64,000 bases of DNA from Sipunculus nudus (Eukaryota > Annelida > Sipuncula > Golfingiida > Sipunculidae), in assembly GCA_026874595.1 (NCBI GenBank), contig CM049313.1, positions 51,633,659 through 51,697,658 of the forward strand. The letters are read 5' to 3'. Position 1 is the first letter of the stretch; every line of letters begins with the position of its first letter. Below the pieces are notes generated by a model. That model worked only from the letters and a program-made list of their open reading frames with translations, did no database searches and was not told where the DNA came from. The position numbers and the translations under genes are program-made. Of the stretch, positions 1 through 64,000 are shown piece after piece.

Positions 1-1446
1 CCGTAGGGAGGCCTGAATCGTAAAAAAACCCGAACTAATGTATTGTACTTATTGGAAAAGGTATCTGGCCCAGTATTTTGCTGTACACGAAATGTGGAAA
101 TCTGAAAAATGTTACTTCTAGTGTATCCATTATTGGTTCAGAGTAAGGCAACAGAAACTAAATCTAAAGAATACAGTCTGCTAAGCTTATATAAATGTGA
201 AGATTTTATGATTGTTATATAAATAAGCGTATATATAGCTATAGGGAAGCTTCAAAAATTTTTATTTTCGACAAGGCAGAAACCCATTATACATTAAACG
301 GATATTTTGATAAAGATGCTGTTGGTTTACAGTTGTACATAAAGGCATGAGAAACTGAACCAATTTTTGTTTTATAAATATATGAAACTATTTATCCATA
401 TGACGACCATTCAAACATTTCAATGTTAGAGAGAAATATAGTCAATATAAAAGTGTCATTGTTGTGTAAATTTATTACATTTATAAGGCTTAGTCACAGG
501 CATAATATAAAATAAAAAATGGAAGTAAGACAGCAGTTAGTTAAATGCTAAAAGTCATAATTTGTAAGTTAACAAAAGTATTTGATGCTAGAACAAATAA
601 AACAAGTAATTTCGCATTTTTTAAATAATCTAATGAACAAATTAAAAGCAAGGACTACACTATGTTTATGTTATTGATGACACTAGAAGTAGTAACAAAT
701 CTTGTAGATAAAAGGATAGGACATTAAAAAATATGTATCAAGAGAAAAGAAATTAAAAATAAATTACCAAACAGATGAAAGTAGTTCAAAATTGATAAAT
801 AAGAATGTATTCTAGGTGCATGTGCAGGCCCGGTATTTTTATTAGTTCCATGAAAGCAGCATGTGCACTGGGATAAGAGGGTTTGAAATATATATGTGCC
901 TTACCAAATGATACTGTCCTGTGGGATGTACCCATAAATCTGTTTTTGTCTCTTTGTAGGTCTAGGATAACTCACTATAAACTGGCCTAGTAGGGTCTTT
1001 GTAAAGTCAGTAACCTCAGTGAAAAACTAAACTTATTAAACGGTTGTGTATTTCTTTTTTTTTTTAATATGATAAAAAAACGTAAAAAAATCACGCCTAG
1101 TTATTCACAGAATTAACAAATGAATAAAACAGGGTTGATCTCAACTAATATATCGATTTGACATCAGAGCACCCCTTAAATTCCTTTAGTATGTATATGT
1201 CTTTTAGATCAACTAATATAAATTAAGTTTGTAAAAACATTAAAGTAACAGGTTACAATTACCCTTTAATTAACCAAAAGAAAAAAGAAATAAAGCAACA
1301 TATAGTTGCAGTTACCTGTTAATTATTGCCAGAACCCATGCCAAGCTCACTTGGGAATTACATAATGCAGGTATTATTGCACTATGGTCACATGTTCAGG
1401 CAGGTGTCCTTCAAACGTACTGGCATCAGATTATGTAACACACGAT
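1..1446. other. AT-rich stretch with no supported gene
   Basis: No open frame, splice-site-bounded exon or RNA gene could be supported here. The sequence is AT-rich with short A and T runs and no obvious internal repeat structure. It may be intron or spacer of the genes suggested by the candidate exons at 1447-1536 and 2363-2648. Confidence 0.5.
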
Positions 1447-1536
1447 TCATGGCCACAGTCCATTGTCAATCTCGACACTGATTATCTCATCATTCATATC
1501 AGCGTCTGTGTAGATACAATCTGATAAATTATAATA
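1447..1536 (-). CDS. Candidate short terminal exon (unidentified gene)
   Basis: On the minus strand, an AG acceptor (GGTATTGCAG) is followed by 29 open codons and a TGA. The translation contains SDCIYTDADMNDEIISVEID, which has a protein-like composition. It could be the last exon of the minus-strand gene that starts at 5581, but no joining exons were found and the phases cannot be checked. The polypyrimidine tract is weak, so this may be chance. Confidence 0.22.
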   Translation of the reverse strand, partial: YYNLSDCIYTDADMNDEIISVEIDNGLWP

Positions 1537-2362
1537 CTGCAATACCACAGTTAACACTGGCTATATGTCCTGTCACTGTTGCGTAAGTACTCCGGTATCA
1601 AAATATTTATCAGGTGCATGAGCTTTGTCCACCTTACCAGTGTCAGACAAGACTGATAAAGTCAAGTACTACCAGTTTAGGTAAATCTTGCGGAGAATTA
1701 TGTATGTTTGCTGAATGTCAAGCGTGTTGAATATGGCATATCGGAAACAGGAAACATATGATAGTTTTTATAGATGCCATTAATCACCTTGTAGACAGTT
1801 TAATAATTCAACATCTCACCAACATTAAACATTAGATGTAAGCATTAAAATCTATTAAAAAAGAGATAATATTAGATGAGTGAAAAAATATATATTCCTG
1901 TTAGCCTGTAACTAGTTAGTTCCCTCCATTACAATAAACAATTGAATAAATAGTATGATCTCTTATTCATTATTTAACCAAATGTTTTGTAGCAAAATTC
2001 TACTGATATAGCTAATTTTTAAGGGTATTTACTTTCTGTCTATTACTATTACATTACCAATAACCCAGTATAACAATTAATTATGAAAACATTTTAGTAT
2101 ACCTAGAGGTTAATTGTTTTGAGGCACTTTCACAAACACTCAGGTACATACCATCCCTAGTAATGTATTATAATGAGCGGAATATGTTCTGTATACATAG
2201 TGGTTAACTCAACCAAATCAGCATAGCATGACAATTTAGTCAAGGGATAGTTATACTAATATTGTCATAATGATTCTAATATCAAAGATGTTCATTATTT
2301 GTATATGTATTGTGATTCAATTTGTGATGAATAGATACTGCTTTTTTTTTATTTTGTTGCAG

Positions 2363-2648
2363 GAACGGACATGTTCTGCCTCCTGCATACACCAGTACAT
2401 TCAGCACAGCTACAGCACGAGGAATACAGTTGATGTTGCCAAGCAGCAATGTTATATTTAAAAATAATAACAGTAAATTAATAAATATGCAAATGGGTTT
2501 GCTTAATAAGAAAAAAACTTTAAATTCAAAGCCTCAGAGCTACACGTGCATTGATCAAACAGTCATGCTGTCTTATACGCATAATGCTGACATGGTGCAG
2601 TCCATGTATTTTTTACAATATTCACGATTATTTGACGTGCTCATTTGA
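2363..2648 (+). CDS. Candidate 3'-terminal exon of an unidentified + strand gene
   Basis: A strong acceptor with a long T-run (TTTTATTTTGTTGCAG) is followed, after one phase base, by about 94 open codons to a TGA at 2646-2648. The frame reads NGHVLPPAYTSTFSTATARG at its start, then turns Asn/Lys/Gln-rich. No domain is recognised. The start has the look of real coding sequence (proline/serine/threonine-rich, no early stops), while the second half resembles AT-rich non-coding sequence. Upstream exons would lie before the window or in 1-2270, where none was recognised. Alternatively this is a chance open frame behind a good acceptor. Confidence 0.3.
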
Positions 2649-5469
2649 ATAAATTTGGCACCATAATAAATTGGGGGTGGGGAACCCATTAAGACATTAA
2701 TGGTTTTGTATGATAAATACTGTCAGGTCAAAAGGAACTTTTGGGTTTTTCCTGGTATATTATCTGTCCGGCCTAGTTGAACACACACAAAACTTGTTTA
2801 TTTTTTTTCCCGTTAACCGGGGAGGGAGTGTAGGATATTCCATATACTCTTAATAGATAACCCCTCAACCCCACACTACAAGCGGGCTCAACCATTAATG
2901 CCCTGATAAAGAATCACAGCCAGTTAATGGGAGGGCCTAGTAGGGCCTATTCAGTCTCGAGTTAGCGGGCCTGGAGGTCAGTCCTCTAGGGCACGCAGGT
3001 AAGTCCCTTGGGGAAGAGCTGGGATCCCAACGTATTTTTAAATAAAAAATGAAGCTTGTGAAGCCAATGATGAAGTGCAGTAATGGTGAAGTAGAGTAAC
3101 CGGCCACCCTTTAAATCTTTAGTAAAGCGTTCACCCGAAGCATACACTCTGTATCTGTAGTAAAGCTTACATCCTATGCACTGACGGACAGTATACTGTG
3201 TTGGCATGTGAGTAATATACATTCTAAATTCGGACAGGTTTTTTTATCAATTGGAGATGTTAGACTTAAATTCCTGTGCTGTTTTCTATTATCCGTGGGA
3301 AAACCCTACAATTCTATAGTCATTCTCATCCCCTCATGTCCACCTGTTTTTTGCAATGAAAAGTTTTATTAGTAACATTTCAAGGGAAACAACATATCTA
3401 TTTCACGAACATGCGCACCGCGCGTGTTTGAGCAGGGTTTGGGTCTGCAGGGTTCGGGTCATGAGTTTTTTTGCATATAAACAAACAGGCTAGACGATGA
3501 TATCAAGTATTCATTAATAAATACTAGGTAGAACGCAAACATATTACTGCTAAATAGCTACATAAATTTTTTTAATTGACCCCAAAATAATGGAATTTAC
3601 ATCATCATTTTGTTGACGTACGCAGCATGTGTATTGTCAGATACAGACACCTTCAAAACATACAGCGTTTCCAAGTTGAACTCTGTATTGTTCAGGTTCT
3701 CACGGTTGTCAATGACTTTATAAGTTATCTCACTGCAACTGGGCAAAAAAAAAACGCTCTGGCCGAGGATTGCTGTGGAATTAATTGTATGCTAATAACC
3801 CAGGATCATACATATCAGATATCTCCAATAGGTGTCGCTAGTGAAAGGAAAAGGTCTATCATAGTGTCCTGTATGACCAAATTTTCAACAAGTCAAATGA
3901 ATACCTACCTTTCACCTTATTTAAGAAACATAATTATTTATAAATATAAAAAAGTCTATATTTTACAATATATCAGACCCACTTATGGCGGTCAAAGTCA
4001 TTGGTTACATGCAAAAACGGCCTCATTTGACAGCTGCTGATTTGAAGATTTCATGTAAACACTAAATATGTAAAAAAAAATAAAACCACAGATGGCTTCT
4101 CATGCAGGACCTGATCATATCTGCCAGGCCAGATCTGTGTGAAGAGACTAACAAGTTGTAAAACATGAACTGGGGGATTTATTGTAAAGTTCTTAATCGT
4201 CACACTTCCATGTGTAGCTTTCTAGAAAATTATTGAAAAATATACACTTTTAAGAAAATTATCAACAAAAACAGGTGAGCACAGGCTGGTGGAACGAAGT
4301 ATATCAAGTACATCTTTAATCTTTGTGAACTTGTGATTATAATTAAAATTAATGAATCATAAATGATGCAAGTTTCAGAAACTCACTTATGTTCAATCAC
4401 CTCATAATCAAACTGTAAATAATAAAAATATTGTGTGTGGTAATTTCTTTTTACCTACGTGTTTAATCCTCGTCCCTTTCGTTTGAGTAAAACTAATTAA
4501 ATTATTATAACACATCCAGTAGTGGACAGCATCCAGCATGAAGTTAAGGTAGCACAGGGCCCCAGTGGCTGGGAAATATGGCTAGTAAATGACATGTAGT
4601 TCCTGTGGAAAAATAGGTACCGTGAAATATGTGAAGATACCCATAATATTTTTGTACAGGTATTACACATTGCCATAGCGCCGTTTGTCTTCAAGAGACA
4701 TAACATCTGATTCTAAAAGTGTGCAGAATTTACACACTATAGTGCTTTCTGTTTTGTACAGACAAAACAATTGATTCCATAGACTTTTCAAGCAGATTCA
4801 TGGCATGGTGTTTCATGCTAACACAATAGTAGGCTTCGGTCATAACTAATACAAACTGGCATGTATAATAACATTTTAGCTCATTTCCATTAATATGTAA
4901 CCATAAAACCATCATGTGTTCAGACACGAAATAATATCTTTGATATAAAAAACAATGTGAAAACTCCAGATAAACTCTTCTGACAATAAGTTGTAACTTC
5001 CGATACATATAAACTGACATAAAGGAAAATAATACAATACACAATGGTATATTCAGGAAAATACTATGACTGAGCGAGAAATATGAAGCAAGCGGCTAGT
5101 AAGCCTTTCAATACAGCCATCCTGTGTCCTCGAGCGTGCCACGGTTCCTTCACCGAAATTTAGCCAGAACATTCAGGCTCCAGTACATCACTATATGACG
5201 CTATAGTCTAAACTGGCATGTTCGTCAGGAAAAATAAAATTTAATTCACTTACCTTACGTAGGTATAGGCCTATACAATTTAATATCGTTATACAGTTAC
5301 ATTCAGAAGTCAGAAGTGTTCCTGCCTTAACGTAAAACACCATGTCTGGTCCTATCTCCAATCACATGGTTATACAAAGACAATTATAATAAATAATACC
5401 CAGGTAATCGACATGATGTTATTGTAAGATGGAACATTATCAATGGTTAATGATGTTTAATCATCTTAC
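2649..5469. other. Spacer or intron with repeat copy A and one protein-like minus frame
   Basis: This stretch holds copy A of a dispersed repeat (about 3341-4300). It also holds a 78-codon minus-strand frame at 2986-3222, preceded by AG, that contains QCIGCKLYYRYRVYASGERF. The Cys-x2-Cys followed by aromatic residues recalls the cysteine clusters that accompany KDZ-type transposases, but the match is too weak to name. Other open frames here look like chance. Confidence 0.35.
3341..4300. repeat. Dispersed repeat, copy A
   Basis: Two blocks are shared with 7420-7930. One begins CCCCTCATGTCCACCTGTTT near 3341; the second (about 3961-4290) contains ATATCAGACCCACTTATGGC and CATGAACTGGGGGATTTATT. 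Copy A carries about 450 bp between the blocks that copy B lacks. No coding capacity was seen. The family is not identified. Confidence 0.7.
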
Positions 5470-5581
5470 CTGAGTTCCATGTCCCCTGCCTGTTCAGGAT
5501 CGCATACGGTTCGATCTTCATGAGTGAAAAACATCTGCCATCATCAATGATTGGGCGGAAAGGAAAGTTAAACTTTTCCAT
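5470..5581 (-). CDS. First coding exon of an unidentified minus-strand gene
   Basis: Reading right to left, an ATG at 5581-5579 opens 37 codons (starting MEKFNFPFRPIIDDGRCFSL) and ends at a consensus donor (ACTCAG/gtaaga) in phase 1. A second in-frame ATG lies three codons upstream. Codon content is non-repetitive and protein-like with no stops. A TATA box lies about 30 bp upstream, so this is probably a true 5' exon with a very short leader. The product was not recognised. Remaining exons should lie at lower coordinates; 1447-1536 is one possible terminal exon. Confidence 0.5.
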
Positions 5582-5609
5582 AGTTAGCATCACAGTCGCT
5601 TGAATCACT

Positions 5610-5620
5610 ATTTATATATA
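5610..5620 (-). promoter_or_regulatory. TATA box for the 5581 exon
   Basis: On the minus strand the sequence reads TATATAAATA, about 30 bp upstream of the ATG at 5581, the expected distance for a TATA box whose transcription start nearly coincides with the coding start. Confidence 0.4.
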
Positions 5621-6575
5621 ACGACTGTGATAGCATCATACAAAAAACTAAGTAAAAGGGGCCGCAAGATGGCGTGGTTGTCAGTCATTGAAATTTAAAC
5701 ATGTCAAGACGCATCGCTCGAAATCATCAAAAAAAAGTCTTCATACTTGAACTCTAGGCCATGATTCAGTCATTTTTTTGTCAGATATACGCATTTTAAC
5801 TCAAAGAATCAAAATTATCATACGTCATATAATTTCTCCAATATCTGACGATGCTGCTCATGAGGCGACCATGCAGCTGTCAGTGGCGATCATGCACAGA
5901 TCGAACCCGGCATGGAAAGACTGGAAAATTTATGTTTCATCGAACGAGTTTCTCTATTAGACAAAACGTACATATCTTACGTTCTCATTTAAATTGATAA
6001 AATTAAGTAATTTTTAGATATTTTTAGTTCTAGTGCCGAGATGAAGTGTCAGATTGCATATTTTTTAAATCGCAGTTGGGGTCATGTAACATATAGTCAT
6101 GACACCTCCATGTAAACAATAACAGATTGCCGATGTTTAGACTAAGTGGGCGTTGTCAGGTCTTGCACGTGCCTTCTCAAAAACACAGTGGAATCAGTGT
6201 CATTACATCGAACCCCTCTGTCCACTGAACTGAAATAATTAATATACTCTACTCATACGAAGCACCTCATTGGGACATATATCTGTTTAATTATTGTTAC
6301 AAACTCAACTGAAGGATACCTGTTAATTATATAACCATCTATGGATGGTAGAATAGGATTGTTTTTACTAAGTATTTCATCAAAGACGGTCATAAAATAT
6401 TGTATATATTTATGAGACCATGATTCCTTACACACAGCATATTATAAGATTCGAAATGACGCTGCCTCGATCTAAACATTATAAGTTTTATTCATATTTT
6501 AAAATAATTTATCAATAAAATATTTTATTTCTTGTGTAGCAGAACAGAGTAATCATCATATCTTGCACATATGTT

Positions 6576-6577
<2 letters not shown>

Positions 6578-6639
<62 letters not shown>
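6578..6639. repeat. (TA)n microsatellite
   Basis: About 31 perfect TA units followed by a T-run. Confidence 0.95.
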
Positions 6640-6643
<4 letters not shown>

Positions 6644-7419
6644 TTTTTTTCTGAATTGCCGTGAATGCTCTGGGAATACAAACACGTGTACACAAGCCGC
6701 AGTCTTAGAGGATCGTAACGCACTTTTGAAGTTGGCAGATGTGGGTGGGTGGGGGTCGCTTTTAAGGGTATAAAGAATATTTGGAAAATCGAATTTTGAG
6801 AGCGCCCGGGGCGCTTATTACGTCAATTACGGTTTATGTTTCCTGTCTCCTGCTAATTCCTTCCCGAGCAAGTCGATAGATGGCGCTGTAGTAAATTCAA
6901 CCATTCACTACAGCTCGGGCAAAATTTGACGTATCGAGAACCTTGACCTTGTCACACAAAGATGAGTGTACTATTCTCCAAGCATATATTTCTTTCCCGT
7001 TGTTTCTCTTTCGTAAAGCTGTTTTGCAAAGACCTTTACTTTAAGTCATATTTTTGGACATGCTTCGATAAACAGAAATAAAAAAATTGATAAATTTCTC
7101 ATTTATGTCTTTAAAACTCAAATGATATATATAAGCTTCTTTATTTATAGACATTTCTTGGAGAATGGCTAGTAGTGTTGACAAACTTGTGTCCACCGTA
7201 GACCTTAAAATTGACAGTTCCCTGTTCAGTCAGGACAGTGTTTGTTCCATGACATAGGTGACACGGCCGCGGGGAGGTACGTCTCGTAGCAAGAACATGT
7301 AAACTTTAGCCGTAGTGTATCCGAACGACATAGCCGTCATCATTAAAGCCAAAATATGCACCTGGCACAATACAATACAAAACAAAAGCCTACGCAGTAT
7401 GGTAATACTATAGTCCGTT

Positions 7420-7930
7420 TCATCCCCTCATGTCCACCTGTTTTTTGCTATGAAAATTTTTATTAGGTATATTTCAAGGGAAACAATTATAGTGTAGAGG
7501 AGAGGATTACAGAACCTAATTTTCAACTAGGTAACTAAATTCCAACCTTATGCCATATTTGAGTAACAGAATTTTCTGAAAATATGAGAAATCAGTCTAC
7601 ATTTTACAACATATCAGACCCACTTATGGCAGTCAAGGTCATTGGTCACATGCAAAAACAGCCTCAAATGACAGCTGCTGATTGGATAATCTCATGTAAA
7701 CACTCTAAAAAATATAACCAGCTAAAACAAAGATGGCTACTTATGGAGGGACACACAATATCTGCCAGATCATGATAAAGAAACTAAAATGTTGTGAAAC
7801 ATGAACGGGGGATTTATTGTAAGATTCTAAACTGCCATATTAGGTTGTCACTTCCATATGTTGTTTACTTGGAAAATATTGGAAAATATAAACTTTTAAG
7901 TAAATCATCTACAAAAAACAGGTGGACAGC
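7420..7930. repeat. Dispersed repeat, copy B
   Basis: Diverged second copy of the repeat at 3341-4300, in the same orientation and about 4 kb away. It shares the CCCCTCATGTCCACCTGTTT start, the ATATCAGACCCACTTATGGC block and the GGGGGATTTATTGTAA block. The open frame at 7584-7775 is a by-product of this repeat. Confidence 0.7.
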
Positions 7931-8399
7931 AGGTGGTGAAATAGACTATAATAGTCTCAAACTCCCATTAAGGTTAGAGGAACGTATTTCCAAGCTCTAT
8001 ATATATTGTAGTATAAATCATAAAAGGTGCACGTATTATTGGGTGAACTGGAAGTTTTTTCTATCAAGTGTTTGGCATCATGTTATATATCAGACTAGAG
8101 ATATAAACCTGAAATTTTATTTATTCCAGAAAAACATGGGGTTTAGGTAAAAAAAAAAAGGTTTGGTTCTCAGGCACTTTTTTTCAGAAGTCAATGCGGG
8201 TGGAACTTTTTTTTATTTTTAAATTTTTTTGTACGTTCCTATAAAAATGTCAAATGATAAGGGAAGAGCATGATAAGGAGCCACTATAGAACGCGGGCTT
8301 CGCTTCTATTGAGGAAAATATAAATAAAACTGTCTCCTGTCATTCCCAATTTTAACTCCTACTTTACCTTTTTCTAACATTATCAACTACTAAGCATCA

Positions 8400-8490
8400 G
8401 AAGTTGCCTGAATCTGGAATCGAACCTACGATCTCTAGACTAGGAGGCCTACACGCTACTAAGTGAGCCGTGAAGACGAGATACCAGCAG
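8400..8490 (-). repeat. tRNA-derived SINE head
   Basis: On the minus strand the sequence contains GGCTCACTTAGTAGCG (box A-like) and, about 35 bp later, GTAGGTTCGATTCC (box B-like), in tRNA spacing. It aligns with 51360-51455. The T-arm does not pair well, so this is a retroposed tRNA-like head and not a functional tRNA gene. Confidence 0.55.
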
Positions 8491-8585
8491 GAGCGAGTTT
8501 TGTTCATTTATATCTGTGATTGAAGTGCCATCTATTGCGAAAATGGGAAACCATTTACTATTCGAACAGGAAAATTAAGCTTAAG

Positions 8586-8604
8586 GTGGGGGCTCCGCCC
8601 CCAC
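8586..8604. repeat. GC-rich stem-loop
   Basis: GTGGGGGC-TCC-GCCCCCAC forms a perfect 8-bp stem with a 3-base loop, in strong contrast to the AT-rich surroundings. Confidence 0.8.
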
Positions 8605-9474
8605 ACCCCCGTTCAGTCGGGGAACCCAGGTTCCCAGGACCCCTCCTCCTCTAATATAATAAACTCCAGTTATGAGCAAAATTAAATATGGGAATTCTCA
8701 GGAAAATAATATGTATTGGCCTTTTTCAGGAAATAATTTATTATGGGACACCCTTTGTGCATAATGTACTGGCAGTAGGCTGAAGCCTGGTTTCTATAGT
8801 TCTGCCCATGATAATAACAAGTTTATTTTGCGAAACAAGTTAAAGCACTACATAACAATGGAAATTTTATCAGAATTGTATGATTTTATCTTCTTGAAAG
8901 ATATGTCTGAGCAGCATGAGGAAAAAATTAGTAATTGAAATCAAAATAAAAAATTTTGATGCAGGGGGTTAAAATTGACGCGGGCAGTGCCTGAGAACCA
9001 CACCTTTTATTTTTTTGGCCTTAGTACCTCGTTTTTTTCGCTAGAGACCAGCTTCTGAGTTTACTATAGTGCACTACAAAAGTAGCCACATGCTGAGCCA
9101 TGCCCCCACCACAAGCCCTTACACATTCAATCTCCTCAAACAGCACAAAAAATTATGACTACCTCTGAGAAAAAAACAGTAATAAATGTCTCCCCCATGT
9201 CAAACCAATATATTTTTCCTCATATATTCAATGACTATTAAACTTGAGATGAGCATATTCTCAGAGCTATAAATTCTGTAAATAATTCTTCAATGATGTA
9301 TCATAAGTGGATATTTTAAAAAGCTGTGGACTGATGCAAGAGTTTATTTTGCTTTATGATCAGAAAATAGTTTTAAAAAATGTAATGAATAATATCAATA
9401 AACATTGTGTACATTGTTGTATTGATACAGAAAAAAATAAAAATAATTGGTAATAAAAGATTTGCTAAGTACTT

Positions 9475-9630
9475 TTGAGGAAATATTCTCTTGTACTCTG
9501 TACTTGCACTGAGTACAAACCATGAGTACTTGTACTCGAGTACATGAGGGCATGCCTGTACTTGTACTCATATTTGTTCTTGGTATACTGTCAAGTACAC
9601 GTACTCGTACTCAAGTACTGTAACATTGAC
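9475..9630. repeat. GTAC-rich degenerate repeat
   Basis: Many overlapping GTACTTGTACTC / GAGTACAAGTAC motifs alternate between strands, giving repeated GTAC palindromes. The composition resembles the tandem array at 51720-52840. Confidence 0.65.
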
Positions 9631-9979
9631 TCACCCTTACCCTGATATATTTATATATATATATATATTCAAAAATATGTATATCCCTTATAAATATATA
9701 ATATTATATATTTATAATATGCATATAAATATATTTATAAACCCACTATGATTTATAAGTAATCTAGAAAAAAAAAATATATTTATGTATATTTATATAT
9801 ATACCTTATATTTAAATATATATGTTTATATGTTTGTTTGTGTAAGAAAAGTATATATTTGAGTATTTCCAGTGTATTTTTGGTGTGGTTTGACCGGTGG
9901 TATGACTGCAAAAAGTTTTGGAAATACTTATGCATACTTTAAAAAATATACAACACTCTTTATATTCCAGACATAGAGG

Positions 9980-28492
<18,513 letters not shown>

Positions 28493-29045
28493 CATCTTCA
28501 TTTAATCATATAGTCCATACATTAGTTAAACTAATCAACCTGGTTCTCCATCACTAATGAGATACAGACTGTTAACTTATAACCAGCAAATGATCCTGTT
28601 TTTAAATTATGCAGTTGAGTGATATGTTAAATGTGCCAAGCCAAGGGATATGAACTCTGTTTTGATTCTTAATTCTCTGTTCATGAATTGACTTGATATT
28701 AGATTTATTGTCTTTTATTTTTGTCAAATGTGTAATTAACGAGAAGTCAAGGGTCACATAATTTCGAATATTCCTTAACAATGTGCCATGGAATCCTCGC
28801 CTACAGTGGTGTGTGAAGTCTTGCTTTTTTTGTCATTTTTAATCATTTTTTTTTGGAATCTTAATGACTGAACTTCAGATTATTTATTTCTTATCCATTT
28901 TCTTTTCCTTTAAGGCGCCATTTTCTATTATATCTCTACTGTGTATTTTATAGTTCTATTTAGATTTGGATGTTATTGAGAATCTACATAACCTTAGAAT
29001 TATAAATACGAATTGGGTAATAGTTTATATTTTTTTTAATGTAAA

Positions 29046-29090
<45 letters not shown>

Positions 29091-29281
29091 CTTATATTTA
29101 ATGGGGAAAAGGTTTTTCTGAGACAAATGTATTTCGGAAAAATGTTACTTTAATGAACACTTGTCCAAGCTCTTGTCCAAGATACTTGTCTGCAGACAAA
29201 AAGTATCTACACAGTTGTCTCAAGGTTTGTCTGAAACAGATTTGAATAGAATTATCATTAATAAGGGGATGTTTTCTACCT
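28493..29281. other. Likely 3' UTR and spacer
   Basis: AT-rich sequence after the WHAMM/JMY stop, with a (TA)n tract at 29050-29088. No AATAAA close to the stop was found, so the cleavage site is not placed. Confidence 0.4.
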
Positions 29282-29290
29282 CTCTCTCTT

Positions 29291-29377
<87 letters not shown>

Positions 29378-29416
29378 AGAGAGAGAGAGGGAGAGAGAGA
29401 GAGAGAGAGAGAGAGC
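29282..29416. repeat. (CT)n-(TA)38-(GA)n compound palindromic microsatellite
   Basis: CTCTCTCTTTCTCTCTC is followed by 76 bp of TA (29299-29374) and then a GA tract to about 29416. The outer arms are complementary, so the block can fold into one long hairpin or cruciform. Confidence 0.9.
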
Positions 29417-29576
29417 GACTTCAGGCAGGCAGGCAGGGAGAGTAAGAAGTGAGAATGAGACAGAAAGAATGTGAAGAATTGTGTATGTGCTTTTGACTGA
29501 GAGCGAGAGAAAGAAGTGAGAGTAAGACGAAATATATATTATAAAGTAAAAATACTGACAAATCAGGTGATTTAAG

Positions 29577-30604
29577 CGCGCGCGATCTTCCGATGGGTCT
29601 GACTCATTAACCGATTGGATATTGAGTCGAACATCGTGAGATGGTCGCCTATCTTAAGATAAGTCGATCCAATAACCGACCATGATCTGCCAATGCATGG
29701 TTACAGCTTTGAATTTAAAATAAATTTTCATTTTTGATCACCGAGTACTTTAATTTGCATATTCTACTGATTCCCCGATTAAATTAAATTAAATTGGTGC
29801 CTAATAAGGAGAGAGAAGGAGGGAGGGGAAAAGGCAACTGGTTCTCGTTATTTTGCAGTCATGTGTTTTCTGGGTGGTTAGTGGGGGTACCAAACTGTAT
29901 GAATTAATATCTTATCACAAGGTATCCAGAGTAGAATTTGCTGTTATCTGAAATCATTGTTTTGATCTATTCTTAAATCCACTTTTAACCTGTAACAATT
30001 TTGACTTAGATTATTGCATGTTAATTTATTTCGTTCCGTTTCGAAGTAAATGTTCAAATAGTGAGATGTATTATTTGTAGGAAGTAGCTGATCAGTGAAA
30101 GATTAGTGTATATGGATTTGATTATTTGGTTGAATAAATTTTTTAGATAATAAATATATATGAAATATATTCAATATCAATAAACGAACATATCGGTAAA
30201 TGGGCCTTTCTCAAGTTGATATTGTTTATAAGTAATTGGCCCAGACCCATCTCGACATTTCCTGACCCGATTCCTAGACATTATCCATTGGTTATTGGGC
30301 CTGACCCATCTTAAGATGGGTCTGAACCAATAACTGATATATAAAAATATTACCAATATCAGTAAATGAACATCGGTTAACATCGGGCCTGACTTATCTT
30401 GACATTTCCTGGCCTGATTCCTAGACATTGTTCATCGGTTATTGTGTCCGACTCATCTTAAGATGGGCGGCCTAATAACCGATGTCGGTTATCCCAATAA
30501 CCGATGTCGGTTATCCCAGTAACCGATGTCGGTTATCCCAGTAACCAATGTCGGTTATTGGGTCTGATCCATCTTAAGGTGGGCCAGATCGGAAGATGGC
30601 GCGC
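29577..30604. mobile_element. 1.03-kb TIR element built of palindromes
   Basis: Left end GCGCGCGATCTTCCGAT (29577-29593) and right end ATCGGAAGATGGCGCGC (30588-30604) are inverted copies, 16 of 17 identical. The interior repeats GACCCATCTTAAG-type blocks, a perfect 20-bp palindrome at 30303-30322 and a 22-bp tandem at 30474-30561. No protein is encoded. Confidence 0.7.
30474..30561. repeat. 22-bp tandem repeat, four units
   Basis: Each unit is close to AATAACCGATGTCGGTTATC plus two bases and is itself a near-palindrome (ATAACCGA-TG-TCGGTTAT). Confidence 0.9.
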
Positions 30605-30607
30605 AAC

Positions 30608-30610
<3 letters not shown>

Positions 30611-30675
<65 letters not shown>
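30611..30675. repeat. (TA)n microsatellite
   Basis: About 32 TA units directly beside the right end of the 29577-30604 element. Confidence 0.95.
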
Positions 30676-30678
<3 letters not shown>

Positions 30679-31511
30679 GCATTGTTTTCTTGACAATAAA
30701 TCTCTTTGGAGAGGCAGGGATATCTTGATGGTTTATGAGGAGTATCTGCTCTAATCACCCCAATTATATCTTATACCTGAGAATTTCCACTTGTGTGTTA
30801 TATATCCATGCTACTTTTGGTAATGAGCCATGTGATTGTTTTTACAGGAGGAAAAAACACTTATTATTACTAAGGATGACGCTAAGATGTAAAACATACA
30901 CTGCAAAATGTACAAAAAGTGTACAAATTATTACAGTTTGATGGCTTTTCCGGTACCCCAATATGACCTACCCCTATATCTAAGCAGTTGGTCAAATGGT
31001 TGTATATTGTGGCATCATCTGAAAAAAAAATCATTATAAATAAATTCAGGATATCCTTGGGCCGTCAGCCTTCTGTATATGGTATTAAAAAGACTGTATA
31101 GGAAATAATAAAAAATGAGAACAGTTAATATTTGCACTTGATGGAATTATGGTGCACACATTCGTCTTTGTAGGACTATTCAAATGCTGTTGAAAGCTTG
31201 TTCAATGCTTCGAGTGAGATTCTCTGTCTGTGTAAGGATAATTTTCTAGAATTTGGATACACCAGTCTTTGTTTTACATTGTACATACATTAATTTCAGC
31301 CAATATATGCCATATGATGTCACCTGCAGATATTTAGATTGATTAAATTAACATTGATTGCTGTCTTAATTTTGTCTTTTTTCAGTTTGAAAAGATGAGG
31401 GGACCCTCAATGACTTAACTTTAGTTTTACATATAGGGGAATCTCTATACAGACATGCAGTCCAGTTATTTGGCAGGGAGCATGTGGATACATGCCCGTA
31501 CGCGTATTTAT

Positions 31512-32420
31512 TAGGGCCCCGCTAGAAAGCGGGTGCCCTATAGTAATCGACCTGTCTGTCTGTCCGTCCGTCCGTCTGTCCTCAAATTCTTTCCCGGATG
31601 GTAACTCCAGTTAGGATTGACGGTTAAGTTCAAACCTGAAATATGTATTAACCATTAATTATGGAAGATCCCTATCGATTTTAGGGTCCTGAGGTCAAAG
31701 GTCAGAAAAGTTATTCACAGTATGGTGTTAAATTTAAGGTCCCTCTTTCAGCAGGGCAGAAATCATAATTGTAACCATAATTGTTTGTTCCACCTTAACA
31801 GTAGGACAGGTCCTCATGTCAACAGCAACGAGGCATGATATATGGTCATAGCCATAGTTATGCGGTAAAAAACCATTACTGAATACCTAGAAAGGTTGCG
31901 CTCTCTTAGCAAATATGCATGCAAAAGGACACACATTGTTAACACAATAACTCGTAAAAAGTATATCATATAAGGTCCCCAGACTCACGGCAGTGATGGA
32001 CCTTTTGATGGGCCACATCATGTTTGAAGATGGGTTACCTTGATGGATTTCCAAGGTAAGAGAGGTGATAATGCTAAAATGATGTTAACCAAATAGCTCG
32101 CAAACAATTTGACTAACCCTCACTGAACTTGCACCAGTAATGTTTGTTATGAAGGGCCAGGTCAATTTCGAAGATGGTTGACCTTGACAGAGGCGATAAT
32201 TCTCAAATGATGTTAATGCAATAACTCGCAAAGAATTTGATGAACAATCAATTTCGTTTCTGCATAATAACTCCCCTAACAAATGATGGATAGGTTTCAA
32301 ACATAATATGTATCACCCATGGCCTAAGGAGAAGCTTAGAAGCATAAAAAAGTAATACACAGTTTGGTGTTCAGTTGCTGGTGTCTCCTTCAGCAGGCCA
32401 GAAATGGATGAATCTTTTCC
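31512..32420 (+). repeat. GGGCCCCGC-hairpin repeat, second copy
   Basis: Starts AGGGCCCCGCTAGAAAGCGG and GTGCCCTATAG, then CTGTCTGTCCGTCCGTCC. The body has repeated AATAACTCGCAAA and GATGGTTGACCTTGA-like motifs. It shares its head with 11487. The short frames inside are not genes. Confidence 0.65.
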
Positions 32421-33533
32421 GAGTCACTCGTGCACAGCGGCATTACATTTTCACAGTATATTTTGTACAGACAATTTGGAGATTTCCCAGAAAAGGATAC
32501 ACTGGCCCAACGCACTACAGTGGCTCTCATTTTGACCATGTTTGAACAAATTTATCTCCACTTCCAACATCTCAAGGAATTTGGACGTATTATAGTGACC
32601 ATCCACAAATTTAAATTGATATATTCATATGTAGCCATTATACACAACACAGCGCATCTGTAGACCCAAGCCCAAGAACAGCTGAGTCTCAGTTCAAGAG
32701 AACGACCATTTTATCACTACTAACCAGCAGCTGACTCTCTCTAATACTACAAGGTTCATGTACAGACTCAAGCCTCGCATATAATAAGGCCAAATCAACA
32801 TACAAATACTGGAAAAATATTTGACACAGCCCAGCCAAGACTTCAACCAAGAATAATTGGCACAGGTAATACACAAATACAGAAACTAAAAATGCATGCA
32901 GTTCTTTTATATCATTATTTTGATAGCTTTGAACATTTTCACTTTACCATATCTTTTCTTCCAGTATATGTCAGCTGTTCTTTACAGGTTCTTTTATTTT
33001 CAAATATCACTCTATCAGCCCATGCTACCAAAGTACACCAAATTCACATTACTTCAATTTATAATAATAATGACTGCATCTTTTGCGGGGCCCTTCCTGA
33101 CCTGTCAGTTTTCTAGTCATTACAGACTATTGTTATATGATACTTGCCGGTAGATGTGGAGTACCTTTACAATAAAGATACCCCAATCACCCAAATGTGT
33201 TGTTTTCTACGAGATCCGTACTTTAAGAAAAAGACTTTATCTATGTGGTAATAATTTAGACCGTTTGATGAAGTATAAAGTCTTGTGTATTAAATACTGC
33301 CGTGTCAGCATTTTACGACGTCCAGGAGGTGACAGTTCCATTCTAGTTTTGAACGACTTTGACGTCTTAACTTCCGCCCCCCCCCCCCCTTTCTTTTCCA
33401 GCTGCGACCTTATTTAAGAGTGACATGCGGAAAACATGACTTCGAACATCTAGACAGAAAGGAATTAAATTGAAACCTGAAATTAGGTCATAGTGACCTA
33501 TATTCTGCGAGATACTGGCCGAAAACACAACTT

Positions 33534-34375
33534 TGTTGTGTTGGTGTCTCTTTTATTATGCGCTTTTGACATTCTGATTCGTGTTAGACAGGCCCCGGTT
33601 TATTGTGCCCATGAGTCTTACATGTGTCTGTTAGGCCGGCATAGTTCGTTACCATGGGAGACGTACGAGTTGGGCTGGCCCACGTGTTGGGTCTGAAGTG
33701 TAGAAACACAGCGTTCTTTGTTCTAGATGTTTCAAGTATGTTCCTGTAACGTCTGTATTGTTCTATGGAGTTTACCATTTCCAGAATTTTTGGATGAAGA
33801 AGTTATAAATAGCTGTGTTTAGAGCCGAGGGAAGAGAGAGATAATTTCCAGCGGACACGGAAGAGTGTGAGTCAGTTTGTGGACCTTTCCGATAATTGCA
33901 GCTTTTATTGATATTCTTCGAAATGTGTAACGGGGTTTATACAGTCTTCAGTTTGCCTTTGGGATTATTGCCAGAACTCCACTTTTGGATTACAACAGAT
34001 TGATTTTGAGATAACATTGGATTATTATTCTCTGAGAAGATTTACGTGAACTGTTCATCTGGATTATGTTTTAAAGGAGTTGTTGACCTGTGACAGTGGT
34101 GGTTTCCAGAATCGGAGCCTAGGATCCGGACACTCTTGTACTGTGAATTTTTATTGTTTTACTGTGAAATTGTATTGATTTAGTGTATTGTAATGTTTGG
34201 ATTGATTAAAGAATAAATAATAATTATTTGTTAACAAAAAAACACTGACTTCTGTATTCATTCCCCTAGACATTTCACGCTGTCTAGTGTGACAGAATCT
34301 GATTTTTATTTATCTCCAAAACAAAATTAATGCTCGTCACGACTACGTGATCTGTTGTTATTAGGTTCCGTAACA
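33534..34375 (+). mobile_element. Solo LTR, 842 bp
   Basis: It begins TGTTGTGTTGGTGTC, ends TTCCGTAACA (inverted TGTT/AACA ends) and is bracketed by ACTT at 33530-33533 and 34376-34379. A TATA-like GTTATAAATAG lies near 33804 and AATAAATAATAAT near 34213, in LTR order. No second LTR or internal retroelement domain flanks it, so it is best read as a solo LTR left by recombination. A diverged relative is at 44809-45461 on minus. Confidence 0.75.
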
Positions 34376-34379
34376 ACTT

Positions 34380-35715
34380 GCATTCATTTTCCCTACAATC
34401 TTCTGATATTACATTCAGGGATCGATGTACTGGGAAAATGTCCTTGGAAATATGAAATCAGGTAACCAATACCTATATTCTGCGAGCTGTAGGAAAAACA
34501 TTTTGCACTCTGAAAGTTAAGGAAAATTGGAAATTAATCATGGAAAGGTCATGGAAAGAATGTTCACATTGTCTGTGGAAACCATGTAATATCAGAAAGA
34601 CAAATGCGGTCTTTTAGGGAATCTTCCTTAGGCGTTTGTAAAAATTGTCAACCAGTGGGTAAACAGATGTCGATTCTCCCTGCATTTCTTGGTGTCTTTT
34701 CTTTTCGATTTTTCTGAGTTAAATTTGCAGTTCAACTTCCTTTTTTGTAGGTGTTTCTGAATCTATACATCGGTCGTCAGATATAATTTTGCTTCGGCAA
34801 TTTTCCTATGCACATCCCTGAAGCTGTGAAACCCCCATCCTGTACACTTGCCCAATGCAGCGAAACCTCTTCTGCTTCCAGATAAATTTAGTACGGTGTA
34901 CCTGAACGATTACAATATTAGTTTTCAAGAAAGAATTAATATACATACATAGTGTCAAAGTTTTAACCATTAACAGACAAAGACAAAAGAAAATGTAAAC
35001 TATACTGGATTGTTATACTGTGGGTTTTTTTAGACACAGCTTATATGTGATAAAACAAGACGCTACCTTGTAGGCTAAATTGGTTGTTTTGTACTAGAAA
35101 CGAATGGCTTTGACGTTACTATCCTCCCTTCGCCAAGGATATTTTAAACAATAATAGAACAACGATAATGACTGCAAAAACTTTATTTAAACAAAGCAAT
35201 TAAAGCAAAATTAATTAAACCGGGTCTTAAACACTATCCCAAAATCTATCCTGATTTAAGAATTAGAAACAAAAATATGAAGATTTGATTTTTATTACAG
35301 CTTGATGTAAACCAAATTGTTGTAAGTATGTATGATAATATATTATCTTATTAAGAGCCGAGTAGTTTTATGAAACCTATACTGCCTTACTTATGTACGA
35401 ATTTGGTAAACATTTGTGAACCCTTCCAATCAATATTTACCAGTCAAATGGAACATTCTTACAAATACTGCCAACATTTTTTTTTTTACTAAGAATGCTA
35501 GGAGCTTGGGGTGGGGGGTGTTATCAAAAGTCACGTCACTGGCAGGGGTGTTTGAAGTGTGCCTGTATTGATCATTTACAAGTGTACTGCATAGCAAAAT
35601 TCCTGTAGAACACCCGGTTCTTGTACCCATTCAGAATAGCCGGTCCGGCTCTGGAGAGATTTTTAAAATGATGACGAACTGTGGCCACCAAGTTTTTGTC
35701 GAGGAAGATGAACGT
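34380..35715. other. No supported gene
   Basis: A short fragment near 34455-34500 (ATACCTATATTCTGCGAG) matches sequence just left of the solo LTR at about 33495-33515, so both belong to an older repeat. Otherwise AT-rich sequence with no exon that could be supported. Confidence 0.4.
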
Positions 35716-35836
35716 TCAGTGTCCAGCCATGTGCAGTTTCAGGAGATGCCACTTCCGGACTCTAGGAGGCTGGCATCTGCTTCCGGCCTTGTAAACCATT
35801 ATGGCCATAGCCGTAGCATTCTGCAGAACTACAGTT
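35716..35836 (-). CDS. Possible last exon of the secreted-protein gene
   Basis: Behind ATTCATTGTTTGTAG on minus, 121 bp complete the phase 2 codon and give 39 codons (TVVLQNATAMAIMVYKAGSR at the start) before TGA at 35718-35716. Phase fit alone has a one-in-three chance. The + strand is also open here (35668-35979), so the call is tentative. Confidence 0.3.
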
Positions 35837-36836
35837 CTACAAACAATGAATATCAATGTGACTCCGCTGCATCATGTTTATTCATTATACATGAAATACG
35901 TCTAGGTATTTCAAGATGGTTGCCTCTACGTAACGTAAAGATATATGGGATTAAACAAATACGTGTAAGGTTGAAATGACATGATTAATAACACATAAGA
36001 ATAAGCTCTTATCATATGTGCCAACAACAGACTGACAGTCTTCTGTGGTAGTTAATAAAAATGTAAAAAGAGGAAAAACAATTTTTTTCCCTAGCTTTTT
36101 CACCGCCATCTATAGGGTCACTGATACGATAAACTGCGTGACATATAAAAACAGCGTGACAGGTCTGACAGGAATTAGTTGGCAAACGTTAAGGGTTAAC
36201 GGATGTTTGATACAAATTCTCACCAATCAAGAGGGCGAGATAGCTCTAGGATAACCCCCCCCCCCCCCACGGGCAATAAATCCTCAGCAATTACACCCCA
36301 GCAAAAACCACCCGGACATATCTGATTAATTAAAAAAAAACATTTTGTTAATTCGCTGAAAGTTGACCAACACAGATGGCGCCAGTTGCAGCATATGTAT
36401 ATTTACTCTGTATATAACTGGAGTGATAATACTGTCCAGGAATGACAGCTCCATCTCGTTGAAAAGCTGAGGTCAAAGTTGAAGATTCAATGGTCGACTT
36501 GTGTTAGGAATTTCTGGGTAAATTATGATTCCACGATGACAATAGATCAACGTATACGCCCCCCCCCCCACCCACCCATTCGGCTAATTACGTTCCTCTG
36601 ATGTACGTACCGACTTACGGTGTGTTGCTATCTATAAATATAGTTATGTTAAACCAGTTTAGCTAGTCTTCGTTATATAACAGCGCCATCTGTGGTATTC
36701 TTGATGAAACCTAACTGGTCTCCAAGTTAGAAATATTGAAAGGGAAGATAAGCTATTATTTCAGAATAACCATACCTTTTTTCCAAAATTAATGTATCAT
36801 GTAGAGTGCTTTTGAACGAGATGTATGCATGAAAAA

Positions 36837-36900
<64 letters not shown>

Positions 36901-39900
36901 AATAAAATCAATGTTCAAAATATCAAAATATAGCCATTACAAGTTTTAAACTTTCAACCTATCATTTACTTTCTGCATACACTATAAAACAGCTAACCAT
37001 TTGAATATAACAAGGAAATAAAGAAAGTAGACGATCATAGGTCGAACGCTTTCTGGAAATGACGTGGAAACAGTCGAATGAATGAGCAATGACAAAATGA
37101 GAGGAATGAGCCATATTTTTTAAGATAGGACCAATATTGACAATGTTATGAAGGAAATGAGAAATTGACGTGTTTTAATGAAACTGATCTCGACCTTTGA
37201 CCTATATTATTAATACAAATACTGCTTCCATAAATCATTCCGATATTCGATAAGTTTAAGTGCATGTACAACGGTTTTCCTGCCTAATTGTGGCCAGTAG
37301 AACGCTATACTAGTATGCCATACACAAGACCCAGCAAGAAGGCGAAATTGAAGATAACTGACAAACAGACAGGCATACTGACAATGTGAAACAAGGTTGA
37401 GACCAGATGACTTGAACAGGTTATAATGAAGATCAAGAAGAAGAAAATATGCTACAGTTTATGTAATTAGGGATATGGCCAAATATGATATGTTGTCGTG
37501 GTTCGAGTGCAGTGCCTCCTAGTTGCCATTTCCTAAAACTGAAAAATTACTTTTGAGATATTAGTGTAAGGCATAAGGTTCAGTTTGAAAAGGATTGCTG
37601 CAAAACTGTGGCCTGTAGATAGCTAATTGTAAGATGCCAGAACCAACAAGCAGGGGACATAGACAAACATACAGACATACTGACAAAGTGACACAAGATT
37701 GAGACCAGATGATCTCACCAGGTTATGGAGAAGTCCAAGAGCAGAAAATAAGGTATAGTTTATGTAATTGAGATTTATAGTTTTGGAGTTATGGCAAAAA
37801 CAGATATGTTGTTGAATATCGAGTCCAGCGCCCCCTAGCGACTATGTTCCAAAAATGAAAAATCCGTTTGATATCCGTCGAGATATTAGTGTAAGACATA
37901 AGATGTATCAGTTTCAAATGGATTTTTTTTTCAAAATTGTGGCCTCTGGGCATCTGTAAATGATATATCGCAAAATCTCATTTGATGAGATATTGTGCGA
38001 TATATCGCGAGACTTTTACTTAAATCTTTAAGTACTCATGGGATGCTACCTTACGAAAAAAAGTAGACCTCTCTAGCGTTAAAACTGACAAAGTTAGAAA
38101 ATAGTCCTTTAATTTTCTATTTTTATGACCTTTCCCCGAAAATGCGTAACTATGGTTACGGTAGATTTGAGGCAGCCACACACTAGAAGAAAGGCCTTGG
38201 AATGACAAAGAAAATGAGCTACTGTTGAATTCAGGGTTCAGGAAAGAATTGAATTGTGTGATCTTCAGGTTCTGAACAAAAAAATGTTTTACAAGTTTAC
38301 TAAACATAATTTGCATTTATTATCTTCTTTATATACCAGTTTTATGTCTGAAATACTTACTTTAGGCCTCTATGCAAAGACACGGTGATTGTGTCATTAT
38401 TCTGTAATATTTGTATTATTATGCTGGGAGCGATGTAATGTAAGGTATGCCAGAGGTGTAAGATTCCTTAAACTTTTGTGAATATTTCAAACACATGGAA
38501 AATACGTGCTTAGAAACAGGAACCTGTTGTAAGACGTTTTAATCAGTAAGCCACGTGTTTCAAGACATGTAAAAAATAATACATGTAATTCACTTGAAAC
38601 ATGTTGCAAAACATTTTTAAATTGTCTATCATGAATTATGTTTCAAACTGAAACGTGAAAGCATTGATTTGAAACAGGTTTTGTTTTGAAACCCAACGAC
38701 GTGTTTAAAAATGGGACAAAATGTTGTTTTAATTTGAAACTTGTTTCCAGTTTATAAAGTGTATCCTTATAGCTTGGATGTCTTTCCTCAAATGATTTAA
38801 TAAGTAAGTTCTAGTTTCTTACATTTCTATTCATTTTCCAATAACGTCATCCTGCATTATTCGTTTTAATGTAATTTATATCAGGATTTTTGTAAAACTA
38901 AGTTTTCAACATTAAAATAAACTAAGAATTATTTACTTACCTGAAAAACAGGAAGTCATAATTTAGAGAGTCATGCACATTGTAGACCAGACAAGGATAC
39001 CCATACCCTGCCCTCTGCAGAGCAATGTCACTCAGAAATTCTGTAGACACAATATATTCAGGCGCTTGGATCAGATTAGAATTCGCAATTGCCATGCAGA
39101 AGCGGTCTTGTTCCCACATCTTTGGGCTAAAGTCTTTTTCTGTGCTTCCGTCCAAAACTATTGAGCCGAGGGTATCCCCGGTCGTCTCGGAACAGAAAAA
39201 ATAGGAAAATTTGTACCTGTTTCCTGAAATAGCAAAAAATAAGACCCCCACTTTACACTAATGGACATTGTGATGTCATAGCACTGCCTTTGCTTTAGTA
39301 TTTACGCTTGCTACTAAAATTACCCAAATAATATGTGATTCCATGTACCGATCGACGTAACTCAGTGCCAGCTCTTAGGGCCTATAGTAGCCGACCAGAG
39401 AGTCGTAATTGAGTTATATAATTTTCCCGCGAGGTGGTAGTACAAGTTTTAAGCGTTCCGACACAACAAGAGTAAGGTTGAAGAATTATGTTTTAATAAT
39501 TGCATCGACTGGGCCAGTCTATGTGATGACACCGCAGCTTATTCGTCTGTGGATAATACAGGTGTTTAGAACGTATCTCGTATAAGCATCTACTTAGGGA
39601 CAATGCATAAAAATATGTTTGATATGATATATTCTAGATGAGATTAGGTTTTGTCGCGGTTTCCTGCTGTTGGCCAAATAGGTAAAGCAGATTTGAAAAT
39701 TGATATACTATTTTTGGCCGTGTAAGGAACTATTATTTTAGACCACCTCGTTACAGTATGGAATATGAAAGTATACATGTGCTTTTTAATGTGTATATTG
39801 AAAAAAAATATGTTCTTACCATTTCCAATATCATGCGATGAATTGCAAGAGTGGCTCTTCACCGCCGGAATAGCGACAAGAATAGTTATGAGATGAACAG

Positions 39901-39922
39901 TTATCCTCGTTGGTGCCATCAT
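35716..39922 (-). CDS. Secreted protein of unknown function (partial model)
   Basis: On minus, ATG at 39922 opens MMAPTRITVHLITILVAIPA, a clear signal peptide with likely cleavage near VKS/HS. Exon 1 (39922-39820) ends in phase 1 at AAATG/gtaaga. Exon 2 (39223-38941), behind TTTGCTATTTCAG, continues for 94 codons and ends TTTCAG/gtaagt in phase 2. The mature part has single cysteines in SHSC, FFCSE, DRFCM and GYPCLVYN, and one NSS glycosylation site. A possible last exon at 35836-35716 fits the phase. I do not recognise the family; repeated aromatic residues and YPCLVYN suggest a folded extracellular domain. If the last exon is right the product is about 168 residues. Confidence 0.5.
36845..36898. 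repeat. (TA)n microsatellite
   Basis: About 27 TA units. Confidence 0.95.
37361..37970. repeat. Two-unit tandem repeat, about 302-bp period
   Basis: GACATACTGACAAAGTGACA-type and GAGACCAGATGA starts at 37361 and 37663 are followed by matching blocks (AGTTTATGTAATT, GAGATATTAGTGTAAG, GTGGCCT). It lies in the presumed last intron of the secreted-protein gene. Confidence 0.75.
38470..38761 (-). mobile_element. CACT-type element end with GTTTC/GAAAC subterminal repeats
   Basis: On minus the end reads CACTTTATAAACTGGAAAC (from 38761). It is followed inward by many scattered GTTTC, GAAAC and ACGTGTTT motifs on both strands. The terminus resembles that at 50409 (11 of 14 bases). The inner boundary was not resolved, so this is a fragment or one end. 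Confidence 0.45.
38941..39223 (-). CDS. Secreted-protein exon 2
   Basis: 283 bp bounded by a consensus acceptor (CTATTTCAG) and donor (CAG/gtaagt) on minus. The frame contains MWEQDRFCMAIANSNL and ALQRAGYGYPCLVYNVHDSL and is free of stops. This is the best-supported exon of this gene. Confidence 0.7.
39820..39922 (-). CDS. Secreted-protein exon 1 (signal peptide)
   Basis: 103 bp from ATG to AAATG/gtaaga. Two adjacent ATGs (39922 and 39919) are possible starts. The hydrophobic core ITVHLITILVAIPAV is followed by Cys and a glycosylation site. Confidence 0.65.
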
Positions 39923-40409
39923 ATTTGACTTCACACAATAATAAATAAGAAAGTATTACTCAATATTAAAATTGTATAATAGGAATCACTATATTGCATG
40001 GTGCCATATTTGAATCATATTTCTTAAGTGGAGTGTTTCTTTACGAACGGTGCAATTTGCTGGTATACAGGAACCATGTCATAATCATGGCATTATATTT
40101 ATTGCAAGAACAAAAATAATGTTTCTATCTTGAAGAGTCTGTTTTAAAAATATCCTAAACACAATACACCATTTTGAAACCTATATTAACACAAGTTTTA
40201 CGGTTATACAATTATGTATGATTACAACTTAATTAAGCATTTTATACATTAAATCAGACCTAGCTTAGATTTACTTTTCCAATATTTATAAATGAATTAA
40301 AATATTACCTTTCAATCAGTGAGCCTAATCATCCGCAAGTCAGCGAGGACAGTGAAAGGTAGGGATAAAACTGCAGAAGTCACGTGATTCATTCCCCCAA
40401 TCACAAAAT

Positions 40410-40650
40410 GATAGAAATCCAACGTAGGTACATATACATCGTCCCACGCTACCGTTCTGAGCCAAAAACAGTGGTATAAATCATCACCTGATACATGATC
40501 AAAAGCTTCTTTTTCATGCTTAGTTAATTACGACACTCCTTGTTGTCACTTGGCGGGGATTATAAACTAATTCATCGATTATTTTCCTTCCGTAATACTT
40601 GGAAATCATGGGTGTATAATCAGATGTAAAACTATTCTGAAAACTGCTCA
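40410..40650. repeat. Duplicated segment, copy 1 (minus-strand coding remnant)
   Basis: About 240 bp, repeated at 41412-41650 in the same orientation (starts GAAATCCAACGTAGGTACA, ends ATTCTGAAAACTGCTCA). The minus strand encodes a frame with SGDDLYHCFWLRTVAWDD, preceded in the same frame by LTKHEKEAF and a stop. The gene of origin is not recognised. Confidence 0.7.
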
Positions 40651-41165
40651 TCTCACATGTAGCCTGGGTGATGTTGTAATTGTAATGAGCTGTTGTGAAT
40701 ACTGTAAGGTGCTGCCACCTCGAGGCAACCTTCCACGTTAATATATATGTGTATGTGTTCAATATGTTGTGACTTGTGAATTGGCCGCGCCTCCACAGTA
40801 ATCACTTTCTGTGCTACCTGGCTTTTGCTACGGTTTCTTTACGAAAATTGTTGACGTACGTGTCTATTGGTTCTATTTCATCCCTCTTTGAAAAGGGCGT
40901 CTGCTTTTGTCATTGAATTAGGCGGATCCACTGCAAGGTGAATTTCCAAATTCAGCAAAAAGGTGCAAGGACAGACGTTGGCCTGTTCATCTCTTTGCTT
41001 CAGTCAGTTTGAAATGATTGCAAGACAGACAGAGCGCCTCTTAGGAAGACTATATTGTTGGATTTATATGGACCTCCCCACTAACTAATGACCATTGCCT
41101 CTGCCTGAAAGTTTCTGGAATATTGGCCGTTAGCGAGGTTGATCCTATCTTCGCCCCTATCTTCG

Positions 41166-41280
41166 CAGGGGCGGATCCAGGATTTAGAAAAAGGGGAGCG
41201 GGGGGTCCAACCCAGGAGGACAAATGGAAACCCTAAAAAAAGGTCCTCAGGTCTGAAAAAGGGAGATCCAGGCGGCAAAA
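41166..41280 (+). repeat. GGGGCGGATCCAGG-type MITE, 3'-decayed copy
   Basis: Starts CAGGGGCGGATCCAGGATTT and shares internal blocks (CCAGGAGGACAAATGGAAAC, AAAAAAGGT) with the intact copy at 44451-44590. The right TIR is not preserved. Confidence 0.7.
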
Positions 41281-41322
41281 TTTTGTTTGAAGCCCTTAAG
41301 TAAACGTTGTTTCTGATGAAAA

Positions 41323-41342
41323 GGGGGGGGGGGGGGGGGGGG
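41323..41342. repeat. G homopolymer, about 20 bases
   Basis: An uninterrupted G-run, capable of G-quadruplex formation and prone to assembly error. Confidence 0.9.
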
Positions 41343-41411
41343 TTATTGTTTAATGAATGCTATGCCGAGCCATCAGAATGCTCCGTTGTATCATTTTAAT
41401 TTCCCCTACCC

Positions 41412-41650
41412 CTGAAATCCAACGTAGGTACAGCTACATCGTCCCATGCTACCGTTCTGAGCCAAACACAGTGGTATAAATCATCACCTGATAAATGACC
41501 AAGAGCTTCCTTTTCATGCTGAGTTAAATACGACACTCCTTGCTGTGACTTGGCAGGGATTATAAACTAATTCACCGATTATTTTCCTTCCGTAATACAT
41601 GGATATCATGGGTGTAGCCTATAATCAGAACTATTCTGAAAACTGCTCAA
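41412..41650. repeat. Duplicated segment, copy 2 (minus-strand coding remnant)
   Basis: Second copy of 40410-40650. Its minus frame reads SQQGVSYLTQHEKEALGHLS and then GDDLYHCVWLRTVAWDDVAV without the stop seen in copy 1. The conserved reading between copies suggests a protein-coding origin. Confidence 0.7.
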
Positions 41651-41820
41651 CGGGTCCTGTTTACCAAGCTATTTGTGTCTGTGTGGGTCTTATGTTTTGT
41701 TTTGCAGACTAAAGCTACGTGTTCACTTTCGCGGACATGGTTATGTTTGTAATCAGATATGTGTTATACATTTAGTCATGTGTAAAAGACAGACACACAA
41801 ACACACACATAGGGTTATAC

Positions 41821-41823
<3 letters not shown>

Positions 41824-41879
<56 letters not shown>
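41824..41879. repeat. (TA)n microsatellite
   Basis: About 28 TA units. Confidence 0.95.
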
Positions 41880-41881
<2 letters not shown>

Positions 41882-41978
41882 TTATATTATTAGTAGTAGT
41901 ACTACAGTAGTAATATTCGTAAAAGCCAAGGGGATATTAGACAGCTTTCAGTTATTTTTGTTAAGCTTAACAGGGGGC

Positions 41979-42472
41979 TGTGTTTGAGATTTTCACACCA
42001 CACACCCAGCGGACATACCTTCTCGAGTTCCTTCACTCTGAAAAGTCCAAAATATCACTCGTTGTCTGAATTGAAAAACACAAGTTTATTCCGGTAACTT
42101 CCAACAATTGGCCACCGCCGTCGTTGACTGGCTCCAATCTCACAATAACAACGTCTTCAACAAAGTACAAGTCACGTAATCCTCTAACGCCCTGCTCTAC
42201 GTCTCTGCTCTACGTCTCTATGACTAATAATGTCCTCGCGGTATTTTTCTACTACATCCCGCTCGGTGTACACCTAATTTGTCGTTGATATAACACGACC
42301 CGTCGCCAGTTGACGCTGGCTTCCAAATTCATTCACTCACTAACCGGCTTTGACATCACCTATTTATATCTGGGTAGCCGAAACTTCGGGAAGTCTCTAG
42401 AAAGACCAGGTCTTTCTCGTCAAGACTGGCACCTACGAGATTTTCTGGAATTTACCTATTAGAAATTTCACA
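41979..42472 (-). mobile_element. LTR-like sequence, about 494 bp
   Basis: Read on minus it starts TGTGAAATTTCTAATAGG, has a TATA box (CAGATATAAATAGG) about 120 bp in, an AATAAACTTGTGTTTTTC polyadenylation context near the far side, and ends ATCTCAAACACA. The TGTG/CACA ends are inverted. No target duplication is clear and no internal region is adjacent, so this is a solo or truncated LTR by inference. Confidence 0.5.
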
Positions 42473-44450
42473 TAGCCTGAATTCTCTAGAACCTTCTGTC
42501 ATCTAATTATAATAAATCTTGGTACAGTAAGTCCATTTACTTACATAATAAACAAAATACTATTGAATAATCCACCAGCCGCCTCGGCACTGATGTAAAC
42601 AATCCGGATGACAACAACAACATACAACTTTACCATATATTATCAACTCCGTCTCTCTTACTACATTTTATGATTTGATGTTCCAAATTAATATAATCTG
42701 ACCTTTTAATGCACTGTATTAACTATGTTTTCCTTAACTAATTTTATCATTTTATGAAATTCCATTTGACATACACTGGGCGGGTAGCACGTTTTGTATC
42801 ACAGATGCAACATAGGCCTACATTTCACGTAGATACAACATATATTATACATATAGACGTTTGCATGAAATCTGTTTTTGAGATCCTGACAGTGGTTACG
42901 TCGGACTTCCCTTACGCTCTTTACACAGCGCTTTACCTATAGGCCTATTACCTATATCGTAAGCGCTGTTTGGTCCAATTAGATGAGACCCGATGCTGGA
43001 AGACACGACCTCAATGATTGGCTGAAATGGTCACATGGTTCATAAATAGCAAATTAAATGCTGTTGGCAAAATCATTTTCGGGGTCCAAGAAGCCACTGT
43101 GTATGAGCTTGACCACAAACTGATTCCATAAATATTTGTGGTACTCTTGACTGCGTAAAAACATTGCCAGATATGCGACACACAACTGATGCGACAAGGA
43201 ATCTACATAATTATCAGGGCGTGTTGCCAGCGAAACGGTTTACCAGCCAAGCGAAGAATACACGGAGCCCATGTTGTTCATTTCGTTTTGACTGACAGCT
43301 CATCGCCCCGGCAACCGTTTGGACAGGCCATAGGCTCAGGGAGCCCGATACGTATTTTGCACAGGTCCTTGTGCACATAGGAGCTCGGCCGGTGTGCTAT
43401 AATTCAAACGAATTGTAACAAAGTTGGCTCCGTGCACACCTCGCTTGCTGGTTTCAGTTGTACTGACAAACGGATACACGGCTACGCTGACATAGTCCTA
43501 ATGTCATAAAAGATTCGGTTGATGATGCGAGAACGCAGAGGGAGCAATTAAAATTTGAATTTTCTTTACTAACCATAAAGTAACCATAAAGCTGTCATCA
43601 AGCGGCCCTTAAAACGCAGCAATGGGCGGAGCCATGATGCCTGTCGAGTGTTTATTAACTGGCATTTGGTTGACTGCTAGTCCCATCAAACGCACAGCAG
43701 ACAAAGACCCACCAGCTGGTGTCAAAGTGTATAATAAACGGTCAAACCAGACGTCGGGAAAATCAGTAGCTTCATTAGAAGCGCATGATTTCCGTTGCTT
43801 CGGGTGCGTAGAGTTCCCTTAATCATGCCCAGAGCGTATATATTCAATATGCCTATGTATTATATATTTCACTCTGGAAAAGACGCCAGCAAGTCTTGGC
43901 GAATAAAAGTATATCATTTCTCGCCGCAGAGAGAGAGGGGTATCAAGATCAGCCAAAACCAGGGATGCCAATATTTAGAGGGGAATTCTGTTATTTGTTG
44001 GAACAATTGTGGACCCGTATGCATGAGTACAGTGGGAATAGAGTACGCCGTATTTATCTCGCTCAAATTTCCTTCTTAAATAAAGCGTCACGGGAACAGG
44101 GAAAAATACATTTTATAAGTCAAGATGACGTCTACATGTGGCACTGACACCTTGATGTGGCCAGAGTAGACCTTAATGGAGTACAGCACTCTTTGTAGTA
44201 TATATGTATTACTGCTACCAGTGATGCGGTCGATTGAAGCCATCATAGTTCTAGAACAAGTCGGATTCCTTGTCAAGTGCAACTTGTTATAGTGCAAAAA
44301 AAAAACAGCCTTGAACCACTACCGAGTCCCAGTTCATCCAATGATAACATCCTTATAATCAAAGTACAGACATATAAAAAAATACAGGTTTGACTATTTG
44401 GTGGTGGAGGCAAGATCGGTCCCTCTAGCCAATAGACTAATAGGTATTCT
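42473..44450. other. No supported gene
   Basis: Composition is closer to 45% GC in parts (about 43150-43800). Short open frames at 43189, 43622 and 43795 show no recognisable motif or convincing splice sites. A CCAAT-like GATTGGCTGAAATGG is at 43016. Confidence 0.4.
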
Positions 44451-44590
44451 CAGGGGCGGATCCAGGATTAAGGGAAAGGAGGGGTCCATTCCAGGAGGAC
44501 TAATGAAAACCCTGAAAAAAAAGGTTCCAAGGTCCGGAAAGGGGGAGGGGGGTCCAGACCCCCTGGACCTCTCCCTTGGATCCGCTTCTG
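44451..44590 (+). mobile_element. Intact 140-bp MITE with 5-bp target duplication
   Basis: Left end CAGGGGCGGATCCAGGA and right end TTGGATCCGCTTCTG are imperfect inverted repeats. ATTCT flanks both sides (44446-44450, 44591-44595). The body is purine-rich with AAAAAA and GGGGGAGGGGGG tracts. No coding capacity. Confidence 0.8.
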
Positions 44591-44674
44591 ATTCTTGCAG
44601 TAAATATAAAGTTGTCATGCTGTGGGTCTGAAATAGCCACTGGACTGACTGGCCAGAACTTAGCCACTAACTTC

Positions 44675-45457
44675 TTTATTCATTCCCATAGACATTTCAT
44701 GCTGCCCAGTGTTGCGGAATCTGATTTTTCTTATCTCCGTAACATAATTTATTCTCGTCATGATTACGTAATCTGTTGTTATTAAGGTCCGTAAAAATAT
44801 ATATATTTTGTTACTGAATAAAAAAAATCAGATTCTGTAACACTACGCAGCGTGAAATGTCTAAAAGAATGAATAAAGAAGTGTTTTTGTTAACAAATAA
44901 TTATATTTATTCTTAGAATACAGTATAACAATAAAAATGTACAGTACCAGAGTGTCCGGATCCTAGGCTTTAATTCTGGATATCACCATTGTTACAGCTT
45001 AACAAGTCTCCTTTAAAACCAAGAATCCACGTAAATAGTAATAATCCAAAGGGAAACTGGAGACAGTCCGTATTAAATCTGTATTATGACCTTATGCCTG
45101 CGGCATAGGTCCGTTAAATATCTGACACCACTGCAATTATCGCTAAAGTCCCAAACTGACGAGAAAGTAACACTCTTAGTGCTCGATGGTATATTCCTTT
45201 CTGCCGGCTCTAAACACAGCCCTAATATATAGCTTCTCACCCGAAAATTGTAGAAATGGATAATTCCCAAAGAACAATACAAATGCCAATGAACCGACCT
45301 GAAACATCTAGAACAAAGAACGCTGTGTCTCTACGCTTCAGATCCCACACGCGCAACAAGCGAGGTTCCCATAGCAACGAACCACGCCTGCGCTATACGA
45401 ATCAGAATGTCAACAGACACATGTAACACCAATGCGAACAATAAAACAGACACCTGT

Positions 45458-45461
<4 letters not shown>
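44675..45461 (-). mobile_element. Rearranged, inverted relatives of the 33534 LTR
   Basis: 44675-44797 matches the last about 120 bp of the solo LTR in + orientation. 44809-45461 matches the LTR on minus, starting TGTTACAGGTGTCTG at 45461. The two pieces therefore meet tail to tail near 44800. The minus piece lacks about 60 bp close to its 3' end. Confidence 0.7.
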
Positions 45462-45507
<46 letters not shown>

Positions 45508-45672
45508 TCATTTTTACAAAAAAGCGCGTGTTTGTTATCAACAGGAAGATTCTGTAAGCAAAACATATATACGGAATTCTTTGCATAAAAGCATAATTCG
45601 TAACGTCTGTCAGATAATCACCCTGGAGCTTACCATAGTGTATTGCAGTTGCAACGCAGGTACCCATGTAAT

Positions 45673-45725
<53 letters not shown>
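45461..45725. repeat. Two (TA)n tracts
   Basis: (TA)n at about 45461-45496 and 45680-45725, separated by non-repetitive sequence. The 108-residue frames on both strands are artefacts of them. Confidence 0.9.
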
Positions 45726-45728
<3 letters not shown>

Positions 45729-45895
45729 ATTGACATATCACATGATTGGTTAACCTTAGATGAGCGCTGCAGTTTTATATAAAGAAATATTCAAAACATC
45801 ATACCTAGCCTTTTATCAGTGTGTGTGTAAGTGTAGGTTCATTAGTTAATGACGGCACACTTAATAGCATTTAGGTCTATGTAAAAGTTTTGTCA

Positions 45896-46172
45896 TCACA
45901 CCTCCGTGGATTTTATAAGTTGCGAAGTGACAGCCGCCACTTTGGCTTCGTTATAACTATCTTCAATTTTCTTCAGGACTTCAGGGAATACAGACAAGTC
46001 CACACGAAAGAATCCATCGAAGGGCGAGTCAAGGTCAGCCAGGACGTAGCAGAGCATGCTGGTCGAGAAGACGGTCAGTTCAATCATAGCAAGCTCCATG
46101 TGGTAAGACTTGGCGTCGAGGAACATCACACCAAATAAGGAAAACACGCCGAGAATCTCCAGAAACGCCCAC
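45896..46172 (-). CDS. DUF4239-type gene, last exon
   Basis: 277 bp behind TCTGTTTGCCAG, ending TGA 45898-45896. It carries both membrane segments and the LDSPFDG motif. Confidence 0.8.
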
Positions 46173-49106
46173 CTGGCAAACAGAGAAATAGGAGAAAATG
46201 TTGCATCATGTGTCACATTATTTCCTCACGAGTACCTTTTGAACCTTTAAAAAAAAACATTTATTGTGGCAACATCATAGGACACACTGCGCAGACACGG
46301 ACTCACAAAAGTATGTGGGCGTCACAATCTCTTACAATGTAATTATAGATACGCCTGCGGCATAGGTTAAAATGTAGTTAAGAGGGTAATGTAGTCCGTT
46401 CTAATATGTTGACTTAGAATTATTTCAAGGAAAATTACAAAAACATGGGTGTTCACGGAATAAGAAATATTTTGAAAGCATGTACACATGAGAAATATAA
46501 ATAGAAGATATTTCCTTGAAATTTTACAAATTTTTATTTTAAAGTTTGACAGCTGAGACAATGCGTCTCACAGTGCCATTCAGGAAGAGATTAGTTTCGA
46601 GTAGAAACGACCTACGGAAGGATGCATTGTAGCATATTTTAGGTGCTTCTGGTCAAACCGCAGATCTAAACAAAGATTGTTCTAATATCAAGACAGGCCA
46701 TGTTATAATCATTTTGGAAATCTAAAGGTAGATAAATGTATTTATTATATTCGGTCAGCTAAGAAATGAAATTGAGCACCTTGAAAGTTAGATCCCTTTC
46801 TAGACAATTCGTAGAAAAGACCATATTTCTCTTTTTATGGGGGTTCATGGGCTTATCTGGCGGTTATTTTTGGAGCCTTTATGATTGTAATGAAATGACT
46901 GGCGGCGAAACTTGCGATTACCTCTTTGTTACGTACCGTATTTCTTGATCAGACGCCGGGCCTTAAGTAGTCGCCTAGCTTATTCAGACGTCGGGGCAAA
47001 ACAATGTCTCGGAAAAATAAACGCCAGCCTTATATAGACGTCGGTCTTGTTCAGAGGCCGGGTATGAGACTAGTTTTCATGTTTGCGGCAAGATGTCTTT
47101 CCCCGTCACTATAATTGTTTTATTTACCGGTCAAATGGACCACTGTTTGACCTTTCGTTTGTGTTTGTGTTGATAATAAGTTTAATTCCTCTATCAACTT
47201 TCTTAAATCTTATGAGCATACCTGTTTCTATAAAGGTCACAAATATTCCCATTTTGTCCTTTTTTATTAAAGTCGATCAGCGATCCCGCTTAACGCTACA
47301 TAAATATGTCAGCAGTGAGAAAACTAACGTTAACAATGCTGTCAGGATAGGTAAAAATAGTACCGCTTGATAGAAGTGGTATAACTTGGTACGGTGAGAG
47401 TCTGCCTTCTGGACGGTTGTGCAAATACGTTTTGGCACATACTTCTTAAGTAGCATGCAGGTCAAATGGTGGTATCAAGCGGTACAATTTTTGGCTACTC
47501 TCAAGCCAAATTAATCTCCTTGATTTCATTTTTGAAGGAATTTCTTTTTAAGGAATTTCCTTTTTCTTTTATTTTTATATTGCTTCCCAAAATGCTACTC
47601 ACTTGAGAGGATGGATTTTGCAATGGAGCGCTCCCATGCGGTCGGAGCAGATATCATTAAGTTTGAGCATGTAGTTGACCACATTCTCCACCAGCAAGGC
47701 GTTGAGCTTGAATTTGTATTCAGTGTGTGAGGCGGCGTCTCGTAGGATGTCGATAATACTCCAGATCTCCACTGAAACAAGTCAATACCAGTACTACAGT
47801 AGTCGCTGTGACACCATCTATTATCAATACACTCTCCCGCTCTGTTTACACACTCAGGGAGCCGGCACGTTCGTTCGCCACTTTTTTTCACAATCATATT
47901 TCCGTAAATTATAATGGTAACAACCGCCACAGAAACAATATGTTACAATTAACCAATAAGAATTTATTTAAATAGGCAACACCAAAACATAGATCGTTCT
48001 GTGGACTCCAGAGCAGTAAAATATATATATTTTTAATTGACAGTTGAAGAAAAATATGTAATTTTTTTCTCTTAAATTATAAATGATAAAAAAACACAAG
48101 GTTTATTCCGATTTAGTGATACCTTTTTATGATTCAACATTCAGCATTATAAATAAACATTATGATTTCTCTTAACAGATTAAAGCTGAACCAACAATTA
48201 ACAATGGTCCTAACATACATGATATAACAACATTGAGCGAAACATTTGAGTATTTGTATAGGCCTACTAGTACCGCATATATATACTTGTATGTTTTTTA
48301 TTAATTTGGTTAGTTGTATTTACGACAAAGAAGTGAGAAAAGTAATTTCACAAGTGTAAAACTTGTGTTTTTTTGGGAACGTGATCAGATTGTTCTTTAT
48401 GTTATGTTTGCGCGTATAACGCTTGTATTTGTTTGACTTGCATACGTCAATATATCGGCAATGGAAGTATATATCTCCCCACACACTTTTTTAGCAGAGG
48501 GATGGCCAATGTAACCTTCCCCCTGCTATTCAGAGAATAATATAAATATACAGAAACTGAAATAGAATAATATTAGAATTACCTACTTTAGTTCCCTTTC
48601 TGAGTTGAAATATCACATAACTAAAGCTATTATAAAATTAACATATACTAGCAACATAATACCTTCGGCCTTTCAAAACATTAAAGTTCATTGTAATATA
48701 ACTGACATTCGTCACACTAATAATAAAAGGTATTATATATTTATTGTTTATGCATTTGCATATTCAAATTCCACTTGTAACATTGGATTGCAATATGCCT
48801 AAAGTATATGATTGATTCCCCATCATAAAACAAATCTGAATAAAAATGGTCAGTGATGCAACGTCTCGTCATGGCAATCATGTGAAACAAATCAATAGGA
48901 CGTCCGGATGGTGTTGAAAATCACTTCATTCTTCCAGCCTTTATACACTTAACCGGGATTCGATCACGTTCAGGGATAGTGCTAAGGGTTTATGTTTATA
49001 GTGACACGTCGATCAACCAATTGACCAAGTGAACAATCCTCAGCGGGTGACAAATGTGTGTTAACAGTAGAACGATCCCTTTCAGAAACATTAACACTGT
49101 AAACAT

Positions 49107-49150
<44 letters not shown>

Positions 49151-50379
49151 TATTATTATTATAATAATAATAATAACAAATGTAGTTATGATGTTTTGTT
49201 GTTATGATGAATAAATGACACCTAGTTATTTGCTATTTCATTTTAATTGTTTAATTTTCATTATAAAATACTAAAGTACTTAAAGACAGCCATAGATGAT
49301 CTATTTTGGGATGTATTTGTAATAACAATAGTAAAAAAATGTGAATATAAGCATAAGAATGTTGGTCTGAAGCTGAGGACATAATTTTCTCTTGGGAGTG
49401 AACTGCTCCAGATCGCAAGTTTTGCAAGACCACTTTTCTAAACCTAATTAAGCACTAACGGTTATGAATGATAACCCACTGATTTATAAATAATGACACA
49501 ATGATGCTCGTTTTGGCATGACAAGCAGGCTCAGGCTGACGAACTATACCTGCTTGATTTCAAACATGGTTAATTAAAAACACACACATATTCTAGGATA
49601 AACTGTTTGGTCGCTTACTCATGTTCGGGTGGGAGGGTGGGACTTTAGCTGTTTATATCGCCTACAGTACACTTACGAACACCTCCGTTTAGCGACCACC
49701 TCAAAACAACGACCAGTTTTTATTTAATTATCCCGATTCTTTTACGCTCTTTATATAAGACCTCGCCAGGATGACCACCTTTCAAATGTGACCACTTTAA
49801 AGAGGTCCAGAAGGTGGTTGCAGTTTCAAGGTTTTCTAGTGTGTGCATCCTCGGATATAATATCGGCACAGAACTAATCAATTAGATAAACACCCGGCTA
49901 CACAACCCTACTACAAAACTGTAAAATTTCACACTACTTGATATAAAAAAAAAAACAGTATGTTTTCGGTTCTTCATTTTCAATTTCAGAAAAAAAGGAT
50001 ATTCTGCAAAACAACGTTTGGAAAAGCGATATTCGTTTATAATGAATTTATTTAAGTTACGAATAAGCCGGTCTACATGCTTTGTCATGGTTATCCCTTT
50101 TCTATATATTTCCACTACCTACCAACGTCGGTGTGTACATTGACTCTATCCAGCCGTTTTACCTTTGAGATCAGTAGCGTCGGTATGACCAAGATCCTCG
50201 GGCGCTCGGTTCTGTGTCTGTAACATCGTAAACACAACTTCCGCCTTCACCGCCTTACATATCGCCATCAGATGATGTGGAGTTGGCATGTTCATCCGCG
50301 TCGTCATGGTAACGATTTGATCCAGCATGCTCAGTTGCTCTGTTACTAAGTCACTGATGCTCTTCTGTTTTGATAAAAC
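45896..50379 (-). CDS. DUF4239-type (bestrophin-like) membrane protein, C-terminal 220 aa in three exons
   Basis: Exons on minus: 50379-50163, 47771-47603, 46172-45896. All are bounded by AG and GT and the phases join (0, 1, 2) into 220 codons plus TGA. The first visible exon begins in phase 0 behind TGTTTACGTAG with VLSKQKSISDLVTEQLSMLD, so it is internal. The last exon has two hydrophobic segments (FLEILGVFSLFGVMFL and MIELTVFSTSMLCYVLA) followed by ADLDSPFDGFFRVD, the LD-x-PF-x-G signature near the C-terminus of DUF4239 proteins. Function is unknown; bestrophin-like channel folds have been proposed for the family. N-terminal exons carrying the first membrane helices were not found up to 64000. 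A CACT-type element end begins 30 bp upstream of the 50379 acceptor, suggesting the 5' exons were displaced by insertion. Confidence 0.75.
47603..47771 (-). CDS. DUF4239-type gene, middle exon
   Basis: 169 bp between TTGTTTCAG and CTCAA/gtgagt on minus. The frame reads EIWSIIDILRDAASHTEYKF and continues through LNDICSDRMGALHCKIHPLK into the last exon. Confidence 0.8.
49108..49178. repeat. (AAT)n / (ATT)n microsatellite
   Basis: About 14 AAT units run into ATTATTATTATT and back to AATAATAAT, an inverted triplet tract able to form a hairpin. It lies in the intron between the first two visible DUF4239 exons. Confidence 0.9.
50163..50379 (-). CDS. DUF4239-type gene, first visible exon
   Basis: 217 bp, donor CAAAG/gtaaaa. 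It encodes an amphipathic helical region with MLDQIVTMTTRMNMPTPHHL. Confidence 0.75.
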
Positions 50380-50408
50380 CTACGTAAACATGTAAACATG
50401 TAATTATA

Positions 50409-50600
50409 CACTCTAAAAAGTGCCGTTTCGCAAGTGTTTTAAAATCCATGGTGGTGTTTCATATAGAAACACGTTTGAACAATAGACATGTTTCGAAACA
50501 CCTGGAACTCAGCTCATGAAAATTTTCCGTGATCGAAACACCAGAAACGTGTTTACAAGAAGTACACACGTCTCAAACGTGTTTTACAAGCGTTTTCTGG
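50409..50600 (+). mobile_element. CACT-type left terminus with subterminal repeats
   Basis: Begins CACTCTAAAAAGTGCCGTTT. Within 190 bp there are at least six GTTTC, GAAAC or CGTGTTT motifs in both orientations (for example ATGTTTCGAAACACC and CAGAAACGTGTTTACAAG). A CACT terminus with clustered subterminal motifs is the classical layout of CACTA/EnSpm ends. The first exon of the SAMD3-like gene follows 130 bp later. The matching right end was not found before 64000. Confidence 0.45.
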
Positions 50601-50729
50601 TGCGACCTAAGTCACAACGGGCGTTATATTTGTCCTTTTCAATAACGGGCGGGAGAAGTCTCGGAAGGAAGAAAATGTTCTGACGGAACGCTGCAACTGT
50701 TTTTTAATGTTCTGCTGCCTCACAAAGTA

Positions 50730-50838
50730 ATGGAAGAAACCGAAATTACGTCTGATTCAACCATCGATACTGTGTGTCAGTGGGCAAGAACGAAATTTGC
50801 CGGAGCCGTGCAATCTGCGATTGAGAAGCGGTTGAAAG
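50730..50838 (+). CDS. SAMD3-like exon 1
   Basis: ATG at 50730, 36 codons plus one base (METs start MEETEITSDSTIDTVCQWAR), donor GAAAG/gtatcc. It encodes the first part of the SAM domain. Confidence 0.75.
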
Positions 50839-53800
50839 GTATCCTAGGCTCAGTATTTAATTATCGTGATTTATATTTAAATATGGTTCATATGAGTACT
50901 TGAATTGTGTTCACAACATGTGAGCACATTGTTAAAATATATATATATATATATATATTACATTACCTAATTTGCTACTTTATATGGTGCACAAGTATTT
51001 GTTTAAAAGTGGTGAACACATCAATAGATTTAGCACCACTCCCCCCCCCCCCCCGCACCAGGTTGTAGCTCTTGTGTATTCACTCGAAATTTGATTTATC
51101 TAGCAGACAGCACATGAAACTGATGCACAGTAGGCCTACTTTTGACAGTGTTCAGCATCTTGTCTACATTTTGGAATGTTAAAATTAAAGAAATTTGTTG
51201 TTTGTTTTCATGTATTTAAATCCCTTGTATATTACTAGCTGCTACACGGCTGTTCACTAGTGAAGGTGAGCAGGTACTTGTAGCACTAGTATATTACCAG
51301 ACATCATGATCCCTGCAATCATGCCATTTATACTAACATGAAATATCAATGAATACAAGAAGTCATCCTAAGTAGGATTCAAACCTGCAATCTCTAGATC
51401 AGAGACCAATTAACATGTTACTAACTGTACCATGGAGGACAAGATACCAGCTGGTAATATAAAATAATATTTCAGTATTTGCAAGGAAATAACATTTAAT
51501 GAAACACCTGTTTGCCATGTCTCATAAAAAGGACGGATTATGAACATACCTGTTTTGGTAACCCTGCATGGCTGAATGCAAGGCTAGCAGTAAAAATGAT
51601 ATATACCTGCTGACTGTATCATGTATGTACCTGCTGACTGAAACAACTGTTAGCTGTGGCCAGCTCACTGGGACATGTGACAGGCCTTGGTCAGCAACAG
51701 GTACACTTACAATTAAGGTACCGTGCAGTACAAGTATCTCAGCTTAGTATTCGGACTAGTACTTGATTTTTCCAGTACATTTTTGGCAAGGATTAATCCA
51801 AGTAATAGTACAGAATTTTTAGGTGTACTCAAGTACATGTACAGGAGTCTGTAATGAAGTACAAAAACATATCATTTAATTCATTTGTATAAAGAAAATG
51901 CACAAATTGTTCTAATTTTTCTTTTATTGTGTATAATAAACATTGTTTATATCTGTATCATTCACTGGATATGGAACAGGTTGCATAATTTGGCTTCTGT
52001 GAGAACATAGAAGTTTATGGTAAAAGGATATTAGTTTTTTGTTTGTTTTTAAAATCTTGTTCTTGACAAGTACTTGATTTTTCAAGTACATTTATTGCAA
52101 GTGCAAGTACAGTACAGGGACTGTATTTGGTTAAAAGTGACAGGTACAGGACAAGAACTCAGATATTTGTACTGAAGTACCAGTACCAAGTACATGTACT
52201 CAACCAAAGTCTGTAGGATGTAGGCCCATTTATTCACCGAGCCACAACTAGGTATAGTAACATCACACACCTCAGTGGTCACCCTAAATATAATGATGAA
52301 TCTTTGCCCATATACCTGTAGTATATGTATCTGTTTTTATCAAGCGATGGGTGCACTTGGTTAAAATTGCCAAGTACAAGTACAGGACAGGTACTCAGAT
52401 ATTTGTACTTAAGTATGAGTACCAAGTACAAGTACATGTACATAACCAAAGTCTGTAGAATGTAGGCCCATTTATTCACAGAGCCACAACTGGGTCTTGT
52501 GACATCACACACCTCAGTTATCACCCAAAGTATAATGATGAATCTCTGCCCATATTCCCATAGTATATATATATATCAGTTTTAATCAAGGGACGGCTGT
52601 ACTTGGTTAAAATTGCCAAGAACAAGTACAGGACAAGTACTCAGATATTTGTTCTTAAGTACAAGTACCAAGATATTTGTTCTTAAGTTCAAGTACCAAG
52701 TACAAGTATATGTACTTGACCAAAGCCTGCGGGATGTAGGCCCTTTTATTCACAGAGCCTCAACTGGGTCTTGTGACATCACACACCTCAGTTATCACCC
52801 AAAGTACAAAGATTGGTCGGTACTTGTATCCCCTTTGTATATATAACAGTATATATATATATAAATTTTAATCAAGCCATATGTTGGTCTCTTAACCCCC
52901 CCCCCCCCCCGAATTGGTCTGAACCAAGTGAGAATCGGTCTGACTTTGCATGTAATAAACATCTTTTTATTATTGTTAATTTATTTGAAAAAAAAAAATA
53001 ATGAATATATCACCTTGGAAACAAAACCCTTGTAAACAATAGCTCTTTTTCTGTCAGTATTTGCAACATGCCAAGATTTTATCAACTTTGGCATAATGCC
53101 AGAAACACATTGGGCCTGTAGGCCTTGTTACAAATACAATTAATACTTTTTCATGATAAACCACCATTTTAAAATATCTACAAATAAGTAAGATGGACAA
53201 GTAGATCCAAGATGAGAGATTTGCTCTGGTGAGACACTGTTGATGGTTTTGTATGGTTATATTCTTGTTTCAATTGGTTTTATTTCTGGCCATCCAAACA
53301 CCACACATGATCATAACAGCTTTATAAGTTATAATAGCGGTTTGCTCTTTTATTTGTAGTATTATAATATGTGATATACCTTCTGCATATATGTTCAAAA
53401 GATATCAGACATATAAATATTGTTATGCAACATGCTTTGTACTATTATTTATGGTTGTGTAGTCAGTAATTACTTATTATAATGCAATTTAATGTTATAT
53501 TCAACAGAAGGCATGTTGCTAATTTTATTTATTTTACAATATTAGTGGGTGTTGATACTTTTCACTGTGTCAAGTTTGAATTTGACACTTTGAGTAGTAG
53601 AATGCACCATTCAAATGATTTTTTTTTTTAGAGAACTTCATTGATGGAGAAGCTTTCTTGAGCCTAAAATTCGAGGATGTGAAGACTATGTTTCCTGAAA
53701 TTGGTTTACAGAAAGCATTTCTCAGGATCCTACAGAATGAACTGGGCCAGGTAATTTAGTCTTATCCTTTCAGGGTGAAATGGAGCCACTGTTCCAGTGC

Positions 53801-56800
53801 ACATTGTGTCCTTGTCAATTTACTCTTAAACCATTGCTGTCGCATCACATATTTAAGAGACACAAAGCCCACCCTTATTTTAATGTGTCATGTGTAGAAT
53901 GTGGAGCATCATATAAAAACTACAATTCCTTTAGGAAACATGTTAAAAGAAACCACAGTTCTGTCCAGGATCCAAGCAGTAATATTGAACAAGTGGACAG
54001 TGATGTTTTAGAAAATGTCAGATTGACAGATGATCAGCTTGCTGACCAGTTAGCAACTACATCACTGCTTGGACTCCTGCTGTTAAAGCTTAAAGCCCAT
54101 TATAATTTGTGTCGAGCTGGACTTCAAGAAGTAGTATCATCATGTTCTGATTTAGTACAACAAGTTGTAAAAGAGACTTGTGAAACTATCCAAGAAAGTG
54201 ATGAGATAAGTGAGGCTCATATAAGTAACATTTGTTCAAAAATCTCAGGAGAGATGATAGCCCCTTTGAATTCTGAATGGCAACAGCAGAAATATTTCAG
54301 GGAGACACTAAATTTGCTGGAACCTATTGAGCTAACAGTTGGAACAAGGATGAAGTGGAATAAAAAAAACAGAAGGATGGTCAAGGTAAAAGCTCAAGGA
54401 TATGTTGTGCCATTTTTGGACAATCTGAGGTCCTTGTTAAAGATCCCTGAAGTTAGGGAATGTATTAAACCAATAGAAAACTATAAAAGCAGGGATGATA
54501 AAATGAGAGACATTTATGATGGTGACTCTTTCAGTGTTACAAGAGAGAAAGAGTGTCAGCTTTGGATTGGGGCTTATTATGATGACCTCGAAATTGCAAA
54601 TCCTGTTGGGGTTCATACAAAAAAACACAAAATTGGAGTCTTCTACTGGCAATTACTGAATATACCACAGCAATATAGGTCTAAGCTACACTGCATACAG
54701 CTTGTTGGTTTGGCTAAAACAAAAGACATTAAATCATTTGGGATGAATGATATCTTAAGTGATTTTACTGGAGGATTGAAAGAACTGTACAGCAATGGGA
54801 TAAATGTGGATGGCCTTGGGGTTCTTTATGGCAAGCTGCTCACATTTAGTGGGGACAATCTGGCATTGCATACAATAGGAGGTTTCAAAGCAGGAGTGGG
54901 TCTTTCACACAGAATTTGCATGTCCTGCTATGCATCAAAGGATCAAATTACAAATCTAACTGTGCATGATGACTGTACATTGCGTCATCTAGAGAGGCAT
55001 ACCCAGGAGTGTGAAATTTTATCAGAGGCTCTAACGCCACAAGCCAGACAATATTGGTCTAAAGAATATGGAGTAAACACAAGATCAGTTTTAATGGGGC
55101 TTCCAGAATTTGACATTACAAAATGCCTACTTCATGACCCCATGCACATATTTTTTGAGGGTATATCCATGTACATTATTAAAGAACTTCTCAAAGATTG
55201 TATTCAGAAACATTTTTTCAGTCTAGCAGACTTAAATAATGCTCTTGAAAAGGTGAATGAATCTGGATCAGTGCCCATGAAGCCTAATCAGGTAGATCAA
55301 ATGTCACTCAAATCAGCTAAACTTAGGCAGACTGCAAGCCAGATGCAGTACTTTTCTCATTTGCTTCCATTGTTCATAGGAAACTTTGTTCCCAAGGATT
55401 ATACAAGATGGCAACACTTCATTGTACTTCTGAAAATACAAACACTAGTAACATCACCAGTGGCAGATGTAATCACAGTAAATTTGCTGAAACAGCTTGT
55501 GGCAGAATTCATCTCACAGGTTCCAGTTCTGTATCCAGATTATGCAACAATCCCCAAAATCCACTATATGGTTCATCTCCCTGAGCAGCTTCAGAAGTTT
55601 GGTCCACTTCGAGCACATTGGTGCATGAGATTCGAAGGAAAAAATCAAACGCAAGAAATACAGAAACTTCAAAAACATTCCTAAGACATTGGCATATTGT
55701 CACCAGCAGTGGATGTGCTTACATCAGTTTGAGAACCCAAGTTTTCTGAATCCCAGCCCAGTAACAAGTATGGGGAAATATGTTCCTCTTCCAGATTATA
55801 TCAGAAACATACCTGATGCACAAGCTGAACAGTGGTTTCTCTCCAGCTGTGTGAGAACATCTGGTGTAACATACAAAACTGGCTCTGTGGTTGTCATTTG
55901 GTCTGAAGGGGCAGATCACTGCATTTTTACTCAAATATCAGAAATATATGTTTCCAGTCTTACCAAAAAGGTGGTCATGTATGGGAAAAGGCACAAGTGT
56001 TCTACATATATTGAAAGTAAAAATGTTTATAACGTTTCTTTCAATGGAGGAGAGGGCATCACCATAGACCCAGGACAACTGGATGTTCCTTGGCCTGCTT
56101 TGTGCTTCCATACAGATGAGGAATACCACACTGTTGTCATCATCTCTGCACCATATGTGGAGCCATGATTATAAATGTAAATATTGTAAATCAGATTATT
56201 TCAAATCTGCTTTTTTTTGGCTCAGTTGACCATATGTGATCTGAGCTATAGCAATGACCCTTTGTCCATCTGTCTGTCCATCCAACCAGATATTGATTAA
56301 CTGCGCACAAACTAAACCAGTAAAGCTACCACCTTGAACTTTTGCATACAAAAACTGTTTATTACCATACATGAAATTGGTAACTGGGACCTAATGCCGT
56401 CATGCAATCAAAAGAAATCTCCATTTTACATGAATATCTAATTGTTACTCTTCAAGACTGCCTGATATTAAAACCACATTTTTTTCCATCAAGTTTCCGT
56501 GAAGGGTTTTCAGTATATTGTCCATGTTTGTGATGATAATTAAATCAATATTGCATAGTTTGTAGAGGTTACTGACTGTAATATGATGTACTAGTCCAAA
56601 AAAGTAGGAAAGATATGAAGTAAATTTAGATTGCACTAAGTTAATAATTTACATGTTAGAGTTATAAAAACTATTTGAGGACGTTATTAATTTTGCTCTA
56701 GATCTTAGTGTATACCAAAGATCAGATCTGACTTTGTGAATTATAGAAGTCATTGCTTTTAATTTATTTCAAGCAAAAAAGGTTTTCCAAATTTATCATT

Positions 56801-59800
56801 GGCAAATTTCTCTGCCAACAGAGATACAATTTAATTCTTCCATTGTGCATTGTTTTCAGGAGGATCTACATGAGTTCCCTGAAATTTTTTAGAACATCAT
56901 TTACTGTAAATGGAAATTTATGTAGACAAAAAGAGGTCCTGTCTAATGTCAGGCTCACTGCTCTTTCTTTCTTTATTTGTCAGTTCCAGTTATCATAGCA
57001 TCATCTTCAGTGGTCACGTTATGACATTGTCATCATTTCATTTCTTATGATGTGATCTCATTCATAGCTTGATCTCTCACAAAAGAATGAATGGTGCGAA
57101 TTGTGTAAATACTTGTTTAGAAATACTGGTCATAAATTACCAACGACAGCATTATCGTTACTGCAGATAACTTTTTTCCCTTTGTTAACATGTGTTAAAC
57201 TGATTAAAAATATAAATAAAAGTAAAGAGTACTATATGTTAATGAAATAAATTATACTTTATTTCCACATTGCATGGGTGTGTGTAGAAAAAATATACAA
57301 TCTGTTTTTGACAGTGTTGCTCTTCTGAACTTTGCAGTCAGTATGTTTGATCTATAAATGTTAATGCTATGATGCTATGTTTGCTGAAAGAATATTATTT
57401 TCACAAGGATTGTATTTTTGTCTACAGAAACTAGATAAAAGGGTATTCATCATTCATGATGCCAGCATAGGTGCTAGAGCAACAGTACTTCATGTAACTG
57501 TTAAATATGACATGCTGATCTGCAGACAACTGAGAGAAAGAACACATTTATGCTATGCAGACAATATTGCCAAGAAATTGCAGGATTTCCACACAAATTA
57601 CTAAAATGCTAGGCCAGGATTTAATTACCCTCCTAGATAATTTCAGCAGAGCACTGTGTCCTATGGATCCCATGTTAGCCAAAAGCATGTTCACTATCAA
57701 TATATGTTATTAAATATAGTATTATCTTCAGGGTAAAACACATTGAAAAATGCATCTACTCCATTATATAACCAATGTCACTTGGTCTCATTCCAGGCAT
57801 TTATACTTTATATACAGGTAGTCTTCCAGTGTGTGTTGTTATTTTTAAAGAGGCTGTAGAATTTCCGATTGTCAGGTAAAAGAAGCAGATAAGGATTATT
57901 TATAATTGGAATAACCTTATAAAAATAAAATTGTTCATATCTGTTTCTCTCTGTCCATTCCCTGACTTTATATTGTCATTACCAACAACAAGACTTAAAC
58001 TGTCATAATTATATTCAAATGATTTACTATTCCACAGGTGTTTGAAGATAACATGCTTCAATCTGAACCCAGTCACTCCCCCAAAGCAGGGCCAAGTCTT
58101 CCTGTGACAGCATCAACTGAGAAACTTGAAGATCTGCCTGTAGTTCCGTACCCAGCCCCGTTACCAAAGTTTTCTGGGCCTATTTCATCTGTGCTGAATG
58201 GGAATGACAAATCGAGGGTTCTTGCTGTTTACAACCAAATAATAGAGGAAGCTGCAGGTTTCTACATGCCTCTCTGTCCCACCAGTTCAGAAAGGGCTAA
58301 GCAGTCATATGAAAACATTGGTATGTTATTTTGTCCACAAATACCACAAAAAAGATTTACTCTTGTTCTCTTTGATGTTTCTCTGTTACATTTTCACTTA
58401 ACATGTTTTATTTCCCCCATACTGCCATTAATGGACTCCATCTATAGCTTTAAGTTCCTAAGGTTCTCAAGTTCTTATCTGTAGTTTCCTATTTTGAGGA
58501 TGTAAACTATAGTCTACATGATTTAAAGTTATATTGAAAAGCTTGTAATAAATATGACATCTGTCACAGACCTTTGATAAAATTTCATTTCCACAGCAGC
58601 TAAGATCATAGGTATAGGTAACTGTGTGAACATAAATATGCCAAAAGGGTTTATTTTTCACTCATTGGTGCTATTTAGGTTATGTTATCATTCACATAAA
58701 CTAAAAGGCCTTTACTGTTGGAACTTGGCTTAGACTGAGCTTGGAGAACAAAGTTATTGTTCCATATGTTTATTTGATCCAGTTTTAAACTGTAGTTCAG
58801 TGTGATGTCTCTAAGTTTAAGGAGCCGAAGAATATTTCTTTACCTGTGGGGTATGGTATAAAAAAAAAACCTGATTAAGGAGCATACTTAGTCCCCCTAA
58901 CTCTAGGAAGGAGGATTATTAAAATGGCCTGTGTCCATCTGTCCGTCCGTCCACACATCCAGCCTCCTCTTTTTACCAATTATCTTTAAAACCCCTGCTG
59001 CTTTCTTCTTTTAAAATAATGTTTCCTGAATCCACAGGACTCTGAATTTTACTGATTAAGAAATGTTATGACTTTTTATGTTTGCATATATTGTGCAAAA
59101 TCTGTTACCTTTTATCTCATGAACTGTTGCACAGGTTTAATATCACACAGGAATGATTCTTTAGTGGTTCTTATTCAAAGTTGTTCGAATGGATCTGATT
59201 CATTGAATTTTAGCTGAGTTATCAGAAGCTGAACTTAGTCATATGCATTTAGAACTCATTTCAGGACTTATTTGTTGGGTAAGACTGATACAAGTTTTCT
59301 TGACTTTTCTTTTCACAGGGAAAACGATGACAATAAAATACCCACTTTTGATAATGGAGGGAAAAAGCAGTTGGCAGTTCTTTAACACAAAATTATCTGC
59401 TTAAATAAGGAACACTAGAAATCGTCGAAAGGAAAAAATGAAGAAATTAAATACAGCTTGTGATGAATACCCAGCAAAAAAACCAAAGCTCTTGTCAACA
59501 GCAAGTTTGGAGGAAGAAGCTTCTCAAACAGAAGAAGAGGAGCTTGAGGTGGAAGATATTATTCAGAAATTAAAGGCAGAAAAAATGAAAGTTCAACCAG
59601 ACATGGAGAAAGTGAAAAAATGGCAAAGGGAAACATTTGAACATCGTAAAGATTGGATACATAGTAAGCCATCAACACAAATTACACTCAGCACAGTATT
59701 GATTGAATATCCTTGGCTAGAGGACACTGTTTGTACAAAACTTGAAATGGAAATGCTTGGATACAAAGAAGAAAGTTTCAAAGAAAACTTTATGGAATTC

Positions 59801-62800
59801 ATGAGAAAAATGGAAAATTTCCAAAACACTGGCTGTGACCTTAAAAAAGAAGCAACCATGTTGGAGCTCCTTAAAATTGCAGAAGCACGTGTTTCCCACA
59901 GAGGAAGAAAAAGAAAGAAGGAAGTGATAAAAATCCTAAAATCTGTAAGTTGTATTATATGTTTTTTGCATTTACCTGTGCTTATTCTGATTACCCTATA
60001 TCTAGCTGTTTAACTCAGCTGACTATAAGTCAACTGAGTTTAAGCAATGGTCCAGCGTCAGTTGTCCGTCTGTCGTTCTGTCCGTCCATCTGTGTATGCT
60101 TCAGTTTTTTATTGTATGGGGGGGGGGAGCTAGACTTTCATTGCCTTTTCAGTTTATTAGCGATCTGTATTTGCATTATGTCATTTGAAATCTAGCAATT
60201 CCATTTAACTTTACCGTTTAATACATTATAATTATAACTTAAAATCTTTTGGTCCATTGTTGTCTTCTTTCATATATTTATTGCAAACTTTCCATTGCTC
60301 TGTTGGGCCAGTATAATATATAAACATTCCTCCTTGACTAGCCCAATCATTTCTTCTACTTTGTCGTTAGTAAACCAGAGGCCTATCTTTTGTTGCTATA
60401 TCTGATCAAAATGCAAAATGCATGTGTGGAATGAACAAATCCAAAATTTATAGATTTTATGCTTGGCAGTTAATTGCCTCATTACAAAATAATCAACAGA
60501 AAAGACTTGTGTGATTAATTCTTCTTTGCATAAACACATTGGGAGTTACATTAGATCATACACAATGCCCATGAGCCATGATACTAGGCTGCATTTGAAG
60601 AATCAAGAGACTCAAGGGGTGTAATGTTCTTGTTAAATAGAACATGGTAATAAATAACGATGAAATAAAATTGTAAACTTGAAAATACCATTTCAGCTGT
60701 AGGCATGCATAAGTGGCACTTCCACAAAGTGGTTTAAATCTGGGAGTGAAATATACCATTACAGATAACAGGAGGGTTAAATTGGTAGTAGTGGGTACTA
60801 ATGTACTCTGGTGGCTTTACCCCAAGTCTCAGTCGAGTACTCATGGTTCTGAACACAGTATGAAGTTCTAAACAGGTAGCTTTTCAACAATGCAAATCAT
60901 GTATATATTGGACTTGGTGATATCTCTATGAATCGTTAGTATACATGCAATATGTAATTTGTTCTTGTAATTTTTATTTCGTTAGCAAGTCTCATCATAT
61001 TGGCCAAAACAAAGCCTGCTCTGGCTATAGAGCCCTACAGTAATAAATAATTAAAGACTGATCTCAGATTTGCTGTGATAAGCAGATATACTTTTAAACC
61101 TTGGATACATGAGTCCTAATTTTGGAACAGAGTGATTGGTTACAGTTGTTCAGACTCTTAGAAGGGCCCCTTTCAGCCTCAGCTCACAGAAAGAAAGGCT
61201 AACATAGGTGGCACTGTCTGTTGTTCAAATGATCAATTTCCTGTAAAACTAGAATACAGGTAGTTGACAAGCGACTAAATGTGTCTGCCAAAATCAGAGT
61301 CGGACTGGTGAAGTGATGCATGGATTGAGTGGCAAGGGGAAATAGATCGAGGTGTGTATGTAGGTTGCGCCACCTACCACAAAATCCAGAGAGCTGTCCA
61401 AGTTATACATATGCAAAATTTTAGGCAGATAAGTCAAACCACTACTTGTAAGTGATTTTATCACACAGCAGACAAACAGAAGGACGCTGAGCAAAAGTAG
61501 TGGCAGGTGGAGCCACCAATTTTGTGTACGATTAAGAGCTATGTAGATCTATACATATGCAAATTTCCAGGGAGATATGTCAAACCAGTCCTGAGATATT
61601 AGCATGGATGTCTGCAGCCAAAATGTGTTTGTAGGTTGCGCCGTCTGCCAAAAAATCGAGAAATGCCATCATAGATGTATAAACATGCAACATTTTAGGC
61701 AGATATGTCAACCACTGCCGAGATATGAGTGATTTTATCCCAAGGCAGATGAACAGATGGACGCTGTGCAAAAATGGTTGCAGGTGGAGCCACCAGTTTT
61801 GACTATGATAAAGAGCTATGTGAGGTCTGAACACTTGCAAATTTTGGCCCAATAGGTCAAACAGTTCCCAAGATATGAGCTATGATGTCTGCAGCATAAA
61901 TATGAATGTAGGTCGCGCCACCTGTCATAAAATCAAGAAAGCTGTCCAGGATGAATACACATGCAAAATTTCAGGTGGATAAGTCAAACCAATGCAGAGA
62001 TATGAGTGATTTTATCCCAAGGCAGACGAACAGATCGATGCTGTGCAAAAATTGTTGCAGGTGGCACCACCATTTTTAGTATATGTTGTAAAGATATCCA
62101 AGGGCTACATTTGTGCAAAATATTTAGCCTGATCGGTCAAACGGTTCCTGAGATATGTGGGTTTATGTGTGGAAACAGATGCACAAATGGATGCTGGGCG
62201 GAAGGGAAAGGTCAAAGGTCAGCCAAAAATGAGGGCGCAGCAGTTCACGTGACCCCATCATAATTCCGAATTTTAAAAAAACTGCCCAGTGGTTACAGAT
62301 GAGTTCTCCGGAAACCTAAGCGGCAGCGACATCTGACTGAAAACATGGTATCCACAAAACTCTGTTCTGGCTGATACAATTAGGTGCTCATAACTGCAGC
62401 CATTCCTGAGATGTTGGTTTACAGACATCATATTATGTATGCAAACACTTCCTGAAAATTTGTGACCAGCAAAATATAGAATTCTATTTCCAAGTTTGAT
62501 TATGCTATGCCTAATATTGTAGTAATCAGGTGTATGCCCTTTTAACAGATGATTGACACAGAAAGGGCCAATAGTATAGCCCAGGTGACTCAGAAAGTGA
62601 CTTCTGTTGCTTGTTGCATTCACATTTTTTTTTTTCAGGAGGAAGTATCACAGAACTCTCTGACATCAGTTACCAGTGAGGAACCGAGTTCAGTTTTTAT
62701 TGTTGATAAAGGAGAGGTCAGATCAAGCGTTATTTTGGGAGATGGAAAACAGATCAATCTGATCAAGGAAGGATGTGTGTGGGAGACGTGCTTTCTTTTA

Positions 62801-62947
62801 CTGGGATGGTATTACATCCTTAACCTCACATATCCACTACCCAACATGCAACTGTTGAATTTGCTTCAAGAAAACTGCCTTGAAGAAGAGGTTCCCATGA
62901 AGGACAAGTCTACAGGTTATAAGCAGTTTGTGGCTCTGCTCAAATGA
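50730..62947 (+). CDS. SAM-domain, SAMD3-like protein gene interrupted by one in-frame stop (5 exons)
   Basis: Exons: 50730-50838, 53632-53750, 58038-58320, 59319-59944, 62639-62947, all GT-AG with matching phases, 482 codons in total. Residues about 12-76 form a SAM domain (IEKRLKENFIDGEAFLSLKF; LQKAFLRILQNEL). Exons 3-4 follow the SAMD3-like pattern (PLPKFSGPISSVLN; YENIGKTMTIKYPLL; then IRNTRNRRK). Exon 4 adds RKDWIHSKPS and VLIEYPWLED. Exon 5 is the family C-terminus (SSVFIVDKGEV; WYYILNLTYPLP). Codon 199 is TAA (59402-59404), directly before the conserved IRNTRNRRK segment, so the full frame needs readthrough or the gene is a pseudogene or allele. SAMD3-like proteins are multi-copy in fish and invertebrates and of unknown function. 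A transposase gene lies in intron 2. AATAAA at 63298 is a possible polyadenylation signal. Confidence 0.75.
50938..50959. repeat. (TA)n microsatellite
   Basis: About 11 TA units in SAMD3-like intron 1. Confidence 0.9.
51360..51455 (-). repeat. tRNA-derived SINE head, second copy
   Basis: On minus: CCATGGTACAGTTAGTAACA (box A-like) and GATTGCAGGTTTGAATCCTA (box B-like) at tRNA spacing. Aligns with 8400-8490, including the flanking CAGCTGGTATCTTGTC. Not a functional tRNA. Confidence 0.65.
51720..52840. repeat. GTAC-rich tandem array in SAMD3-like intron 1
   Basis: Three units with a period of about 240 bp start near 52118, 52358 and 52598 (each with CTTGGTTAAAATTGCCAAG-like, GGATGTAGGCCCATTTATTC and GACATCACACACCTCAGT). 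A more diverged unit begins near 51770. Each unit contains 8-12 GTAC palindromes in AAGTACAAGTAC strings. The frames at 52082, 52279 and 52613 are by-products. Confidence 0.85.
53632..53750 (+). CDS. SAMD3-like exon 2 (SAM domain core)
   Basis: 119 bp behind a T9 tract and TTTTAG, donor GGCCAG/gtaatt, phase 0 out. It encodes the IDGEAFLSL core and the last SAM helix. The transposase ATG lies only 29 bp beyond its end. Confidence 0.85.
53780..55684 (+). CDS. CACTA-like (CMC superfamily) DDE transposase, N-terminal 634 aa, two C2H2 fingers
   Basis: The first 60 residues hold two C2H2 zinc fingers (C7, C10, H23, H28; C38, C41, H54, H59). The catalytic pattern follows: YYDDLEIANPVG at 266-277 (first Asp, 268 or 269), SGDNLALHTIGGF with D359, a CMSC pair at C380/C383, then LLHDPMHIFFEG with D453-x2-H456 and E460. 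The C-x2-C and D-x2-H insert before the last acidic residue is described for CMC (CACTA/Mirage/Chapaev) transposases. Near the end HYMVHLPEQ, FGPL and WCMRFEGK are typical of the same family. The frame breaks in an A6 run at 55639-55644 and continues one base over in the next entry. The gene is intronless, lies in intron 2 of the SAMD3-like gene on the same strand, and has a splice-acceptor-like CTTATCCTTTCAG seven bases before its ATG. Confidence 0.8.
   Translation: MEPLFQCTLCPCQFTLKPLLSHHIFKRHKAHPYFNVSCVECGASYKNYNSFRKHVKRNHSSVQDPSSNIEQVDSDVLENVRLTDDQLADQLATTSLLGLLLLKLKAHYNLCRAGLQEVVSSCSDLVQQVVKETCETIQESDEISEAHISNICSKISGEMIAPLNSEWQQQKYFRETLNLLEPIELTVGTRMKWNKKNRRMVKVKAQGYVVPFLDNLRSLLKIPEVRECIKPIENYKSRDDKMRDIYDGDSFSVTREKECQLWIGAYYDDLEIANPVGVHTKKHKIGVFYWQLLNIPQQYRSKLHCIQLVGLAKTKDIKSFGMNDILSDFTGGLKELYSNGINVDGLGVLYGKLLTFSGDNLALHTIGGFKAGVGLSHRICMSCYASKDQITNLTVHDDCTLRHLERHTQECEILSEALTPQARQYWSKEYGVNTRSVLMGLPEFDITKCLLHDPMHIFFEGISMYIIKELLKDCIQKHFFSLADLNNALEKVNESGSVPMKPNQVDQMSLKSAKLRQTASQMQYFSHLLPLFIGNFVPKDYTRWQHFIVLLKIQTLVTSPVADVITVNLLKQLVAEFISQVPVLYPDYATIPKIHYMVHLPEQLQKFGPLRAHWCMRFEGKNQTQEIQKLQKHS
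55644..56168 (+). CDS. Transposase C-terminal part, shifted by one base
   Basis: Directly after the A-run, the adjacent frame continues with NFKNIPKTLAYCHQQW, the expected family continuation after WCMRFEGK, and runs to a TGA at 56166-56168. Together the two frames encode about 795 residues. A single extra A at 55639-55644 explains the break. That can be a sequencing or assembly error, an inactivating mutation, or less likely a recoding site. The C-terminal domain contains SGVTYKTGSVVVIW and a Cys/His-containing region of unknown role. Confidence 0.75.
   Translation: MKRKKYRNFKNIPKTLAYCHQQWMCLHQFENPSFLNPSPVTSMGKYVPLPDYIRNIPDAQAEQWFLSSCVRTSGVTYKTGSVVVIWSEGADHCIFTQISEIYVSSLTKKVVMYGKRHKCSTYIESKNVYNVSFNGGEGITIDPGQLDVPWPALCFHTDEEYHTVVIISAPYVEP
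56208..56860 (+). repeat. Hairpin-headed repeat, partial copy
   Basis: Starts TTTTTTGGCTCAGTTGACCA with the paired TGATCTGAGCTATAG and CCATCTGTCTGTCCATCC. The body aligns loosely with 12104-13735 for several hundred bases. It lies between the transposase and SAMD3-like exon 3. Confidence 0.7.
57427..57604 (+). CDS. Possible alternative terminal exon of the SAM gene
   Basis: Behind TATTTTTGTCTACAG, 58 codons (KLDKRVFIIHDASIGARATV onward) run to TAA 57602-57604. The phase fits SAM exon 2, so splicing 53750 to 57427 would give a short SAM protein of about 134 residues. No domain is recognised in the tail. Alternatively it is a chance frame. Confidence 0.3.
58038..58320 (+). CDS. SAMD3-like exon 3
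   Basis: 283 bp behind ATTCCACAG, donor ACATTG/gtatgt. Pro/Ser-rich linker, then the SAMD3-like domain start (SRVLAVYNQIIEEAAGFYMP). Confidence 0.8.
58910..59260. repeat. Repeat fragment with (TCCG)n head
   Basis: CATCTGTCCGTCCGTCCACA is followed by a body sharing TTGTTCGAATGGATCTGATT-like and TTTTAGCTGAGTTATCAGAA-like motifs with the array at 20396-21440. Confidence 0.6.
59319..59944 (+). CDS. SAMD3-like exon 4, with in-frame TAA
   Basis: 626 bp behind CTTTTCACAG, donor AAATCT/gtaagt. The frame is open except for TAA at 59402-59404. The 191-codon frame from ATG 59438 could serve as a separate start if the stop is real. Acidic and Lys-rich stretches (KKPKLL, RGRKRKKE) look like nuclear localisation signals. 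Confidence 0.8.
60008..60130 (+). repeat. Hairpin-headed repeat, short 5' fragment
   Basis: TTTAACTCAGCTGACTATAA with the paired AGTCAACTGAGTT, then GTCCGTCTGTCGTTCTGTCC. Truncated after about 120 bp. Confidence 0.65.
61290..62180. repeat. Tandem repeat, about 270-280 bp period, in SAMD3-like intron 4
   Basis: Unit marker GTAGGTTGCGCCACC occurs near 61360, 61631 and 61908. Each unit also has CAAAATTTTAGGCAGATA, GAGTGATTTTATC and GGTGGAGCCACCA. At least three units, diverged. Confidence 0.85.
62639..62947 (+). CDS. SAMD3-like exon 5 (C-terminus)
   Basis: 309 bp behind an 11-base T-run and CAG, phase 0 in, ending TGA 62945-62947. It contains the WYYILNLTYP core of the family C-terminal domain. 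Confidence 0.8.
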   Translation, partial: EEVSQNSLTSVTSEEPSSVFIVDKGEVRSSVILGDGKQINLIKEGCVWETCFLLLGWYYILNLTYPLPNMQLLNLLQENCLEEEVPMKDKSTGYKQFVALLK

Positions 62948-63297
62948 CTTCATTACAACTCATTGACTCTACCCTATAATACCTGATGCTTAGATTACAG
63001 TGTGATAAAAACCTGTGTTATTAGTAGTTTGCAGCAGTGCTGAAATTGCAATTTTATATTGATTAGGGCATGATTTCTGGTATTTGAAAGTTATGAGGAG
63101 TAGTTCAGGATTTTTTATTGATGTTAAACACTTTACATTATTAAAGCATATTAAAACTTGTTTTTCATATTTTTGTAAAGTTAGTCAGTTAGATCGATGT
63201 TTTATTTTGGTATGAGCATAGTGATTTATAGTAAATCAATGAAAAACTAACAGCTGCTGGTAAAAACGACCCTTGAAAAGTATCCAATTTTTATATT

Positions 63298-63303
63298 AAT
63301 AAA
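63298..63303 (+). terminator. Possible polyadenylation signal of the SAMD3-like gene
   Basis: AATAAA 350 bp after the TGA at 62947 and before the downstream repeat starts. Confidence 0.35.
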
Positions 63304-63346
63304 TCAGTAATGCTTCCTTTGAACAGAAAATTTAAGTTTTACACTT

Positions 63347-64000
63347 TTATTAGCTCAGCTGACTATAAGTCATCTGAGCTATAGTCATGGTCCTTTGTCC
63401 ATCGTTTGTCCATCCATCCATTAACAGGGCACATTTTGAAACTTGGAGCTACAAATCCAAAATTTTGCATACAGTTAGATGTCCCCAAAATCTCCTACCA
63501 TGCCAAAAATTGGGTCATTAGGACTTTGTTCCTTTGAGATATTAAGGAAATACCTATGTTTTCCATTAAAAACCTATTGATACACTTCAAGACTGCCTAA
63601 TATCAAAACCACTGATCTGTTTTACATCATATTTAATATGCATATTTTTAATTCCATACATTTCCTGTGTTCAAACCAAAAATTGGTTCAGTATTACTTA
63701 ATTTATTGAAGTTATACGCCCAAACATAATGCACTTTTTAAAAAATCAGGAAATATATTTACTCACTTAACATAAGAATTGCTGAAGCTAGATACTTTTT
63801 TTTCAGGGATATAACTTTATTTAATCAAGGTCCAATTGTTTACCAAAAAGAAGATCTAAATTTTGCAATTTTTTAAAGTTATTAGCATAAATAAAAAATC
63901 AATACCTTAAATTTTGGCCACGGCACAATTTTCCCCTGTAAGCTCTGTTGATTTAATTTTCACAGCATATATACATAATTTAATTTATTAAAATCTGAAA
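63347..64000 (+). repeat. Hairpin-headed 1.65-kb repeat, runs off the window
   Basis: Starts TTATTAGCTCAGCTGACTAT with AAGTCATCTGAGCTATAG, then GGTCCTTTGTCCATCG. It aligns closely with the first 650 bp of the 12104 copy and continues past the end of the window. Confidence 0.85.

Follow-up and report, generated by a model that had tools for sequence, protein, structure and literature searches.

The stretch of 64,000 nucleotides of Sipunculus nudus DNA analyzed here (the window) probably carries a two-protein cut-and-paste transposon of the CMC superfamily, in which a DDE-type transposase is surrounded by the gene for a SAMD3-like accessory protein, a reading to which, together with the mechanism proposed below, we assign a probability of roughly 0.8. 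The two genes are treated as one mobile unit because shared ends enclose both of them and because they recur jointly in the genome. The element is 16,453 bp long and lies on the forward strand, from position 50409 (CACTCTAAAA) through the end of the window at 64000 to the window-equivalent position 66861 (TTTTACAGTG; L039:3520). The first-pass annotation of the window had recognized the CACT terminus at 50409, which was placed about 320 bp before the first SAM exon and lies 321 bp upstream of the exon 1 start codon, and had proposed a search past position 64000 for an inverted terminus and a target duplication. That search located the right end, 2,861 bp outside the window and absent from the earlier annotation, with TA flanking the element on both outer sides. 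The 5' terminus CACTCTAAAAAG (50409-50420) is an imperfect inverted match to the 3' terminus CTTTTACAGTG, and a search of the rest of the window for the left end in inverted orientation found none. Both exact ends are kept in 14 of the 16 copies that were read at both ends; among these 14 the flanks differ from copy to copy, and 12 show a 2-bp target duplication (mostly TA), a count to be read against AT-rich flanks that make 2-bp chance matches easier. The common exact ends, mostly with target duplications, bear out the earlier proposal that the SAMD3-like gene and the transposase are one element, and ends enclosing only positions 53751-57400, the arrangement that had been set against that proposal, were not seen in the window. 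The subterminal motifs that had been described as clustered are indeed dense, with 8 occurrences of AAACA/TGTTT over the leftmost 232 bp (mean 0.73, maximum 5 in 1000 single-base shuffles) around an array of AAACRYGTTT-like motifs at 50430-50600 (no strand assigned), and 19 over 476 bp at the right end (1.69 in shuffles), where a similar array occupies L039:3045-3520. In two families, both ends carry arrays of this kind. A gene on the opposite strand appears to hold the entire element within its last intron, and a search of the window against Rfam gave no match at gathering thresholds.

The accessory gene, provisionally labelled SAMD3-like, has five exons on the forward strand, identified by matching splice phases and by comparison with other copies: exon 1 (50730-50838; start codon and first part of the SAM-like domain), exon 2 (53632-53750; second part of the domain), exon 3 (58038-58320), exon 4 (59319-59944), and exon 5 with the stop codon (62639-62947). 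The protein sequence of exon 1 is 100% identical in the four copies with the left end covered, among six stretches. When spliced, the exons form one frame except for a single in-frame TAA in exon 4 (59402-59404), which is absent from exon 4 of the six other close copies. The transposase (53780-56168, forward strand), which carries two C2H2-like fingers at its N-terminus and was identified from signature residues, domain matches, and copies, begins in intron 2 of this gene, its ATG at 53780 lying 29 bp past the end of exon 2. Its frame is broken near 55.65 kb in the window (53741-55684, then 55629-56168); in three other copies it stays open for 811 codons. The exons, the shared strand, and the 29-bp gap stand as first annotated, and the breaks that disable both genes of the window copy are an addition. 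The acceptor-like sequence previously noted before the transposase ATG is a putative TTTCAG site at 53768-53773 (forward strand), the distance from the exon 2 donor to its end being only 23 bases; similar sites were recognized by eye near the same spot in the C2 and C10 relatives, making three families with that of the window. D281/D282, D372, C393-x2-C396, H608-x3-H612, and E632 are invariant in seven aligned transposase sequences (two of them 98% alike), and among the invariant acidic residues we infer which are catalytic. DUF4218 was matched in all seven sequences, below its cut-off, and Transposase_21 in two of the seven (best 5.2e-5). Viral contigs contained no match to six peptide patterns taken from the transposase.

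The same arrangement is found in other copies and in diverged relatives. In C2 and C10, as in the seven close copies, intron 2 contains the transposase. Exon 2 is directly 5' of it in all seven (the window counted among them) and in the C2 (62%) and C10 (57%) relatives; exons 4 and 5 are 3' of it in all seven, as is exon 3, with one partial match, and exon 3 is also downstream in C2 and C10. Exons 2-5 keep their order in the C2 element (transposase 58%), which also shows a candidate for exon 1 and termini that match; no target duplication was seen in its flanks. A search for inverted termini with up to two mismatches returned 12 candidate pairs for C15, a single pair for C3, and two for C4:71.92M. 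The pair chosen among the 12 in C15 (33%), by its CACTGTAAAAA ends and TA flanks, is CACTGTAAAAA...TTTTTACAGTG with TA on each side, enclosing both the transposase and SAMD3-like exons; none of the candidate pairs in C3 and C4:71.92M was convincing. At C4:71.92M the transposase is tentatively placed in intron 1, exon 1 having been read by eye and exon 2 being weak. In the C3 family the N-terminus of the accessory protein is not SAM-like, the accessory exons found are all 3' of the transposase, and a transposase inside an intron of the accessory gene was not seen.

Genome-wide, a SAMD3-like exon occurs within 30 kb downstream and on the same strand at 28 of 57 transposase places among the matches listed, compared with a mean of 0.08 and a maximum of 2 in shifted controls, so the association that the first-pass annotation had proposed comparing with chance holds in this genome. 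The remaining 29 of the 57 listed places have no SAMD3-like match within 30 kb downstream. Conversely, with single proteins from two relatives as queries for SAMD3-like exons, at least 28 of 123 SAMD3-like clusters adjoin a scored transposase among the transposase matches listed, and 95 of 123 have no scored transposase adjoining among those matches. The pairing recurs at places where the transposases are only 26-39% identical to that of the window. Comparison of SAMD3-like exons 2-5 of the window with C2 gives pN 0.318 and pS 0.784, and comparison of the C1:22.11M transposase with C2 gives pN 0.257 and pS 0.773; judged from these sequence differences, both proteins appear to be under purifying selection, and the SAMD3-like protein looks constrained about as strongly as the transposase.

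Maize En/Spm makes two proteins, TnpA and TnpD, and the frame for its transposase is located inside an intron of the accessory gene. In the mechanism proposed here, a promoter at the 5' end of the element would drive a first exon common to both mRNAs; splicing of exon 1 to exon 2 would yield the SAMD3-like mRNA, and splicing of exon 1 to the acceptor before the transposase ATG, with exon 2 skipped, would yield the transposase mRNA. With exon 1 joined to that acceptor, the reading frame runs into a stop at the second codon after the junction, and translation of the transposase would therefore have to begin at its own ATG. The region encoded by exons 3-5 would bind the subterminal AAACRYGTTT-type repeats, and the SAMD3-like protein would self-associate through its SAM domain and pull both ends together for the transposase, an end-bridging modelled on TnpA with TnpD in En/Spm. 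Both the shared splicing and the TnpA-like role are suggested by this analogy. Counting against this explanation as a whole are the stop after the exon 1 junction, the layout of C3, the 29 of 57 listed places without a match, the 95 of 123 clusters with no adjoining scored transposase among the matches listed, the C2 flanks without a target duplication, and the fact that no DNA-binding domain was recognized in the SAMD3-like protein with Pfam or PDB. Searches of both resources gave weak SAM matches or nothing useful (in Pfam, SAM_Ste50p at E 0.0042, under its cut-off), and the structure predicted for the open portion of exon 4 from its single sequence was poor (mean pLDDT 50.3, pTM 0.20).

Instead of binding the ends, the SAMD3-like protein could counter host silencing, as has been suggested for TET/JBP genes in fungal transposons, an explanation that we consider improbable. 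Pfam revealed no enzyme domain in the protein, and SAM domains are mostly protein-protein modules. Its appeal comes from the parts of two reports consulted, in which the second gene of fungal CMC-type elements is thought to aid escape from silencing (PMC12730594) and maize TNPA itself acts on a methylated promoter (PMC1636069). Slightly less probable still is that the gene is a captured passenger, dispensable for movement. Derivatives of 7.7-7.8 kb that lack the transposase have multiplied despite losing most of the SAMD3-like gene, although help in trans would permit their spread; the many clusters without a scored transposase, among the matches listed, also fit a passenger, whereas recurrence of the pairing with such diverged transposases and the apparent constraint on the SAMD3-like protein argue against one. 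A chance insertion of the transposase into an intron of a resident host gene, for which the transposase frame taken alone and 23 SAM-domain matches elsewhere in the genome could be cited, is rejected as extremely improbable, since the mobile ends common to the copies, whose flanks differ, enclose both genes from exon 1 to exon 5, 28 of the 57 listed places repeat this order, and the element as a whole appears to sit inside another gene's intron.

The two-protein transposon reading is accompanied by a classification based on sequence, in which the element is filed in the CMC superfamily only, because its 2-bp duplication does not fit the 3-bp duplication of EnSpm. Mirage has a TA target duplication. 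In the portions of the literature seen, CMC (CACTA-Mirage-Chapaev) transposases have catalytic D, D, and E residues with C(2)C and H(3-4)H between the second D and E, CMCT ends are mostly 5'-CA..TG-3' with target duplications of 2-5 bp, and EnSpm/CACTA proper duplicates 3 bp (PMC12730594). The catalytic and C(2)C/H(3-4)H signature is present in the transposase described here, the ends are CACT..AGTG, and the duplication is 2 bp (mostly TA) in 12 of the 14 exact-ended copies rather than 3 bp. The EnSpm-type 5'-CAC..GTG-3' ends occur as CACTC/CACTG..CAGTG, the plant core CACTA itself being absent, and the En/Spm-like layout is seen in the close copies, C2, and C10. Like maize En/Spm, the element combines two proteins, an intronic transposase, CACT-type ends, subterminal arrays, and transposase-less derivatives (the maize side partly from PMC1636069, as far as consulted); unlike it, a SAM-like domain is part of the accessory protein, which is likened to TnpA by layout, not by sequence, the transposase bears C2H2-like fingers and lies in intron 2, and the duplication is 2 bp instead of 3 bp.

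According to the portion of PMC1636069 consulted, SmTRC1 of Schistosoma mansoni was placed in the CACTA superfamily with 2-bp target duplications, and several spliced transcripts encode further proteins. The present element resembles it in being animal and CACTA-related, in its 2-bp duplications, and in a transposase with a Transposase_21 domain, but SmTRC1 has ends beginning CCC, 54-bp inverted repeats, and a length of about 4.5 kb, and its second proteins, PrA and PrB, are said there not to be detectably conserved, with no SAM link given in that portion (PMC1636069). Fungal CMCT elements with TET/JBP genes also combine a CMC-type transposase with another protein, and their group has CA..TG ends and duplications of 2-5 bp, but the second protein is a dioxygenase and not SAM-like (PMC12730594, in part). 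Elements of the Harbinger type that have a Myb/SANT partner (Nuwa) likewise pair a transposase with a separate DNA-binding protein (PMC12730594, in part), but belong to another superfamily and have another partner protein.

Among the papers listed in the literature searches, no paper on the pairing of a SAMD3-like gene with a CMC transposase was found; the animal CACTA-like element described in 2006 has further proteins that are said, in the part consulted, not to be detectably conserved (PMC1636069). In the present case, a conserved accessory protein has remained with its transposase among families that have diverged deeply within a single genome. A wider reading, which we hold only tentatively and think rather unlikely, is that the SAMD3-like genes annotated in many copies in fish and invertebrates belong as a class to CMC transposons, their products being accessory proteins that oligomerize, bind the ends, and carry an exchangeable N-terminal module (SAM in certain families, a different domain elsewhere), and that the single-copy SAMD3 of vertebrates would be a domesticated member; this reading is weakened because 95 of the 123 clusters have no adjoining scored transposase among the matches listed. 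With the pairing described here, a multi-copy, seemingly host gene family would become transposon genes, gene counts and expression studies listing SAMD3-like genes as host genes would need correction, and a testable animal counterpart to TnpA would be available. Some of the 123 SAMD3-like clusters are deleted derivatives.

The SAMD3-like gene and the transposase of the window (C8:51633659-51697658) lie within a proposed element of 16,453 bp, which begins with CACTCTAAAAAG at window position 50409 and ends with ...CTTTTACAGTG at window-equivalent position 66861, beyond the window (base 3520 of the adjoining stretch L039). Used as a genome query, the left end gave 34 matches; at 14 other places (at least 97% identical, terminus included) all matches start between query bases 9 and 21, the element itself beginning at base 20. 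The right end gave at least 42 matches (best 40 of 153 candidates), and its 476-bp query was covered whole at 96% or more by at least 16, the window's among them. The end was present in 4/6 left-end stretches first taken (the remaining two ends sat farther out) and in 5/6 right-end stretches. Sixteen copies, including the window's, were read at both ends, two of which (C9:72.82M and C1:29.30M, given as contig and position in Mb) are just 84-91% alike; further places with ends include C12:17.57M, C16:27.16M, C15:49.10M, and C9:18.47M. Both exact end motifs occur in 14 of the 16 (C11:19.54M and C1:29.30M were left out of this count because their first bases are altered), and 12 of these 14 have matching 2-bp flanks (8 TA, 2 TG, 1 AA, 1 CA), which are absent at C17:50.70M and C15:1.79M. 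The right flank of C17:28.81M was taken from its right-end stretch, a later pattern match there being false. The terminus past 64000 and the 2-3 bp target duplication sought by the first-pass annotation were thus located, the former at 66861 and the latter as the 2-bp flanks of 12 copies.

Amongst seven near-identical copies including the window's, SAM exon 2 (window 53632-53750) lies immediately 5' of the transposase (53780-56168) in all seven, at 97-100% identity, and searching the genome with the SAMD3-like protein (best 89 of 425 candidates) placed exons 3, 4, and 5 (58038-58320, 59319-59944, and 62639-62947) downstream in 7/7, with exon 3 partial in C1. Exon 1 (50730-50838) is 100% identical across the four copies for which the left end was obtained and 97% identical in C4:21.91M. 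Together with the common exact ends, this arrangement bears out the proposal that the two genes form one element. The five-exon model of the accessory gene, to which we presumptively apply the SAMD3 label, also stands, since the splice phases agree and a single frame joins all exons. Both genes are disrupted in the window copy: exon 4 carries an in-frame TAA (59402-59404), found only here among the seven, and the transposase frame is interrupted near 55.65 kb. Three of the seven have a transposase frame that stays open for 811 codons.

Across the assembly (1.43 Gb, 153 contigs), transposase matches (best 68 of 227 candidates) resolved to 57 places after 11 extra pieces of counted places were dropped. 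SAMD3-like matches were pooled from the window's protein (67 of 89) and two relatives' proteins (32/32 and 51/51); the 22 omitted (10 in exon 1/2, 10 in exon 3, 2 overlapping exon 4) fall at places already represented. Among the matches listed, 28/57 transposase places have a same-strand SAMD3-like match no more than 30 kb downstream (12/57 with the window's protein as sole query), compared with an average of 0.081 (maximum 2) in 1000 shifted runs, so that the predicted association exceeds chance. Two places have a same-strand match upstream only and none on the opposite strand only. The 28 are not independent, as they include copies of one family: the window's wider family accounts for eleven, the C3 family for ten (out of 11 places listed for it), and further lineages for seven (C15:11.99M, C7:19.44M, C16:45.63M, C11:15.80M, C3:51.92M, C6:26.22M, and C6:27.34M); the profile-only detections C4:71.92M and C4:82.88M are excluded. 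Places lacking a match include fragments and transposases at 26-29% identity, the latter perhaps too distant for the three SAMD3-like queries. Conversely, when the 123 SAMD3-like clusters are taken as the starting point, 28 have a scored transposase (best 68 of 227 candidates) no more than 30 kb upstream in the same orientation. Among the remaining 95 are the seven derivatives discussed below; most of the 95 may be host genes, decayed elements, or partners of transposases outside the scored set.

Diverged families retain the same association. SAM exon 2 is also immediately 5' of the transposase in the C2 (transposase 58%, exon 62%) and C10 (64%, 57%) relatives. The C2 relative (C2:35.70M) has a transposase open over 814 codons, termini matching those of the element, a candidate for a SAM-like exon 1 that lies 355 bp inward of the terminus, and exons 2-5 at 62, 56, 47, and 52%; its outer flanks (GT, CG) lack a target duplication. 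SAMD3-like exons 2-5 of the window and C2 differ at a proportion of 0.318 for nonsynonymous sites and 0.784 for synonymous ones, and between C1:22.11M and C2 the transposase values are 0.257 and 0.773; synonymous sites are saturated, and therefore only the direction of the difference is reliable. At C4:71.92M (34-40%), an exon 1-like piece recognized by eye lies upstream (a Pfam search with it gave no match), and exon 4-like (5.8e-4) and exon 5-like (4.3e-7) matches lie downstream. The placement of the transposase within intron 1 there is tentative, because the exon 2-like (0.018) and exon 3-like (0.017) matches barely beat the best match of the two-family profiles on 102 kb of other DNA (0.033). 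Five-family profiles gave zero matches at E up to 1 on ~70 kb of control DNA. C15:11.99M (33%) has exon 4-like (5e-5) and exon 5-like (2e-10) matches enclosed by CACTGTAAAAA...TTTTTACAGTG ends that each have an outer TA, C3:8.61M (30%) has exon 4-like (8e-6) and exon 5-like (0.007) matches, and C4:82.88M (27%) has a single exon 4-like match (9e-4) within the 6 kb read downstream. The C3 locus (C3:8.60-8.62M; stretches L080, L031, and L081) represents a multi-copy CMC family with an 823-codon transposase frame, whose accessory exon 4 is 99-100% identical at 12 places and stop-free at 11. The N-terminus of its accessory protein seems to be of a type other than SAM (DUF5537 in Pfam, under cut-off at E 0.00027). 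An open frame, reverse-transcriptase-like by eye, adjoins the C3 element (L080 bases 1-2166).

Pairing left- and right-end matches revealed at least seven copies of ~7.7-7.8 kb (C17:50.70M, C4:21.91M, C2:51.41M, C5:47.76M, C2:39.01M, C16:59.46M, and C15:1.79M), none with a transposase among the matches listed (best 68 of 227 candidates) and all with a detectable exon 5 containing stops. C4:21.91M, the one derivative read from end to end, retains exon 1, the exon 4 tail, and exon 5, and is missing exons 2 and 3 and the transposase. These copies resemble the deleted dSpm derivatives of maize. Elsewhere, seven exon 5-like matches stand in tandem over 2.7 kb (C13:28384664-28387328), and two more are flanked by matches to both element ends (C12:73241359-73241835).

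Common to the seven aligned transposases are D281/D282, D372, C393-x2-C396, H608-x3-H612, and E632, as well as the cysteines and histidines of two C2H2-like fingers; Pfam DUF4218 was detected in 7/7, under cut-off, and Transposase_21 in 2/7. The earlier CACTA/EnSpm-type assignment holds in part: the residues agree with the CMC signature in PMC12730594, whereas the 2-bp duplication disagrees with that paper's value of 3 bp for EnSpm, and the element is therefore not filed as EnSpm proper. Among the titles and abstracts listed from 5.39 million open papers (a scope that excludes Repbase), none links a CACTA-type element to SAMD3 or to a SAM protein, in keeping with the initial impression that none had been described, and a database-only record, for example in Repbase, is possible. 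PMC11760641 and PMC7070046 contain both EnSpm and SAM terms, under titles on other subjects. The nearest precedent is SmTRC1 (PMC1636069), in which a tandem-repeat region is also reported; here, introns 1 and 4 contain tandem arrays with unit lengths of 242 bp and 277 bp (window 52135-52672 and 61358-62077). A dispersed repeat also occurs several times in the element (56214-56283, 60009-60074, and 63347-64022) and matches one stretch of the C2 relative.

As originally noted, the transposase ATG follows exon 2 by 29 bp, and the exon 2 donor is 23 bases from the acceptor-like TTTCAG 5' of this ATG, which is less than an intron needs; sites resembling acceptors were seen by eye near the equivalent position in the C2 and C10 relatives. 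Exon 1 would join either the exon 2 acceptor or the transposase acceptor. The accessory protein would most naturally bind the subterminal arrays, and the SAM domain might serve its self-association.

The element appears, from predicted reading frames, to lie within the last intron of an opposite-strand gene, whose probable minus-strand exons (window 50149-50379 and window-equivalent 67292-67600) flank it and encode hydrophobic stretches, with no Pfam family above cut-off in either. Removing the element and one TA in silico leaves a 478-bp intron and a continuous reading frame, and the element would sit 29 bases from the final exon of this predicted gene.
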